A DNA stretch of 64,000 nt from Thermococcus stetteri (lineage in GTDB: Archaea; Methanobacteriota_B; Thermococci; Thermococcales; Thermococcaceae): contig NZ_JAGGKB010000006.1 of NCBI RefSeq assembly GCF_017873335.1, positions 1 through 64,000 on the forward strand. The letters are read 5' to 3'. A program made the position numbers and the translations under genes. The first letter of the stretch is position 1, and the number at the start of each line of letters is the position of its first letter. Positions 1 to 64,000 of this stretch are shown piece after piece. The notes under the pieces are model-generated. The model was not told the DNA's origin, made no database searches, and saw nothing but the letters and a program-made list of their open reading frames with translations.

Positions 1-738
1 TTTAGGAAACCTTTAGGAAACCTTTCAGCGGGAATTGACTTGGGAGTGAACAATTTAATGGCCGTTTACGTCGAGAATGGAGAAAGCTTCCTCGTGAATG
101 GAAGGCCTTTGAAGTCAATAGCCTTCTACTGGCAAAAGAGAATAGCTGAGTATCAGTCTAAGCTCAATAATTCTGGCTGTAAGAAGAGTAGGAAGCTCTC
201 CAGAATGCACAAGAAGGCCAAACTTCAGGCTAAGCACTACATTAATACGGCGGTAAGACAAACCGTTGAGAAGCTCTATTGTCTCGGTGTTTCAAGGATT
301 GTGGTTGGCTATCCTAAAGGAATTGCCAGAAACTCTGATAAGGGCAGGAAGCAGAATTTCATTCTTTCCCACGTTTGGCGGTTTAATTACGTTATTAAAC
401 GTTTAACAGAGGTTGCTGAAGAGTATGGTATTTCCGTTGTTGTCGTTGGTGAGGCTTTCACTTCTCAAACCTGCCCTCTCTGTGGCCAGCGCCACCCTAA
501 TGGAAGAATTTTTAGAGGTTTGTTTAAGTGCCACAGGGAGGGCGTTGTCATGAATGCGGATTTAGTTGGTGCTTTTAACATTTTGAAGAAGGCAATAAAA
601 ACCATAACCCCGAGCCTCCCCGCTTTAGCGGGGGGTAGGGGTAATTGGCCGGAGACCCGGCCAGAGGGGTCGAAGACCCGTTTTAACTTGGGTCTGAATG
701 GAACCCCTCAAACCTTCCCGTCATTGGCGAGGGGTTAA
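1..738 (+). CDS. tnpB: TnpB, RNA-guided nuclease of an IS200/IS605-type element (5' end outside window)
   Basis: The reading frame is open from base 1, so the N-terminus lies outside the window. RuvC-like catalytic residues are visible: Asp in GIDLG (codon 37-39), Glu in GEAF (codon 451-453) and Asp in NADLVGAFN (codon 559-561). A zinc-finger segment CPLCG...FKCHREG lies between the last two. TnpB proteins are RNA-guided DNA endonucleases and ancestors of Cas12. No tnpA is visible; it may lie upstream. The C-terminal tail after the last Asp is low-complexity and overlaps the structured right end. It looks intact as far as seen, but activity cannot be judged without the N-terminus. Confidence 0.92.
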   Translation, partial: FRKPLGNLSAGIDLGVNNLMAVYVENGESFLVNGRPLKSIAFYWQKRIAEYQSKLNNSGCKKSRKLSRMHKKAKLQAKHYINTAVRQTVEKLYCLGVSRIVVGYPKGIARNSDKGRKQNFILSHVWRFNYVIKRLTEVAEEYGISVVVVGEAFTSQTCPLCGQRHPNGRIFRGLFKCHREGVVMNADLVGAFNILKKAIKTITPSLPALAGGRGNWPETRPEGSKTRFNLGLNGTPQTFPSLARG

Positions 739-779
739 AACGTTGGAACCCTCGCCCTTCAGGGCGGGGAGGAGGTCAG
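601..779 (+). ncRNA. omegaRNA-like scaffold and right end of the tnpB element
   Basis: The last codons of tnpB and the 40 bases after it fold into stems: CCCCGC/GCGGGG near 620, GGCCGG/CCGGCC near 648-662, a long-range stem GGCGAGGG (726-733) with CCCTCGCC (749-756), and a terminal hairpin CGCCC-TTCA-GGGCG (753-766). The block ends in GGAGGTCAG at 771-779. In IS605 elements such 3' ends give the reRNA/omegaRNA that guides TnpB; the bases just after 779 would be the guide. The same architecture recurs at 40715-40879 with compensatory changes. The RNA 5' end is not defined. Confidence 0.6.
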
Positions 780-824
780 GAACCTCTCACAGGAACAATA
801 TTGAGGCCGTGAAGTGACCCAAAC

Positions 825-834
825 TTTTTTAAAT
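825..834 (+). promoter_or_regulatory. TATA-like box upstream of candidate structured RNA
   Basis: A TTTTTAAATA box sits about 25-28 bases before the first base of a 9-bp closing stem at 857. This is the usual archaeal TATA-to-start distance. It is separate from the second TATA box at 957 that serves the synthetase gene. Confidence 0.4.
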
Positions 835-856
835 ACACTGGCCATTTCAATACCTT

Positions 857-950
857 GGTGGTGCCTATCGTCCACCGTAACACCTCTTTCGCCCCTTGAC
901 CTTCGGGCGTTTCGCCTTTCTGGGTTAGTCCACACTCCGGCACCACCGCG
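857..950 (+). ncRNA. candidate structured RNA between tnpB and valS
   Basis: GGTGGTGCC at 857-865 is perfectly complementary to GGCACCACC at 939-947, closing a roughly 90-base domain. Inside are a CGCCC/GGGCG stem around 890-909 and pyrimidine-rich loops. A TATA box lies 25 bases upstream. No ACA or C/D box was seen, so it is not a standard H/ACA or C/D guide. It could be an independent small RNA or simply a structured leader region upstream of valS. The strand is inferred from the promoter position only. Confidence 0.35.
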
Positions 951-956
951 GCTAAG

Positions 957-966
957 GTTTTTAAAA
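957..966 (+). promoter_or_regulatory. TATA box of valS
   Basis: GTTTTTAAAAG lies about 55 bases before the valS start codon. It predicts a short leader containing the GGTGAT ribosome binding site at 1006-1011. Confidence 0.55.
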
Positions 967-1015
967 GACCCTTCTGAGGTTACCCCATCTTCAAAAAACC
1001 CAAAAGGTGATGCCT

Positions 1016-3682
1016 ATGCTCCCTAAAACCTACGACCCCAACGAGATCGAGCCCAAGTGGCAGAAGTTCTGGCTCGATGAGAAGATATACAAGTACGAGC
1101 TCGACGAAAAGAGGCCGAGCTACGCGATTGATACACCCCCGCCGTTCACGAGTGGGACGCTCCACCTCGGCCACGTCCTCAGCCACACCTGGATCGACAT
1201 AGTGGCTCGCTACAAGAGAATGACCGGCTACAATGTGCTCTTCCCGCAGGGCTTCGACAACCACGGCCTCCCGACCGAGCTGAAGGTCGAGAAGGAGTTC
1301 GGAATAAGCAAGGACCAGCCGGAGAAGTTCCTCCAGAAGTGCATCGAGTGGACCTGGCAGGCCATCGAGGCAATGAGGAACCAGTTCATAAGGATAGGCT
1401 ACTCCGCCGACTGGGATCTCGAGTACCACACGATGGACGACTGGTACAAAGCGGCAGTGCAGAAGTCCCTCATCGAGTTCTACAAGAAGGGGATGCTCTA
1501 CCAGGCGGAGCACCCGGTCTACTGGTGCCCGCGCTGTAGGACGAGCTTAGCTAAGGCCGAAGTTGGCTACGTCGAGGAGGAGGGCTTCCTCTACTACATC
1601 AAGCTCCCGCTCGCTGACGGTTCAGGCCACGTTCCAATAGCCACCACGAGGCCCGAGCTCATGCCCGCCTGTGTTGCCGTGTTTGTTCACCCAGATGACG
1701 AGCGCTACAAGAACGTGGTCGGCAAGAAGGTGAAGCTCCCGATATTCGAGAGGGAAGTCCCGGTTTTGGCGGATGAAGACGTTGACCCGAGCTTTGGAAC
1801 TGGAGCGGTTTACAACTGTACCTACGGCGACGAGCAGGACGTAGTCTGGCAGAAGCGCTACAACCTTCCGGTTATCATTGCCATCAACGAGGACGGAAAG
1901 ATGAACGAGAACGCCGGGCCTTACGCCGGTCTCAAGACAGAGGAAGCCAGAAAGAAGATAGCCGAAGACCTCGAGAAGATGGGTCTCCTCTACAAGAAGG
2001 AGAAGATAAAGCACAGGGTCCTCCGCCACACAGAGAGAAGCTCCTGTATGGCCCCGATCGAGCTCCTGCCGAAGAAGCAGTGGTTCATCAGGGTGAAGGA
2101 CTTCACGGACGAGATAGTTAAGGTCGCCAAAGAGATAAACTGGTATCCGCCGGACATGTTCCTAAGGTTGAAGGACTGGGCCGAGTCAATGGACTGGGAC
2201 TGGGTCATAAGCAGGCAGAGGGTCTTTGGAACGCCAATACCGTTCTGGGTCTGTGAGAACGGCGAGATAATCCTGCCGAACGAAGAAGATCTGCCAGTTG
2301 ATCCACGCTTTGATAAGCCCCCGAGGAAGTGCTCCGACGGGAGCGAGCCGAAGCCTGTCACTGATGTCCTCGACTGCTGGGTCGACTCGAGCATAACCCC
2401 TCTCATAATAAGCAAGTGGCACGAGGCCATCAAGGGCAACGAAGAGGGCAAAAAGTGGTTCGAGCACAACTTCCCCACAGCTCTGAGGCCGCAGGGAACG
2501 GACATCATAAGGACGTGGGCATTCTACACGATATTCAGGACATGGGTTCTCACCGGAGAGAAGCCCTGGCACGACATCCTCATCAACGGTATGGTCGCCG
2601 GACCGGACGGAAGGAAGATGAGCAAGAGCTACGGAAACGTCGTCGCTCCTGATGAAGTCATCCCGAAGTACGGCGCCGATGCCCTCAGGCTCTGGACCGC
2701 TTTAGCGCCGCCCGGAGAGGACCACCCGTTCAAGTGGGAGACCGTTGACTACAACTACCGCTTCCTCCAGAAGGTCTGGAACATCTACCGCTTCGCCGAG
2801 AGGCACCTTGAGGGCTTTGATCCGGCGAGCGCCCCAGAGGAGCTTGAGCCGCTCGACCGCTGGATACTCAGCAGGCTCCACCGCTTGATTAAGTTCGCAA
2901 CCGAGGAAATGGAAAGGTACCGCTTCAACCTGCTCACGAGGGAGCTCATGACTTTCGTCTGGCACGAGGTGGCGGATGACTACATCGAGATGATCAAGTA
3001 CCGCCTCTACGGCGACGACGAGGAGAGCAAGCTGAAGGCAAAGGCGGCCCTCTACGAGCTGCTTTACAACGTGATGCTCCTCCTCGCTCCGTTCGTGCCG
3101 CACATTACCGAGGAGCTCTACCAGAACCTCTTCCGCGGGAGGATTGGGGCGAAGAGCGTCCACCTCCTCGAGTGGCCGAAGTACGACGAGGGCAGGACAG
3201 ATGAAGAGGCCGAGAGGCTTGGCGAGCTCGCCCGCGAAATAGTCGGCGCCATGAGGCGCTACAAGAACAGCCATGGCCTCTCGCTCAATGCCAAGCTCAA
3301 GCACGTTGCCATCTACGCGACCGACAGCTACGATGCACTCAAGACGATTGAGAAGGACATAGCTGGAACCATGAACATCGAGAAGCTTGAGATAATCAAG
3401 GGCGAGCCCGAGCTTGAGGAGAGGATCACCGAGATAAAGCCGAACTTCAGGACAGTTGGGCCGAAGTATGGAAAGCTCGTGCCGAAGATCACAGCTTACC
3501 TCAAGGAGAACGCGGAAGAGGTTGCAAAAGCCCTCAAGGAGAGCGGAAAGGTCGAGTTCGAGGTCGATGGTCAGAGGGTCGAGCTGAGCAAGGACGACAT
3601 CGTGCTCAGGAAGGCCGTCTTCAGCGAAGGAGAAGAGGTAGAGACGGCGGTCGTTGGGGACGCCGTCATACTGTTCTTCTGA
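1016..3682 (+). CDS. valS: valyl-tRNA synthetase
   Basis: The enzyme charges tRNA-Val with valine in the cytoplasm. The 888-residue protein shows the class I signature HLGH (residues 50-53), the KMSKS loop as KMSKSYG near residue 555, an editing insertion with the ATTRPE motif near 210-220, and an anticodon-binding C-terminal half with GEDHPF and WNIYRF. The start at ATG 1016 (MLPKTYDP) is chosen because GGTGAT at 1006-1011 is spaced 4 bases before it; the in-frame ATG at 1010 lies inside that site. It is monocistronic, with its own TATA box. Confidence 0.96.
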   Translation: MLPKTYDPNEIEPKWQKFWLDEKIYKYELDEKRPSYAIDTPPPFTSGTLHLGHVLSHTWIDIVARYKRMTGYNVLFPQGFDNHGLPTELKVEKEFGISKDQPEKFLQKCIEWTWQAIEAMRNQFIRIGYSADWDLEYHTMDDWYKAAVQKSLIEFYKKGMLYQAEHPVYWCPRCRTSLAKAEVGYVEEEGFLYYIKLPLADGSGHVPIATTRPELMPACVAVFVHPDDERYKNVVGKKVKLPIFEREVPVLADEDVDPSFGTGAVYNCTYGDEQDVVWQKRYNLPVIIAINEDGKMNENAGPYAGLKTEEARKKIAEDLEKMGLLYKKEKIKHRVLRHTERSSCMAPIELLPKKQWFIRVKDFTDEIVKVAKEINWYPPDMFLRLKDWAESMDWDWVISRQRVFGTPIPFWVCENGEIILPNEEDLPVDPRFDKPPRKCSDGSEPKPVTDVLDCWVDSSITPLIISKWHEAIKGNEEGKKWFEHNFPTALRPQGTDIIRTWAFYTIFRTWVLTGEKPWHDILINGMVAGPDGRKMSKSYGNVVAPDEVIPKYGADALRLWTALAPPGEDHPFKWETVDYNYRFLQKVWNIYRFAERHLEGFDPASAPEELEPLDRWILSRLHRLIKFATEEMERYRFNLLTRELMTFVWHEVADDYIEMIKYRLYGDDEESKLKAKAALYELLYNVMLLLAPFVPHITEELYQNLFRGRIGAKSVHLLEWPKYDEGRTDEEAERLGELAREIVGAMRRYKNSHGLSLNAKLKHVAIYATDSYDALKTIEKDIAGTMNIEKLEIIKGEPELEERITEIKPNFRTVGPKYGKLVPKITAYLKENAEEVAKALKESGKVEFEVDGQRVELSKDDIVLRKAVFSEGEEVETAVVGDAVILFF

Positions 3683-3689
3683 GCTTGAC

Positions 3690-3704
3690 TTTTTACCTTT
3701 CTTT
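3690..3704 (+). terminator. T-rich transcription terminator after valS
   Basis: A pyrimidine stretch with a run of five T residues follows the valS stop within 10 bases. Archaeal RNA polymerase terminates at such T-runs without a needed hairpin. A new TATA box for the next operon (CTTTTTAAAG, about 3721-3730) follows. Confidence 0.4.
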
Positions 3705-3763
3705 GTTCTCCCAGGGTCAACCTTTTTAAAGCCATTCTCAAAGAGGGTGGAAGGTGAGAGACT

Positions 3764-4174
3764 ATGAAGAGACTACCCGGTAGCGTGAGAAGAGCCATCC
3801 GCGCGAGATACTATGATATAGAGCCGCGAGCGTGGATTGGGAAGAAGGGGTTAGCCGAGAGCGTTATCGAGGAGATAAACACCCAGCTTAAGAAGGACGG
3901 AATCCTGAAGGTCGAGATAAGGAAGGGCGCGCTCATCTCCACTGGAATGGACAGGAAGGCCCTGGCTGAGAGGGTGGCGGAGCTCACCGACAGCGAGCTC
4001 ATAGACATCAGGGGCAAAAGGTTTATATTGTTCAAACCGAGGGAAGGCTGGGAAAGGTATTTAAGGCGCCTTGAAAGAAAGGCGTCAGCCGAGAGGCGGG
4101 AGGAGAAACCCGTCCAAAAGGTCAGGCTCGATATCGCTAACTTCAGGAAGAAGTTTAAGAAAGGGAGGGATTGA
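3764..4174 (+). CDS. CRM (YhbY/CRS1) domain RNA-binding protein
   Basis: A 136-residue protein matching the CRM fold: an N-terminal segment with a GKKG loop (residues 26-29) where bacterial YhbY has its GxxG RNA-binding loop, alternating basic helices, and a tail rich in Lys/Arg. CRM proteins associate with pre-ribosomes or group II introns; in archaea a role in large-subunit assembly is likely but inferred. AGGTGAG precedes ATG 3764. The stop is 3 bases before the S19e gene, so the two are probably co-transcribed and linked to ribosome biogenesis. Confidence 0.85.
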   Translation: MKRLPGSVRRAIRARYYDIEPRAWIGKKGLAESVIEEINTQLKKDGILKVEIRKGALISTGMDRKALAERVAELTDSELIDIRGKRFILFKPREGWERYLRRLERKASAERREEKPVQKVRLDIANFRKKFKKGRD

Positions 4175-4177
4175 AAA

Positions 4178-4630
4178 ATGGCGACTGTCTATGACGTTCC
4201 CGGTGATTTGCTCGTCGAGAGGGTTGCAAAGGCCCTTAAGGAGGTTCCGGAGATAAAGCCGCCCGAGTGGGCCCCGTTCGTCAAGACCGGAAGACACAAG
4301 GAGCGCCTTCCGGAGCAGGAAGACTGGTGGTACTACCGCGTTGCAAGCGTCTTCAGGAAGGTCTACGTCGACGGGCCGGTCGGAATAGAGAGGCTCAGGA
4401 CCTGGTACGGTGGCAGGAAGAACCGCGGCCACGCTCCCGAGCACTTCTACAAGGCCGGCGGGAGCATAATCAGGAAGGCCCTCCAGCAGCTTGAAGCGGC
4501 TGGCTTCGTCCAGAAGGTTCCGGGCGAGGGAAGGATCGTTACTCCCAAGGGCCAGAGCTTCCTCGACAAGATCGCCACTGAGCTCAAGAAGGAGCTTGAG
4601 GAGCAGATCCCCGAGCTCAAGAAGTACTAA
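4178..4630 (+). CDS. rps19e: 30S ribosomal protein S19e
   Basis: The 150-residue protein carries the S19e family pattern: ATVYDVP at the N-terminus, DWWYYR...VYVDGPVG in the middle and the winged-helix-like block [14 protein letters not shown] near residue 105. S19e is an archaeal/eukaryotic small-subunit head protein needed for late 18S-type rRNA maturation. It is the second gene of a two-gene operon with the CRM protein, 3 bases downstream. Confidence 0.96.
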
Positions 4631-4700
4631 TCTCTCAGTTTAATCTTCTGAAGATATCTTTTTAACCACCTTTCCAACTTTTTATACTGGAGGTGAGAGT

Positions 4701-5039
4701 ATGGCGGAGGACATAGAGGAGATCAGGAAGCGCAAGCTCATGGAGCTCCAGAAGAAGTACCTTGAACAGCAGAAGGCCCAGGAAGAGGCCCTTAAGAGAG
4801 AGATGGAGCTTGAGGCCCAGCTTGAGGCTATAATGAGGAAGATCCTCACACCAGAAGCTAGAGAGAGGCTTGGAAGGGTTAAACTCGTGAAACCCGAGCT
4901 TGCGAGACAGGTCGAGTTGCTCTTAGTCCAGCTCTATCAGGCCGGTCAGATAAGGGAGCGGATAGACGACGCAAAGCTGAAGAGGATTTTGGCCGAGATA
5001 GACGCCAGGACGAGGAGAGACTTCAAGATCAAGTGGTAA
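4701..5039 (+). CDS. PDCD5/TFAR19-family DNA-binding protein
   Basis: The 112-residue protein has a long charged N-terminal helix (about residues 1-45) followed by the conserved three-helix core with ILTPEARERLGRVKLVKPE and a DARTRRDFKIKW ending, typical of archaeal PDCD5 homologues. Family members bind DNA and interact with chaperonin in eukaryotes; the archaeal role is unproven. GGAGGTGAGAGT precedes ATG 4701, and TATA-like CTTTTTAACC lies near 4658-4667. It heads a run continuing into a small conserved gene and TFB. Confidence 0.9.
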   Translation: MAEDIEEIRKRKLMELQKKYLEQQKAQEEALKREMELEAQLEAIMRKILTPEARERLGRVKLVKPELARQVELLLVQLYQAGQIRERIDDAKLKRILAEIDARTRRDFKIKW

Positions 5040-5050
5040 AGGGATCATAT

Positions 5051-5365
5051 ATGGACGCTTCCCTGATTATTAAAATCCTCGACGAAAAGGGAGAGGTAAG
5101 TCTGGACACCTGGAAGGTCGTTTCCATAAAGGAGAACGACGATGGGACAGCTGACATTCTCTACAAGAACAAGCACGTCGGCAGTGACGGTGATCCAGTC
5201 TTCCTCTGGATATATGCCAACATAGTTGAGGAGGATGAGGACGTCCGCGTTCTCGAGAGGATAACCTTCAAGAAGGAGGATATCCTCTGGTTGGTTCGCT
5301 ACGTCTTCCCAAAGGTTAAGGTTATAAGGGGTTTGCCCAACAGCCCGCCGGCCGGGGGTGTTTGA
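5051..5365 (+). CDS. conserved Thermococcales protein between PDCD5 homologue and TFB
   Basis: I do not recognise a named family. The 104-residue protein starts at ATG 5051, 11 bases after the PDCD5 stop; a GTG at 5033 would add six residues overlapping that gene. It looks like an all-beta N-terminal half (ADILYKNKHVG, PVFLWIYANIVEE) followed by an amphipathic helix (KKEDILWLVRYVFPKV). Its stop abuts the TFB start directly, so translation is probably coupled. Position suggests a transcription or chromatin link, but that is only context. Confidence 0.75.
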   Translation: MDASLIIKILDEKGEVSLDTWKVVSIKENDDGTADILYKNKHVGSDGDPVFLWIYANIVEEDEDVRVLERITFKKEDILWLVRYVFPKVKVIRGLPNSPPAGGV

Positions 5366-6268
5366 GTGAGCGGGAAGAGAGTCTGTCCCGTGTGTGGCTC
5401 AACGGAGTTCATATATGACCCTAGTAGGGGTGAAATAGTCTGTGCCAAGTGCGGTTACGTCATTGAGGAGAACGTGGTAGATGAAGGCCCGGAGTGGAGG
5501 GCCTTTGATCCAGGCCAGAGAGAGAAGAGGGCGCGCGTCGGCGCTCCCGAGAGCATCCTTCTCCACGACAAGGGTCTTTCAACTGACATTGGAATAGACA
5601 GGTCTTTGACGGGTCTGATGCGCGAGAAGATGTACAGGCTGAGGAAGTGGCAGTCCCGCCTCAGGGTCAGCGACGCCGCCGAGAGAAACCTTGCCTTCGC
5701 TCTAAGCGAGCTTGACCGATTGGCGAGCAACCTCAGCCTTCCGAAGCATGTCGAGGAAGAGGCGGCAAGGCTCTATCGTGAGGCCGTTAGGAAGGGTCTC
5801 ATAAGGGGGCGCTCCATAGAGGCCGTCATAGCGGCCTGTGTCTACGCAGCATGCAGGCTTCTTAAAGTCCCGAGAACCCTCGATGAGATAGCCGACGTCT
5901 CCCGTGTGGACAAGAAGGAGATAGGGAGGAGCTTCCGCTTCATCGCGAGGCACTTAAACCTCACTCCAAAGAAGCTCTTCGTAAAGCCAACAGACTACGT
6001 TAACAAGTTCGCCGACGAGCTGAACCTGAGCGAGAAGGTCAGGAAGAGGGCGATAGAGATCCTCGAAGAGGCCTACCAGAGGGGACTCACAAGCGGAAAG
6101 AGCCCGGCAGGCCTGGTCGCAGCTGCCCTCTACATCGCGAGCCTAATCGAGGGTGAAAAGAGAACCCAGAGGGAAGTAGCGGAAGTTGCTAGAGTAACTG
6201 AAGTGACCGTGAGAAACAGGTACAAAGAGCTGGTGGAAAAGCTGAACCTCAAAGTCCCAATAACCTGA
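5366..6268 (+). CDS. tfb: transcription initiation factor TFB
   Basis: TFB recruits RNA polymerase to TBP-bound promoters. The 300-residue protein begins with a zinc ribbon (Cys7, Cys10, Cys26, Cys29), then the B-reader/linker region ([17 protein letters not shown]), then two cyclin repeats (about 105-195 and 200-300) and a C-terminal helix-turn-helix that reads the BRE. The GTG start at 5366 follows the previous stop with no gap and has GGGGGTG upstream. It converges tail to tail with FEN1, with no base between the stop codons. Confidence 0.97.
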
Positions 6269-7291
6269 TCAGCGCCCAAACCAGCTTTCAAGGGTTCTCT
6301 GCTTTCCGGCTTTTACCGCTTTTTTCAGCCTTTCGAGGCCGTTCTTAACGCGCTCCTCGCTGAAGTCGTGCTCGTCGCAAAGGAACTTGAGGATTCCTTC
6401 TTCATCGGGCTCGCGCCACCTGAGCTCGTAGTCGTCAGTAACCGGTGGATTGAGGAAGAACTCCTTTATGGCGTAGAGGTCAACGTCGCTCTCCTTCTGG
6501 TACTTCTTGAGGGGGTCTTTAGTTCTCTTAACGATGGTGAGCGCCTTCTTCGGCCCTATACCTTTGATCCCTCCGAGGTTGTAGTCAGTCCCGACCAAAA
6601 TGGCCAGCTCGATGAGCTTCTCCCTGTCTACCCCTAGCTCCTTGAGGACTTCATCGAGGACAACCAGCTCCGGCTTGACCTCAACGTAAGCGTTCTTTCC
6701 GGGGAGCTTCCTTCTCCCAGTTATCGTGAGGTTTCTCACGAGCCTCGGCGCACCGAAGAGGAGCGAGTCGTAGTCCTGGCTTGCAGAGGCATAGACGGCC
6801 TTCTTGGCGGCCATGTAGGCGGTCTGTGCCTCGCCCTCGCTCGGTGCCTGGACAACGGGAATGCCCATCAGTTCAAGGAGCTTTTTGGCGTCGTTTATCA
6901 GCTGTTCGTTCACCCTCGTCGCACGCATGGCGTACTTCTTGGCCTCTTCGAGCTCGCCCTTCTCAAGGGCCTCATACCACTTCTCCTCAGCTTCTTCTCT
7001 AGCTTCGCGCCTCCTCTCGAGCTCCTTCTTTTTGAACTCAGGCGGTTCTCCATCGAAGACGTAGGCCGGCTTTATGCCGGCTTCCATCAGGTTGATGGTC
7101 CTGTAGAAGAAGCCGCTGAGGTGGGAGGTTATCCTGCCCTGCGAGTCCATGAGGGGTGTCCCGTCGCGCTGTCTGATCGTCGATAGGAACTGGTACATGG
7201 CGTTGAAAGCGTCTATGGCAACCTTCTTGCCGTAGAGGTTCTCCAGCTCTATCTCCTTCCGCGGTATCAGCTCACCGATTTGGACTCCCAT
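6269..7291 (-). CDS. fen: flap endonuclease 1
   Basis: FEN1 removes 5' flaps during Okazaki fragment maturation and repair. The 340-residue protein has the N-terminal nuclease domain (Asp27 in AIDAFN), the internal domain with [10 protein letters not shown] and [10 protein letters not shown] metal ligands, and the helix-hairpin-helix block [11 protein letters not shown]. It ends in a PIP box, QRTLESWF, at residues 331-338, for binding PCNA (gene at 52610). The start at 7291 (MGVQIGEL) is chosen because GGTGGTGAG lies just upstream. Confidence 0.97.
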
Positions 7292-7383
7292 TCTCACCAC
7301 CGGAGAAGATAAGAAAAAGGAGTATTTAGGCTTTGCCTCAGCCTACCGGATTGCTCCTCACCGCTCGGGGAGGGGAAGGCTCA

Positions 7384-7845
7384 TCATCGGTCAAGCCCGT
7401 GCTCGACGATGAACTTCTCCTCTTCGGAGATTCTGCGCCTCTCCTGGACATATATCCAGCCGAGGGCGAAGATGAGGGCGGCCATCCCAATCAGTATGTC
7501 CCAACCTAAGGCTTTGTAATCGACCGTGATAACAAGCTTTCTCACTATAGCAACGACACCGAGCTCGGCGACGCGGCGCATGCTTACGTGGTGCTCCTTT
7601 ATGTAGAGGGTGAGGAGCTCGAACAGCTCAAGGAGGATGATGATGAGAAGAAACCTGTGAAGGACCTCTTCGACGTCGAAGCCGTGCACCATAAGCTCAG
7701 CCAGGTCGTAGATGGTGTAGAGGACGTAGACCATCGTGAGAATGGCTAGGACTACCACAACGAGGTCAAAGGCAAAGTTCAGCCAGTTGAGTGCGGTGCT
7801 CTCAAGGGGCGTAAGCTCATTTTTGGGCTTCGGCAGTATCGACAT
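7384..7845 (-). CDS. PsiE-like membrane protein
   Basis: The 153-residue protein has four predicted membrane helices, at about residues 22-45, 64-84, 98-112 (weak) and 115-137, with short charged ends. The layout, the HRFLLIIILLELFELLTLY block and the HHVSMRR loop match the phosphate-starvation-inducible PsiE family (PF06146), whose function is not well defined. It is monocistronic between fen and acdA, divergent from acdA. The function is by family resemblance only. Confidence 0.75.
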   Translation of the reverse strand: MSILPKPKNELTPLESTALNWLNFAFDLVVVVLAILTMVYVLYTIYDLAELMVHGFDVEEVLHRFLLIIILLELFELLTLYIKEHHVSMRRVAELGVVAIVRKLVITVDYKALGWDILIGMAALIFALGWIYVQERRRISEEEKFIVEHGLDR

Positions 7846-7982
7846 TAGACCACCCTAACTCCATTGAGCCCGGCCTTTAAATCTTTAACGGCCGTCGATT
7901 TTCCTATCGTCAAAACGAGAAGAGAAACGTTTTAACTGCTTTTACAGACGTAAAACTGTGAATGTCATCAGAGGTGATAAAA

Positions 7983-9380
7983 ATGGCTGACCCTAAGATA
8001 GAGGCACTGTTCAGGCCCAAGAGTGTTGCAGTTATAGGTGCTTCTGGAAAGCCCGGAAAGATAGGCTATGCGATCATGAAGAACCTCGTAGATTACGGAT
8101 ATGAGGGTAAGATATACGCCGTCAACATCAAGGGCGGCGAGATTGAGATCAGCGGAAGGAAGTTCCCGGTCTACAAGAGTATTCTTGACGTTCCCGATGA
8201 GGTTGATATGGCAGTTATCGTCGTCCCGGCGAAGTTCGTTCCGCAGGTCGTTGAAGAGTGCGGTCAGAAGGGAGTTAAGGTTCTCCCGATAATCAGCTCC
8301 GGCTTCGGTGAGCTCGGTGAGGAGGGCAAGAAGGTCGAGCAGCAGCTCGTTGAGACCGCCCGTAAGTACGGCATGAGGATCCTCGGCCCGAACATCTTCG
8401 GCGTTGTTTACACCCCTGAGAAGCTCAACGCCACCTTCGGCCCAACCGACGTTCTCCCCGGTCCGCTCGCGCTCATCAGCCAGAGCGGTGCCCTTGGAAT
8501 AGCCCTCATGGGATGGACGATCCTTGAGAAGGTCGGCCTTTCGGCCGTGGTCAGCGTTGGGAACAAGAGCGACATCGACGACGCCGATTTGCTCGAATAC
8601 TTCAAGGAGGACGAGAACACGAGAGCCATCCTCATCTACATGGAGGGCGTCAAGGACGGAAGGCGCTTTATGGAGGTCGCGAAGGACGTCAGCATGGTCA
8701 AGCCGATAGTCATAATCAAGGCAGGAAGGAGCGAGCGCGGAGCCAAGGCGGCCGCTTCACACACGGGTTCGCTGGCTGGAAGCGACAAGGTCTACGATGC
8801 GGCTTTCAAGCAGAGCGGAGTCATAAGGGCCTACACCATAGGTGAGGCCTTTGACTACGCGAGGACCCTCAGCAACCTGCCCGAACCGGAGGGTGAGAAC
8901 CTCGTCATCCTCACCAACGGCGGTGGAATAGGCGTCATGGCGACCGACGCGGCAGAGGAAGCCGGCCTGCACCTCTACGACAACCTTGAGGACCTCAAGG
9001 TCTTCGCCAACCACATGCCGCCCTTTGGAAGCTACAAGAACCCGGTTGACCTCACCGGTATGGCCGGAGCGGAGAGCTACGAGGGTGCCGTAAGGGATGC
9101 CCTCGCCAACCCGAACATGCACGGCATAGCGGTTCTCTACTGCCAGACGGCCGTCCTTGATCCCAGGGACCTTGCCGACATAGTCATCCGCGAGTACAAC
9201 GAGAGCGGAAGGAAGAAGCCCCTCGTCGTTGCCATCGTCGGCGGTATAGAGGCCAAGGAAGCCATAGACAGGCTCAACGAGGAAGGCATTCCAGCTTACC
9301 CAGAGCCTGAGAGGGCAATAAAGGCCCTAGCTGCACTCTACCGCTGGAGCAGGTGGAAGGCCAAGCAGAAGAAGGAGTGA
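7983..9380 (+). CDS. acdA: ADP-forming acetyl-CoA synthetase I, alpha subunit
   Basis: This enzyme makes acetate and ATP from acetyl-CoA, ADP and Pi and is the main substrate-level phosphorylation step of Thermococcales. The 465-residue alpha subunit has a CoA-binding Rossmann domain (SVAVIGASGKPGKIGY), the NIFG/SQSGALG ligase domains and the phospho-histidine motif AASHTGSLAG near residue 257. ATG 7983 is chosen over an in-frame ATG at 7962 because GAGGTGAT at 7971-7978 fits only the later codon. The beta subunit is not in the window, as is usual for this isoform. Confidence 0.94.
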   Translation: MADPKIEALFRPKSVAVIGASGKPGKIGYAIMKNLVDYGYEGKIYAVNIKGGEIEISGRKFPVYKSILDVPDEVDMAVIVVPAKFVPQVVEECGQKGVKVLPIISSGFGELGEEGKKVEQQLVETARKYGMRILGPNIFGVVYTPEKLNATFGPTDVLPGPLALISQSGALGIALMGWTILEKVGLSAVVSVGNKSDIDDADLLEYFKEDENTRAILIYMEGVKDGRRFMEVAKDVSMVKPIVIIKAGRSERGAKAAASHTGSLAGSDKVYDAAFKQSGVIRAYTIGEAFDYARTLSNLPEPEGENLVILTNGGGIGVMATDAAEEAGLHLYDNLEDLKVFANHMPPFGSYKNPVDLTGMAGAESYEGAVRDALANPNMHGIAVLYCQTAVLDPRDLADIVIREYNESGRKKPLVVAIVGGIEAKEAIDRLNEEGIPAYPEPERAIKALAALYRWSRWKAKQKKE

Positions 9381-9486
9381 ATCCTCTTCCGTTCTCTTTG
9401 ATTTTAGATTTCTCTTCTTGCCCGCTTTGCCCACACAATAATAATCGTTTTTAGCCGCTAACTCCAAACCAGCTCTGGGGGGGACC

Positions 9487-10194
9487 ATGCTCATAGCCCT
9501 CATCTCAGACATCCACTCCAACTGGGAGGCCCTTCAAGCGGTGTGGAGGGAAGTAAAGAGGGCAGACGCGATACTCTGCATGGGGGACTTAGTTGGCTAC
9601 GGGGCTTCTCCAAACGAGGTCGTTGAGTTCGTCAGAAAGCAGATGGAGAAGAGGGCTTTCCTCTGCGTCCGGGGCAACCATGACAACGCGGTGGCCTTCG
9701 GCACCGACTGGGGCTTCAACCCCTACGCGAGGGAAGCGGTTAGGTGGCACCAGTGGGTTATGAAGAGCGAAAACCTGGAGTTCCTCAGGAGGCTCCCCGT
9801 GAGGCAGCTTTTCACCGACGACATGAGGAGGAGCTATTTACTCATCCACGGCTCCCCGAGGGCTCCGCTGGACGAGTACCTCTTCCCCTGGCTTCCGGAC
9901 AGCGAGTTTAGAGCTGTCCTAAGCTATGTCCGTCAGGATGACCTTCTGGTGGGCCACACTCATATCCCGATGCTCAAAGTCTTAGACTGGCGGAGAATTA
10001 TTAACCCTGGCTCCGTTGGACAGCCGAGGGATGGGGACTGGAGGGCGAGCTATGCACTCATAGACACCAGCGAAGAGCCTCTAGAAAACGTGGAATTCCA
10101 CCGGGTAGAGTACGATGTGGAAGAGGCAGCGAGAAAAATAATCGAAAAGGGACTTCCCAGGTTCCTGGCGAACAGGTTGTTCGAGGGCGTTTAG
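9487..10194 (+). CDS. calcineurin-like metallophosphoesterase
   Basis: The 235-residue protein shows all dimetal motifs: SDIHSN (residues 7-12), GDLVGYG, GNHDN, an isolated His in LIHGSP and GHTHIP. This is the YfcE/MJ0936-like phosphodiesterase group; the substrate is unknown. GGGGGGGACC precedes the ATG. Its stop codon shares bases with the stop of the convergent PRC-barrel gene. Confidence 0.88.
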   Translation: MLIALISDIHSNWEALQAVWREVKRADAILCMGDLVGYGASPNEVVEFVRKQMEKRAFLCVRGNHDNAVAFGTDWGFNPYAREAVRWHQWVMKSENLEFLRRLPVRQLFTDDMRRSYLLIHGSPRAPLDEYLFPWLPDSEFRAVLSYVRQDDLLVGHTHIPMLKVLDWRRIINPGSVGQPRDGDWRASYALIDTSEEPLENVEFHRVEYDVEEAARKIIEKGLPRFLANRLFEGV

Positions 10195-10526
10195 TCCTTC
10201 CTCTGGAGGCCGCCGCCCAGCCTTCTCTCCCTCGTAGCTGTGGCTACGCTCGGGAGACGTTTGAGTTTTGACTTAACTGCCAGCTTGTTGGAGTCTATTA
10301 TTATGACCTCACCCACGCTCTTCACTGCACTAATAGGAATTAAGAGGAGCCCCTCCTGGTCAGTAACGAACTGGCTGACGTCAAGGTCTTCATCAGGCTC
10401 GGCCACTATGACTAATATTTCGCCAGTCTCTTCGTCGAAGCTCAAATCGTAGACCCATCCGAGCCTTATTCCAGTGTCGGTTATCAGCTCAACATCCCTA
10501 AGTTTGGATGCCTTAATCTTTACCAT
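10191..10526 (-). CDS. PRC-barrel domain protein
   Basis: A 111-residue protein with a single PRC-barrel: MVKIKASKLRDVELITDTG followed by beta strands GWVYDLSFDEETGEILVIVAEP and a LLIPISAVKSVGEVIII strand pair. The C-terminal 25 residues are basic and probably flexible. PRC-barrel proteins in archaea are small adaptors, sometimes linked to RNA metabolism or cell division. The start at Met2 (10526) rather than 10529 is not certain. It is monocistronic and convergent with the phosphoesterase. Confidence 0.82.
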   Translation of the reverse strand: MVKIKASKLRDVELITDTGIRLGWVYDLSFDEETGEILVIVAEPDEDLDVSQFVTDQEGLLLIPISAVKSVGEVIIIDSNKLAVKSKLKRLPSVATATRERRLGGGLQRKD

Positions 10527-10606
10527 CACCAGCCACCTCTGGGTTTTTCCCCATCGTCATTGAGCATCGGTGTATAAAACCTTTTCCAAAAATAATTGAG
10601 GGTGGG

Positions 10607-13114
10607 TCAGAACGTATAGTAGTCGGGTCCACCCCTTTCCTTTCCGGCCTGTTTTTTCCTGTTCTCCTCGAAGTTCCTGTAGTACTCCATCATGTACGAA
10701 GTCACACTCGGCCTGACTTTCTTCATAGCCATCTCAAAGTCCTTCTTTGACACCTTCAGCCTCTCGAGGAACTCCTCTGACTCGCTTTCGACTAGCTCGC
10801 GTGGAAGCTCTCTCATTATCCTGCGCATCGCTATCAGAGCGGCTTCCCTGACGAGTGCGGCTATGTCAGCACCGGTGTAGCCCTCGGTCTTCTTGGCGAG
10901 CTCACCCAAATCAACATCGCTCGCAAGCGGTACTCTCCTGGTGTGCACCTTGAATATCTCCAGCCTGGCCTTCTCGTCCGGCGCTGGAACCAGTATCAGC
11001 CTATCGAACCTTCCTGGCCTGAGGAGTGCAGGATCGATAATGTCCGGCCTGTTGGTCGCACCAATGACGACCACACCACTGTTCTCCTGAATACCATCCA
11101 TTTCAGTGAGGAGCTGATTGATCAACCTGTCAGTAACCCTGTCCCCTTCGAAACCTCTGGCGGGCGCTATCGCATCTATCTCGTCTATGAACACAACCGT
11201 CGGAGCGGCCTGTCTGGCCTTCCTGAAGATCTCCCTGATCCTCTTCTCGGTTTCACCGACCCACTTTGAGAGAACCTCCGGACCCCTTATCGCTATGAAG
11301 TTGGCCTCGCTCTCGTTGGCGACTGCCTTGGCGAGGAGAGTCTTACCTGTTCCGGGCGGACCGTAGAGGAGTATCCCCTTCGGCGGCTCAATTCCGAGCA
11401 TCTTAAAGGCCTTGGGATATTTAAGGGGCCATTCGACGGCTTCTCTGAGCTCCTGCTTTACGTCTTCGAGACCTCCAATGTCGTCCCAGTGCACGTTTGG
11501 AACCTCAAGGAGCACCTCTCTGAGGGCACTGGGCTCGACCATCTTGAGGGCCTCGTAGAAGTCGGCCTTCCTGACTCTGAGCTCCTGAAGGACTTCCGGC
11601 GGAATCCTCTCCTGCTCAGGGCTTATCTTACCCTCCTGGATCAGCCTCCTGAGAACGACCATTGCCGCTTCTCTGGCAAGTGCAGCCAGATCAGCGCCGA
11701 CGAAACCGTGAGTAACTTCCGCCAGCTCGTCGAGCATTCTGTCTATCAGCCTGTTCCTAACTTCGGAGTACATTTCGGCATCCTTTTTGAGAGCCTCCTT
11801 AACTTCGCTCTCGTTCTTTGCGTTTTCAACCTCTGCGATGATCTTGTCTATCCTTTTGGCATCGAAACTGCCCTTTTCCTTTATCCCACGGAGCACCCTA
11901 AGGACGGCCTCTTTGTCGTAATTGGGTTCAAGTGGCATTCCCCTGGTGTGGATCTGGAGTATCTCTTTTCTGCCCTGCTTGTCTGGGACACCGACCTCAA
12001 TCTCCCTGTCAAACCTTCCGGGCCTCCTCAGGGCCGGGTCAATCGCGTCGGGCCTGTTGGTAGCGGCTATTACTATGACCTTTCCGCGGCTCTTGAGACC
12101 GTCCATTAGCGTGAGAAGCTGGCTGACAACCCGCTTCTCTACTTCTCCAACTACCTCCTCTCTCTTAGGGGCTATTGCGTCTATCTCGTCGATGAAGATT
12201 ATGCTAGGGGCGTTTTCTTCGGCCTCCTTGAATATCTCCCTTAGCCTCTCCTCGCTCTCGCCGTAGAACTTGCTCATTATCTCTGGGCCGTTGATGGCTA
12301 TGAAGTGGGCGTTCGCCTCGTTTGCAACCGCCTTGGCAAGGAGCGTCTTACCGGTTCCGGGCGGGCCGTAGAGGAGGACTCCCTTCGGCGGCTCAATCCC
12401 GAGCCTCTCGAAGAGCTCTGGGTGCTTAAGCGGAAGCTCGACCATCTCGCGGATTTTTTGAATGGCGTCGCTGAGGCCGCCTATGTCCTCGTAGGTGACC
12501 TCCGGGATGCTCTCCTCCTTGACTTCGACGGCCTGGGGAAGGACTTCGACCTCAGTGTTGTAGGTTATCTGGACGATGCCTTTTGGGACAGTATTGACAA
12601 CAACGAACTTCAGCTCGCCGAATCCGATCGGCATGGCCTCAAAGAACCCTCTGAGCAGCTCATCGAAGGGTGAGTACACAGCTTCATTCTGCCCGCCGGC
12701 CACTATAAGGTCGCCCTTGACGACGGGCCTTCCGAGGAGGTTCTGCTTTACGATCTCCCCCGGAATCTGGATGAAGACTCCCTTCTGGGCAGGTGCCAGA
12801 ACGACCTTTTTGGCCTCCTGAACTTCCGCCCTGGAAACGGTGACATAATCCCCTATGCTCACTCCCGCGTTTCTCCTGATGTAGCCGTCCATTCTGATTA
12901 TGTCGAGCCCCCTGTCGTCAGGGTGGGCGTTGGCGACTATTGCAGCCGTGACCCTTTCACCTTTGAGCGTGACTATATCGCCCGGCTCAACACCGAGCTT
13001 TCTCTGGTACTTTCTGTCAAACCTGACTATTCCCCTTCCAACGTCCCTCTTCAGGGCCTCCGCAACGCGGAGCTTGATCTCATCAACTCTTTCGTCCTCT
13101 TTGCCGAATATCAT
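10607..13114 (-). CDS. cdc48: CDC48/VCP-type AAA+ ATPase
   Basis: The 835-residue protein has the N domain (residues 1-190) with double-psi beta barrel, then two AAA+ modules. Walker A is GPPGTGKT at 250-257 and again near 580-590; Walker B is [11 protein letters not shown] and [11 protein letters not shown]; arginine fingers and SRH segments (ATNRPD) follow each. It is an unfoldase that can work with the archaeal proteasome. The C-terminus ends in an aromatic tail (DYYTF) resembling the HbYX proteasome-docking type. It overlaps the upstream RNase H-fold gene by 4 bases, so the two form one transcript. Confidence 0.95.
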
Positions 13115-13869
13115 CTTGAACGCCCCCTCCTGTGGATCTCTATTGCCTCCTCAAGGGTGAGGTTTCCGAGCGCGACCTCCCTGGCCAGCCTGGAGGAAAT
13201 TGTTATGTTCCCACTCAGCTCACGGCTCCTCCTCTTTATATGCTCTATCTCTCTCTTCGTCGGTTCTTTTATCTCCAGTACATCCCCTATAGTCGTCTCC
13301 CTGCCTTCTCGGAGCCCTATGTTTATGGAGGCGACGATGTCAACCACAGAGGAGCTTTCAATCCCGCCGACCTTAGGCGTTGTTCTGGACTCGTTTACGA
13401 TAATGATTGGGTAGTCGTATCCGAGCACCTCGCCGAGGGCTTTAAGCATCATAGTCCTCTGTCTCTTGGCACCGTTGCCAATCTTCAGCTTAGCACTCGG
13501 ATATTTCTCAAGCATTTCCACAACTGGTTCGACGTCTTTGGGGCTTTTAAGCCTGTGGACCTCTACGACCTTCCCGTCGGCAACGACGCTCATTCCCGGC
13601 CTGTCCCCTGGATCTATGGCTATAAAGACGTTCTGGAAGCGCTTTCTTCCCTCCAGCCTGGCAAGAAGATCGTCTATGAAGTTCTCATCCCTCACGATGA
13701 CCTTGACTGGGAACTCGACTTGATCTTTCTCGCCCGTGAGGACGACCTCAACATCGTATGGAATCCCCTCACCAACCCTAAGACTGAGGAAGGGTATCTT
13801 GTACTCCTTCAGCACCTTGGTGGCGATGTAATAGACCCTCACATCGCCAGTCATAATCGCTACTCTCAT
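13111..13869 (-). CDS. RuvX/YqgF-like RNase H-fold protein
   Basis: The 252-residue archaeal protein is not named in my memory, but residues 80-185 show an RNase H-fold pattern: IAIDPG (Asp86), a following strand [20 protein letters not shown] (Glu160, compare the DERLTT motif of YqgF) and SSVVDIVAS (Asp177). YqgF/RuvX proteins are Holliday-junction-like or rRNA-processing nucleases. An N-terminal Rossmann-like half (1-75) and a basic helical tail flank it. It is the first gene of a two-gene operon with cdc48, overlapping by 4 bases. The nuclease call is inference. Confidence 0.6.
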
Positions 13870-13956
13870 GGTCGAAAGTTGGGGAGAACGTTAAAAAACC
13901 TTTTCAAATTCAATGCTCGGAAATAAATTAACAAAAAAGGATGGGAGGTAAGAACT

Positions 13957-14136
13957 TCAAACGTGCCTGGCGTAGAGGGTCTTCCTGCCCTCGGTCTGGG
14001 CCCTCTTGACGGCCTTCTCGACGAGGGCCTTGACCTCCGCCTCGAGGGCGTCGTAGAACTCGGGGCTGACCCTCATCTCGGGGTCAACGCTCTTAACGAA
14101 CTCCTTAACCTTGGACTTAACAAGCATCTCAGCCAT
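13957..14136 (-). CDS. short histone-fold-like protein, lacking helix 3
   Basis: The 59-residue protein starts at ATG 14136 after a strong GGAGGTG site. Residues 5-16 resemble histone helix 1, 21-28 loop 1 (RVSPEF), 28-49 the long helix 2 (DALEAEVKALVEKAVKRA) and 51-56 loop 2 with the GRKT signature seen in archaeal histones. It ends where helix 3 would begin. It resembles small DUF1931-like histone-fold proteins. It could dimerise through helix 2, but DNA binding is not shown. Confidence 0.65.
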   Translation of the reverse strand: MAEMLVKSKVKEFVKSVDPEMRVSPEFYDALEAEVKALVEKAVKRAQTEGRKTLYARHV

Positions 14137-14186
14137 GGCTAACACCTCCTTATTGGCCTTTGAGGCCGTTAATTGTGCACCTTTGA

Positions 14187-14196
14187 CCTTTATAAC
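14187..14196 (-). promoter_or_regulatory. TATA box of the short histone-fold gene
   Basis: GTTATAAAGG on the minus strand lies about 55 bases before ATG 14136. With transcription starting about 25 bases downstream, this leaves a short leader holding the GGAGGTG site. Confidence 0.6.
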
Positions 14197-14261
14197 TCTT
14201 CCCCTCCTGAGGCCCCAGAAAAGATTAAATCCGGAAGGGACTCACTTATCTTGGTGAGCGG

Positions 14262-15560
14262 ATGAAGGCCGTGCTCATAGATGGTGAACACTATCCTGAT
14301 GTCACCAGATGGGCAATTCAAAAGCTTGGGAACGTCTGCTGTGCCGTTTTCTTGGGCGGTACTGAGAAAATAGGCAGCTTAGAATCCCTTGAGAGTAAAA
14401 TCGGGGTTCCTCTCTACTACTCTCCTAATTACCTCGACGCAGTCAGGAAGGCCGTCTTGGAAAACGACGTTGACGAGGTCGTTGATTTGAGTGATGAGCC
14501 GATCCTGACGTATGAAGACCGCTTTAGGATAGCTTCCCTCTGCATGCTCCTGGGAGTTACATACCGCGGAGCCGATTTCACCTTCATGCCGAAGCCGCTG
14601 AAGAAAACTAAAAAGCCGAGCATATCAATCATCGGCACCGGTAAGAGAGTCGGGAAGACAGCAGTCAGCGGTTTTGTTGCGAGAACCCTAAAGGAGGTCG
14701 CACGCCCGGTCATCGTGACGATGGGCAGGGGCGGTCCAGAAGAACCAGAACTCATAGACGGCGAGAAAATCGAGATAACGCCTGAATTCTTACTCCGGGT
14801 CTCAGAGGAGGGGAAGCACGCGGCATCTGACCACTTCGAGGACGCTTTGACGTCCAGAGTGACAACCATTGGTTGCAGGAGATGCGGCGGTGGGATGGCG
14901 GGCTTCTCTTTCTTTGACGTAGTGGACAAAGGTGTTGGGCTCGCGGAGAGCCTTCCCCACGACATTATAATCCTTGAGGGGAGTGGAGCGACGTTCCCGG
15001 CTTACAGGGCTGATGCTTACGTTCTTATTATCGGTGGAAAGCAGAAAACGGAATTCCTGAGGGGCTACTTTGGGCCTTTTAGGATAGCACTTTCAGAGCT
15101 GGTAATCGTAACGATGGCGGACGAGATAAGCCCCGAGAAGAGACGAGAAATAGAAAAAATTGTCGGAGGGATAAACCCCGAGGCTGACCTTCACTTCACT
15201 GCCTTTCGTCCGAGACCGCTTGGAGACGTCTCTGGCAAAAGATTGGGTCTCGTCATGACATCTGCGAGCGCACTGCCAAAGGCTGTAGAGCACTTAGAAG
15301 GGCTCGGGGCAGAGGTAGTGGTAGCTTCGGGGAACCTCTCAAACAGACCGAAGCTCTGGGCAGACCTTGAGAGGTTCAGTGGCATCGATGCAGTGGCGGT
15401 GGAACTGAAGGCGGCGGCCGTTGATGTCGTAACTAGGTGGGCGCTGGAGAGGGGCATCGAGGTTATTTACCTTGACAACGAGCCGGTAGATATAGACGGC
15501 AAAGACTTAAGGAAGTCCGTCCTGAGGCTCGGAAAAAGAGTCCTGGAGAGGAGATCATGA
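14262..15560 (+). CDS. cpgS: cyclic 2,3-diphosphoglycerate synthetase
   Basis: The 432-residue protein joins the two phosphates of 2,3-diphosphoglycerate with ATP to give cyclic DPG, a thermoprotective solute. A central P-loop-like segment [14 protein letters not shown] (near residue 128) and the block [16 protein letters not shown] (near 210) fit the family. It overlaps the next gene (2-phosphoglycerate kinase) by 4 bases; together they form the complete two-step pathway from 2-phosphoglycerate. ATG 14262 is preceded by GGTGAGCGG. Confidence 0.9.
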
Positions 15561-16429
15561 TAATAGTGACGGATAGAGAGAGAAAGATAAGGCTCCCGTT
15601 TTCGAGGGGCATACTCACTCGCTCCATAACTCTGGCCGGAATAGACGTGGGCATAGCCTACGCCATAGCGACGGAGGTTCAAAAAGAGCTGGAGAGAAAA
15701 GGGAAGCGATCCGTAACTACAGAAGAGATACGTGAGCTGACATACCAGAAGCTCCTTGAAAAGGGGCTTAAGGAAGAAGCCAAGAGATACCTCTTCTGGC
15801 GCGAGCTTAGGAGGAAAAAGGTCAGGCTGACTGTTCTTCTCGGTGGAGCGACCGGAGTTGGAAAATCCACTATAGCGACCGAACTGGCCTTCAGGCTTGG
15901 AATCAGGAGCATAATAGGGACGGACACGATAAGGGAAGTCATGAGGAAGATAATAGCCAGGGAGCTCCTCCCGGACATACACGTTTCCTCTTTTCTTACA
16001 GAGAGGGTTGTAAAAACTCCCAAGAACTCCGATCCACTCATCTACGGCTTCGAGACCCAGGCCAAGCACGTTTCAGTCGGAATAAAGGCAGTCCTTGAGA
16101 GGGCCAGAAGGGAAGGTCTAAACGCACTGATAGAGGGCATCCACGTTGTCCCGGGCTTCGTCGAGCCAAAAGAGGATGAGTTCATGTACGTAATTGCGGT
16201 GCCGGCCAAGGAGCACCTCCTGGCCCATTTCTACGAGCGCGCCCGCTACTCACAGAGGGACGCCGAAAAGTACGTGAAGAACGCGGACAGGATAATGCGC
16301 ATCCAGGAGTACCTTGTTGAGAGGGCAAGGGAGCACGGAATCCCAGTCATTGAGAACGTAGAGCTTGAAAACACAGTTTCCACGATTCTCGCAGACATGA
16401 TGAAAAAGCTGGAAGAAAAGGGAGTTTAG
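15557..16429 (+). CDS. pgk2: 2-phosphoglycerate kinase
   Basis: The 290-residue enzyme phosphorylates 2-phosphoglycerate to 2,3-diphosphoglycerate. An ATP-cone-like N-terminal segment (residues 1-90) precedes a P-loop, [10 protein letters not shown] (near residue 96), and the [10 protein letters not shown] and EGIHVVPG motifs of the family. It is translationally coupled to cpgS and supplies its substrate. Its stop overlaps by 4 bases the stop of the convergent phosphoesterase gene. Confidence 0.9.
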
Positions 16430-17928
16430 CTCTTCTTCCTCTTCCAAATCCCGAGGAGTTTTCTGCTGCCCCAGGTTGACTGCACTTCCCAGACGACAAC
16501 CATGTCGGTGTATATGTCTATGAGGTTGAAGCTGTTTCCAAACGGGTTCCTGTGGAGCTCCCAGCTGACGGAGCCTGCGTTGATTATCGGAGTGTTCTCT
16601 ATCTTCACACCGAAGGCGTTTCCTCCGTGCCCGGTAAGAACAAGCTCCGTTCCCTCGTCGGTCAGAACCTTCAGGACGTCTCCCGCATCCTCCAGGAAGC
16701 CTATCTCCCTGCTCTTAGGCACGGGAATAACGTTGTGGTGCATGGCCACTATCCTGAACTTCCCCTCGTATTCCCTGAGCGTGTTCCTGAGCTTCTTCTG
16801 GCCCATCCTTCCCACCACGCCTATCGGCGTCTCGTACTGGGCGCTGAGGACTGGAATGAGAACGATGTCTCCGAGTTCGAGGATTTGGGGCTCCCCAAAG
16901 TACTCCTGGAAGAGCTCGTAGCCTAGGTACGTTATGTCGTTGTGGCCAGGAACGAGGATTTTCTGCGGCTTAACGAGCTTGTAGTACTCGTAGGCCCTCT
17001 CATAGTACCTCTCGATCCCCGCGTCCACCATGTCCCCGTTGTGTATCACCAAGTCGGGCTTCAGCCTCTCGTTGATCATCCTGACGACGTTCTCGAGGGT
17101 CTTCCTCCTGAAGTAAACCCTGTCCGAGACGTTGCTCTCGCTCATCTGGACTATTCTGAATATCCTCCTCCCTGATGGCACGAATATCTTGGGCTTTATT
17201 GGTTTGTGCTCCTTTGTAGCCTCATCTCCAGTGACGCGCCTTATGGTCACCCTGACCCTGCCGTCGTCGTAGAGCTCTATTATGTTGTAGCTGTTCACGT
17301 CCCCTTTTCTAGTCTTCCTGCACGAGGTACAGCCCGCGTTGTCTATGACCATATCCTCAACGCGGTAGACGTTGGGGACGTGCTTGTGGCCGCAGGTGTA
17401 GAGGGTAACGCCGTGCCTTAGGAGGAGGTCGAGGACATCACCTGCGTTGAACAGGACGTTCCTTTCCCTGCCCGTATCGGGAAGCGGGACGAGGTGGTGG
17501 TGAGCTGCAACGATCTTGAACTTCCTGTCGGAGTACTCTTCAAGCTTCTCCCTCAACCAGCGGAAATTGTGGCCGCCGATCCTGCCGTCGCTCAAATCCG
17601 GTATCGTCGAGTCCACCCAAATAACGACGCCGTCCCTGAACTCATAGACTCCGTTGAGCGGCCCTATGAATTCCTCAAAGAGCTTGTAGCCGACGTTCCT
17701 GACGTCGTGGTTGCCTGGAAGAATAACGAGCGGTTTTTGTATTTTTTTCAGCTGATAGGCCGCCAGCTCGTACTCCTCACGGAGGCCCTGGTTGGTGATG
17801 TCTCCCGTATGGATAACGAAGTCAAAACTACTTCGATTGATCTCCTCGACGATTAGGTCGAAGGCATACCCCTTGAACGCGCCCTCGTTGGTGATGTGGG
17901 TGTCGCTTATGTGGGCTATCCTTATCAT
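16426..17928 (-). CDS. tandem metallophosphoesterase with a degenerate second domain
   Basis: The 500-residue protein contains two phosphoesterase folds. Domain 1 (residues 1-240) is complete: SDTH (Asp9, His11), GDITN, GNHD, AAHHH and CGHKH. Domain 2 (about 245-480) keeps GDMVD and MHHN but has MSES in place of the DxH motif, GHND in place of GNHD and TGHGGN in place of GHxH, so it is probably inactive. ATG 17928 is preferred because GGAGTGAT fits it. It sits downstream of a CBS gene and an amidotransferase, with short overlaps. The substrate is unknown. Confidence 0.85.
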
Positions 17929-17933
17929 ACCCA

Positions 17934-18344
17934 TCACTCCGCGGCTATTGCCGTTTCAAGCCTTCTCCTGCTCGACTCGAGGAGATCGCTTATCGAGAAT
18001 ATGCCCACTATTTTCCCTCCCTCCTCAACCAAGATGTGCTTGATGCCCTTCTTTGAGAGCAGGTCGAGTACTTCTCCAAGGGGAGCCGTTGAGGGCACGG
18101 TTATCAGGTCTTTGGTCATTATTTCCTTCACGGGGGTGGTGTTGGGAAGGCCCGGGATGACCATCCTCCGTATGATGTCACCCTTCGTCAGGAAGCCCAC
18201 GACGTTACCCTCTTCATCTACCACTACTAGAGAGCCTATGTCAAACTCGACCATTACTTCTCCTGCCCTCTTTATCGTGTCGTCGGGCTTCACTCCTATC
18301 AGCTTTTTCGTCATGTACACCCGGATGGGTGCCCTAAGGTCCAT
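17934..18344 (-). CDS. CBS-domain pair protein
   Basis: The 136-residue protein is a pair of CBS motifs (about residues 6-62 and 70-126): VYMTKKLIGVKPDDTI...GSLVVVDEEGNVVG and EIMTKDLITVPSTAPL...ILVEEGGKIVG. CBS pairs bind adenosyl nucleotides and signal energy state. ATG 18344 is chosen over 18380 because GGGTGA lies 6 bases before it. It overlaps the amidotransferase stop by 11 bases and probably shares its transcript. Confidence 0.85.
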   Translation of the reverse strand: MDLRAPIRVYMTKKLIGVKPDDTIKRAGEVMVEFDIGSLVVVDEEGNVVGFLTKGDIIRRMVIPGLPNTTPVKEIMTKDLITVPSTAPLGEVLDLLSKKGIKHILVEEGGKIVGIFSISDLLESSRRRLETAIAAE

Positions 18345-19137
18345 AAGCGTCACCCAGGGCGAAGCGTTCGATTTTATCACTACTTATTGAGAGGGCGGTT
18401 CCGTTGTTGAGGGTTCTCCACCGGGCTTCATAGTACAGCTCCAGTGTGGAGGATGCCACCGCATACAGTCCGCTGTTCTTAAGCTCGATGAGCCTAGCGT
18501 AGTTCCAGTCGTCAAGGCTGTTCGCGTACTTGTCCACCATGTATGCCGTTATAAACGCACTCCAGCTGCCATCGGGAAGTAAAAACAGTGTTCCAGTGTT
18601 CAAGGTAGTCCTGGTCGTTTCCAGCCCGAGTATAAACCTCCTTGAAATCTCCTTCGGTGTAGGATTGTCTATGGTATTGGACAGGTATACTCCGAAGACG
18701 TAGCTGTCTGATGCCTCGACGAGCTCTTCCACCTTGAAACCGGCTTTCCAAATTAGTGCTTCTTTGTCCAAATCGCCGTTGTGCATGAACCAGAACGTAA
18801 TTCCGTGCTTCGTGGAAAACGAGAAAGGTTGGACGTTGAAAAGGGTTTTCTCCCCCTGTGAAGCGGCCCTTGCATGTGCCATCAACACGACCTCAGAGTC
18901 CTCTTCCATGAGGGAGTTAAGGAGGCCCTTAGCATGAGAATCGTTGAACATCGGGAGAACAGACCTGTAGTGGGTGGCGTTTCCCTCTTTCAGGAGGACG
19001 TACCCCCAGCCGTCGGAATGCTGGGTTTTCTTATTCCTCTTTTCCTTGTAAGGATCCTTTTGGGAGGATTTGATCAGGGCATCAAAAAGTGGTGCAACCT
19101 CCTGTCCAATGCCGCGGGCAAAAAGTATCCTACACAT
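18334..19137 (-). CDS. class II glutamine amidotransferase
   Basis: An Ntn-hydrolase of 267 residues whose catalytic Cys2 follows the initiator Met (MCRILFARG), so ATG 19137 must be the start; GGTGAG lies just upstream. Other family blocks are QHSDGWGY, MAHARAAS and WFMHNGDL. It is a stand-alone glutaminase-type domain, as in YafJ/GAT6-like proteins, with no synthase domain, so the acceptor is unknown. It leads an operon with the CBS protein and the tandem phosphoesterase. Confidence 0.85.
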   Translation of the reverse strand: MCRILFARGIGQEVAPLFDALIKSSQKDPYKEKRNKKTQHSDGWGYVLLKEGNATHYRSVLPMFNDSHAKGLLNSLMEEDSEVVLMAHARAASQGEKTLFNVQPFSFSTKHGITFWFMHNGDLDKEALIWKAGFKVEELVEASDSYVFGVYLSNTIDNPTPKEISRRFILGLETTRTTLNTGTLFLLPDGSWSAFITAYMVDKYANSLDDWNYARLIELKNSGLYAVASSTLELYYEARWRTLNNGTALSISSDKIERFALGDAYGP

Positions 19138-19207
19138 AGTTTCACTCACCGTATACTTTATGGCATCAAACCACAAAAGCTTTTAGGTCGTGAGCTGAGT
19201 TTGATCC

Positions 19208-20080
19208 ATGATGCCAGGACTTGAGGGTGCAGTGCTGACAGTAATGTCCCGCATTGGCAGACACCGTGCTCTCTACGAGAAAAACGAAGAGGCCGTTAAA
19301 CAGCACCTCATCGGGGAAATTATGAGTGCCCTCGGCTGGGAGTGGAACAACCCGGAGGAAGTCCGGCCGGAGGAGAGGACTGAAGACGGTAGGGCAGATT
19401 ATGCGCTCTTCCTGAACGGTGAGACAGTGGCGTTTCTTGAAGCTAAAAACCTTGGAGTTAACATCCTGAAGAGGGACGAACCGCTGAGACAGCTCGCAAG
19501 GTACTGCTTCAGCAGGGGAGTTAATTATGGAATACTGAGCAACGGTGCAGTTTGGATAGCCCTGAAGGCCTTTGCGGAGGGCACTTCGCTGAAGGACAGA
19601 GTTCTCTTCGTCGTTAACCTTGAGGAGGAGCCCCTGGAGAGGGCGGTTCTCAAGCTCTCCCTGCTCTCAAAGGAGAACCTCCCAAGGGTGGAGAAGCTGG
19701 CGATCCTTCTGAAGGCATTGGAAGCCGCTTACAACGCCCTTATCTCCGAGGGATTCTCAGGGGATTCTCTCCTCCGCTACCTGCAGGCGAGGGGACCAGC
19801 GTTAGTACCGGTATCAGCCTTAAGTGGTGGGGAAGTTGTGAAGGCCCTCTACATTTATGAGGGCGGATGGAGACCAGTCCCTCTGGGAGACAAAACACTT
19901 AAGGCCGTTCTCTTCGCCGTCTTGGACTACCTTGAGGCCCGCTCAGAGGGCAGAAAAGCCGAGGAAGTTAGGAAGGTAAAGAAGTTCCTAAGCGGTGCTA
20001 ACATTCCCGAGGAGAAGATACTTGCGCTCCTCAAGGGGATTGAGGAGGACGAGGGCCTTAAGCTGGCGGTGGAGCTATGA
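19208..20080 (+). CDS. HSDR_N-type PD-(D/E)XK nuclease-domain protein
   Basis: The 290-residue protein has an N-terminal domain like that of type I restriction R subunits: a helical part GEIMSALGWEW, then DGRADYALF (Asp), FLEAKN (Glu and Lys of the ExK site) and QLARYCFSRGVNYGILSNG. Residues 160-290 are helical and unassigned. No helicase or specificity subunit is nearby, so it is a stand-alone nuclease-like protein. Start at 19208 or the adjacent ATG 19211. It overlaps the JAMM gene by 4 bases (ATGA). Confidence 0.8.
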   Translation: MMPGLEGAVLTVMSRIGRHRALYEKNEEAVKQHLIGEIMSALGWEWNNPEEVRPEERTEDGRADYALFLNGETVAFLEAKNLGVNILKRDEPLRQLARYCFSRGVNYGILSNGAVWIALKAFAEGTSLKDRVLFVVNLEEEPLERAVLKLSLLSKENLPRVEKLAILLKALEAAYNALISEGFSGDSLLRYLQARGPALVPVSALSGGEVVKALYIYEGGWRPVPLGDKTLKAVLFAVLDYLEARSEGRKAEEVRKVKKFLSGANIPEEKILALLKGIEEDEGLKLAVEL

Positions 20081-20475
20081 AGCTCGCCATTAGCGAGAAG
20101 GACATCCGAGGGATAATTGAACTCGCGAGGAGAAGTCCCATAGAAGTCTGCGGCTTTCTCCTAGGCAGGAAGGAGGGGAACAGAATAATTGTTGAGGAAG
20201 TCAGGGAGACTGAGAACAGACTGAACTCCCCGGCGGAATTTGAAATTGACCCTCTAGAAATCGCGGAGGTTCTGGATGAGGCAGAGAAGAAAGGACTCGA
20301 AATCGTTGGAATCTTCCACTCCCACCTCAAGTGCCCACCGGTGCCATCTGAAAAGGATATAGCAGGTATGAACCTGTGGAGGAACGTCTGGCTTATAGCG
20401 AACTCCTTGGGTGAGATTCGGGCATGGATCCTTGAAAACGGAGAGGTGAGGGAAGTCGGGGTTGAAACTAGGTAG
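20077..20475 (+). CDS. JAMM/MPN+ metalloprotease
   Basis: The 132-residue protein has the full zinc motif: Glu23 (EVCGF), His81, His83, Ser91 and Asp94 (HxH-x7-SxxD). Archaeal JAMM enzymes cleave SAMP/ubiquitin-like isopeptide bonds (desampylases) and resemble Rpn11. Here it is coupled to a PD-(D/E)XK nuclease gene rather than to a proteasome gene. The stop abuts the convergent HypE-like gene. Confidence 0.87.
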   Translation: MKLAISEKDIRGIIELARRSPIEVCGFLLGRKEGNRIIVEEVRETENRLNSPAEFEIDPLEIAEVLDEAEKKGLEIVGIFHSHLKCPPVPSEKDIAGMNLWRNVWLIANSLGEIRAWILENGEVREVGVETR

Positions 20476-21468
20476 CTACTCCTCAAAGATCTTCCACAGC
20501 TCGTCCGTTTTTGGCCGTGGGAAGGGCTGTTCCCCACCGTTCACTACTGCAACCCTTTTCTTCTCCGCCAGGAACTCGCCTATTATGGCTGCGTTTATGC
20601 CCTTTGAAAGGAGCACCTCGACGAGGGCCTTTGCACGGTCTCTGTTCACGGCTATCAGAAGGGATCCGGAGCCAACGAGGGCGAATGGATTTAAGCCGTA
20701 GTATTCGCAGATGGCCCTGGTTTCTTCCCTCACGGGGATCTTCCGGGGATAGACCCTGAAGCCAAGCCTTGCCGAATCAGCCATCTCGTGGAGGCCGTTG
20801 GCTATCCCCCCTTCGGTCGGGTCGTGCATGGCATTGACGCCGAAGTCAGCCGCCACCATTGCTTCGGGGACGACGCTGATATATTCTATAAGCGAAGCCG
20901 CCCTATCCACGAAGTCTTCCCCAAACACAGTGGAAAGCTCTTTCCTCCTCTCGCGTGCTATTATGGAGGTCCCTTCCAGGCCGGCCCACTTGGTCATGAC
21001 TATCGCGTCGCCCGGCTTTGCCCCATCCGGCCTGACGAGCTTTTCCCTCTCGACCTCTCCGAGCATCGTCCCGATTACTATCGGCCTGTCGAGGCCGGGG
21101 GTTACCTCCGTGTGGCCGCCGATGATCGCTATCCCGAGCTTCTTCGCCTCCGCGTCGATATCTGCCATTATCCTCTCTGGAAGTTCATCGTCGGTGTTCC
21201 CCGGAAGGAGGAGAGTAACGAGGAACCACCTCGGCCTCGCCCCTGAAACCGCCACGTCGTTCGCGTTGATGTGGAGCGCGTAAAAGCCGATGTCTTCAAC
21301 GGCCCCGGTTATCGGATCGGTTGAGGCCACCAAAACCCGCTCGCCGAAATCCACCGCTCCGAAGTCTATCCCCCTTCCGGGGCCGAGGAGAACGCGTCCA
21401 TCCTCCCTTCCGAGGTACCTGAAGAGCTTCTCCAGGAGTTCCGGTGGGACCTTTCCGGGAGGAAGCAT
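20476..21468 (-). CDS. HypE-like AIR-synthase-family protein
   Basis: The 330-residue protein matches the AIRS/HypE fold: FGERVLVASTDPITGAV and HINANDVAVSGARPRWF in the N-terminal ATP-binding half, GGHTEVTPG, then the C-terminal half with HDPTEGGIANGLHEMA. True HypE ends in a PRIC-type cysteine motif; this one ends PKTDELWKIFEE, so it is a HypE paralogue and not the nitrile-forming enzyme. ATG 21468 follows GGGGTGTG and lies 2 bases after the stop of the ferritin-like gene. Confidence 0.8.
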   Translation of the reverse strand: MLPPGKVPPELLEKLFRYLGREDGRVLLGPGRGIDFGAVDFGERVLVASTDPITGAVEDIGFYALHINANDVAVSGARPRWFLVTLLLPGNTDDELPERIMADIDAEAKKLGIAIIGGHTEVTPGLDRPIVIGTMLGEVEREKLVRPDGAKPGDAIVMTKWAGLEGTSIIARERRKELSTVFGEDFVDRAASLIEYISVVPEAMVAADFGVNAMHDPTEGGIANGLHEMADSARLGFRVYPRKIPVREETRAICEYYGLNPFALVGSGSLLIAVNRDRAKALVEVLLSKGINAAIIGEFLAEKKRVAVVNGGEQPFPRPKTDELWKIFEE

Positions 21469-21470
21469 AG

Positions 21471-22016
21471 TCACACCCCGGATTCTTTCTGGCCCTCATC
21501 GAGCAGGGTGGATTGGAGGTCTTCCAGTGTTCTCAGGTGTTCTTCGCCCATCTTTGAAAGCTGTGAAAAAAGCTTCCTCACGCTTTCATCGGTTGCCTTT
21601 TCCTCCAGGTACCTGTAAACTTCCATACTGAGCTTTTCAATCTCGGTGAGGTACTCCAGAACCTCCTTAAAGCTCCCCCTGTAGAGCATCTCTCTCAGGC
21701 GTTCTTGCGAGAGCTCCACCTCCAGGGAAGGAAGCTCCAGCTGGAGGGGCTTCTCCTGAGGAAACTGCTCCTTGAACGCCCTTAGAAGGATTTGAGCCCG
21801 GTCAATGCTTTCATTGTACAGGGCGGTGAGATACTTAGAAACCCTTTCGTCCCACGTGACTTCCCCGCTGAGCTGGGCGAGGGAGTAGTATATCTCGGCC
21901 TTTCTCGTCTCCTGGGTTATCCAGTAGGAGAAGAGCTCCCGGTAGTCAAGGTTGGATACTGCGTCGATAATCTTTCCCAGCCTTTCCCTTTCGGACCTTC
22001 GGTACTGAAGTCCCAT
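21471..22016 (-). CDS. ferritin-like (rubrerythrin-type) diiron protein
   Basis: The 181-residue, almost wholly helical protein shows a four-helix pattern: ITQETRKAEIYYSLAQ, ALYNESIDRAQI, LTEIEKLSMEVYRYLEEKA and MGEEHLRTLEDL, with Glu and ExxH positions expected for a diiron site. No rubredoxin domain is present. The function may be oxygen or peroxide defence, but this is inference. The start is taken at 22016 after GGTGGAAGGG. It precedes and is coupled to the HypE-like gene. Confidence 0.65.
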   Translation of the reverse strand: MGLQYRRSERERLGKIIDAVSNLDYRELFSYWITQETRKAEIYYSLAQLSGEVTWDERVSKYLTALYNESIDRAQILLRAFKEQFPQEKPLQLELPSLEVELSQERLREMLYRGSFKEVLEYLTEIEKLSMEVYRYLEEKATDESVRKLFSQLSKMGEEHLRTLEDLQSTLLDEGQKESGV

Positions 22017-22089
22017 CCCTTCCACCAATGCCGGGATTGCCCTCTCCGGATTTATAGGTTTCGCTGGAAGGAGAAGTGAAGGGAAGGCC

Positions 22090-23868
22090 TCAGGCGGCGA
22101 GGTAGTAGTACTCGCCCATCTCCTTCTGCTCCCTGTCCTTAACTGATCCTTCCTTGTTCGCCCTCGGCCTTCCCGTGTCGGGGTCGCGCCTGAAGGTTAT
22201 CCCCACGTTGGCCAGGAAACGGTTCATTCCCTCCCTCATACCCATAGGCGGTAGGGCCCTTCCGTGCTTCCCGGGTTCGCCCTCGAAGACTATGAGGCGG
22301 TCGCTGAGGTAATCAACCATCATGACGTCGTGCTCGACTATCAACGCTGTCTTCTCGTTCTTGGCCATGAGTGAGCGAATCGCCTTTGAGACCGCTAACC
22401 TCTGCTCGACGTCGAGGTGGGCGGAGGGTTCGTCGAGGAGGTAGAGATCAGCGTCCCTGAGCAGGCAGGCGGTTATTGCAACCCTTTGCAGCTCACCGCC
22501 GGAGAGCTCGCTTACGTTCCTGTCGTAGAGGTCGGGAATGCCGAGCGGGTTGAGGAGTTCCGTCTTGTAGAAGTTGCTCATGAGCTTCGAGGCGTCTATC
22601 TTGCTGAGGAGCTCGAACACCGTTCCCTCGTAGTCAGTCTTTATGTACTGGGGCTTGTAGCTAACGGTGAGCGACCAGTCGACCTCGCCCTCGGTGGGCT
22701 TCTCCACCCCTGCCAGCATCTTCACGAAGGTGGTCTTTCCGATACCGTTGGGTCCGACTATGCCGACCACTTCCCCCACGTAGAGCTCGCCGCCCTCAGC
22801 CTCAAGCCTGAAGGAGCCGTAGTCCTTCACGAGCCTCGGGTACTGGACGAGGATTTCGCCCTCTTGGGCCTTCCTCTCGCCGGTTTTTGTGAAGGTTATC
22901 TCGAAGGGCCTGAAGCGGACGTTCTCATCCCTCAGGTAGCCCCTCAGGAACTCGTTTATCCCGTTTCTCGTCGATTTCGGCTGGGAGAAGATACCGTAGG
23001 CCCCGGGTTTGCCGTAGACGACGTGGATTATGTCGCTCATGTAGTCGAGCAGGGCCAAATCGTGCTCGACAGTCAGCACGTTCTTTCCGCTCTCGGCGAG
23101 CCTCCTGATGGTTTTCGCTATCCTGAGCCTCTGCCTTATGTCGAGGTAGCTTGAGGGCTCGTCGAAGAAGTAGAAGTGGGCATCCCTGAGGAGGGCGGCC
23201 GCTATGGCGACCCTCTGAAGCTCTCCACCAGACAGCTGCTGGATTTCCCTGTCCAAGATGTTCTCGAGCTCAAGCTCCTTAACTACCTCGTCGAACTTTC
23301 CGCTCTCGTCGGCCCTCTTGAGAAGGTCCCTGACCTTACCCTTCACGGCCTTTGGGATGAGGTCAACGTACTGCGGCTTGACTATCGGCCTTATCTCACC
23401 CTTCTTAAGCCTCTCGAAGTAGTTCTGGAGCTCGTTGCCGCGGAAGGCCCTGATGACGTTGTCCCAGTCCTCGTTGTCTTCGCAGAGGTTCGGGATGAGC
23501 TGGCCGGAGAGTATCTTAACGGCCGTCGTCTTACCGGTTCCGTTTGGACCTAGGACACCGACGACCATGCCCTCCTTGACTACAGGTAAGCGGTAGAGGA
23601 CGAAGGCGTTAATCCCGTACCTGTGGACGCAACCTTCCTCAAGCTCCTCCGGGAGGTTCACTATCGTTATCGCATGGAAGGGGCACTTGTGGACGCAGAT
23701 TCCACAGCCTGTACAGCTTGCCTCCTGGATTATTGGGCGGTAGTTCTCCTCGTCGATTATTATGGCCTCACCGCCCATTCGGTTGACCGGGCAGACCCTC
23801 TCACAGAGGAAGTGACCGCACTTATCAGGATTGCACTTGTCGTAATCGATGACAGCTATCCTCGGCAT
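22090..23868 (-). CDS. ABCE1 ribosome-recycling ATPase
   Basis: The 592-residue protein splits post-termination ribosomes. It begins with two [4Fe-4S] clusters (CNPDKCGHFLCERVCP and CTGCGICVHKCP), followed by two ABC domains: Walker A GPNGTGKTT (near 110) with LSGGELQR, and GPNGIGKTT (near 375) with LSGGELQR, plus a hinge. Length and order are typical. ATG 23868 follows GGTGGTGAG. It is monocistronic. Confidence 0.97.
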   Translation of the reverse strand: MPRIAVIDYDKCNPDKCGHFLCERVCPVNRMGGEAIIIDEENYRPIIQEASCTGCGICVHKCPFHAITIVNLPEELEEGCVHRYGINAFVLYRLPVVKEGMVVGVLGPNGTGKTTAVKILSGQLIPNLCEDNEDWDNVIRAFRGNELQNYFERLKKGEIRPIVKPQYVDLIPKAVKGKVRDLLKRADESGKFDEVVKELELENILDREIQQLSGGELQRVAIAAALLRDAHFYFFDEPSSYLDIRQRLRIAKTIRRLAESGKNVLTVEHDLALLDYMSDIIHVVYGKPGAYGIFSQPKSTRNGINEFLRGYLRDENVRFRPFEITFTKTGERKAQEGEILVQYPRLVKDYGSFRLEAEGGELYVGEVVGIVGPNGIGKTTFVKMLAGVEKPTEGEVDWSLTVSYKPQYIKTDYEGTVFELLSKIDASKLMSNFYKTELLNPLGIPDLYDRNVSELSGGELQRVAITACLLRDADLYLLDEPSAHLDVEQRLAVSKAIRSLMAKNEKTALIVEHDVMMVDYLSDRLIVFEGEPGKHGRALPPMGMREGMNRFLANVGITFRRDPDTGRPRANKEGSVKDREQKEMGEYYYLAA

Positions 23869-24113
23869 TCTCACCACCGGGCGGGAGTGGAAAAATGTCT
23901 TTTAAAGGATTGCGGGGTTCATTCTGGGGGCTATCTTGGAGACCTCATATTTCTTGAACAAATTTTAAACTTCCCCATGAGATCATACCGAACTAATGCT
24001 GTTCTGATGTGCAAACCTACCCTACTGGCTCGGTGTGTAAGTCCTGCCCCCAACTAAAGTCTTAAAAAGAATGCAGTTCATTAATGAAGGGGGTGGTACA
24101 TTAATGAGTGGAG

Positions 24114-24548
24114 GTGAAGATCCCCCACAAGACCTACATTGAAACGGTTGTAAAGAACATACAGCCGAGTCTTGAACCTCTGTTTGAAAGACTAGGACTA
24201 AACACGAACCCAACGCCAAGCGATTGAGGAGCGCTTGCTGGCTACCCCAGGCTGGCTTACCACAGCTTCAACGTCCTCGACAAAGAGACAAGGATAAAGC
24301 TCGTGAGCTACGCTGAGAAGTTTAGGAGGATAATGAACGAAAAGCTAAATGGAACTGATTTTGAGGTTACCAACTTCGAAGGCAGGACGATACTGTTCAA
24401 CAAAAAGACTAACGAGGCCTTTGAGATAGGGTTTACGGACATATGGTCAATACTCGCATCTAAGAACGTCGAGGAGGTCGTTCAGAAGATAATCGGGAGA
24501 AATAAGGGCATGGTTTATAACATAAAGTTCTATCCTATTGAAAAATAA
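24114..24548 (+). pseudogene. unrecognised gene interrupted by one in-frame TGA
   Basis: One reading frame runs from GTG 24114 to TAA 24548 and is broken only by TGA at 24225-24227. The first 37 codons (VKIPHKTYIETVVKN...) and the 106 after the stop (GALAGYPRLAYHSFN...) both look coding, and the downstream GTG 24303 has no ribosome binding site. So this is probably a roughly 144-residue gene inactivated by one nonsense change (from CGA or TGG, for example). No family is recognised. A TATA-like CTTAAAAAGA is at 24061. Selenocysteine is unlikely in Thermococcales. Confidence 0.6.
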
Positions 24549-24648
24549 TTACTTAATATTCGTAACCTTCTTTTTTATCACCTGCTCTTTGAGAGTTAGA
24601 CTCCTTTGAAAGCTATAAATGGTAGCAACAGCATCTGACTATTGTTCC

Positions 24649-25245
24649 TCACGGGTAAATCCTCACGCCCATTGCCCTCTCGCCGTTGTCGTATATCTTC
24701 TTGATTTTGAAGAGGTAAGCCGGTGTCCTGCTCCAGTCTCTCGGTTTCTCCGGCCTGTGAAAGACGTCGTGGACGGCGTTGGTATATTCCCACACCTCAT
24801 CGCCCTCGTGCACTTCAACTTCGCAACGGAGTTCGTAGGAAGTGCTTGGGGGTGTGAAGAAAAGTACCGTAGCTTCCCTGCTTCCTCCTGTAATGTTTGT
24901 CCACGTGTGCTTTTTAGCGAGCTCAAGGGAGACGAGCTTTGTGAAGTCAACTTTCTCCCTCACGTAGATCTCGTTGAGGAGAAAGCTGAGGGCTTCCCTT
25001 GGATTGTAAGGCCTCTTTAACTCCTCCCGGAGCTTCTGAAGGGTCTCTTCTAGATATTCCTCCCTATGGATGAACCCTATACCCTTGATCGAGCCGTTGG
25101 GCCCGGCCCTACCCCAGGTTATTATCGCTGGGTTGTGCCTCGTGAAGCCGAGCAGAACTGAGGGGTCGAACTTTCCCTCGGCGAGCTTTCTTATTCCAGC
25201 CACCCTCTCCTCAAAGGCGTATTTTATGAACTCCTCGGGGATCAT
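24649..25245 (-). CDS. conserved archaeal protein of unknown function
   Basis: I do not recognise a family. The 198-residue protein has a helical N-terminus (IPEEFIKYAFEERVAGI), a middle segment LLGFTRHNPAIITWGRAG, and a beta-rich C-terminal half (TVLFFTPPSTSYELRCEVEV, WEYTNAVHDVFHRP). ATG 25245 follows GGTGG; the longer frame to 25272 would overlap the divergent promoter. It is divergent from sfsA. Confidence 0.65.
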   Translation of the reverse strand: MIPEEFIKYAFEERVAGIRKLAEGKFDPSVLLGFTRHNPAIITWGRAGPNGSIKGIGFIHREEYLEETLQKLREELKRPYNPREALSFLLNEIYVREKVDFTKLVSLELAKKHTWTNITGGSREATVLFFTPPSTSYELRCEVEVHEGDEVWEYTNAVHDVFHRPEKPRDWSRTPAYLFKIKKIYDNGERAMGVRIYP

Positions 25246-25304
25246 CGAACCACCGTTTAATTTTGCCCTCAAAGTTAAAAACGCCTTTCGGTGTAGTTTT
25301 ATCC

Positions 25305-26018
25305 ATGACGAGACCCGTACTGCTCACCCTCAACCTCGTTCCATGCAGGTTCATCGAGAGGCTCAACCGCTTCGTTGCCCTTGTTAAGGTAAACGGCGAG
25401 ACTAGAAAAGCGCTTGTGACGAACACCGGCAGGCTCGAGGAGTTCATGATCTCAGGTAGAAAAGCTTTCTGCGTCCCGAAAGAAGGTGGAAAGACCGACT
25501 TTGTTTTAGTCGCGTTTGAAGACAGAAATGGCAAGGGGGCTGTAATTGACACCAGGACGCAGGCAAGGGCCTTTGAGAGGGCCGTCGAACTCGGCCTGGT
25601 TCCCTGGTTGAGTGGCTGTTCCATAAAGAGGAAGGAAGTTAAGGTTGGTAGCTCCCGCCTGGATTACCTCTTTGAATGTCCCGATGGTGAAGTCTACGCC
25701 GAGATGAAGAGCGCTGTCTTAAGAAGTGGGGATGGAAGAGAGTACGCAATGTACCCAGACTGCCCTTCAGTAAGGGGCCGGAAGCATATAAGGGAGCTGA
25801 TCGAACTGTCGAAGGTTGGAAAGAGGACAATGATCTTCTTCATCGGTGCTATGCCGGGTGTCAAGAGGTTCAGACCCTATGAAAAGGGCGATCCTGAGAT
25901 AGCCAGGCTCCTTAGAGAGGCCAGAAAGTCTGGTGTCGGTATTCATGCCCTCAGCATCTCGCTCTTGCCGGACGGGAGAGTCCTCCTCGAAAGGCCCGAG
26001 CTTGAGGTTGAGGTATGA
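25305..26018 (+). CDS. sfsA: SfsA family protein
   Basis: The 237-residue protein matches SfsA along its length: an N-terminal OB-like domain with NRFVALVKVNGE and VTNTGRLEEF, then a nuclease-like domain with RLDYLFE, AEMKSAVL and YPDCPSVRGRKHIREL. SfsA of bacteria was tied to maltose gene regulation, but the fold suggests a nucleic-acid enzyme. There is no clear ribosome binding site before ATG 25305; a TATA-like GTTAAAAACG near 25275 suggests a leaderless message. Confidence 0.85.
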   Translation: MTRPVLLTLNLVPCRFIERLNRFVALVKVNGETRKALVTNTGRLEEFMISGRKAFCVPKEGGKTDFVLVAFEDRNGKGAVIDTRTQARAFERAVELGLVPWLSGCSIKRKEVKVGSSRLDYLFECPDGEVYAEMKSAVLRSGDGREYAMYPDCPSVRGRKHIRELIELSKVGKRTMIFFIGAMPGVKRFRPYEKGDPEIARLLREARKSGVGIHALSISLLPDGRVLLERPELEVEV

Positions 26019-26062
26019 GAACGGTTTTAAACCCGATGTCCAAGATGGAGTAGGTGGTGTGA

Positions 26063-26974
26063 ATGGCAATAGTTGACGTAAGGATTCTGGTTGAAGGTGC
26101 GAGCGACGTTGAAGTCGTAAGCAAGGCCCTTCAGGGGCTCGCCCTTGGGAGCGAGTACAACATCACGATATCCGCGATAATCCCAACTACCAACGTGGAG
26201 ATAGCGAAGAGCGCGGCAGCTGGCGCAGACCTGCTAATCATAGCGACCGACGCGGATAGAGTAGGAAGGGAGCTTGCCGAGAGGCTCTTCAACGAGCTGG
26301 GAGAGATGGTGGGCCACATCGAGAGGATGAAGCTCCCGCTCGGCCACGACCTCGAGCACGTTGATGTTGAGCTAGTCAGGAAGGAGCTTAAAAACACGCT
26401 CGTAAGGGCAGGTCTAAAGAGCCTCCAGGTTCTCCCGGAGTACATGGAACTTAGGAAGCAGCTCCTCGACATCAAGGGCAGGTACGACGAGCTTGCCAAC
26501 GAGTACGAGGCCATCTACAAGGAGCACGAGGATCTCCAGAAGAAGTACAACGAGCTCTATTCGGAGTATAAGAGACTAGCCAGCGAGAACGAGGGACTCA
26601 AAGAGCTCCTCGAAAAGAGGACCAGGCCAGTGAAGATAGAGGACGCCTGGAAGAACCTCTTCCCGGCAGATCCCGTTCCGGACGAGAAGATCCTCTCGCT
26701 GGCCGTTGAGAAGCTCGGCCTGAACGGAAAGATAATAGTCGGGCAGGGCTACATCTTCGCCGAGGAGGACGCCTTAATAGAAGAGCTCCTCAAGACGGTC
26801 TATCTCAGCCTCGCGGTCAAGGAGGAGCTTGAAAGTGAAAAGCCAAAAGTGGAGCCAAGGGCCTCTCCCTCAGAGCCAAAACCCGTGGAGCCAGAAAACG
26901 AGAACATAGTTGAGAACCCTGAAGTGAAGCCAGAAGAGCTTGAGAGGCTCCTGAAGGGTATGGGCGATGAGTGA
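26063..26974 (+). CDS. Toprim-domain protein with coiled coil
   Basis: The 303-residue protein begins with a Toprim fold: VEGASDVEV (Glu, residues 10-18) and [11 protein letters not shown] (DxD, near 71-81), the Mg site of primases, topoisomerases and OLD nucleases. A long coiled coil follows (about 135-195: [20 protein letters not shown]). The C-terminus has a Pro/Glu-rich linker. It lacks a helicase, zinc finger or topoisomerase body. It overlaps xerA by 8 bases and is probably co-translated, suggesting a role in chromosome maintenance. Confidence 0.82.
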
Positions 26975-27815
26975 ACCGGACGAGGTAATCGAAGAGTTCG
27001 AGACCTACCTGGACCTTGAGGGCAAAAGCCCTCATACCGTTAGGATGTACACCTACTATGTTAGGCGGTACCTTGAGTGGGGCGGCGATCTAAACGCGCG
27101 CTCCGCCCTCCGATTTCTCGCCCACCTTCGAAGGAACGGCTACTCGAATAGAAGCCTAAACCTCGTTGTCCAGGCATTGAGGGCATACTTCCGATTTGAA
27201 GGCTTCGACGATGAAGCTGAGAAGCTGAAGCCGCCCAAAGTCCCGAGGAGCCTGCCAAAGGCTCTAACAAGGGAAGAGGTTAGGCGGCTTCTCTCTGTTA
27301 TACCTCCAACGAGGAGGAGGGATAGGCTCATCGTTCTTCTACTCTACGGAGTTGGTCTGCGCGTCAGCGAGCTGTGCAACCTCAAGAAGGATGACGTCGA
27401 CCTGGAGAGAAACCTGATAGTGGTGAGGGGAGGAAAGGGGGCAAAGGACAGGGTTGTTCCCATCCCGAAGTACCTTGCCGATGAGATAAGGACCTACCTT
27501 AAGAGCCGCTCCGACGACAGTGAATACCTCCTCGTCGAGGAGAGGAGAAAGTCAAAGGACAGGCTCTCGACTAGGAACGTGTGGTACCTCCTCAAACGCT
27601 ACGGTCAGAAGGCCGGCGTGGGGGTTACTCCTCACAAGCTCCGCCACAGCTTCGCGACGCACCTCCTTGAGGAAGGGGTGGACATAAGGGCTATACAGGA
27701 GTTTCTCGGCCACTCGAACCTCTCAACGACCCAGATATACACCAAAGTAACGGTTGAACACCTCCGTAAGGCCCAGGAGAAGGCAAAGCTAATAGAGAAG
27801 CTGATGGGGGAGTAA
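26967..27815 (+). CDS. xerA: XerA tyrosine recombinase
   Basis: XerA resolves chromosome dimers at dif. The 282-residue protein has a SAM-like N-terminal domain (residues 1-85) and a catalytic domain with Arg in GVGLRVSEL, Lys in [20 protein letters not shown] (His, Arg), GHSNLSTTQ (His) and the nucleophile Tyr in IYTKV. The ATG lies inside the end of the Toprim gene. No dif site was identified in the window. Confidence 0.95.
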
Positions 27816-27820
27816 GGGTT

Positions 27821-29077
27821 TTATCCTTCCCCGAGCTCTTTTCTCAAGCTTTCCTGTGCGAGGGTTAGAAGTTCCTTGGGGGTGAGTACCTCAAGGGTTT
27901 TTGGCTCCTTTTCAAGGACGCTCTCATCAGGAACAACGAGCACTTTCCTGCAATTGAACTTTGAAAGCTTTTCTTCGATTTTCCACACTTCCTCCCACCT
28001 TACTCTGTTCTTCCATTTTACTTCGCCTACAATCTCAAGGTGCTTGAAGCCCTGAAGGGCTATGTCAACTTCAAGGTCCGGTTCTTCGATTCTAACTGGT
28101 CTGAGCCCGTACACCTTTCCCAGCAGGCTCTCGATGTATTTTTCAACGTGTCTCGGGACTTTCTCATTAACGGCACTCCTTATGAACTCAAGCGGTGTCT
28201 CCAGCTCGGTATACGCGTACTTGGAGCTGAGGTAGAAGTGTAAATCTAGGAGGGGAGATGCTATGGAGTAGCTGAACCTCCTGCGTTTTCGGAAGATGGG
28301 GACTTTCCGTAGGATGTCCATCGTGGAGAGGACTTTGAGGTACTTCTGGATGCTTGATGGTGAATCAATAAGTCCCTGGGACAGCAGGTAGCCCGCTATC
28401 TCGCCGCTCTTGGACTTTCCATCCGCTATTACGTGGAGAATTGCCCGATAAACCTCAGAAAACAGGATTTCCTCCTCAGTGAAAGCCTCACCGATTAAGT
28501 CCTCAACCACCGGCCCCGAGGAGTACAGGTATTGGGCTATGAACTCCCTCAGCGGTGGCTTGTAAAGGGGGATAAGCATGGGCTCTCTAAGGTATGTAGA
28601 AGCTTCCACAAGCTCTTTTCCGTTTACCTCCTTTGAAAGCTCGGTGATGACTTCTCTCTCATCAATAAGCCCGATTTTTATCGGTAGTACTATCCCGAGT
28701 AGAGGGCTTTCCTTTTTGGAAAGGAGTCGTAATGAGAGCCAGAGCGTTGATGTAAGGAGGATTAGATCCCTCCCACCTCTCCCAGCGTTTGCGTGCAGGA
28801 AATCGAGAAACTCTTCGGGGAGTCTGTGAAATTCATCAACCACGATCGTTTTCTTCCCAAGGTTCTCAGAAAGTTCTTTCACCAGGTCCCGGTATGACAA
28901 CTTTGTGCTACTCATTCTCTCTAGGATAGTTCCATCTCGCTGTACAAAGTAGTAGAGGTCGTGCTCTAAGAACCTGCTCGCTATAAAGCTCTTCCCGGTT
29001 TTTCTACGCCCGTAGAGCATCTTCCAGCCAGGATAGTTTAGAGTTTTCATCTCAATTCTTCGAGGAATGATTCTCAT
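27821..29077 (-). CDS. archaeal STAND-type ATPase with DUF234-like C-terminus
   Basis: The 418-residue protein has a P-loop, YGRRKTGKS (near residue 23), Walker B IVVDEFHRLP, and the lid TSTLWLSLRLL of the archaeal ATPase family. A winged-helix region follows (SKSGEIAGYLLSQG), then a nuclease-like C-terminal domain with EPDLEVDIALQGFKHLEIVGEVKWKN (Asp, Glu, Lys pattern). ATG 29077 is chosen because RRIEMKTL resembles the family start and it lies about 25 bases from a TATA-like box, giving a leaderless mRNA. The start codon sits in a palindrome. Its cellular role is unknown. Confidence 0.78.
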   Translation of the reverse strand: MRIIPRRIEMKTLNYPGWKMLYGRRKTGKSFIASRFLEHDLYYFVQRDGTILERMSSTKLSYRDLVKELSENLGKKTIVVDEFHRLPEEFLDFLHANAGRGGRDLILLTSTLWLSLRLLSKKESPLLGIVLPIKIGLIDEREVITELSKEVNGKELVEASTYLREPMLIPLYKPPLREFIAQYLYSSGPVVEDLIGEAFTEEEILFSEVYRAILHVIADGKSKSGEIAGYLLSQGLIDSPSSIQKYLKVLSTMDILRKVPIFRKRRRFSYSIASPLLDLHFYLSSKYAYTELETPLEFIRSAVNEKVPRHVEKYIESLLGKVYGLRPVRIEEPDLEVDIALQGFKHLEIVGEVKWKNRVRWEEVWKIEEKLSKFNCRKVLVVPDESVLEKEPKTLEVLTPKELLTLAQESLRKELGEG

Positions 29078-29100
29078 GAGAATGATTCTATTTAGAATCA
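29070..29100 (-). promoter_or_regulatory. palindromic operator over the ATPase start
   Basis: ATTCTCATGAGAAT at 29070-29083 is a perfect palindrome containing the start codon. TGATTCTA-TT-TAGAATCA at 29083-29100 is a second perfect inverted repeat overlapping the TATA-like CTTAAATT (29107-29100, minus). Repeats of ATGATTCT link them. The position over promoter and start suggests repressor binding, possibly autoregulation. Confidence 0.5.
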
Positions 29101-29147
29101 ATTTAAGCCTTTCGGTAAGGTGGAGAAAAAAAGAGTGAAGGGAGTCC

Positions 29148-30164
29148 TCATGGGAACTTCTCTTCAATGTACGCCCTTATCAGCTCCTTCGTGGCGAACA
29201 TTCCCTTGACGTGCGTCCTCTCCATGCCATGACTGGCGTGGACTCCCTGACCGATGAGGGCAACCCTGAAGTCCCAGCCCGCTCTCAAGGCCGCTGAACC
29301 GTCGGAGCCGTAGTATGGGAAGACGTCTATAGTGTAGGGAATTCCTCTCTTCTCCGCCAGCTCAATGAGCTTAGTAGTCATCTCATAGTCGTAGGGCCCG
29401 CTTGAGTCCTTCGCCGCTATTGAAACAGCCGTCTCCTTTCCGACCACACCCTCGCCGACGACGCCCATGTCAACGACGAGGAGCTCTTTGGTGCTTGGTG
29501 GATAGCCTGCAGAACCGCCGTGACCGACCTCCTCGTACGGCGAAAAGAAGAACGCCACAGGGAGCTTTTCAAGGGCCTCGGCACCGAGGTCGAGCATGAG
29601 GTCGATTAGCACTGCCACGCTCGCCTTGTCATCCAAGAAGTGGGCCTTCACGAAGCCGTTCACGTACTCGAACTTCGGGTCAAAGGCGATGAAGTCGCCG
29701 GGCCTTATGCCGAGCTTTTCAGTGTCTTCCTTCTTTTCAACCTCTGCATCGAGGCGGATGTACATGTTCTCCTCTGTTCTCTCCTTCTTTCCCGCCTCCT
29801 TGTTAACGTGGACGCTCGGGTTCTTGAGGAGAAGCGTCCCGCGGTAGCGCTTTCCTGAGCGGGTGATTATCGTGCAGTACTCTCCCTCAAAGGCAGGAAG
29901 AAGAAGGCCGCCTATCCTCGTGAAGCTCAGGTGCCCATCTGGAAGAATCCCCTTCACCATAGCCCCTAGAGTGTCAACGTGGGCCGCTACCACAAGCTCC
30001 GGCTCCGGATGGTTGCCCGCCATAAGGGCCCCTTTGTTGGTGTAGTACGTCCTAATTCCGGCATCGTTGAGCTTTTTCTCTATGTGGGACAGGACTTCCT
30101 TGGTGTAGCCCGTTGGGGAGGGTATATCGAGTATTTCCTTCAGAATCTCGACGACGCGCTCCAT
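29148..30164 (-). CDS. M42-family metallopeptidase (TET-type aminopeptidase)
   Basis: The 338-residue enzyme trims N-terminal residues of peptides as a large tetrahedral complex. Metal and catalytic residues are present: VAAHVDT (His, Asp), FLDDKAS (Asp), YEEVGHGG (Glu pair), VVDMG (Asp) and HASHGMERTH (His). ATG 30164 is preferred because GGTGATAAC is just before it; the in-frame start at 30206 has none. Which TET paralogue it is cannot be told by eye. Confidence 0.9.
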   Translation of the reverse strand: MERVVEILKEILDIPSPTGYTKEVLSHIEKKLNDAGIRTYYTNKGALMAGNHPEPELVVAAHVDTLGAMVKGILPDGHLSFTRIGGLLLPAFEGEYCTIITRSGKRYRGTLLLKNPSVHVNKEAGKKERTEENMYIRLDAEVEKKEDTEKLGIRPGDFIAFDPKFEYVNGFVKAHFLDDKASVAVLIDLMLDLGAEALEKLPVAFFFSPYEEVGHGGSAGYPPSTKELLVVDMGVVGEGVVGKETAVSIAAKDSSGPYDYEMTTKLIELAEKRGIPYTIDVFPYYGSDGSAALRAGWDFRVALIGQGVHASHGMERTHVKGMFATKELIRAYIEEKFP

Positions 30165-30209
30165 GTTATCACCGTTTAAAATCCATTGAAGGGTTGAAAA
30201 GGGCATCGG

Positions 30210-31091
30210 TCAGAAGCCGAGTGCTTTCAGGGCGGTGAAGAAGGCGAGGGTTATCAGCGTTAGTACTACCGTCACACCTATCCCCTCTTCAGCCTTCAGC
30301 CCATAGTGCGAGAGTATGACGTTTGCCATTATTGCCGGCGGCATCGCGGACTCGACGAGGACTGAGTAGAAAATCTCGGGGGATGCCCTCCTCAGTGTGA
30401 GGAGCACGAAGAAGAACGGAACCACGCTCCTGAAGAGGCCCACCTCGGCAAGATGCCTCAGCCTGAACTCCCTGAGGTTGATTATCGAGCCGAAGTAGAT
30501 TAGAAGGAGGGGTATGCTCCACCATCCGATCTCCTTTACCGGGTTCAAAAACCAGTTTGGAAGCCTTATTCCGATGAGGACGAGGGCAAGTGCCAGGAGG
30601 TTTGCCGCCGTCGGCGGGAACTGGAGGGCCCTGATGAGGCTCTTCTTAACCGAGGCCTTACCGCTGGAGTAGTGGGCCGCTATGAAGGTCGCTATCGGGA
30701 TCATCACGAGGGAGTTCGTTGTCGAGTAGAGTATGGCGGGAGTTATGTCGTCAAGGAAGAGGCTCGCCACGGGAAAGCCCATCGCTGCGGTGTTCGGGTA
30801 TGTGGAGAGCACCATCAAGGCCCCACGCCAGGCATCGTCCTCAACAAAGAACTTCGCATAAAGGTAGGAGAGGCCGAGGCTGAGCGCTATGATCAGGAAC
30901 ACGTAAACGAAAACCGTTCTAATGCTGACCAGATAAGCCAAGTCTTTGCTCGCCACGTTCCCGAAAACGAAGAGGGTAAGGAGGATCCTCGTTGAGAACA
31001 AGTTCACCCACTGGAAGGGTCTCTCGTCTCGGATCAGCTTCTTTAGGACATAGCCCAGTGCAATGAGGGCGAGCATCTCGTAGATGTTCAT
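30210..31091 (-). CDS. AEC-family (auxin efflux carrier) permease
   Basis: The 293-residue protein is almost wholly hydrophobic, with about 8-10 membrane helices in two halves joined by a loop near residue 155. The helix LLALALVLIGIRLPNW and the final ILSHYGLKAEEGIGVTVVLTL block match the AEC family (PF03547), which exports organic acids or amino-acid-like anions. The substrate is unknown. It is monocistronic, 45 bases upstream of the M42 gene on the same strand. Confidence 0.82.
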   Translation of the reverse strand: MNIYEMLALIALGYVLKKLIRDERPFQWVNLFSTRILLTLFVFGNVASKDLAYLVSIRTVFVYVFLIIALSLGLSYLYAKFFVEDDAWRGALMVLSTYPNTAAMGFPVASLFLDDITPAILYSTTNSLVMIPIATFIAAHYSSGKASVKKSLIRALQFPPTAANLLALALVLIGIRLPNWFLNPVKEIGWWSIPLLLIYFGSIINLREFRLRHLAEVGLFRSVVPFFFVLLTLRRASPEIFYSVLVESAMPPAIMANVILSHYGLKAEEGIGVTVVLTLITLAFFTALKALGF

Positions 31092-31166
31092 GTTAAAAGC
31101 TAAAGTTCAGCGTTTAAAAGTCTGTCGAACATACCTGAAAACAAAGAAAAAGAAAGCTGAGAGGGA

Positions 31167-34100
31167 TCACCCTCTCTTCTTCCCAGCGGTTTCACTGCCG
31201 TTGTGGTTCTTGAACAGCGGCCACCAGGCCTTTTCTCCGAAGAGGGCCATAGTCGCCGGGCCGATGAAGTAGACCGCCGCCGTTGCCGTTAGGAGCACTC
31301 CGAGGGCGAGAGCGAAGCCTATCTCCCTTATGCCCCACGTTGCCCCCGTCATCAGCGAGCCGTAGGTGGCTGCGAGCACGGCAGCTAGTCCAACGACGAG
31401 GGTGTCCATGGTTCCGGCGGCGACTATCAGGGCTTCCTCGGGCTTCCTGCGCTCGAACTCGTCCCTGGCCTTGACGAGGTAGAAGCTGTTGTAGTCGATG
31501 CCGACTCCCATGAGCACTATGAAGACGAGCATCGGCAGGAACCACATGACCTGCTGCCCGAAGACCCTCTCGAAGAGCCAGCTGGAGACGGTTATGCTGA
31601 GGAGCACGCCGACCGCTATCGTGCCCATCGTGGTTATGACCGCGGGAAGGCCCTTGAGGGTCGGGATTAGCGACAGGAACATGAGAAGCAGCGCCACCGG
31701 GAATATCCTGTGCCAGAAGACGTCGTTGATGAGGTTGCTGAGGTCGAGGGCTAAGGCGGTGTTCCCTCCGACCATTCCGTCTTTTATCTTCCCCGAGTTC
31801 TTCTCGTCCTTAACGATGCTCCTTATCTCCCTGACCATGTCCTTCGAGCGCTCGTCGGTTGCTCCGTACTCACCCGTCACCTGAATGAGGACCTTGTGCC
31901 TGTCCTTTGATAGGTAGCGGTCTCCCTCGAACTTCGTCAGCTCATCGAGGGTTGCGTTGTCGACTCTCTCTCCAAACGGCTGAGTAACTGTGAAGACGTA
32001 CCTGACGCCACTGACCTTTGATATCCTGTCCACCAAGGCGTTTATCCTTGGTAGGTCGCTGTCGCTCACGTTGTGCCCGAGGTCGATTACAATGTAGGTC
32101 GGCGACGTAACTCCCGCTCCAACGGTGTCCTCGCTGAGCTGGAGGAAGTGGTAGGTCTCGCTGTCCTTCGGGATGAACAGCTTGATGTCGTGGGTCCCGT
32201 TGAAGTTGGCGAAGTTGTACACTGCTGGAACCGCTATGAGGAGGGCTATAATTGTCACGACCTTTGCGTGCTTCACCGCCCACTCAGCTATCCTGCTCCT
32301 CTCGTGGAGGTCTATGCTCTCAATGTGGTGTTTAATGTGCCTCGGCCACCAGAAGGCTGGCCTGTCGCCGATGAGGACGGTTATCGCCGGGATGAAGGTC
32401 AAGCTCGCCAGGAGGACGACTATGACGGCGAGTGGAGCGATGATGCCCATCGTCTTGAATATCGGGAACTCGTAGGCGAGGACGAACGATGCGAAGGCTA
32501 TGATGTCGGTTGAAGCGCTTGCTAAAACGGCATCCTTGGCCCTCTTAAGGGCCTCGCTGGCGGCTTTGTTGTGGTCGTAGCCTTCAGCAAGGTACTCCCT
32601 AAACCTGTGGAGGTAGTAGGTCGAGTAATCAATTCCAAGACCGAGGGCCGTCGTTACTGTGAGCATCTGCGCCCAGCTGCCGACGTCGAGCACATCCACC
32701 TTAGCGAGTAGGTAAAGGATCCCAAGGGCAGTGAGGGTGGCCGTTGCAACGCCCGTGAAGGGCAACAGCGTCGCAAGGAAAGCAACACCCATGATGACAA
32801 ACAGGACGATGAAGGCTCCGATGATGCTGAACTTTGTTGTCTTGTCGTTGTCCTCCTTTCCGTACTTTATCATCTCGTAGGTCTGAACCGGTGTTCCGGT
32901 TACGTAGACCTCAACAGACGGTGAGAGCTTTCCGAACTCTTTCAGTACAACCTCCTTTGCCTTTATGGAGTTTTCATACTGGAATTTGCTCTGTTTTTCG
33001 AGGTCGCTCACACCTTTGAGGGCCTTAGGAACGAATATAACGAGCATCGTCCTGTTGTCGTCGCTCTTGAGCATGCCGATGTATAGCTTGGCCTTCTCAT
33101 AGAGGACGTTGTAAACGTCCTTTTCAACGGGTGCAACGTCTTCCCTGCTTAGTTCGTCCGGATCGTTCCTGAATTCGAAGGCTATCTCAGCCAGTTTGGC
33201 AGAGTCAATCCTGATTCCCAGGCCATCCCCCACCTTCCCCACGAACTCATCAACCAGTTCCGCCATTTTCTTCTTTGTTAACTCTTCGATCTCCGTTTCA
33301 CTCATTGGGTAGTTCTTGGCGACCGCCAGGAGAACGTCCCTGAGAGCGTCTTTGACCTCCTTTGGAGCATCGACCTCGTCGAGCTTTTCGTTAACTCCCT
33401 CCGTGTAGAGCTCCAGCGCTATCTCCTCGGCGCTCTTTCCGGAGTATACCTCATCAATTACCATCCCAACATCAACCGGGAGGTCACCCGCCAGCTTCAT
33501 GACAACTTCCTTTACCGCTTCTGGAACGTTCTTGCCATTTGACAGCTCGTCCGCGTGCTCGATTGCAACGGTGACTATTATCTCAGCAGCTTTCTCGTCT
33601 TTCACCTGCCTTGCAGTCTCTTCAACTAAGATTTTCTGGGCTATTGGCTCGACGTTGCCGTTGGAGTCGTAAACCTTCACTAGAACTTCGTTCGGGAGTT
33701 TAATCCCCCTGCTCTTCAGCACCTCGCTGAGGAGAGAGATAACTGCCTTTTCCAGGGCATCTGGGTCTCTGAAGAGCACCCCCTCGGAGTTTGGGTCTGA
33801 GGCCAGGACGGTCTTGACTATCAGCCCCGCCATGTCTCTCTGGTTCTCAGAGAGCTTCTGGGCCAGTGCACCAGTAAGGAGGCTCTCTTCAAGTTCCTTC
33901 GTCGGTCCGCTCACGAGGAGGGTTTTTAGTACGTAGTCGGCATTCGGAAGCGAGAGCACTGGGTTTCCAGCCAAGATGACCTTTGCAACCTCAACGGTGG
34001 CCTCTTCGACAGCCCCCGGCATCGGCTTCCTTCCCAACCTTACTGCAACGTTGACGACGTTCGCCAGAACTTCCGCCGGAACTTCTCCAAATCCTGGGAT

Positions 34101-35255
34101 GGCGTAGGTTTCACCGGTGTCCCTTATAACCTCCGGAGTATTTTGAAGGGAGTTCTCCGCTATCTCAACGACGGCTTTCCTGGCGTTCTCGCCGCTTTCG
34201 AGAAGGGCGTAGTCGCTTCCATGTGCCCTATCGAAGGCGAGAACTCCCAGGTAGAAGGCGTAAGAGTACGCACTAACAAGATCCTTCTCAAGTGGGTCAG
34301 TGAGAGTTCTTGAAACGATTTCTCCCGTAACGTTTGCGAGGAACCCGTCCGTTACGGCCCTTGGCCCGTAGGCATGATACACTGGATACGTCGCGTTGAA
34401 GACTGCGTAAACGAACTCGACTGGAACGCCGAGCTGAGATGCAATCGCCTCCGCCGTCTGCGGGTCAAGGCTACCTGTCTGATAGGCGTTCGTCTTAGTT
34501 GCCAGAGCCCCGTAAACTCCCATGGTTCCAAGATAGGCACTCGCATAAGAATCGCTGAGGTTGTAGAGCTTGACGTTAAGCAGGGCTATCGTTGAGTTCA
34601 ACTGCTTAAGCTGAAGGCTGGCCCCGGTTAGGTTCTTGTGAAGCTGGACGTAAGCGGCATCGGTTTCGTTTAGTGCTTCCCTAAGCCCAAGGGTCTGGTT
34701 GTACAGGAGGGTTAGGTTGGTCTTAAGCTGAAGGTATGCACTGGCCAGCTCTGGCAGGGTCTCGTTAAGGCGCTTCACCTGGTTTGACAGGTTCTCAACG
34801 CCGATAAGGGCCAGCCGGTAGGTCTCGCTCCCGTTTACCGCAGAATCGTAGAGCACCTTGCTCAGGTTGGCCGCCACCTTCGTTATGTTCAGGGTTATGT
34901 TGTAGGACTCGTTCTGGAGGAGGTCTAGCGCGTCGTAGTAGGACGTGAAGTTGTCGCCGTAGGGCTTGGCCTCGGCCTTAAACCACTCGTAGGCTTCCCG
35001 CGTTCTTGGGTCGTTGACGTTGACCCCGTGTATTATCATGTACGTCTGGTTCTCGCTTGCTGTGAAGCTTTGGAAATCGTCCTCCAGGGTGTCCATGGTC
35101 TTGACCGACTCAACGTCCTTCGGCAGGAACTGATCCATGCTGTAGTTGGTAACATCGTTCAGTTTGTAGGCCAAAGGCGTTGCCAGGATCACCACCAGGA
35201 TCCACAGCACTACGAAGGCCTTTGCGTGCCTTACGACCCAGTCGTTCCAGGCCAT
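31167..35255 (-). CDS. giant RND-superfamily (MMPL/HAE3-type) exporter
   Basis: The 1362-residue protein has the RND plan: TM1 at residues 12-30, a very large first extracytoplasmic domain (about 35-770), a TM2-TM6 cluster (about 795-985, with GLGIDYSTYYLHRF), TM7, a short second loop and a TM8-TM12 cluster (1150-1345, with GVGIDYNSFYLVKARDEF). GIDY motifs are the proton-relay segments of MMPL exporters. The first loop is far longer than usual and holds helical NLT/NAT-rich repeats suited to glycosylation. GGTGATGTGG precedes the ATG. It is divergent from a padR gene that may control it. Substrate unknown. Confidence 0.88.
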   Translation of the reverse strand: MAWNDWVVRHAKAFVVLWILVVILATPLAYKLNDVTNYSMDQFLPKDVESVKTMDTLEDDFQSFTASENQTYMIIHGVNVNDPRTREAYEWFKAEAKPYGDNFTSYYDALDLLQNESYNITLNITKVAANLSKVLYDSAVNGSETYRLALIGVENLSNQVKRLNETLPELASAYLQLKTNLTLLYNQTLGLREALNETDAAYVQLHKNLTGASLQLKQLNSTIALLNVKLYNLSDSYASAYLGTMGVYGALATKTNAYQTGSLDPQTAEAIASQLGVPVEFVYAVFNATYPVYHAYGPRAVTDGFLANVTGEIVSRTLTDPLEKDLVSAYSYAFYLGVLAFDRAHGSDYALLESGENARKAVVEIAENSLQNTPEVIRDTGETYAIPGFGEVPAEVLANVVNVAVRLGRKPMPGAVEEATVEVAKVILAGNPVLSLPNADYVLKTLLVSGPTKELEESLLTGALAQKLSENQRDMAGLIVKTVLASDPNSEGVLFRDPDALEKAVISLLSEVLKSRGIKLPNEVLVKVYDSNGNVEPIAQKILVEETARQVKDEKAAEIIVTVAIEHADELSNGKNVPEAVKEVVMKLAGDLPVDVGMVIDEVYSGKSAEEIALELYTEGVNEKLDEVDAPKEVKDALRDVLLAVAKNYPMSETEIEELTKKKMAELVDEFVGKVGDGLGIRIDSAKLAEIAFEFRNDPDELSREDVAPVEKDVYNVLYEKAKLYIGMLKSDDNRTMLVIFVPKALKGVSDLEKQSKFQYENSIKAKEVVLKEFGKLSPSVEVYVTGTPVQTYEMIKYGKEDNDKTTKFSIIGAFIVLFVIMGVAFLATLLPFTGVATATLTALGILYLLAKVDVLDVGSWAQMLTVTTALGLGIDYSTYYLHRFREYLAEGYDHNKAASEALKRAKDAVLASASTDIIAFASFVLAYEFPIFKTMGIIAPLAVIVVLLASLTFIPAITVLIGDRPAFWWPRHIKHHIESIDLHERSRIAEWAVKHAKVVTIIALLIAVPAVYNFANFNGTHDIKLFIPKDSETYHFLQLSEDTVGAGVTSPTYIVIDLGHNVSDSDLPRINALVDRISKVSGVRYVFTVTQPFGERVDNATLDELTKFEGDRYLSKDRHKVLIQVTGEYGATDERSKDMVREIRSIVKDEKNSGKIKDGMVGGNTALALDLSNLINDVFWHRIFPVALLLMFLSLIPTLKGLPAVITTMGTIAVGVLLSITVSSWLFERVFGQQVMWFLPMLVFIVLMGVGIDYNSFYLVKARDEFERRKPEEALIVAAGTMDTLVVGLAAVLAATYGSLMTGATWGIREIGFALALGVLLTATAAVYFIGPATMALFGEKAWWPLFKNHNGSETAGKKRG

Positions 35256-35277
35256 TCCACATCACCTATGACGCTTA

Positions 35278-35316
35278 TCAACATGAAGTTTCTAAACATG
35301 TTGAATTTCGACATGT
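35278..35316. promoter_or_regulatory. inverted-repeat operator between RND exporter and padR
   Basis: TCAACATG (35278-35285) and CATGTTGA (35297-35304) form a perfect inverted repeat with an 11-base spacer. The palindrome ACATGT occurs at 35296-35301 and again at 35311-35316. A TATA box TTTATAAG for padR is at 35331-35338. PadR proteins bind such repeats, so the divergent exporter and padR are probably co-regulated. Confidence 0.55.
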
Positions 35317-35373
35317 CATTGAGAGAAGCATTTATAAGGATTTTGGTCGAAGGCTTTGACAACGGTGATACCA

Positions 35374-35871
35374 ATGGAAAAGAAAGCGGACGTTGAAAGG
35401 AGAATAATAAAGAGCCTCTTTACTGTGCCCCTAAAGGACATCATTCTAGTCATCGTCGGCCTTAAGGGAGAAGCCCACGGCTATGAGATCCTGAAGGAGC
35501 TTGAAAAGCTGGCCATCGGCCTCTGGAAGCCCAGCCACAGCAACCTCTACACGATTCTGAACAAGATGGTTGATGAGGGCCTGCTGGAGCCGAGGGAAGA
35601 GTACCGTGGAAGGGTGAGGCGCGTTAAGTACAGCCTGACCGACAAGGGGTGGGAGTACCTCAAGACTTCAAACAACCTGACGCTGAGGATACTCTACACT
35701 GCCATCGAGTACCATGAGGCTATAAAGAAAAAGCTTGAGGGGGTCGGAAAGAGGAGACAGATGCACAGAGAAACCGTCATGGAGTATCTGGAGCTCCTGA
35801 AGAGGATAAGGGACATCCTCGATGAGGAGATATCAACAATAGAAATGGAGCTCAAGGATACCTCCTCATAG
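35374..35871 (+). CDS. PadR-family transcriptional regulator
   Basis: The 165-residue protein has the PadR winged helix: KDIILVIVGLKGEAHGYEILKEL, WKPSHSNLYTILNKMVDEGLLEP (recognition helix, wing) and VKYSLTDKGWEYL, then a C-terminal dimerisation helix pair. PadR regulators often repress multidrug exporters. ATG 35374 is chosen because GGTGAT is 4 bases upstream. Its 3' end overlaps the ABC permease stop by 6 bases. It is flanked by an RND and an ABC exporter, either of which may be its target. Confidence 0.9.
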   Translation: MEKKADVERRIIKSLFTVPLKDIILVIVGLKGEAHGYEILKELEKLAIGLWKPSHSNLYTILNKMVDEGLLEPREEYRGRVRRVKYSLTDKGWEYLKTSNNLTLRILYTAIEYHEAIKKKLEGVGKRRQMHRETVMEYLELLKRIRDILDEEISTIEMELKDTSS

Positions 35872-36570
35872 CACCCTTCTCCGGAAGAGCAATACAAGCG
35901 GAACCAGCCACACCAGGTGGACGGCGAGGGCTATTGGGAAGTCTCCATAGTCGTTGGAGGGAATCCCCTCGAAGACCCTGTAGAGCCAGTAGGTAGGGAG
36001 GAACGCCGTGAACCTGCTCCAGTCCGTTGGGAGGTTCCGCCATACGACGACGAGCTTTATCACCGGCGGGAGCATGAGGAGCCAACCTAAAACTTTGCTC
36101 ACCGTTATTGCCTGCATCCTCGACTCCGCCAGCGTCGAGATGAGAAGCCCGTAAACCCAGACCTCGAGGAGGAAGAGCGTGATTAGTGCCAAGAGACCCT
36201 CCTGAGGAATCTCTATGTCGAGGATGTAGGGCGCGACGGCCGTTATGATGACCGTTACTATCGAGGCCCAGGTCAGCCTATACGCCAAGAAGGCCTCGCT
36301 CGATATCGGAATAACCTTCAGGGCCTGTATCGTCTTTTCCTCCTTCTCGTCGGCCATTATGAAGCCGGGCATCATTCCGAATATCATCGGGATGAATATC
36401 AGGCCCAGGAGGGCCAGGAGGGGGTAATAGACCCCGATGCGGTCTTTGAAGTAGCGGATGATGAAGAGGATTACGAGCGTCATCACCACGCTGTACATGA
36501 GCATCGGGTCCCTCCTCATGAGCTTGAGGTCGGTTCTGTAGATGGCTCCCAACTTCCTAACGAAGCTCAT
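35866..36570 (-). CDS. ABC-2 type exporter permease
   Basis: The 234-residue membrane protein has about six helices; the N-terminal cytoplasmic helix (KLGAIYRTDLKLMRRDPMLM) and the amphipathic motif MADEKEEKTIQALKVIPIS after TM2 are typical of ABC-2 permeases. It is the last of three coupled genes (ATPase, permease, permease), overlapping its neighbour by 4 bases. Confidence 0.85.
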   Translation of the reverse strand: MSFVRKLGAIYRTDLKLMRRDPMLMYSVVMTLVILFIIRYFKDRIGVYYPLLALLGLIFIPMIFGMMPGFIMADEKEEKTIQALKVIPISSEAFLAYRLTWASIVTVIITAVAPYILDIEIPQEGLLALITLFLLEVWVYGLLISTLAESRMQAITVSKVLGWLLMLPPVIKLVVVWRNLPTDWSRFTAFLPTYWLYRVFEGIPSNDYGDFPIALAVHLVWLVPLVLLFRRRVL

Positions 36571-37268
36571 CTCACGCCCTCCACAGCGTACCTGTAGAAC
36601 CGGATTTTAGCGATGTGGTAGGCTATACCAGACCAGAGGAGCAGGACCGCCGCTGAGAGCGCCAGGGTGTCCCTTGAGACATCCACGAAGGGTGCCTTGA
36701 AGAAGTAGAGCGCCGGATAGCTGGGAACAATGTAGAGGACTTTCCAGAGCGAGTTTGTGAGGTAGCCGTGGTAGTGGGCGAAGGGCAGGAGTGAGACTAC
36801 CAGGACGGCCATTATCGGGATGAAGTAGTCGTCCAGATCGCGGTACTTCGCTGATATCCCAATCCCGAGCAGGGTGTAAACCACCGAGCACAGGAAGACC
36901 CCAACGGTAACGTAGGGAAGTCCGCTTAGGGAGCGGGTGCCGAGTGCCATTATGAGCACGGCCCCGATTACCGAGAGAACGCTCATTATGGCTGTCTTGG
37001 CCAGGATGTAGCTCCTCCACTCCATAGGTGTCACTGCCAGGGCGCTTATTGCCCCGTCCTTCTTCTCCGCGAATATCTCGGTTCCAACGAACATAAAGCC
37101 AACGAGCCCAGGCTCGAAGAGGAGGAACAGCGGCACCATCGTCGGGAGATACTTTTCGGGAAACGCCATTAACATCAGGCCATAGACGAGGCCTATCAGC
37201 ACGTATATCGGGTACACAAAGCTCCTGAACCCTACGATGAGGTTCGTCTTCAGCAGGTTCTTCATCAT
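36567..37268 (-). CDS. ABC-2 type exporter permease
   Basis: The 233-residue protein has about six membrane helices and the ABC-2 signature FVGTEIFAEKKDGAISALAVTPMEWRSYIL after TM2 (residues 57-86). It pairs with the next permease and the upstream ATPase, with ATGA overlaps on both sides. The transported compound is unknown; lipid or drug export is common for this class. Confidence 0.85.
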   Translation of the reverse strand: MMKNLLKTNLIVGFRSFVYPIYVLIGLVYGLMLMAFPEKYLPTMVPLFLLFEPGLVGFMFVGTEIFAEKKDGAISALAVTPMEWRSYILAKTAIMSVLSVIGAVLIMALGTRSLSGLPYVTVGVFLCSVVYTLLGIGISAKYRDLDDYFIPIMAVLVVSLLPFAHYHGYLTNSLWKVLYIVPSYPALYFFKAPFVDVSRDTLALSAAVLLLWSGIAYHIAKIRFYRYAVEGVR

Positions 37269-38116
37269 ACGAGTCGCCTCCCGGTTACCTTGAGGAATAT
37301 TTCCTCCAGGGTCGGCTCCTCCATGTTGATTCTCCTTATCTCGTGGTTCTTCAGAATCTCCAGGAACCCCTCGTTCTGGCCTATGCCCTCGAGAGGGAAC
37401 TCCGCCGTCTTGACGCTCCCGTTCTCAACGTACTCGACCTTTACGAGCCTCTTACCCATCTTGACCTTGAGCTCGCCCGGGTTGTCCACCAACCTTACCG
37501 AGCCGTCGACGATGAAGGCGACCCTGTCGCACAGCTCATCGGCCACGTACATGTTGTGCGTGGTTAGGAAGATCGTCTTTCCGCTCTCCCTCATCTCGAG
37601 GAAGAGGTCTTTGAAATTTCTGGCGCTCGCCGGGTCGAGGCCCTCAAGCGGCTCGTCGAGGAAGAGTATGTCCGGGTCTGGGAGAAGGGCCCTCGCTATG
37701 TCGAGCTTCTTCCTCATGCCCTTTGAGAAGCCCGATACGAGCTGATCGGCTTCTTTATCGAGCCCCACCATTTTGAGGACTTCCATCGGGTCGAGGTGCT
37801 TCTTGTAGAAGCTCGCGAAGAACTCAAGGTTTTCGAGGGCCGTTAAGCGGGAGTAGACCGCAGGAAACTCGAAGGAGACGCCGATTCTGTTGTAGTAGTC
37901 CTTGCCCCACTCGCGCAGGTCTTTTCCGAGAACCCTGACCTCGCCGCTGTAGTCCCTGATTATCTTGACGAGGATTTTGACGGTGGTTGTCTTTCCTGCC
38001 CCGTTCGGCCCGAGGAAGCCGTAGATTTCACCCTTTTCCACGGAGAAGCTCAGGTTCTCAACGCCCCTAACGTCGCCGTAATATTTCTTAACGTTCTTAA
38101 CCTTGATAACGGGCAT
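37265..38116 (-). CDS. ABC-2 exporter ATP-binding protein
   Basis: The 283-residue ATPase has Walker A GPNGAGKTT (residues 34-42), signature VSGFSKGMRKKLDIA, Walker B DILFLDEPLEGLD and the switch TTHNMY. The residues from about 215 form the extra domain of DrrA-like exporters. It is first in a three-gene operon with two permeases. Confidence 0.92.
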   Translation of the reverse strand: MPVIKVKNVKKYYGDVRGVENLSFSVEKGEIYGFLGPNGAGKTTTVKILVKIIRDYSGEVRVLGKDLREWGKDYYNRIGVSFEFPAVYSRLTALENLEFFASFYKKHLDPMEVLKMVGLDKEADQLVSGFSKGMRKKLDIARALLPDPDILFLDEPLEGLDPASARNFKDLFLEMRESGKTIFLTTHNMYVADELCDRVAFIVDGSVRLVDNPGELKVKMGKRLVKVEYVENGSVKTAEFPLEGIGQNEGFLEILKNHEIRRINMEEPTLEEIFLKVTGRRLV

Positions 38117-38261
38117 GTTTCCACCAGTCTACCCTAGGATGTCAAAGTAGTTATAGTTAATCCTCCCCAGGGCTGAGATTAAAAATTTAAATGAACCCCC
38201 AGAACCGCGTCCGTAAAACAGCTCCATTTACGGCCGGAAAAGTTAAGAATGGAAAGACATT

Positions 38262-39491
38262 TCAGGAAACCCACTGGACGAGCTTTCTAACGGCCTCTCT
38301 CAGCTTCTTCTCGTCCTCTTCGGTCGGGTAGCCCTTGCTTTCAACCGTTGCAACATGGTCGAACTTGCTCCTGGTGATCATCGTCTCGATCTTTCTCCCA
38401 GCGACGCCGGCCCATCCGAAGGCACCGACGATGAGAACAGGCTTCTCGTAGTTGGCCTTATCGACGATTTCATATAGGGCGTAGCGTATCCTCGGGTGTA
38501 TCTCGGCCTCGTAGGTCGAAGCCCCTATGACAAGGGCTTCTGCGCTCGGAACATCGCCGAGGATGTCGCTGACAGCGGGGGCTTCCTTGTCGGTGAAGCG
38601 GTAGACAACGGGCTTCTTTCCGAGCTTCTTCAGTTCGTCGAGGACTATCTCCATCTTCTTCTCGACGAAGCCGTACATAGAGTCGTAGACGACGAGAACC
38701 TTGTCCTTCTCTGGAACTCCAGCTCCAACGGCCTCGTAGTATCTGAATATCCTGAGGGGATTCTTCTTCCACACGAGCCCGTGGCCTGGGAGTATCATCT
38801 TGGCTTCCTCAACGATTCCTAGCTCCTTGAGCTTCTTGATGTTCTGGACGATGTACTTGTGGTAGTGGCCGATGACTGTGACGATGTACTTGGTCACGTG
38901 CGGGAGGTACTCCTTCACGATCTCCTCATCGCTGTCATCGATTGCATCGGGAATGCCGTAGCCGCCGCCGGCATCGCAGGAGAATATCAGCCTGTCCTCA
39001 ACGACGTAGGTTATCATCGTGTCCGGCCAGTGGAGCCACGGGACGGCTATGAAGCGGAAGGTCTTCCCGCCTATCTTCATCTCTTCGCCGTCTTTGACGA
39101 CCTTGAAGTTCTCGACGACCTTATCACCGTAGAAGCCCTGGAGGAGGTTCCTCGCGAACTGGGTTCCTATCACCTGCGCCCTGTAGCCGTTCTCCTCGAG
39201 AACCTTGGGCAGGGCGCCGCTGTGGTCTGGCTCGGTGTGGTTGACGATTATGTGGGTTATCTCCTTCGGGTCAACGAGCTTCCTGAGCGCGTCCATGAAA
39301 AGGTCGGTGTACTCCTTCTTCGTCGTGTCGAAGAGGACAACAGCCCCGTCGAGCTTCATCAGATAAGCGTTGTAGGTTATCCCTTCAGGTATCTCCCACG
39401 TGGCCTCGAAGTACCTTATCCTGTCATCGTCAACCCTTATGATGTACAGCTCAGGATCAGTGCAGAGCTTCTCAACCCGGACTCCGGGCAT
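38262..39491 (-). CDS. flavodiiron protein (FprA-type oxidase)
   Basis: The 409-residue protein has a beta-lactamase-like diiron domain, with ligands His85, Glu87, Asp89 and His90 (HTEPDH), WLHWPD, SCDAGG and LPGHG, followed by a flavodoxin domain (residues 260-405, VVYDSMYGFVEKKMEI). Family members reduce O2 to water or NO to N2O; in Thermococcales an O2-scavenging role with rubredoxin is known. GAGGTGAATAAAA precedes ATG 39491. A TATA box lies near 39521-39530. Confidence 0.93.
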   Translation of the reverse strand: MPGVRVEKLCTDPELYIIRVDDDRIRYFEATWEIPEGITYNAYLMKLDGAVVLFDTTKKEYTDLFMDALRKLVDPKEITHIIVNHTEPDHSGALPKVLEENGYRAQVIGTQFARNLLQGFYGDKVVENFKVVKDGEEMKIGGKTFRFIAVPWLHWPDTMITYVVEDRLIFSCDAGGGYGIPDAIDDSDEEIVKEYLPHVTKYIVTVIGHYHKYIVQNIKKLKELGIVEEAKMILPGHGLVWKKNPLRIFRYYEAVGAGVPEKDKVLVVYDSMYGFVEKKMEIVLDELKKLGKKPVVYRFTDKEAPAVSDILGDVPSAEALVIGASTYEAEIHPRIRYALYEIVDKANYEKPVLIVGAFGWAGVAGRKIETMITRSKFDHVATVESKGYPTEEDEKKLREAVRKLVQWVS

Positions 39492-39653
39492 TTTTATTCA
39501 CCTCGTTTTGGGTTCAAAAACGAAATATAAAAGGCTTTTTATCCATCATTGTGAACTGAGCGCCTCTCCCCCGCTATCTGGCCACGTAGCCGGTCAACTC
39601 TTCTCCTTGTGTAACTATGACCACGGTACACGCGCAACGTTGATCCCAGACGG

Positions 39654-40517
39654 GTGGGGGCAACGAACTCCAACTATCCCTACCTGAGGGAGGTGGACTC
39701 TTATTTTGCCCCATATCTGAATCTAACCGCCGTTAAAATGGCCAACTCAATGATCCATAAGCAGCTGCTGGCCTACGACGCTATTCCGGAGTTTGCACTT
39801 CATTTGGATCCCGAGAACTTCTCCAAGATCATGAACTGGAGTGACATGAGAGAAATAAGACCATGGTTGAACCCAGAGAAACTCAACGAGTTTGCATCAG
39901 CTGTGGCGGAGTTTGCCAACGAAACGGACTTCTGGGGGTTCTACAACAGTCACAGGGAGTTCTACAGAAAAACCCTGGAGACGTTTGTGAAGGAGAACGG
40001 ATACATATCCAACCTGGTTAAAATTGAGGAAGAATTCTTCGGAGAGAACGCCTCCGCCTGGTACATCGAGCCCCAGCTGGTTTTCTGCTGCCACGGTTTT
40101 GGATACCACATGAACACCACAAACGGTATGGCGGTTTACGCTTTTCTTGGGCTCAGTTACGTGTCAGGTGGAATACCCCACGTTCAGGCTACTGCCAGCT
40201 CCTCGAGCTTCCTCGCCCACGAGTTCGCCCACAGCTTTGTCAATCCCGCCGTTGACAGGCACTACGATCTCTTTAGGCCCTATGAGTCTCTTTTTGATCC
40301 AGTATCTCAGGAACTCAGAAAGATGGCGTACACGAACTTCAGGATAATGCTCTACGAGACGCTTGTGAGGGCCTTTGAGGCGTATTACTTAAACGTGACG
40401 GTGGGCCCCAGTGCGGCGGAGGAGAAGCTACGCCAGAACGAAAGAGTCTTCTACTTTATTAGGGACGTTTACATTTTTCTTCTGAAAGCTTCGCCCTTTA
40501 GGGCGGGGATGCAGTAA
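39654..40517 (+). pseudogene. truncated DUF4932-like metalloprotease gene
   Basis: The protein has the zinc-protease motif HEFAH (near residue 189) and a DUF4932-like layout (REVDSYFAPYLN..., PEFALHLDPENF, SHREFYRKTLE, NPAVDRHYDLF). GTG 39654 has no ribosome binding site, and the coding-like frame continues upstream to a TGA at 39618 with no start, so the N-terminus is missing. The last ten residues (KASPFRAGMQ) are read from the left end of the adjacent IS605-like element, so the C-terminus was also cut off. Function is probably lost. Confidence 0.65.
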
Positions 40518-40879
40518 ACCGCCCAACAGCCTTTCAACAGTCAAAACCCCTTTAAACTTTGGAGTGTAGTAGGGTCTCGAAGAGACCACTCAAAACAACC
40601 CGATGAGATGAGGGGTTTCATCATGTCCTCCTGCGGGCTGGCAGGCGTCCTTCGAAATACTGCCCGTTTGGGCAGTCAAGAACTGGAGTTCGGTCTCTAA
40701 GCGATAACCTCAATCCGGCTTTGGCCGGTAGGGGTAACGGGCACAAGACCGTGCCCTCGGGCCGAACCGAAACCGGCAACGGGAGTAGGGAATGAGTGAG
40801 TGCCCGTAAACCGAACCGCCCGCTGGCGAGGGGGTTAACTCGTTGGAACCCTCGCCGTTCACGGCGGGAAGGAGGTCAG
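40485..40879 (+). mobile_element. solo IS200/IS605-derived element without tnpA or tnpB
   Basis: The left end has hairpin CGCCC-TTTA-GGGCG (40492-40505). The right end (CGTTGGAACCCTCG, then hairpin CGCCG-TTCA-CGGCG at 40853-40866, then GGAGGTCAG at 40871-40879) matches the right end of the tnpB element at 741-779. Inside are more hairpins (GGTCTC/GAGACC at 40573-40587, CTGCCC/GGGCAG at 40660-40676) and no transposase frame. It is about 395 bases long and inserted in the 3' end of the DUF4932-like gene. Such elements could be moved in trans by TnpA. Confidence 0.75.
40715..40879 (+). ncRNA. omegaRNA-like fold retained in the solo element
   Basis: The block aligns with 620-779 of the tnpB element: hairpin CCGGC-TTT-GGCCGG followed by GTAGGGGTAA, stem GGGCAC/GTGCCC, long stem GGCGAGGG/CCCTCGCC and the terminal hairpin. 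Primary sequence differs but stems are preserved by paired changes. The bases right after 40879 would act as a guide. Expression is not shown. Confidence 0.5.
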
Positions 40880-41038
40880 TCCTGGCAGTCTGTGGGAGTC
40901 TCTAAACGTCCCACCCACTATCTTTCTCCTCTCTTGTGTCACTGTGTTCCCCCAACTAACCAATTGTGTCCCAATTGGATACCTTTGGTTGTAGAAAAAT
41001 ATTTATTCTCCGGTCGCACAAATATTGTGGTGTCAATT

Positions 41039-43096
41039 ATGAAGTGGGATGCGTCGGTTCTCAAGGTCGCCCCGGAGGAGTTCCTAGTTGAAGGGCTCTC
41101 TGAGCTTCTACGAAGGGCAGGCTTCAGGGAGGTTGGAAGGGAGTACAAAAGAATTGGGAATGCCAGAATTGCTATGGTTATGGGTGAAAGGGAGAACATC
41201 TTCACTCAAAAGGAAACAATGGTCATAGCCGTTGCGAGAGGAGCTATTAAAGGGGGAGACCTCCAAAAGCTCCTCTCTGATTATGGGGACGGCGTTGTCC
41301 TTATCCCCTTTGATGGCCTCGATGGGACCATCGAGGGGGTGAGAGTTCTAACTCCCGAATGGCTGGCTGAGGTCTTCACCAGGTATGAAATAAAGCCTCC
41401 ACGAACAATCCTTGAGAAGTTCCTTCCAATAGAAGAGGAGGTAGATTTCCTGAGAGAGTTCGTCCTCGATGGTCCCCTTCTCACCCAGATCTCCCCTGCA
41501 AAGCTTATTGAGAGGGCTAAAAAACGGCTCTCCTACCGGTATGGGGTTGACCCTGAGTCCATCCAGCCAAAAAAGCTTGCCCTAAGCCTTAGGGAAGTGT
41601 TTGTTTTCACATGGGTTTCAGGGGAGAGCACTAAACGGGCTCTTGTTGAGGAGAAAAGGGTAGTTCTCGACACCGATTCAGAAAATCTAAAAGGTCTGGC
41701 AATGAGGGTTCTGCTTGAGGACGTTGCTACTGTTCAGGCATCAGAGCTCGTGTTTGAAAAAATGGATAACCCCGAAGAGGCGCTTGTGAGGGAGGCCACA
41801 AGAGCTGGGATCCTTGACTTAAAGATCGTTGAACAGAGAAAGGCCTACATCCCAACGAAGGCGACGCTTGAGCTCTCTATCGGCGATAATGAGGCAACTG
41901 TGAGATTCAACCTCGAGAACGGTAGCGTTCAGCTCAAAGTGAATCCAATGAGCGAGGATGAGCTCCTTAGGAAATTCTCAGAGGTGGTAAGGAAAGAAAC
42001 AGGTGAGGAACTGTCCCTGACCAATAAGGTCAGCAAGGGGAAAGTTCTCTTGGTTCGTGGAAGGACTGAGAGGTACGTCGTTGAGGGTGAGATAAACCGG
42101 TACAGCGGAAAGATAGTCCTCTTCAGAAAGGCACTTAGTGAGGGCGTTATACTCTCCATAATCCTGGGTCTTTATCCAGACGGTGAGGTAGTGAGTGTGG
42201 AGAAGAGAGGGGACTCGGTTATTGCAGATGTGCTCACGGAGAAAGCCCTAACAGTCCTGAGGATTGACCCCGAAACGGGCAAAAGCAACGAAGTGAAGGC
42301 CCTAATCCACCCCTCCCAGGTACTGAGAACGATCCTGAAGGAAGAAAACCTGCCGTTTAAAGTGGGCGACTTTTCCCTGAAGGTGGAGGGTGTTCTCTGG
42401 CACAGAAACGTCAGGGCCGTGTTTGAGGGGAAGGGGGTAAGTGTGAGAATAGAGTACAACGGTGAGACCGGAGGAGTGCTGGAAAAAGAACTTCGGTTAT
42501 CTAGAGAAGCAGCGGTCCAGATTGTGCTCGCCAAGTATAGAGGGTTTAAGGTCATACTGGAAGAGGAGAGGGATGGAGCCTTTTACTTTACCCTAGAAGG
42601 AGAAAGGCACATCGTTAAACTCAAAGCCCTTCCAGACGGCAAGGTGGAAGAGGTAGACCGCTTCCTAAGGAAAGAGGCCGTCGAAGAAATAGCCCTGAGA
42701 AAACTCTCTGAAATTGATGAGAGCCCCATCGTTGAGAGCCTGTCCCTTCGCGACAACTGGGAGATCGAGTTCAGCGGCTCAAGAAGGTTTGGCAGGATGG
42801 TCCTCCACAGAACCACCGGAGAGGTTTTAGACCTTGAATACCAGTACCTGGAGAGCTTCTTGGCTAAGCTCTTTAAGGACCTTGTGGAAGACGAATACCA
42901 GGACAGGGTCGAGGTGGAGTGGGTTCTACACAACCTCGAAGAAGGGGTCGCGGGGGTAAAGGGCTACGGGACAAAGGGGACATACTTCGCTAAGTTCGAT
43001 ACCCATACTGGGGAGGTCATTTCGAGGGATTTCGTGCCGAAGGGAATAACCTCAAAGATCCGCCTAGCCCAGGTTGAGAGCAGATACCGCCCATAA
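41039..43096 (+). CDS. large unrecognised protein with REase-like N-terminus and PepSY-like repeats
   Basis: I recognise no family for the 685-residue protein. Residues 1-110 look like an alpha/beta domain of the restriction-endonuclease type (NARIAMVMGE, MVIAVARG, LTPEWLAEVF). From about residue 330 there are repeated beta units ending in turn motifs RYSGKIV, DPETGKS, NGETGGV, HRTTGEV and DTHTGEV, as in PepSY-type repeats. There is no signal peptide. ATG 41039 is chosen: a TATA box lies at 40996-41005 and GTGGTG just upstream; the longer frame runs into the IS element. A small membrane-protein gene follows by 11 bases. Confidence 0.75.
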   Translation: MKWDASVLKVAPEEFLVEGLSELLRRAGFREVGREYKRIGNARIAMVMGERENIFTQKETMVIAVARGAIKGGDLQKLLSDYGDGVVLIPFDGLDGTIEGVRVLTPEWLAEVFTRYEIKPPRTILEKFLPIEEEVDFLREFVLDGPLLTQISPAKLIERAKKRLSYRYGVDPESIQPKKLALSLREVFVFTWVSGESTKRALVEEKRVVLDTDSENLKGLAMRVLLEDVATVQASELVFEKMDNPEEALVREATRAGILDLKIVEQRKAYIPTKATLELSIGDNEATVRFNLENGSVQLKVNPMSEDELLRKFSEVVRKETGEELSLTNKVSKGKVLLVRGRTERYVVEGEINRYSGKIVLFRKALSEGVILSIILGLYPDGEVVSVEKRGDSVIADVLTEKALTVLRIDPETGKSNEVKALIHPSQVLRTILKEENLPFKVGDFSLKVEGVLWHRNVRAVFEGKGVSVRIEYNGETGGVLEKELRLSREAAVQIVLAKYRGFKVILEEERDGAFYFTLEGERHIVKLKALPDGKVEEVDRFLRKEAVEEIALRKLSEIDESPIVESLSLRDNWEIEFSGSRRFGRMVLHRTTGEVLDLEYQYLESFLAKLFKDLVEDEYQDRVEVEWVLHNLEEGVAGVKGYGTKGTYFAKFDTHTGEVISRDFVPKGITSKIRLAQVESRYRP

Positions 43097-43107
43097 GGTG
43101 GTTGGGA

Positions 43108-43794
43108 ATGAAGACTCTAGAATATGAAGCTTCCGGTGCGGCGGTTGGTGGTTTAGTCGTTTTCATAGCTTTTTCAGTTGTCTTTTTCTCGTTTGCCTTG
43201 CCCGTAATAAAAATGGCGGGAACGACTTTCCAGATGATATTTCTGACGTTCATGGCTATCTTCCTCGCAGTTCCTGTAATCCTGCTTTTGAGAATCAGGA
43301 GTGCCAAAAACAAGGTTTCTTCTTTTATGAGGGACGCGAGCATAGGGGAGACCGTGACCCTCCCACAGCCCGTCCAGTATGAGGTCGGGACGTACACGTG
43401 TACTGGTGAATGGAGGGGCAGTGGAAAGAACAGGCACTACTACACGTCCCACACGTTCAGGAGAATTAAAAGCGGAGAAGGAGCGACGATAACTATCCCT
43501 AAGGGGCCTTTTATTGCTACAGTGAAGCGGGACGACAGCGGGTTAATTGAGTTTCCCGCGGTACGGATATTGAGTGAACCATACAGAAACGTGCTGCTCC
43601 TTTATATGTCCTCGAAGGGAAAAGTCAATGCCTCGGGCACAATTGAAGTCACCACAGAAAATGATTCTGCTCAACTCTCCCTCGACGGGGTTGGTAAATC
43701 CCTGACTGGGACGGTGTATACAACCCTTCAGAAGGCGAGGAAGGCGAAGGTGGAGATATTCCACACTGCCTGGAGAAAAACCGCTTCAAAATAG
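43108..43794 (+). CDS. membrane protein of unknown function
   Basis: The 228-residue protein has two N-terminal membrane helices (about residues 12-35 and 43-63) followed by a soluble beta-rich domain (KVSSFMRDASIGETVTLP, TCTGEWRGSGKNRHYYTSH). No catalytic motif is apparent. GGTGGTTGGGA precedes ATG 43108. It lies 11 bases after the 685-residue protein gene and is probably in the same transcript. Confidence 0.65.
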   Translation: MKTLEYEASGAAVGGLVVFIAFSVVFFSFALPVIKMAGTTFQMIFLTFMAIFLAVPVILLLRIRSAKNKVSSFMRDASIGETVTLPQPVQYEVGTYTCTGEWRGSGKNRHYYTSHTFRRIKSGEGATITIPKGPFIATVKRDDSGLIEFPAVRILSEPYRNVLLLYMSSKGKVNASGTIEVTTENDSAQLSLDGVGKSLTGTVYTTLQKARKAKVEIFHTAWRKTASK

Positions 43795-44057
43795 GTGAGG
43801 GGGCGGCCTTCGACTTCTCACGGGAGCTTCTTCCGGAAGAGAACACGCTCATAGTAGCCTACGACGGTTTTTCCCCGAGGGACTTCAGGAGGCTCATGGG
43901 TGGAGGGGAATACATCATGGGACATGGGCTTTAAGGAATCAGGTTGGTCCTTGACATTCCGCTTCGTCCAGATGTCGCTGAGGAAGGCTCCTTCGAGGTC
44001 GTTCCCGAGGATGAAAACGGGAGAGAAAAAGAGCTTGCAGATGCTTGGGGCTTTTGA
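43791..44057 (+). pseudogene. decayed coding remnant with in-frame TAA
   Basis: A frame with coding character overlaps the end of the previous gene and runs to TGA 44055-44057: AAFDFSRELLPEENTLIVAY, PRDFRRLMGGGEYIMGHGL, stop TAA at 43932-43934, then GIRLVLDIPLRPDVAEEGSF and ELADAWGF. There is no start codon with a ribosome binding site. It looks like the C-terminal remnant of a lost gene. The family is not recognised; it fills the gap before the convergent lipase. Confidence 0.35.
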
Positions 44058-44086
44058 ATGGTGCTTCAATTTCCACTCGTTTTCAG

Positions 44087-44869
44087 TTATTCCTCAGCGG
44101 AATGTTCTACAAACCAATTCACTATAACCCTGTGGAACTCCTCCCCCCACTCAGGATCCTCAAATATCTCGTGGTAAGCTCCCTCGAACTCCTTCAGCGT
44201 CTTGTCCTCGACCTTAAGCTCCTCGAAGAGCTTCCTCGACCCTTCCGGAGGAGTTATGACGTCCCCAGTGCCAACGAGGAGGAGCACGGGCACTTTAATC
44301 CTGTCCGCCTCCCTGTGGGCTAGCTCCATGTTCTCGAAGATGCTCCTTCCGAGCCTTGCGGAAACCCTGTCGTGGACGAGCGGGTCTTCGATGTAGCGCT
44401 TCACTGCATCGGGATTCCTCGAGAGGAGCTCGGGCTTTATGCCGTTGGAGAGAGTAACCCCCGGCGCTATCCTGCCCAGGACTTTGGCGAGGGCAACCAT
44501 GAAGCCCGGCGTTTTAGGACTTTTGGCCAGGGCGGGAGAGGAAGCAACGACACCCCTTATTTTATCGGGCCTCGTCTCGGCGTAGCGGATTACGGTTAGA
44601 CCGCCGAGGCTGTGGCCGAAGAGGAACGGTTTTTCACCCAATTCTTCAATTATGGAATCAATTATTTCCATAGCCTCCTCCACGCTGGTGTGACCCCTCT
44701 TCCCCGGGCTCTTCCCGTGTCCCGGCCAGTCGAAAGTATAAACCCCGAACCCTGCCTCGTTGAGCATTGAGATCAGCTTTCCATAGCGGCCGCTGTGCTC
44801 CCCAAGGCCGTGGACGAGAACCACCCATCCCCTCTTAGGAGTTCCGAACTTAGCCTTGTAGACTTCCAC
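44087..44869 (-). CDS. alpha/beta hydrolase (monoacylglycerol lipase/lysophospholipase type)
   Basis: The 260-residue enzyme has oxyanion motif VHGLGEHSGRY (residues 19-29), nucleophile GHSLGG (Ser near 93), Asp in VGTGDVITPP and His in GAYHEIFEDPE. This matches the monoacylglycerol lipase group. The GTG start at 44869 follows GGAGGTGTGAG. It lies immediately downstream of the broken VapC on the same strand. Confidence 0.87.
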   Translation of the reverse strand: MEVYKAKFGTPKRGWVVLVHGLGEHSGRYGKLISMLNEAGFGVYTFDWPGHGKSPGKRGHTSVEEAMEIIDSIIEELGEKPFLFGHSLGGLTVIRYAETRPDKIRGVVASSPALAKSPKTPGFMVALAKVLGRIAPGVTLSNGIKPELLSRNPDAVKRYIEDPLVHDRVSARLGRSIFENMELAHREADRIKVPVLLLVGTGDVITPPEGSRKLFEELKVEDKTLKEFEGAYHEIFEDPEWGEEFHRVIVNWFVEHSAEE

Positions 44870-44872
44870 ACC

Positions 44873-45272
44873 TCACACCTCCAGCCAAATCCTCTTGAGC
44901 GGAAGTTTATCAAAATCATCATCCTCACTCACGATCGCCTGGAGGCCGTTGTTCTGAATCGTGGCGGCGTGGAGGGCATCAAAGGGACGGAGGCCGTACT
45001 TGAGGATAAGTTCTCTGGCAGTTAGGTAGGTTAATAGAGAGCACCCTAACAGAGAGTAGTACAATGTCCTCTATGAAAGCGATGGTCTCTGGATAGCTCA
45101 CTCCGTATTTCTTTTTGGAAAAGTGAATGAGTTCGTCCAAAACGAGGACGTTCGTGTAAACTTCGTTGTCCTTAACCAGTCTTGTGTAAAATGCATCAAG
45201 CCTCTCGGCAACCTCTTCATTTATGTTGGCATTTAGATAGACAAAAAGGTTGGTGTCAATAAACAGCTTCAT
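44873..45272 (-). pseudogene. VapC-type PIN toxin gene with frameshift
   Basis: The N-terminal part (FIDTNLFVYLNANIN, VLDELIHFSKKK) is in the frame from ATG 45272. The C-terminal part (TARELILKYGLRPFDALHAA, VSEDDDFDKLP) is in another frame ending at 44873. The frames switch around 45018-45045. All four acidic PIN residues are present but split between frames, so the RNase is not made as one chain unless recoded. It overlaps the antitoxin gene by 17 bases. Confidence 0.7.
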
Positions 45273-45542
45273 CCTCAAGCCCCCAAGCCTCATCGAACTC
45301 GTCTTCGAGGCTTACTCCTTTGAGCTCTCCCAGTTTGGCTGGTTTTGTCTCTTTTCTCTTTTTGTGATACTCCTTGAGCTTTTTCAGGAGTTCTTCCGTA
45401 TCCGGTGCTCTCTTGATAACCAGTTCATTCGCCCTTGGCTCCACTATAACCTCTCCCCCTCCTTTATCCCGTAGGCCTCCCTGAAGACCTTGGGTATTAC
45501 TATCTGGCCCTTCGGGCCGACCTTCAGGCGTATGCTGACCAT
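45256..45542 (-). pseudogene. AbrB-type VapB antitoxin gene with frameshift
   Basis: ATG 45542, after GGTGAT, opens a SpoVT/AbrB domain (VSIRLKVGPKGQIVIPK, FREAYGIKEG) and then meets a stop after GERL. The continuation EVIVEPRANELVIKRAPD and the toxin-binding tail to 45256 are in another frame. One extra G in the G-run at 45455-45459 (minus strand) would restore a single frame. The partner toxin is also frameshifted. Confidence 0.7.
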
Positions 45543-45608
45543 TGGTATCACCATGTATAACTTATGGTTCAACCAATAAAAGGGTTGCGCGAAGAAGAAG
45601 GGAAGGAC

Positions 45609-46265
45609 CTAAGAAGAGAACGGACTTTCTTTGAGCTTTTCGTTGGCAAAGCGGACGATTTTCTCAACGGTCTCCTTTATCGTGTCTGGATCCGGCTTCA
45701 TCTGGACGTAGAAGACGTTCGTCTTTGGGGTTAACGCTATGTGCTTGATGTCCTTGGGGTTGGGAAGGTTCTCAAGCAGGGCCTTCAGGTTTTCCATGTC
45801 TCTCCTCTTCTCAAACAAAGCTTCGTACTTCTTGCCCGCTATCTCAACCTCTTCCTTCTGGAGGAGCGGTTCGTTTTCGATACCAGGTTTTAGTCTGTAG
45901 TAGCCCTTCTGGATGAGGTGAGCCTCCCGCTTTATCTGGGCGAAGGGCCTCACAACGATGTACAGCTTGTCGTGCCTGCTCGTGACGAGTGAAATCGGAA
46001 AATAGAGGATGCTGTGCCTTGGGAGAAGCGTTAGGGTGTACTCGAACTTCCGTATGTTGTCCCTGTTGATCTTATAATTTGCTCGGAATCCAATGTATCC
46101 GCCGAGCCAGACGTAGTCCTTGTCCTCTGGCTTCACCACTTCCTCAATGCTTCTTAGATAGAACTCCATGAGCTGGAGGTTGAGCTTCCTCCCTTTGTAG
46201 AACTGGATGGATGAAATCGCGGCGAGAACCATTATGGCCAACAGCAGTCCCGAAGTAAGCTCCAT
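45609..46265 (-). CDS. membrane-anchored protein of the Get3 cluster
   Basis: The 218-residue protein has one N-terminal membrane helix (residues 5-22) and a soluble alpha/beta domain without a known motif (YVWLGGYIGFRANYKI, RHSILYFPISLVTSRHDKLY). The second ATG (46265) is preferred because GGAGGT lies 6 bases before it. It is the last gene of an operon with a DUF59 protein and a Get3/ArsA ATPase. Function unknown. Confidence 0.65.
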   Translation of the reverse strand: MELTSGLLLAIMVLAAISSIQFYKGRKLNLQLMEFYLRSIEEVVKPEDKDYVWLGGYIGFRANYKINRDNIRKFEYTLTLLPRHSILYFPISLVTSRHDKLYIVVRPFAQIKREAHLIQKGYYRLKPGIENEPLLQKEEVEIAGKKYEALFEKRRDMENLKALLENLPNPKDIKHIALTPKTNVFYVQMKPDPDTIKETVEKIVRFANEKLKESPFSS

Positions 46266-46267
46266 CC

Positions 46268-46576
46268 TCATACCTCCATGTCTTCATCAAGGGGATAATA
46301 CCGCTGTAGAGTGGTATCATCCACTACCTCAAGGTAGCTCACCTTGTCCCCTAAAACCTTTGCGATATCTTTGACTATCCTCGCCTGAATCGGCCAGTTC
46401 ACGGCCATGGCGAAGGGATGGGCAGGAGTGTTCCTGGCGAAGGCGACGTAGATCGTAACCTTGTTCCCTTCTTCGTCTATTTCGATCTTGCTGACAAGAC
46501 CCTCGCTGACTATGTCCATATTCGTGAAGGGGTTCTTAACCTTCTTCAGGAGTTCCAGTATCTCCTCAATCCTCAA
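46268..46576 (-). CDS. DUF59/MIP18-type protein
   Basis: The 102-residue protein ([38 protein letters not shown]) resembles the MIP18/PaaD (DUF59) fold used in iron-sulfur cluster targeting, but it lacks an evident conserved Cys. TTG 46576 is a plausible start, 11 bases inside the end of the ATPase gene after GGAGG. Pairing DUF59 with a deviant Walker A ATPase is also seen in Mrp/Nbp35 systems. Confidence 0.65.
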
Positions 46577-47558
46577 CCACCATACCTCCGAGCTTTTCGA
46601 GCCACTCAAGTCCTCTCGGCTCCTCAGGGAACATCGGAACCTTTACGATCTCAACCCCGCTGAAGGTCTTCTCTATCTCAGCCAGGACTTTCTTCTGCGC
46701 TTCTATCTTGACCTGTATCTCTGGTATCTCCCTCGAGACCTCTATGACCTTGTTGAGGACTATCAGGTTGAAGGGAACCCTGAACTTCTTCAGGCTCTCG
46801 TAGGCCCTTTTAGTCTCGTAGAGCGGGAGCATTTCAGGGTTCATGACCGCCACAACGCTCGTCTTGTTTGGATCTGTGATGACGTCCTCGACGAACTTGA
46901 CCTCCTCGCGGTACTTCTTCAGCTCCTTCATAACCGGGTCTTCCTCCTCTTCGGTGGGCAGGACTATCTCCTCCTCGCCTATCTTGAACCTCTGCTCCCC
47001 GTGGATCTTCGCTATGGCCCTTCTCCTCTCGAGTATCTTCCTCCTAAGCTCCATGAGCTTCTCGGCCCAGATCAGGGAAATCCTCGGAAGGGCCATAACG
47101 CGGAGAGTTAACCCTGTCGGGGGAGTATCGAAGACTATGACATCCCACTTATCGCCCTCGAGCAGGATGTTCCTGATTGCCTCAAGGGTCGCGTACTCCT
47201 CTATCCCAGGCGAGAAGCTGAGGACTTCGAAGTACTTCTCGAGGTTGATGACGGTCAGGTAGCGGTACATGTTCTTAAGGTTCTCCTCGAGGTGCTTCAG
47301 ATAGCTCTTTATCAGCTTCTCCATGTCCAGCTCGCTGGCGTAGAGGTTCTCCCGTAGTTCCTTCGGCTTGTCGGAGAGCTTCACCATGAAAACGTCGCCC
47401 AAATTGTGGGCAGGGTCGAGGGAAACTATCAGCGTCTTGTAGCCCCTCTTGGCCAAAGCAGTCGCTATTGAGGCGCTCGTCGTCGTCTTTCCGACGCCGC
47501 CCTTCCCTATAACGAACACGACTCTAAAACCTTCCTTTGGAAGCAGGAACTCCCTCAT
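46566..47558 (-). CDS. Get3/ArsA-family ATPase
   Basis: The 330-residue protein has the deviant Walker [10 protein letters not shown] (residues 18-26), the switch motif [10 protein letters not shown], Walker-B-like FDTPPTG and ALNK-like VLNKVIEVS. It lacks the paired Cys of arsenite pumps. Archaeal Get3 targets tail-anchored membrane proteins, but function here is inferred. ATG 47558 follows GAGGTGGTG. Two small twin proteins lie upstream and a DUF59 plus a membrane protein downstream. Confidence 0.85.
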
Positions 47559-47568
47559 TTTCACCACC

Positions 47569-47850
47569 TCAGTCTATGTCGAACATCCCGGCTATCTCCC
47601 CGAAGATGTCGTCCATATTGACAGCCCTCTGGTGCATAACGTAGAGCTCCCTCGCCATGTGGGGCATCAGCCTCAGGACAAGCGTCGTAGGTGGGCTGGG
47701 AATGCCGATGAAGGAGCCCATCAGTATGAGTGCAAAGACGTTCTCAAGCTCCCTCTCCTCAAACTCTATGTACTCCGTTGACTGGTCTTTGAAGGAGCCC
47801 CCAAAACCTCTAAGGAACGCCCTTATGTCCTCAACTATTTTCTTAACCAT
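47569..47850 (-). CDS. small Get3-associated protein, paralogue A
   Basis: The 93-residue protein shares with its neighbour (47862-48155) the pattern EELENxFALILxGxxIGxPxPPTxLxxRLxPxxxRELYVM, so the two are tandem paralogues. It is helical, with a hydrophobic middle segment ([13 protein letters not shown]) too short to be a certain membrane span. It lies just upstream of the Get3-like ATPase. No family name is known to me. Confidence 0.7.
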
Positions 47851-47861
47851 ATTCGCGCCCC

Positions 47862-48155
47862 CTAAACACCTATCCAGCCAGTTTTAAGGGAAACCTCCTT
47901 CCCACTCTTTTCCTGCATCACGTAGAGCTCCCTCACGACATAGGGGAGCAGTCTGTAGGTGAGCTCCGTCGGCGGGTGGGGAAGACCGATGTAGTCTCCA
48001 AACAGGATGAGCGCGAAGATGTTCTCAAGCTCTTCCTCCTCCCATTTAATCCCCTGGATGTAGTACAGCTCAAACCCTTTATGGAACTCCCACAGAAAGC
48101 GCAACGGGAGCGTAAGCTTCCACAGAACCTCCTTAAGTTTGCTCTTTTCCATGGA
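47862..48155 (-). CDS. small Get3-associated protein, paralogue B
   Basis: The 97-residue protein is the paralogue of the gene just downstream, with the same core (EELENIFALILFGDYIGLPHPPTEL, RELYVM). It differs at the N-terminus (KLKEVLWKLTLPLRFLWEF). ATG 48155 follows GGGTGGGATCC; the longer open frame to 48443 lies inside cstA and is a shadow. It sits 29 bases after cstA on the same strand. Possibly forms a hetero-oligomer with paralogue A. Confidence 0.7.
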   Translation of the reverse strand, partial: SMEKSKLKEVLWKLTLPLRFLWEFHKGFELYYIQGIKWEEEELENIFALILFGDYIGLPHPPTELTYRLLPYVVRELYVMQEKSGKEVSLKTGWIGV

Positions 48156-48184
48156 TCCCACCCAAAAAAGAAAATGTAAAGGGA

Positions 48185-49921
48185 TCAGGCGGCAGCGGCC
48201 GCGTACTCTTCCTCCGGCCTCTTCCAGGCGATCCAGAAGTCCCAGGCCAGGAGGAAGTTCAGGAGCACACCGACTAGAGTTATGAAGCCGACTGCGTATC
48301 TCTCTCCGGCCTCTGATATTCCTGGGACAACAACGACCAGGAACCACAGCAGGGCCAGCGTCACCGTGATCCAGAGGAAGAGCGCCGGGATAAGGACTGC
48401 CCACTTCCATGCTCCCGCTGGCCTCTGTATCTTGGCAACCCACAGGGCACCGGTCATGAGGGCTATACTAGCGAGCATCTGGTTCATTCCGCTGAAGGCC
48501 GGCCAGAGGATGAGCCACTGGTTGCCCCAGGCGAGCCAGACGCCGAGTGCCGCGAGAACTACGGAAGCAAGCCACTTGTTGGCAATGATCTTGCCAATGC
48601 CGCTGCTCGTGTCCATGATCATTCCAGCGACTTCCTGCCAGGCGAACCTGCCGAGCCTGGTGGCGGTATCGAGGGTCGTCAGTGCAAAGGCCGAGACCCA
48701 CAGGCTTGCGAAGACCGCACCTGTCTTGAACGGAACGCCAAAGGCATCCTGCAGACCGTAGGCGTAGCTCTTGGCGAAGATGCCGACCTTGAGACCGTGC
48801 TTAACGACCTGGATGGCGTACTGGGCGCCCCAGTTGTCAACGTTGACCGGTATGTTGAGGCTCTGGAAGACCTGGAGGCCGTAGACTGAAATCGAGGCGA
48901 TGACGATGGTTGAAAGGAATCCCTCGGTGAACATTCCACCGTAGCCAACGAGGAGTCCGTGGATCTCGTTGTCAAGCTGCTTTGATGAGGTTCCCGAACC
49001 GACGATTGAGTGGAATCCGCTCAGGGAACCACAGGCGATGACGAGGGGTATCGTTGGCCAGAACGGTGATGGCTTGCCGCCGACGACGTTGGCAGACCAG
49101 GTTGTGTAGGCCGGAGCCGTGAATGTTCCCTTGCCGCCGATGAATATGAAGGCGAGCCCACCGAGGATGAGGCCGAACCAGAGGATGTAGGCGTTGAGGT
49201 AGTCCCTGGGCTGGAGCAGTATCCACACCGGGATTGAAGCTGCTATGATGATGTACACGAAGAGGAACAGGAGCCAGTTGTGGTAGGTGGTGGTTATCGG
49301 GTACTTGAAGCCGAGCCATACTGAGAGCGCGACGAGGAAGAGACCAACAAGGGTTGCTACCGCAAAGTGCAGGCTCGTCTTGTACATCAGCCATCCGACT
49401 ATCACTGCCGAGATTAGGAACAGTATTGAAGCTGTGGCTGCCTCAGGGGTACCTTTGAATATTCCCGCGATCACCGACATGAACGCCGCGAGGACGAGGA
49501 GCAGTGCGAACAGGATGTAGAACTCGAAGGCTATACCAGTCCTTCTGCTCATAAGCTTTCCAGCAATCCACTGGACGGACTTACCATCGTAGCGAACCGA
49601 TGACATCAGTGCGAGATAGTCGTGGACGGCACCAATGAAGACGTTTCCGAACCAGACCCAGATGAGTCCCGGCAACCATCCCCAGGCCATTGCCACCGCT
49701 GGACCGACGATTGGCCCTGCTCCAGCTATCGAAGCGAAGTGGTGTCCGTAAAGGACTAGCGGGTGTGCTGGGACGTAGTCAAAGCCGTCGTAGAGCTTGT
49801 GGGCAGGTGTTGGCCTGTTGGGGTCTGCCCGTACGACCTTGTTCTGCAGACCTTTACCGTAGGTAAAATACATTGTCAGATAGATGGCACCTGCCACCAG
49901 AATAACTACAGCCGAGTTCAT
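48185..49921 (-). CDS. cstA: CstA-family carbon starvation transporter
   Basis: The 578-residue membrane protein has about 15-18 helices and the CstA signatures HHFASIAGAGPIVGPAVA (near residue 60), GAVHDY and SLSGFHSIVGSGTSSKQL. CstA proteins import peptides or pyruvate. ATG 49921 follows GGAGGTACAGAG. The C-terminal tail is charged (KRPEEEY). It is upstream of the Get3-like cluster and downstream of the biotin-dependent enzyme on the same strand. Confidence 0.9.
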   Translation of the reverse strand: MNSAVVILVAGAIYLTMYFTYGKGLQNKVVRADPNRPTPAHKLYDGFDYVPAHPLVLYGHHFASIAGAGPIVGPAVAMAWGWLPGLIWVWFGNVFIGAVHDYLALMSSVRYDGKSVQWIAGKLMSRRTGIAFEFYILFALLLVLAAFMSVIAGIFKGTPEAATASILFLISAVIVGWLMYKTSLHFAVATLVGLFLVALSVWLGFKYPITTTYHNWLLFLFVYIIIAASIPVWILLQPRDYLNAYILWFGLILGGLAFIFIGGKGTFTAPAYTTWSANVVGGKPSPFWPTIPLVIACGSLSGFHSIVGSGTSSKQLDNEIHGLLVGYGGMFTEGFLSTIVIASISVYGLQVFQSLNIPVNVDNWGAQYAIQVVKHGLKVGIFAKSYAYGLQDAFGVPFKTGAVFASLWVSAFALTTLDTATRLGRFAWQEVAGMIMDTSSGIGKIIANKWLASVVLAALGVWLAWGNQWLILWPAFSGMNQMLASIALMTGALWVAKIQRPAGAWKWAVLIPALFLWITVTLALLWFLVVVVPGISEAGERYAVGFITLVGVLLNFLLAWDFWIAWKRPEEEYAAAAA

Positions 49922-50093
49922 CTCTGTACCTCCATTTAAGTTTTGCACTCTAATGTGCACTTTCTATACTTAAATGCCTTTCGGCGATAAGCTGGGGATA
50001 TTTCGGTTTTCAACTAAAGGGCGTAGGCTTTGTTTCTGAGTGCTTTGTTAGAACCGATAAGGGAAAATAAAGACAAAAGAAGCAACCGGAGAG

Positions 50094-51875
50094 CTACTCT
50101 ATTTCTATTAGTGGGTCTCCGGTGTTCACGGTGTCTCCTTCTTTGACGAGGATTCCCTTAACAACACCGTCCTTTGGCGCTGGAATCTCGTTCTCCATCT
50201 TCATAGCCTCAAGAATGAGCAGTCCCTGACCGGTTTTGACCTGCTCGCCCTTCTTCACGAGTATTCTGAGGATTTTTCCGGGCATCGGGGCCGTAACAAC
50301 ACCTTCACCTGTAGCAGCTGGAGCTGGTGCTGGTGCAGGAGCTGGAACCGGAGACGGAGCTGGAGCGCTTGGAGCGGAAGTCGGTTGTGGTGCAGGAGTG
50401 GTTATCCCAGCCTGCGTTATATGGGGCAGGTACTTGAGGGCGCTCAGGTCAACACCTTCAACTCCAACCTCGAACTCAACGCCGTTCACGTATAGCTTGA
50501 ACTTCTGGGCGGTAGGCGGTACTTCTGGGGCTTTTCTCCCCTCTTTCCTAGCCTCAAAGAACTCCAGCGCGACCTGCGGGAAGAGGCAGTACGTCAGGAG
50601 GTCTTCTTCTGTCGGGCTGTAGCCCTTCTCCTCAAGCTCTTTTCTGCACTTCTCAAGCATCGGCTCGAGAAGGTCACCTGGTCTGGCCGTTATGGGCTTC
50701 TCATCGCCGAGTATTTTCTGCTTGACCTCCGGGTTTATCTCTGCCGGCGGCCTTCCGTAGAGACCCTTCACGTAGTCCTTGACCTGCTGGGTTACCCTCT
50801 CGTACCTCCCGAAGAGGACGTTCAAAACTGCCTGAGTGCCGACTATCTGGCTTGTGGGTGTGACGAGCGGCGGCCAGCCGAGGTCTTCCCTCACGCGGGG
50901 TATTTCCTCAAGGACTTCATTGAGCCTGTCTAGAGCGTTCATTTCCTTTAGCTGGCTTATGAGGTTGGAGAACATTCCCCCTGGAACCTGGTACTTCAGG
51001 ATGTAGGGATTGACCATTAGGGTCTCCTTGTGGAGCAGTCCCCAGTACTTCTCCTCGAGGAGCTCCTTGAGGTACCGTGAGACCTCGTGGATCAGCTCCC
51101 TATCGAGGTGGGAGCCGACGGCCTCCGGAAGGGCGTACCATATCGTCTGGATTCCCGGCTGGGCAGTGCCAAAGGCGAGAGGGCTTATTGCGGTGTCTAT
51201 GAAGTCAGCTCCCGCTTCCACTGCTTTGAGGTAGGTGGCGACCGCCATTCCGGTGGGGGAGTGCGTGTGTACATTGACCGGAACGCCGTATCTTTCCTTT
51301 ATCTCGCTGACCAGCTCGTAGGCTTTCCAGGGCGTCAGCAGGCCCGCCATGTCCTTTATCGTTATCACGTCAACATCAAGGTCGAGGAGTTCTTCCACCT
51401 TCTTCATGTAGTATTCGAGTGTGAACACCTTTCCCGTTGTGTACGCTATCGCCCCCTGAACCTCTGCTCCGACCTCTTTTGCCTTTTTTATCGCCAATTC
51501 CATATTCCTGATGTCGTTGAGGGCATCGAAGACGCGGAAGATATCTATTCCGTTCTTATGTGCGAGCTCAACGAACTTTTCGACGACATCGTCCGGGTAG
51601 TGGCGGTAGCCGATGAGGTTCTGACCTCTAAGGAGCATCTGGAGCTTCGTCTTCTTTATGTGCTCCCTCAGGAGGCGGAGCCTCTCCCAGGGGTCTTCTC
51701 TCAAGTAGCGAATGCAGACATCAAAAGTCGCTCCTCCCCAGACCTCCAAGGAGTAGAAGCCAATCTTGTCCATTTTTTCTGCTATCGCGAGCATGTCCTC
51801 AGTCTGCAGGCGAGTTGCTATGAGTGACTGGTGAGCATCCCTAAACGTTGTGTCTATTATCTCAACCCTCCCCAT
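50094..51875 (-). CDS. biotin-dependent carboxyltransferase subunit fused to BCCP (oxaloacetate decarboxylase alpha/pyruvate carboxylase B type)
   Basis: The 593-residue protein starts with a TIM-barrel carboxyltransferase (IIDTTFRDAHQSL, DIFRVFDALND, VNVHTHSPTGM with metal His residues, GIQTIW). A helical domain follows, then a Pro/Ala linker (about residues 490-525), then a biotinyl domain with EAMKMEN near residue 560. It could be PycB or OadA; the partner biotin carboxylase or membrane beta/gamma subunits are not in the window. ATG 51875 follows AAGGTGAGG. Many Thermococcales keep BCCP as a separate gene. Confidence 0.87.
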   Translation of the reverse strand: MGRVEIIDTTFRDAHQSLIATRLQTEDMLAIAEKMDKIGFYSLEVWGGATFDVCIRYLREDPWERLRLLREHIKKTKLQMLLRGQNLIGYRHYPDDVVEKFVELAHKNGIDIFRVFDALNDIRNMELAIKKAKEVGAEVQGAIAYTTGKVFTLEYYMKKVEELLDLDVDVITIKDMAGLLTPWKAYELVSEIKERYGVPVNVHTHSPTGMAVATYLKAVEAGADFIDTAISPLAFGTAQPGIQTIWYALPEAVGSHLDRELIHEVSRYLKELLEEKYWGLLHKETLMVNPYILKYQVPGGMFSNLISQLKEMNALDRLNEVLEEIPRVREDLGWPPLVTPTSQIVGTQAVLNVLFGRYERVTQQVKDYVKGLYGRPPAEINPEVKQKILGDEKPITARPGDLLEPMLEKCRKELEEKGYSPTEEDLLTYCLFPQVALEFFEARKEGRKAPEVPPTAQKFKLYVNGVEFEVGVEGVDLSALKYLPHITQAGITTPAPQPTSAPSAPAPSPVPAPAPAPAPAATGEGVVTAPMPGKILRILVKKGEQVKTGQGLLILEAMKMENEIPAPKDGVVKGILVKEGDTVNTGDPLIEIE

Positions 51876-52101
51876 TTTCCTCACCTTGTTTATATGTTCT
51901 CGAAACGGGCTTTTAACGTTGCCGGCTTTTGACGATGAAGATTCAGACATTGGACGAACAAGACAGTACCTTACTGTTCCTGATCTTATCCATGTACAGT
52001 ATTGTCCAGTGTGTTCTTACTACCCAGTGGACTCATGGGCTTGGCAAAACTTTTTATTCTCTTCCAACATACCGAACCCTCGGCTAAAGAGGTGGTGAGA
52101 G

Positions 52102-52434
52102 ATGAAGTTCTGTCCGAAGTGCGGGAATTTGATGCTCCCTGACAGAAAGAGAAAGGTCTGGGTCTGCCGCTCATGTGGCTATGAGGAGCCTTTTGATGAG
52201 GAAAAAGATAGAGAGAAAACGAGGATCACCAAGAAAGTTGAACACAAGCCGGACGAGGAGATAGTCGTGGTAGAGCAGGACCTCAAGACCCTGCCAATAG
52301 CCCACGTTACTTGCCCTAAGTGCGGCAACGACACCGCCTACTGGTGGGAGCTCCAGACCAGGGCCGGAGACGAGCCGAGCACTATCTTCTACAAGTGCAC
52401 CAAGTGTGGCTACGTCTGGAGGTCATATGAGTGA
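52102..52434 (+). CDS. tfs: transcription factor S (TFS)
   Basis: TFS stimulates cleavage of backtracked RNA by archaeal RNA polymerase. The 110-residue protein has an N-terminal zinc ribbon (Cys4, Cys7, Cys22, Cys25), a linker, and a C-terminal TFIIS-like ribbon (CPKCG...CTKCG) with the acidic tip Asp-Glu in GDEPST that makes it cleavage-active. It starts a gene run with a small protein, PCNA and Gins51, overlapping the small gene by 4 bases. Confidence 0.95.
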   Translation: MKFCPKCGNLMLPDRKRKVWVCRSCGYEEPFDEEKDREKTRITKKVEHKPDEEIVVVEQDLKTLPIAHVTCPKCGNDTAYWWELQTRAGDEPSTIFYKCTKCGYVWRSYE

Positions 52435-52607
52435 ACGAGATCGAGCTTGAGACACTGAGAAAGCTCGCCCAAAAGGCCCTCAAGGAGCTTGAGGAGGCGT
52501 ACCTCCGTCTTCCAGATACAGATAATGGAAAGACTTATTTATTCCGCGGGAAAGAAAGAGTTAGGCTCATGCTTCAGATACTGGAGTCAGCTAAAAAGGA
52601 GGGGTAG
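52431..52607 (+). CDS. 58-residue protein between tfs and pcn
   Basis: GTG 52431 overlaps the tfs stop by 4 bases and the frame runs to TAG 52605, 2 bases before pcn. The product is helical: NEIELETLRKLAQKALKEL, LRLPDTDNGKTYLF and ERVRLMLQILESAKKEG. The codon pattern and tight spacing argue that it is real. No family is recognised. The pcn ribosome binding site lies within its last codons. Confidence 0.7.
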   Translation: MNEIELETLRKLAQKALKELEEAYLRLPDTDNGKTYLFRGKERVRLMLQILESAKKEG

Positions 52608-52609
52608 AA

Positions 52610-53359
52610 ATGCCGTTCGAAGTTGTTTTTGACGGGGCCAAGGAGTTTGCCGACATGATAGCTACTGCCAGCAACCTCATAGACGAGGCCGCTTTTAAGT
52701 TCACAGAGGAAGGAATAAGCATGCGCGCAATGGACCCGAGCAGGGTCGTTCTCATTGACCTTAACCTGCCTGAAAGCATATTCTCCAAGTACGAGGTTGA
52801 AGAACCCGAGACAATAGGCATCAACATGGACCAGTTCAAGAAGATCCTCAAGCGCGGTAAGGCCAAGGACACGCTCATCCTCAGAAAGGGCGACGAGAAC
52901 TTCCTCGAGATAACCTTTGAGGGAACCGCCAAGAGGACTTTCAGGCTTCCACTGATAGACGTGGAAGAGCTTGAGCTGGAGCTTCCCGAGCTTCCTTTCA
53001 CGGCCAAAGTAGTCCTCCTCGGCGAAGTCCTCAAGGAGGGTATAAAGGACGCTTCCCTCGTCAGCGACGCCATCAAGTTCATAGCCAAGGAGGATGAGTT
53101 CACGATGAGGGCCGAGGGCGAAACAAACGAGGTTGAGATAAGGCTTACCCTTGAGGATGAGGGCCTTCTTGACCTTGAGGTAGAAGAAGAGACCAAGAGC
53201 GCCTACGGCATAAGCTACCTCAGCGACATGGTCAAGGGCATCGGCAAGGCCGACGAAGTAATCCTCCGCTTCGGCAACGAGATGCCCCTCCAGATGGAGT
53301 ACATGATCAGGGACGAGGGCAGGCTGACCTTCCTGCTCGCTCCGCGTGTTGAGGAGTAA
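52610..53359 (+). CDS. pcn: PCNA DNA sliding clamp
   Basis: The 249-residue protein has two clamp domains: FEVVFDGAKEFADMIATASNL and EGISMRAMDPSRVVLIDL in the first half, the interdomain connector near 120, and PLQMEYMIRDEGRLTFLLAPRVEE at the end. It encircles DNA and tethers polymerase and FEN1. AAGGAGGGG precedes the ATG. It is followed by gins51 after 31 bases. Confidence 0.97.
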   Translation: MPFEVVFDGAKEFADMIATASNLIDEAAFKFTEEGISMRAMDPSRVVLIDLNLPESIFSKYEVEEPETIGINMDQFKKILKRGKAKDTLILRKGDENFLEITFEGTAKRTFRLPLIDVEELELELPELPFTAKVVLLGEVLKEGIKDASLVSDAIKFIAKEDEFTMRAEGETNEVEIRLTLEDEGLLDLEVEEETKSAYGISYLSDMVKGIGKADEVILRFGNEMPLQMEYMIRDEGRLTFLLAPRVEE

Positions 53360-53390
53360 TCTCCTCTCAACTCTTTTTTGAGGTGGGAAC

Positions 53391-53957
53391 GTGGACATAG
53401 TGAAGCTCAGGGAACTCCTTGAAGCAGAGCTCTCAAGTACGGATCTAAATGAGCTTGATGAAGACTTCTACGTTGAGTTCGACAGCCTGATAAAGGCCCT
53501 AAAGCTGAGTGTGGAGAGCTCCAGGGAACGCGGGGAAAACGTCGAAGAGAGGCTTTACCTCGCCCAGCTCAAAATAGCGGAGTCCCTCATGAAGGAGATC
53601 ATCAAGCTCAGACTCCACAAGATAGTTGATCTCGCCGTCGAGGGTAAAATTGCAGAAATGACGACTGAGGAAAAGAGGCTCTTCAACGTCATAAGGGCCT
53701 TTGTGGAGAGGGAAGAAATTCCCGAAATTTTGGAAGAAGTTTCACAGCAAGAAGAAACTGAAGTTAAGATCGAACACAAACCAAAGAACGTCCCGAAGGA
53801 AGCCTATATTATTCAGATAGACCTTCCAGCTATTCTTGGCCCGGACATGAAAGAGTACGGGCCCTTTATGGCGGGGGATATGGCCATCATCCCTACCGCT
53901 ATCGGGCGCGCCCTCGTTGAGAGGGAGGCCGCCAGAAGGGTGAAGATATCCCTCTGA
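53391..53957 (+). CDS. gins51: GINS subunit Gins51 (Gins15)
   Basis: The 188-residue protein has the GINS A domain (helices, residues 1-115: RLYLAQLKIAESLMKEIIKLRLHKI) and the small B domain at the C-terminus (YIIQIDLPAILGPDMKEYGPFMAGDMAIIP), the order typical of archaeal Gins51. It activates MCM with GAN/Cdc45. The GTG start at 53391 follows GAGGTGGGAAC. Location behind PCNA is the usual Thermococcales arrangement. Confidence 0.92.
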   Translation: MDIVKLRELLEAELSSTDLNELDEDFYVEFDSLIKALKLSVESSRERGENVEERLYLAQLKIAESLMKEIIKLRLHKIVDLAVEGKIAEMTTEEKRLFNVIRAFVEREEIPEILEEVSQQEETEVKIEHKPKNVPKEAYIIQIDLPAILGPDMKEYGPFMAGDMAIIPTAIGRALVEREAARRVKISL

Positions 53958-54136
53958 TGGTTCTAACCCATATAACTGAAGCTCTATCATGGCTCTGTTT
54001 TTTGAAACTTTGACTACATATTCATGAGCAACTTGAAATTTTGATAACTAAGAGGCACTAAAATAGGCGCTTGGGAAAAACTGTTATGGATACTTTGTCT
54101 TTCCTTCAATTTTGTTCTCGAAACCAAACCGAAAGG

Positions 54137-54145
54137 TTTATATAT
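54137..54145 (+). promoter_or_regulatory. TATA box and inverted repeat upstream of peroxiredoxin gene
   Basis: TTTATATAT lies about 60 bases before the start and overlaps the repeat AAACC-GAAA-GGTTT (54126-54139). A second box, GGTTTATAATG (54158-54168), is nearer the gene. GGAGAGGTGATG is the ribosome binding site. The stretch 53958-54136 is AT-rich with nothing else recognised. Confidence 0.5.
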
Positions 54146-54201
54146 TCGAACCTCATTGGTTTATAATGAAGAAAGCACACCAAAAGGAGAGGTGATGTAA
54201 G

Positions 54202-54849
54202 ATGGTAGTTATAGGAGAAAAGTTCCCGGAAGTTGAGGTGAAGACCACCCACGGTGTGATAAAGCTGCCGGACTACTTCGCTGAGAAGGGCAAGTGGTTC
54301 GTCCTCTTCAGCCACCCGGCTGACTTCACGCCGGTCTGTACGACCGAGTTCTACGGCATGCAGAAGCGTATTGAAGAGTTCAGGGAGCTCGGCGTCGAGC
54401 CGATTGGACTGAGCGTTGATCAGGTCTTCAGCCACCTTAAGTGGATGGAGTGGATCAAGGAGAACCTCGGAGAGGAGATAACCTTCCCGGTCATAGCCGA
54501 CGACAGGGGTGAGCTCGCTGACAAGCTCGGCATGATACCGAGCGGTGCCACCATAACCGCGAGGGCCGTCTTCATCGTCGATGACAAGGGCACCATAAGG
54601 GCCATCGTCTACTACCCGGCCGAGGTCGGCAGGGACTGGGATGAGATTTTAAGGCTCGTCAAGGCCCTCAAGACCAGCGACGAGAAGGGCGTCGCCCTGC
54701 CTCACAAGTGGCCGAACAACGAGCTTATCGGCGACCGCGCCATAGTCCCGCCGGCCGGAAGCGTCGACCAGATCAAGGAGCGCGAGGAAGCGAAGGCCAA
54801 GGGCGAGATCGAGTGCTACGACTGGTGGTTCTGCCACAAGAAGCTCTAG
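54202..54849 (+). CDS. peroxiredoxin (Prx6-like thioredoxin peroxidase)
   Basis: The 215-residue protein reduces peroxides. The peroxidatic Cys46 is in the motif DFTPVCTTE, and the C-terminal arm has Cys205 and Cys211 (ECYDWWFCH), as in the decameric archaeal Prx6 group. Its upstream region shows two TATA-like boxes and an inverted repeat, suggesting regulated expression. It is monocistronic and followed by a T-run at 54867-54871. Confidence 0.95.
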
Positions 54850-54866
54850 TGAGCTTCTTTCTCCGG

Positions 54867-54871
54867 TTTTT
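54867..54871 (+). terminator. T-run after peroxiredoxin gene
   Basis: A run of five T in CCGGTTTTTATC follows the stop by 18 bases, with further T/A-rich sequence to 54900. This fits archaeal termination. Confidence 0.35.
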
Positions 54872-54901
54872 ATCTATTTAAAAATAAAAAAGAGATTTTA
54901 T

Positions 54902-56302
54902 TCAACGGCTTTCTATGTAAACCCCAATGGGGACTTTTGTATCGCATGTTCCCACATGATACGTATACGTGCTGGTGCCCAAATAAACGTATTCTGAAAC
55001 GTCCTGACCAACACCATTCCACTCCCCATAATTTTGAATACCTCCCAATATATTAAGGGAACTTGAGGAGGTGTAGTATATCCCTGCGCTCAACCCTGCA
55101 GCCCAAGGTGGCACAGCACCCCCGCTTAACGCCACTGCAAGGGCACCTATCGGGATTCCAATCCCGAAATCTGCTGAACATGAACCGGAAGCGTCTGAAA
55201 CCAGTAGGGCGAGGCTTTTTGAGTGCCCGACTCCAAGAGCAGTGGCATACTTCATGTCAGTCCCACTATGTATCCAATTCATAATCTCCGGGTCTGGCAG
55301 ACCGCTACGGCTTCCGCCAGCTATTTCATTGTCCCAATTAGTCTTTACGTCATTGACACCCTCCTGAATTCTCTCCTCACCGGTGGGATCACAGTTATGG
55401 ATGCTCGCTGTGCAGTAATATTCTTTCTGGTGCAGATGATAGGGTTTTGCGTAGATATAGATGTATCCCTTCTCGTTAGGTGCAAGGAGAATGCTACGTG
55501 AGAAGTAATACTTGCCCTTCATTGTGTAGAAGTTGTTTCCATATATGTCCAAACTTGGAGTGCTCTTCTCTGAAATTTTGTAGCCGTAAGCCACAGTAAG
55601 TCCAAATCTGGTGTAGTACTCCTTGGAAATATCCACCCATGCATTAACAACACCGGATGCAGAATATTTGTTGTCCACAATCAAAACTGGAACTTCAATG
55701 TAATTATCCGGTCTCCATGACAGACTCCAGTCGGTCTTCCAGTAATAGAACTGTCTGTTGGACCTCATCGGGGTTGCATCACTGTTTTTCGTGTTGGCTG
55801 TAAGGGGAGATGAAGGTAATCTGTGTATGTTGATTTTAACAGTCCTCTTGATGCCCTTTGAGACCTCAGCGGTGTTGTAGTTAACCACAGCAAATCCGCG
55901 ATATAACTTTCCGTTCTCATGGTCTATGACCCATACTGAAATCATTAGTGAGGAACCAATGCCTTTCGGATAGAGCATCCTCCATTCGCGGAGAACAGAT
56001 TGGAGTTTTTCATCGGAGAGAGGTATTTTAACCGTATTTCCCGAATCCCAGAACTTTAACCGGCTGGGTTTTTTCAGGCTCCATAATAAAATTGTCCTGT
56101 ATACTTCCCGCGTGGGAACCAGTGCATCTACCTGAACTTGAACCTCAACGTTCTTTGATATCTCGGTGAGCGGTCTGCCCTTCTCGTCAACCAGTGCAAT
56201 CTGAATGGCGGGCGGCTGGAGGGCTTTTGCCAGGTATACTCCCATTGCTCCACTCGACAAAAATGCCACAAACAATGCTCCGAGGATTCTTTTTGATACC
56301 AT
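54902..56302 (-). CDS. secreted protein of unknown function with Gly-rich hydrophobic C-terminal segment
   Basis: I recognise no family. The 466-residue protein starts with a signal-peptide-like helix (residues 5-25, ILGALFVAFLSSGAMGVYLA). The middle is rich in aromatic and polar residues in beta pattern. Near residues 385-430 is a hydrophobic Gly/Ala/Ser-rich stretch (IPIGALAVALSGGAVPPWAA). There are a few Cys that could pair (YYCTASIHNC, SGSCS, GTC). Base composition is more AT-rich than the neighbours, suggesting transfer. A TATA-like AAGTTATAAG lies upstream near 56340. Confidence 0.65.
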   Translation of the reverse strand: MVSKRILGALFVAFLSSGAMGVYLAKALQPPAIQIALVDEKGRPLTEISKNVEVQVQVDALVPTREVYRTILLWSLKKPSRLKFWDSGNTVKIPLSDEKLQSVLREWRMLYPKGIGSSLMISVWVIDHENGKLYRGFAVVNYNTAEVSKGIKRTVKINIHRLPSSPLTANTKNSDATPMRSNRQFYYWKTDWSLSWRPDNYIEVPVLIVDNKYSASGVVNAWVDISKEYYTRFGLTVAYGYKISEKSTPSLDIYGNNFYTMKGKYYFSRSILLAPNEKGYIYIYAKPYHLHQKEYYCTASIHNCDPTGEERIQEGVNDVKTNWDNEIAGGSRSGLPDPEIMNWIHSGTDMKYATALGVGHSKSLALLVSDASGSCSADFGIGIPIGALAVALSGGAVPPWAAGLSAGIYYTSSSSLNILGGIQNYGEWNGVGQDVSEYVYLGTSTYTYHVGTCDTKVPIGVYIESR

Positions 56303-56563
56303 CTTTGCTACCTAATCCTACTAGAACATTAATGCTTATAACTTTTCCTTTTACTATACATAATCATTTCTACTTTTTTTCATAGAGCTAAGCGGTTCCA
56401 ACGGTAGTTTTGCTAGTTCTCTGAGTGAAAATAAGGAAGAGCAAATGAATAGACATAAGTGTTCACTACCCTCTTAAAGCACCCTCAGACAAAACTCCCA
56501 AAATACTAAAGCCGATATTATGAAAGTTAGAGCTCGGTCTATCCTCTGAAAAATTTCTTTTCC

Positions 56564-57097
56564 TTATTCTTCTCTAAACCTCTCAAAAATCACTTCATCA
56601 ACGAACCCGTATCCCGGAACATAGTGGTGTTTTCTCATCCTTCCAGTGAGTTCGAAGCCGTTCTTCTCGAGGACCCTAATCGAGGCAACGTTCGGCTCGT
56701 AGACCCTCGCGTAGACCTTTCTGAGGTTGAGCCACTCAAAGGCGTAAATCAGTGCAAGCTTTACCGCCTCGCTTCCATAGCCTTTTCCCCAGTGCTCCCT
56801 CCCAAGGAAGTAGCCGAGCTCGGCGTGACCGTCGCGGTGATCTATCCTGTGGAGCCCTATAAAGCCAACGAGCGACGAGGTTGAGTTCTCAAGGATTGAG
56901 AAAACTCTCTCCCTGTCCTTCTCGCGCCTCAGCCTCTCGTACCATTCAAGCTCGTCCTCGATGAAGAAAATCTCCTCGGGCGCTGTCAGAAAGAGCCTAA
57001 CGCTCCTGTCGTTGTACCAGAGCCAGGCTTTCCTAACATCATCCTTAGTCGGGACTGCGAGAGAGACAAGTTTTCCCTTTATGACTACGGGCCGCAT
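56564..57097 (-). CDS. GNAT-family N-acetyltransferase
   Basis: The 177-residue protein matches the RimJ/RimL-type GNAT family: PTKDDVRKAWLWYNDRSV, HAELGYFLGREHWGKGYGSEAV (acetyl-CoA loop), and YEPNVASIRVLEKNGFELTGRMRKH. The acceptor is unknown; N-terminal protein or antibiotic amines are typical. ATG 57097 follows GGTG, which is part of an inverted repeat shared with the divergent HTH regulator. Confidence 0.85.
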   Translation of the reverse strand: MRPVVIKGKLVSLAVPTKDDVRKAWLWYNDRSVRLFLTAPEEIFFIEDELEWYERLRREKDRERVFSILENSTSSLVGFIGLHRIDHRDGHAELGYFLGREHWGKGYGSEAVKLALIYAFEWLNLRKVYARVYEPNVASIRVLEKNGFELTGRMRKHHYVPGYGFVDEVIFERFREE

Positions 57098-57103
57098 TGA
57101 AGG

Positions 57104-57124
57104 CACCTTAAATTTATTAAGGTG
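57104..57124. promoter_or_regulatory. inverted-repeat operator between GNAT and HTH regulator genes
   Basis: CACCTTAA (57104-57111) and TTAAGGTG (57117-57124) are perfect 8-base arms around an ATTTA spacer. The AT-rich centre is also a TATA-like box for both directions, and the left arm includes the GNAT ribosome binding site. The divergent HTH protein is the likely ligand. Confidence 0.5.
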
Positions 57125-57143
57125 TTATGGGTATTTAAAAACG

Positions 57144-58100
57144 ATGGAAAGGGGGAGACTCATAAAGACCGTTGAGGCAGTACTCAGAGCCTCTGGTTAC
57201 AGGGTTGCCAGGTTAGACCTTAAAGGCTCATGCTTTGACCTAGTGGCCAGTGGCCTCTTCCTCCTGCTTTTCATTAAAGTGGCCGTAAACATTGACGCCG
57301 TCAGTGAGGAGCAAGTTGAAGACCTGAAGCGCTTGGCAAAGTTCTTCAAGGCATCCCCCCTCATCGTTGGACTGAGGAGCAAGAGCGGCGAGCTTGAAGA
57401 AGGTGTTGTCTACGAGCGCTTTGGAGTCTATGCCCTCCGCCCCGAGACCCTCTACGATGCCCTTCTAAACAACGAACTTCCAGCCGTTTTCGCGGAGCGC
57501 GGCGGCCTGTACGTCAGGATAAACGGAGAACTATTGAGGGAGCTCAGAGAGAAGCACGGCTACTCTGTAAACGATCTGGCCCAACTGCTTGGAGTGTCCA
57601 GAAAAAGCCTGCTCAACTACGAGCGCGGCGAGCAGGCGGTTTCACTTGAGGTCGCCATAAGGCTCGAGGAGCTCTTTGACGAGGCTCTTGCAGAGCCGAT
57701 TGATGTGCTCAATTCGAGAGTCGAGGCGAAGCTCGACGTCAAGCCCGAGAGTCCCCTCGAGAGGGAGGTCTTCGAAAGGCTCAGGCGCCTTGGCTTCGGC
57801 CTCGTGAAAGTGAAGAAGGCCCCGTTCAACGCCGTCTCAAAGGGTGATGACTTCAGAATCCTGACCGGTATAGACGAGAGGAAGACGCGTTCGACCGTCA
57901 GGAGGGCCGAGATGGTGGCGGAGGTCAGCAGGATAATCAACTCGGACGGCGTTTTCATCCTCGAGAAGACCAAGACCGAGGTCGTTAAGGAAGTCCCGAT
58001 AATCCCCAAGGAGAGCCTTAGGGAGGTTAAGGACGCCGACGAGCTCATCAAGATGATTGAAGAGCTCAAAAGGGAGATAAAAGCGAAGCTCTTCAGCTGA
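57144..58100 (+). CDS. archaeal HTH regulator (COG1395-like)
   Basis: The 318-residue protein has an N-terminal restriction-endonuclease-like domain (residues 1-115: LDLKGSCFDLVA...LLLFIKVAVN), a Cro/CI-type helix-turn-helix (about 127-180: LREKHGYSVNDLAQLLGVSRKSLLNYERG) and a C-terminal alpha/beta domain. The proteins are conserved in euryarchaea but their targets are largely unknown. ATG 57144 lies about 25-30 bases from the TATA-like centre of the operator, so the mRNA may be leaderless. It overlaps the HD hydrolase 3' end by 8 bases. Confidence 0.85.
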   Translation: MERGRLIKTVEAVLRASGYRVARLDLKGSCFDLVASGLFLLLFIKVAVNIDAVSEEQVEDLKRLAKFFKASPLIVGLRSKSGELEEGVVYERFGVYALRPETLYDALLNNELPAVFAERGGLYVRINGELLRELREKHGYSVNDLAQLLGVSRKSLLNYERGEQAVSLEVAIRLEELFDEALAEPIDVLNSRVEAKLDVKPESPLEREVFERLRRLGFGLVKVKKAPFNAVSKGDDFRILTGIDERKTRSTVRRAEMVAEVSRIINSDGVFILEKTKTEVVKEVPIIPKESLREVKDADELIKMIEELKREIKAKLFS

Positions 58101-59352
58101 AGATTATCCTTCTCCAAACTTCCCTGATCTTGTCCACGTACTTTTTGGGTGATGCTATCATGACTGCCCATCTGGGGGTCTGCCTCCTCTTGAGTGCGTT
58201 CGCTAAGGGAGTTACCTTTGTTAAGGGCTGGATCTCGCCGTTTTCAAGGAGGACGTTTATCCCAGTCTCCTTCAGCCTCGGTTCGCTCAGCATGAGGTCG
58301 GCAATGCTGAACTCGAGAATAACTTCACCCTCGCTCGCTCCAACGGCATCAGCCAGGTTCCTCTCTATTTCCTGCCGCTTCTTGACGTTTCTGTAGGCGT
58401 TGAGGAGCTCCCTCTTTTCGTCGGCGGTGAGTTCTTCGGCGGTTATCAGAACCGCAGCCTTGTAGAGCTTCCTGTGGAGCACTCTCTTCGTAAGCTCCGA
58501 GGGAAGGCCCTCAAGATCTTCAAGCTCCACCAGCACCCTGCAGTCGGTCATCCTCCAGAAGTCCCACAGATGGCCCTCGTCAAGGGCGAACTCGAGAGCC
58601 CTCGTCAGCATTCCCTCGGCGATCTTAACAGTGTGGTGGAAGTAAACCCTGGAGTACATGAGCGCCCTGGCAACCATCATTCCTTCAACGGCCTCGATGC
58701 CCTTCTCATCAAAAACGAGCTGGTCGTCGTGAATTTTCATTACCTTAAGGAGCCTCTCCAGGTCTATTATCCCGTGGGCAACTCCAGTGTAGTAGGCATC
58801 TCTCACCAGATAGTCGAGCTGGTCAACATCGACTCCACCGTGAAGCATCTGGCCGAGGTAAGGTTTCTTGGAGCGTCCGAGGAGCAGGTCGGCAACGGCC
58901 TTGGGGTCTATGTCGTATTTCTCAAGTATTTCGGGTATTCTCCCTCCGTCCTCATCACCGGTTATGTTGATGTTGCCGAGAATTATGTCTTGGCCGAGGC
59001 GCATGTGGTCGTGCTCCTTCACGTAGTGCTTGTAGATGCCCTCAAAGGTGTGGCTGAGCGGCCCGTGGCCGATGTCGTGGAGGAGCGCACCCACCTGAAG
59101 TATCTCAGACTCCTCCTTTGGGAGGTCAACTTCCTCTGAGAGGCGTTTGGCCAGATGCCAGGCGCCGAGAGAGTGCTCAAAGCGTGAGTGATTAGCACCA
59201 GGGTAGACGAGGTACGAAAGTCCGAGTTGCTTTATCTGTCTTAACCTCTGGAATTCGGGTGTTTTTATTAAGTCAAGAACGACCCCTGAGACCTTCATGC
59301 TTCCATGGACACCATCATGTATGATTTTATATCCTCCAACTTTGTCATCCAT
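58093..59352 (-). CDS. HD-domain phosphohydrolase (dGTPase/SAMHD1-like)
   Basis: The 419-residue protein shows the HD metal set: NHSRFEHSLGAWHLA (His), LLHDIGHGPLSHTFE (HD) and DVDQLDYLVRDAYY (Asp). The VHGSMKV and FQRLRQIKQLG segments match the SAMHD1/YwfO-like dNTP triphosphohydrolase group. ATG 59352 follows GGTGGTTGG. A role in dNTP pool control is inferred. Confidence 0.88.
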   Translation of the reverse strand: MDDKVGGYKIIHDGVHGSMKVSGVVLDLIKTPEFQRLRQIKQLGLSYLVYPGANHSRFEHSLGAWHLAKRLSEEVDLPKEESEILQVGALLHDIGHGPLSHTFEGIYKHYVKEHDHMRLGQDIILGNINITGDEDGGRIPEILEKYDIDPKAVADLLLGRSKKPYLGQMLHGGVDVDQLDYLVRDAYYTGVAHGIIDLERLLKVMKIHDDQLVFDEKGIEAVEGMMVARALMYSRVYFHHTVKIAEGMLTRALEFALDEGHLWDFWRMTDCRVLVELEDLEGLPSELTKRVLHRKLYKAAVLITAEELTADEKRELLNAYRNVKKRQEIERNLADAVGASEGEVILEFSIADLMLSEPRLKETGINVLLENGEIQPLTKVTPLANALKRRQTPRWAVMIASPKKYVDKIREVWRRIIFS

Positions 59353-59450
59353 TCCAACCACCGGCTGAAGATTTGAGGGCCTCCTTAAATAATTTTTCGG
59401 CGATATGACAAAGAATGCTCGATTTGAGGGGAGCGATTACAGACCATCAA

Positions 59451-59458
59451 TTTATAAA
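59451..59458 (+). promoter_or_regulatory. TATA box of the H/ACA guide RNA
   Basis: TTTATAAA lies about 25 bases before the first stem of the RNA at 59480, the right distance for archaeal initiation. Confidence 0.7.
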
Positions 59459-59477
59459 CCGGACAGCGAACAATACA

Positions 59478-59695
59478 TTGCCCCTGCGCGAGGACCCCGG
59501 GGAGAATGAACCGGGGGGCGATGCGGGGGCAACAGCCCGGCCTCAGCGAGGTCCCCGCGGGAGGGCCTTCCGCGTCCCGGAGCACGATGACCGCGGGAAA
59601 CCCAGGCCGGGCACAGCTCTGGCCCGCCAGGGTTAGCCCGCCCAAGGGTGGCGTACGCCTTCAATGAGGGCGGGAGTTACCGGCGGGCCATATTC
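59478..59695 (+). ncRNA. three-hairpin H/ACA small RNA
   Basis: Three GC-rich hairpins in tandem each have a lower stem, a two-sided pocket, an upper stem and a K-turn/K-loop-like top. Hairpin I: 59480-59487 with 59523-59530, then ACA at 59532-59534. Hairpin II: GCCCGGCCT 59535-59543 with 59604-59612, upper stem 59554-59560/59591-59597, then ACA at 59613-59615. Hairpin III: TGGCCCGCC 59620-59628 with 59682-59690, upper stem 59637-59643/59668-59674, with ATA as a possible box. H/ACA RNAs guide rRNA pseudouridylation with Cbf5, Nop10, Gar1 and L7Ae. A triple-hairpin form is known in Pyrococcus. Targets were not identified. Confidence 0.82.
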
Positions 59696-59826
59696 ACGAT
59701 GATTAAAAGTTCTGCCTTAGACCCTAACCTTGGGAACCTAATCCCTCCAAATTTTAAAGACTATAGACGATAGTACGCAAATTATGAAGAGAAAAAATTA
59801 TTAACACGAAGGGCCAAGTACAAAAC

Positions 59827-60054
59827 ATGAATCAGGAAGAAGAGCAGGAGGAGAGCGCAAACAAGGTACTGGCTGAGATACCGTGGCTTGCCGGGGACTA
59901 CCAGGGTTATCTAAGAAGGATACTTGAGGAAAAGGGACGGGAACGAAAGGAGGTTCTTAAGTACCTGCGGGAATTAAACACCGGCGTACGGAGGCTTTTA
60001 CCTAAGGAACTCGCTGATGTCGTCCCCTTTGGTGACCTTCTGGATGAGGAATAA
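59827..60054 (+). CDS. small acidic/helical protein of unknown function
   Basis: The 75-residue protein has an acidic start (NQEEEQEESANKVL) and helices (GYLRRILEEKGRERKEVLKYLRELN). No family is recognised. There is no clear ribosome binding site before ATG 59827; an AT-rich box AATTATTAAC near 59796 suggests a leaderless message. It is convergent with moeA. The 59701-59826 interval holds only this promoter. Confidence 0.6.
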   Translation: MNQEEEQEESANKVLAEIPWLAGDYQGYLRRILEEKGRERKEVLKYLRELNTGVRRLLPKELADVVPFGDLLDEE

Positions 60055-60059
60055 AAAGC

Positions 60060-61250
60060 TCAGTACAGCACCACTTCTACCTCTTCCCCCTCGAGGTAAC
60101 CCTCACTGTCCTCTGGAACTGTTATGTACCCGTTGCTCTCCACAAGCGAGCTTATTATGCCGCTGCCCTTCTTCTTTATCGGCCTTGCCGTACCGTTTTC
60201 GTACCAGACCTTAACGAACTCATAGCGCCCGAGCTGGCTCGGAACCCTCTCCGTGAGCTTTGCCCTAACCCTAGTTTCATAGTTCCTAGCACCCACAAGC
60301 TTCGCAAGGGCGTGCTTAACGTAGAGATGGAACTGGGTGAAGACCGCCACTGGGTAACCGCTCATTACGAAGACCCTCTCCCCGTACCCAATGGGCCTTC
60401 CCGGCTTTATCGTCGTTCCGTGGAAGAGCAACTTAACGAAGCGGTGAGCAAAGTCCATGTCGCCGAAAGCGGAACCTCCAGTTACCAAGACAAGGTCGTT
60501 CTCGGAGCGGGCTTTCCTTATTGCCTCGCCAATTTTATTTTCATCATCTGGGAGGACTCCATAGAACCTCGGTTCTCCAAAGTACTGCCTGACAAGACCC
60601 TTCAGCATAACGGAGTTGCTCTCAAGTATCTTTCCGTGCCTAAGCTCTTCCTCATTGAACTCCTCGATAAGCTCACTGCCCGTGACGATTATGCCGACCC
60701 TGGGCTTTCTCTTCACATTGACGGTCTTGAACCCAATGCTTTTAAGTATCGCAAGATCCTGCGGCCTAAGAATCTGCCCCTTCCTGAGAACCACCTGGCC
60801 CTTCCTGACGTCTTCCCCTTTCATTGCGACGTTCTGGCCCGGAGCAACCGGGCGGAGAACCCGTATTACATCTCCCTCTCGCTCGGCCATCTCCTGCATC
60901 AGGATGGCGTTTGCTCCCTCGGGAATCTTGGCCCCGGTTAGGAGCTTAACTGCCGTTCCAGGCTCCACTATCTTTTTGCTCTCCCCACCCGCGGGAACTT
61001 CGTCTATCACTTTAAGTTCCACCGGGTTGTACTCCCTCGCCTGAAACGTGTCCTCGGCGCGGAGTGCATAGCCATCTACAGCAGACCTGTCAAAGGGTGG
61101 ACTGTCTATGGGTGACACGATATCCTCTGCCAGAACCCTCCCAAGTGCCTCATCGAGAGGAACTTCCTCAACTTCTGAAATCTCGCTCAGATCGTTCAGG
61201 AGAATGGCCAGAGCCTCCTTATACGGTGTGAGCCTCTTGAACTCCTTCAT
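60060..61250 (-). CDS. moeA: molybdopterin molybdenumtransferase MoeA
   Basis: The 396-residue enzyme inserts Mo or W into molybdopterin-AMP; in Thermococcales the metal is tungsten for aldehyde oxidoreductases. Domain motifs: SPPFDRSAVDGYAL (near 54), PAGGESKK, AVKLLTGAKIPEGAN, the MPT-binding block VLVTGGSAFGDMDF and IKPGRPIGYG. It lies 1 base after the moaB stop on the same strand, with GGGAGG upstream. Confidence 0.93.
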   Translation of the reverse strand: MKEFKRLTPYKEALAILLNDLSEISEVEEVPLDEALGRVLAEDIVSPIDSPPFDRSAVDGYALRAEDTFQAREYNPVELKVIDEVPAGGESKKIVEPGTAVKLLTGAKIPEGANAILMQEMAEREGDVIRVLRPVAPGQNVAMKGEDVRKGQVVLRKGQILRPQDLAILKSIGFKTVNVKRKPRVGIIVTGSELIEEFNEEELRHGKILESNSVMLKGLVRQYFGEPRFYGVLPDDENKIGEAIRKARSENDLVLVTGGSAFGDMDFAHRFVKLLFHGTTIKPGRPIGYGERVFVMSGYPVAVFTQFHLYVKHALAKLVGARNYETRVRAKLTERVPSQLGRYEFVKVWYENGTARPIKKKGSGIISSLVESNGYITVPEDSEGYLEGEEVEVVLY

Positions 61251-61251
61251 G

Positions 61252-61764
61252 TTACTCCCTCCCGTGCTTGAGCACGTGGCCAGCTTCCGCCAGTATGAGC
61301 TTTATCCCGGTCTTGGCCGCACCAAGGCTCCCCGGAAGGCAGAAAACGGCCATTGCCCTGCCGGAGCTCCTGATTATCCCGCCAGTTGCCCTAGTCATGA
61401 TCGCCGACGTACCGATCTCCTCGTAGCTGACGAGCCTGAATATATCTCCAAAGGAAAGCTCCTTGTCAAAGAGCGGTCTGAGGCTCTCTATGGTAACGTC
61501 CCTGCTGGCTATCCCTGTCCCTCCGGAGGTCACAACTACATCCGCACCTGCGCGGAAAGCGTCAACAACCGCCCCTACGATTTCCATTTTCTCATCGGGC
61601 ACAATCTTATAGAGAACCTTTTCATGACCGGCCTTTTCAAGCTCTTCGACCAGAAACTTTCCGCTCTTGTCCTCCTTTTCTCCCCTGCTTGCGGTGTCGC
61701 TAACCGTTATAACGGCGAACTTAAAATTCCGAGGGGCCTTCTCCTTGTGATCCTTAACGCCCAT
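61252..61764 (-). CDS. moaB: molybdopterin adenylyltransferase-type MoaB
   Basis: The 170-residue protein activates molybdopterin by adenylylation. It has TVSDTASRGEKEDKSG (residues 20-35), VVTSGGTGIASRDVT and LPGSLGAAKTGIK, as in the MoaB/MogA family. GGGTGGTACC precedes the ATG. It is the upstream partner of moeA, a two-gene cofactor operon. Confidence 0.93.
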   Translation of the reverse strand: MGVKDHKEKAPRNFKFAVITVSDTASRGEKEDKSGKFLVEELEKAGHEKVLYKIVPDEKMEIVGAVVDAFRAGADVVVTSGGTGIASRDVTIESLRPLFDKELSFGDIFRLVSYEEIGTSAIMTRATGGIIRSSGRAMAVFCLPGSLGAAKTGIKLILAEAGHVLKHGRE

Positions 61765-61905
61765 GGTACCACCCAGTTAAACTACACCCTGCTCTTAATA
61801 ACCTTTCAGAAAACAGTTTAGCTTAACAGAACATTCCAATGCTCTACCTACGGCTAGCTGGCTTCGTTTCTGGAGTATCCTGAAAAGCTCGTCCACGCTG
61901 GCCTG

Positions 61906-62745
61906 ATGAAAATAGATCATGCAAACCATGCGCTTAACGTTCTAGGATTTCTTAATCCCGAAAAACACCCGTTGGATGTGATCGGCGAGCACATAATTGA
62001 GCTCAAGAAAATGCATCCTGAAGTAGTGAAACCAGAAAAAGTATATGGACAAGAATGGTACGACTTCCTCAAGAAGAAAGGGATTGATCCGAAGACTCTG
62101 GAGCCGATTGGGGAGAAGCCACCAGCACCGAAGTTCAAACAAATTCAAAAACAGGAAGAGGAGAAACTCAGGGCGAAGGGGGTGCCAGAAGAGCAGGTGA
62201 AAGTTGTTGCTCCGCGGCCGGCGACGGCGGTGTGGCTCGACAGGTGGTTCGAGAACGCTACAAAGTCATACATGTACAAGAGGCTGGGCGGCGTGCCCAT
62301 GGTGGAGATGAAGAACCTCAGGAATATGATAATGGCGAAGAAGCACCTGGCAGAGGTCGCTTCAAAGGTAATAGCGGAGCAGTGGACCAAGGGTAACCAC
62401 GTTCAGATAACGGAGAAGCACGTGGATCCAAAGATGCTGCCACTGGTGAGGGAGCACGCGGCCGGGATGTTCGAAGATCTTGAAAACATCAGGAAGGCTG
62501 TGAAGGAAGGGAAGATGAGCGTTGAGGAAGCAATAAACATGATGAATGTGGAGAGGAATGTATTGGACGTGGCGCACGAGCACGTGGAAAAGATAATGAG
62601 CAGTCCAGAGCATCTGGCAAAGAACCCAAGGCCGCTGGGGCCAGAAGACGAGTATGTGGTCAGGTTATCAAGTGTAATGAAGGCACACAGAGAGCTTAAG
62701 CCGCACCTGGAGAAGGCCAGGCCGATACTACTGAAGAAGAAGTAA
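61906..62745 (+). CDS. unrecognised Lys-rich helical protein, possibly N-terminally truncated
   Basis: I recognise no family. The 279-residue protein is mainly helical and Lys/Glu-rich with a proline-rich start (PIGEKPPAPKF) and a run of His-containing helices (KHLAEVASKVIAEQWTKGNHV, LDVAHEHVEKIMSSPEHL). No ribosome binding site precedes ATG 61906. The frame stays coding-like upstream (SFLEYPEKLVHAGL) to a stop at 61856, so the gene may be a 5'-truncated remnant. It sits in a patch with an orphan antitoxin-like gene, probably acquired. Confidence 0.55.
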   Translation: MKIDHANHALNVLGFLNPEKHPLDVIGEHIIELKKMHPEVVKPEKVYGQEWYDFLKKKGIDPKTLEPIGEKPPAPKFKQIQKQEEEKLRAKGVPEEQVKVVAPRPATAVWLDRWFENATKSYMYKRLGGVPMVEMKNLRNMIMAKKHLAEVASKVIAEQWTKGNHVQITEKHVDPKMLPLVREHAAGMFEDLENIRKAVKEGKMSVEEAINMMNVERNVLDVAHEHVEKIMSSPEHLAKNPRPLGPEDEYVVRLSSVMKAHRELKPHLEKARPILLKKK

Positions 62746-62854
62746 GGGTTCAACCCTCGAGGACATCGCTGCAGCCAGCGACGAGAACAACCTCCACAAC
62801 ATTCATATTTTCATTTATTGTTGAGGAAGTATAAAAAGGTGAAGGGTTAAGAGG

Positions 62855-63121
62855 ATGGAAGGACTAATTATTATCATGGGAGATGTGGAGATTGTGGTGA
62901 AGGTGCCGGAAAGGGTGCCGAAGGAGATAGTAAAAAGAGCTGTTGACGAAAAGATAATGAAAATAAAGTTAGCCGAAAAGTATTTCGGAGCATTGAAGGA
63001 ATATCCTCTGAGCAAATATTTGGAAAAGGTGGATGAAGAGTGGGGACTGGCGTCTTTTAAGCTGACCCAACTCGGTCCGCTGGGAGAATGCCTGGTGATG
63101 GGAAAAGCTGAGAAAAAGTAA
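62855..63121 (+). CDS. antitoxin-like protein without a visible toxin
   Basis: The 88-residue protein (or 81 from ATG 62876) begins VEIVVKVPERVPKEIVKRAVDEKIM, a pattern common in Thermococcales antitoxins that precede PIN toxins. The last 25 residues (GLASFKLTQLGPLGECL) do not fit that pattern, and no VapC frame follows: the convergent TldE gene ends at 63134. A TATA box GTATAAAAAG is at 62829-62838. It may be a remnant of a broken toxin-antitoxin pair. Confidence 0.55.
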   Translation: MEGLIIIMGDVEIVVKVPERVPKEIVKRAVDEKIMKIKLAEKYFGALKEYPLSKYLEKVDEEWGLASFKLTQLGPLGECLVMGKAEKK

Positions 63122-63133
63122 AAGGGGATAACC

Positions 63134-64000
63134 TCACTTCGTTGCCCTCGTTATCCCGACGTCCTTAACGAGAACATAGGGAGTTGAGACCGGCGTGTTT
63201 ACCTCCCACCAGTGGATGTGGTGGAGCTCCTTTCCGAGGGCGATGACGTTCTCAAGAATCCTCTGAAGGTTGTCGCTCACGCGGATGTTCCTTATCGGCT
63301 TCAGCTCGCCGTTCTCGACGAGGAATATTCCATCGCGCGGTATCGTGGAGAAGTCACCGGCGACGTAATTCTGGAATCTCGTGTACCAGACGTTGGTGAT
63401 GTAGATTCCCCTCTTAACCTCGCTGAAGAGCTCCTCCCTCGAGTAGTCGCCCGGCTCAAGGACGATGTTCCAGGCGTGCGGCATCACCAGACCGGCGTTG
63501 GCCGTCGTTTCGGTTTTATACTTCCTGGCGAGGCTCGTGTTGAGGAGGAACGCCTTGAAGGTTCCGTTCTCGATTATGATCGTTTCCCTTGTCGGAACGC
63601 CCTCGTCGTCGAACTTCCTCGTTCCGTAGCCGTTGGGCAGATTCCCGATGTCCTTAATGGTCACTCCGTCAGCGGCAACCTTCTGCCCGAGCTTGTTGAC
63701 GAGGAATGAGAAGCCGGCCTCGGCGGCATATGCAGATGTCATGAAGCTCATGTAGCTGAGCAGGTTGGCGAACGCCAACGGGTCGAAGATGACGTCGAAC
63801 TTTCCTTCCGGCCCCTGCTCCGGGTTTCTAGCTAATCTTGCTATCTCCCCGGCCTTCCTTCCTGCTGATTCTGGGTCGAACTTCTTGAGAACCCTGACGG
63901 AGTTCGTCCCGTGGCCGCTCTCAAGGTCGCCTATGAAGGCCCTGACGCTTATCTCTATCCCCGTCCCCTCGTCGAAAGCTTCCACCTCGTTGCTCGTGGT
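63134..64000 (-). CDS. TldE/PmbA-type metalloprotease-like protein (5' end outside window)
   Basis: The frame is open to the window edge, so the N-terminus is missing. Family blocks are visible: SVRAFIGDLESGHGTNS, FDVIFDPLAFANLLSYMS, RKFDDEGVPTRETIIIENG and the final domain with GDFSTIPRDGIFLVENGEL and VKDVGITRATK. TldD/TldE pairs are peptide proteases; the HExxxH zinc motif belongs to TldD, and none is seen here, so this is more like TldE. It reads leftward and converges with the antitoxin-like gene. Confidence 0.85.
   Translation of the reverse strand, partial: TTSNEVEAFDEGTGIEISVRAFIGDLESGHGTNSVRVLKKFDPESAGRKAGEIARLARNPEQGPEGKFDVIFDPLAFANLLSYMSFMTSAYAAEAGFSFLVNKLGQKVAADGVTIKDIGNLPNGYGTRKFDDEGVPTRETIIIENGTFKAFLLNTSLARKYKTETTANAGLVMPHAWNIVLEPGDYSREELFSEVKRGIYITNVWYTRFQNYVAGDFSTIPRDGIFLVENGELKPIRNIRVSDNLQRILENVIALGKELHHIHWWEVNTPVSTPYVLVKDVGITRATK

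Follow-up and report, generated by a model that had tools for sequence, protein, structure and literature searches.

A tnpB-less IS200/IS605-type element with a conserved omegaRNA-like fold in Thermococcus stetteri and other Thermococcaceae

The window, that is, the whole analyzed stretch of 64,000 nt, covers positions 1 to 64,000 of contig NZ_JAGGKB010000006.1 (forward strand) of Thermococcus stetteri (assembly GCF_017873335.1). A 407-bp element lies at 40473-40879. The element, its surroundings and the tnpB-bearing element used for comparison are annotated as follows.

39654-40517, +: DUF4932 gene, the frame of which now stops within the element
40468-40472, +: TTTAC target and presumed transposon-adjacent motif (left flank; 4-base counts over 45 copies)
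40473-40879, +: whole element, 407 bp (10 full copies in the same genome; boundaries set by 45 copies whose flanks are unrelated)
40485-40508, +: left end with AAAG (40485-40488) and left-end hairpin (40489-40508), common to tnpB elements (pair counts)
40849-40869, +: right-end hairpin, an alternative fold holding the compensatory pair 40857/40862 (sequence; established IS200/IS605 anatomy)
1-779, +: 3' part of the tnpB-bearing comparison element (PF01385 match; TnpB structures in PDB)

A mechanically called open reading frame (40796-43096) begins within the element and reads through it; the real gene start is more likely near 41039.

Ten full copies are present in the T. stetteri genome; identity is 86-100% for nine of them and 73% for the tenth. 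In the genus survey, 40 of 61 genomes match the element, many of them at its ends alone. An alignment of 45 distinct full-length copies runs from a left tip ending in TTTTTCTTYTGAAAGCC to a right tip GGAGGTCAG. Nearly all of the interior is common to the copies and the flanks are unrelated. The sequence-only reading had set the left boundary at 40485; the 45 copies, with their T-rich left tip, shift it 12 nt upstream to 40473. The four bases preceding the element are TTAC in 28/45 and TGAC in 6/45 copies (together 34/45), and insertion occurs 3' of this short target, which is not duplicated. The 3' flanks vary, with 58 different ones among 60 copies. The first ~45-65 nt are about 80-98% identical to the left ends of tnpB elements, and the last ~55-177 nt of the tnpB-less copies align to tnpB and tnpA-tnpB elements. 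As the reading had claimed, no transposase frame is left: neither a TnpB nor a TnpA frame overlaps the window element, and the tnpB-less elements from other genera likewise contain none. Shared hairpin ends, the target rule and the lack of a transposase gene place the element among the non-autonomous IS200/IS605 elements (MITE/PATE). A pattern scan of genome contigs gave matches in Thermococci/Thermococcales MAGs only, and no match was found among the plasmids, phages and viral contigs searched.

An empty site, TTTAC directly followed by AGTCAAAGG, is present in a related genome (G028) for the right flank of one T. stetteri copy (L010, G000:C2:355302-355695), whereas none was found for the window copy, where homologous genes lose the match ~70 bp ahead of the insertion. 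Over 400 bp, the right flank of L010 matches the G028 site (L202, G028:C4), where TTTAC precedes, with 89% identity. On the left, L010 is flanked by the end of a conserved gene, which in G004 and other genomes continues as GTGAC followed by CTAAAA, the native site. The L010 element is thus located at a rearrangement junction, its two flanks deriving from separate insertion sites. Each half-site is known in uninterrupted form, and in L010 the two are joined via one element, which suggests, as the simplest account, recombination between two element copies. Another copy (L003, G000:C2:78593-78983) interrupts a MoxR-type ATPase gene; compared with typical MoxR proteins, some residues are apparently missing at the junction of the joined frame. 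L131 (about 154-202, -) and L024 (1501-1533) contain micro-elements of ~48 nt that pass directly from the left-end hairpin to the right-end tail.

The RNA features of the window copy and the comparison element are listed below.

580-779, +: omegaRNA of the comparison tnpB element (model match, E 6.1e-38)
40543-40556, +: BRE/TATA-like motif AAAACCCCTTTAAA of archaeal type (conservation in 45 copies)
40573-40680, +: 5' RNA region, tnpB-less copies only (hairpin covariation; presence/absence by locus)
40573-40587, 40597-40617, 40630-40645 (rearranged in the window copy) and 40659-40676, +: hairpins of the 5' region
40681-40879, +: omegaRNA-like domain (covariance model match, 197.9 bits, E 1.6e-59; pair counts)
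40692-40696/40873-40877, +: helix H1
40707-40711/40731-40735, +: helix H2
40715-40718/40725-40728, +: helix H3
40739-40744/40751-40756, +: helix H4
40758-40762/40802-40806, +: helix H5
40773-40775/40780-40782, +: helix H7
40816-40820/40863-40867, +: helix H8
40825-40832/40849-40856, +: helix H9, GGCGAGGG/CCCTCGCC
40880-40895, +: presumed guide, first ~16 nt of the right flank (variable 3' flanks; analogy with ISDra2)

A covariance model, R1, was built from 60 tnpB-less 3' ends only. It finds all 10 copies of the T. stetteri genome (E 1e-51 to 1e-65) and also 13 tnpB-type copies of the same genome, 12 at E 1e-33 to 1e-39 and a decayed tnpA-tnpB copy at E 1e-17. These matches always span model positions 1-193, and the tnpB copies end at the same 3' end. 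By BLAST, a relative (L083) aligns over its last 177 nt to the T. stetteri tnpB elements with 74.6% identity (E 3e-24). The 3' ~195 nt of the element are homologous in sequence and fold to TnpB omegaRNA/reRNA.

Base for base, 741-779 of the tnpB element and 40841-40879 had been read as differing by paired changes alone. The two stretches are colinear and C757>G40857 with G762>C40862 is a paired change, but the unpaired G769>A40869 is found as well. The H9 stem is identical in both elements and the GGCC-type stem becomes GGGCAC/GTGCCC in H4, both as described. In IS200/IS605 anatomy the right-end hairpin would be read by TnpA as single-stranded DNA. The pair 40857/40862 is compensatory but also lies within this DNA hairpin, so that the internal helices are the better evidence for an RNA.

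In the 60 tnpB-less copies, 95.4% of 2527 helix cells are paired versus 90.3% in shuffles, and covariation is 0.186 versus 0.095 +/- 0.004. Changes on both sides are found in 14 pairs (shuffles 8.2) and 112 cells (shuffles 38.6). None of 500 shuffles reached the observed value in any measure, and pairing falls to 34-55% when partners are slid by 1-3 columns. The tnpB set, aligned to R1, shows 93.2% pairing and a covariation of 0.230 versus 0.113, values from an alignment that leans towards the structure of the model. The same nine helices carry compensatory changes in both sets. The proposed selection on structure is thereby borne out, with covariation above shuffles and a genome-wide excess of paired substitutions. 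An all-against-all covariation test on 43 full-length rows, run against a tree-based null, found significance for just two pairs, of which the one in H4 is 95% canonical and the second only 53%; the test had too little power and was replaced by the tests of the named structure.

In H2-H7, G-U pairs outnumber A-C (87 versus 25), which points to the + strand as the RNA. H8-H9 show no such excess (26 versus 48), and the alternative DNA hairpin overlaps there. H1 closes the domain, pairing its beginning with the bases just ahead of the guide. Its cells are paired to 97% in tnpB-less copies versus 74% in tnpB elements, where H1 overlaps Lys/Arg codons. The predicted transcript of the window copy folds better than shuffles (z -4.4). 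Helix pairing is equally intact in genomes with full, broken or absent TnpA. Selection on the fold of the tnpB-less element as RNA is strongly supported. Similarity of the 3' ends to tnpB ends is not higher within a genome than between genomes (p 0.3), and hence nothing points to an adjustment to the TnpB of the host genome.

Upstream of the omegaRNA-like domain, the columns of the promoter-like motif contain an invariant AAA in the 45 copies, with neighbors conserved at 82-100%, followed by ~11 variable columns. The TATA-to-start distance in T. kodakarensis is ~23 bp (PMC4247193). On this basis, a transcription start would be expected at about 40576-40580, within or beside hairpin A. Covariation in the 5' region is clear for hairpins A, D and E, in weak excess for C and lacking for B. 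A predicted pairing of the promoter-like motif with GGGGTTT shows no covariation and was dropped. The hairpin B motif CCCGATGAGATGA (40597-40617) is also found in the Rfam HgcC consensus; the Rfam match of the window aligns elsewhere only. Among the loci fetched from other genera, the 5' region is found in every tnpB-less locus and in no tnpB locus. L232 has both; there, the tnpB match adjoins the tnpB-less element and is not located within it. In total, the 5' region was found in 35/94 genomes and 5/6 genera. It is an additional conserved RNA part of the tnpB-less elements.

R1 matches 75/94 genomes and all six of six genera. An RNA tree was computed from 135 RNAs: 91 tnpB-less ones from five genera and 44 tnpB-borne ones from four genera. 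The two groups fall on two sides of one branch in all bootstrap trees (100/100 support) for this sample, the tnpB-less copies of which were collected by similarity to the window copy, so that other kinds may be missed. Identity between genomes is ~70-80%, yet pairing remains at 95%. The tnpB-less RNAs are an ancient, separate, family-wide lineage and not recent relics. With the single split and the fixed 5' architecture, their general origin cannot lie in recent deletions that arose repeatedly from tnpB elements. The observation made at the single locus is confirmed, with the corrections given above, and holds more generally, for a lineage that spans the family and has the 5' region as an additional RNA part. 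One tnpB element (L130, G029:C2:148080) has an omegaRNA with the tnpB-less-type motif GAAACTGGTGACGGGAGTAGG and is possibly a hybrid of both lineages. A literature search found no paper describing the tnpB-less family, and the lineage and its 5' region appear to be undescribed. The general concepts of non-autonomous IS605 elements and of standalone omegaRNAs are already known.

Genome G012 of the survey, which we take to be T. kodakarensis KOD1, contains strong R1 matches at three tnpB omegaRNAs (251, 425 and 743 kb) and one tnpB-less copy (1474 kb). The latter (L090) is 5'-truncated and located inside the start of a gene, with the omegaRNA part intact. In T. kodakarensis, HgcC1-3 are sense transcripts within the transposase genes TK0298, TK0495 and TK0850, while HgcC4/5 are not associated with transposase genes and HgcC4 is located in the 5' region of TK1679 (PMC4247193). 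The same study has been cited for ncRNAs of tnpB-encoding transposons (PMC8612924). The matches in G012 stand in the order expected for HgcC1-4, from which we infer that HgcC4 is the 5'-truncated tnpB-less copy. Given this coincidence, one solo copy is probably transcribed. The start site of HgcC4 is that of the host gene and is therefore uninformative as to a promoter of the element itself. R1 did not recover HgcC5, and a fifth match in G012 is weak. At threshold, an Rfam search of the window element returned no matching family and seven related loci no match; HgcC (RF00062) reached 29.9 bits in the window element, under the 50-bit gathering threshold. A group I intron or IStron was rejected, as Rfam gave no group I intron match up to E 5.

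The T. stetteri genome contains eleven Pfam TnpB matches, including at least one intact TnpB (436 aa); the family match is backed by PDB matches to TnpB and Cas12f structures. Several tnpB copies are located at contig ends (window 1-779; L014; L064), where the assembly probably broke at repeats. A single TnpA is found in the genome (L066, G000:C4:58431-58781); it has an internal stop and split frames and adjoins a broken tnpB. Among the genus genomes, and with their relatedness ignored throughout, TnpA is found in 11/19 genomes with near-full copies versus 4/42 others (p 1e-4), the median number of TnpB is 8 versus 1, and TnpB presence is weakly linked (18/19 versus 32/42, p 0.08). In many genomes with full copies, TnpA was not detected; together with the broken TnpA of T. 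stetteri, this indicates that not all copies are mobile now. One genome (86% complete) has element copies and an intact TnpA, and a TnpB match is absent.

The element is probably a non-autonomous IS200/IS605 transposon that has an RNA as its sole product, is moved by TnpA in trans and is retained via TnpB in trans, with its flank as guide. TnpA (Y1) of another element would recognize the hairpins at both ends when the DNA is single-stranded, and would move the element to sites after TTAC/TGAC. Transcription from an own or a host promoter would proceed through the right end into the flank and yield an omegaRNA guided by the flanking sequence. TnpB made elsewhere in the cell would bind this RNA and cut the empty donor site left by excision, and repair would copy the element back. 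The element would parasitize both proteins of its relatives and pay for the RNA alone. The sequence-only reading had offered mobility in trans and an RNA for TnpB as alternatives. The evidence fits both, and they are not alternatives: mobility in trans agrees with the end features, the target and the co-occurrence with TnpA, and a guide RNA that serves a TnpB from another locus agrees with the internal omegaRNA helices, the promoter-like motif and the variability of the 3' flank. As the protein genes are lost and the guide-RNA fold is kept across the family, mover and cutter are probably borrowed from other elements, and the use of TnpB in trans would be the most economical mechanism. It is possible, though doubtful, that the element further represents a standalone TnpB guide-RNA lineage, apart from the nuclease since before the Thermococcaceae genera split, in which the 5' region adds a function not shared by ordinary omegaRNAs; the RNA might, for instance, outcompete, inhibit or redirect TnpB from autonomous relatives.

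Alternatively, the RNA could act as a decoy or regulator that binds or competes for TnpB, the 5' region blocking or redirecting the nuclease and thereby protecting the cell or favoring the small element. In the loci checked, this region is on all tnpB-less copies and never part of a tnpB element, and the RNA has evolved apart from the tnpB RNAs on a long branch. However, a pure decoy would have no need of the helices, of the 3' end as far as the guide or of the target motif, and all of these are retained. No signature of a lost cutting function was found, and we consider this role unlikely. It is quite unlikely that the RNA works independently of TnpB, as an ncRNA used by host or element that inherited the omegaRNA fold and functions through its strongly conserved, covarying 5' region. 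Persistence in genomes without TnpA, and in one without detected TnpB, would agree with such a role. The 5'-truncated copy L090, however, keeps the omegaRNA part intact, and variable copy numbers and sites between genomes, with some copies within genes, are as expected of a mobile element and not of a host gene.

A structure kept solely as DNA, with hairpins that serve single-strand transposition by TnpA and an incidental RNA, is very unlikely. TnpA does read end hairpins in IS200/IS605, the C/G swap of the sequence-only reading lies within one, and near-full copies co-occur with TnpA. But H2-H7 and the 5' hairpins A, D and E are far from the ends and covary too, the fold is common to omegaRNA and equally intact without TnpA, and the promoter-like motif is conserved. 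Neither this account nor that of a relic is well supported: a functionless, decaying or repeatedly generated deletion product of tnpB elements, suggested by the decayed tnpA-tnpB copy of the genome and by truncated copies elsewhere, is highly improbable and, as a general account, refuted by the single split from all sampled tnpB RNAs and a fixed architecture that includes a region lacking in tnpB elements, with 95% pairing at ~70-80% identity; individual truncated copies are relics.

If the favored reading of a transposon served in trans by TnpA and TnpB is true, the guide RNA and not the nuclease gene would be what a minimal transposon must keep in order to survive, making the element a parasite of a parasite. 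Part of the old orphan RNA family HgcC would be explained as tnpB-borne and tnpB-less omegaRNAs, and TnpB guide scaffolds that evolved free of coding constraint would be on offer. A clean test is possible in T. kodakarensis, a genetically tractable archaeon, since solo RNA, TnpB and TnpA are at separate loci and can be removed singly.

Among known systems, HEARO/IscB omegaRNAs and standalone omegaRNAs are guide-RNA elements without a linked nuclease gene; the nuclease family is a different one there. HgcC RNA (RF00062) has a weak Rfam match in the window and the string CCCGAUGAGAUGA in common with the element, but most of the element's fold is missing from the Rfam model. PATEs and IS200/IS605 MITEs, which have reportedly been counted in studies of Haloquadratum and Halanaerobium, are likewise protein-less, with IS200/IS605-type ends, and presumably moved in trans. 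Classical PATEs are described mainly by their ends, whereas a ~300-nt internal structured RNA is conserved in the tnpB-less element. The TnpB omegaRNA/reRNA of IS200/IS605 (ISDra2, PMC8612924; archaeal sotRNAs) has the same position at the right end, also has a flank-derived 3' end (a guide of ~16 nt in ISDra2, PMC8612924) and a target motif identical to the insertion motif, and the tnpB omegaRNAs of the T. stetteri genome share the nine-helix fold. In contrast to these, the tnpB-less element has no tnpB, its RNA is freed from the overlap with the tnpB frame and forms its own lineage, and it adds the 5' region and a promoter-like motif at its left end.
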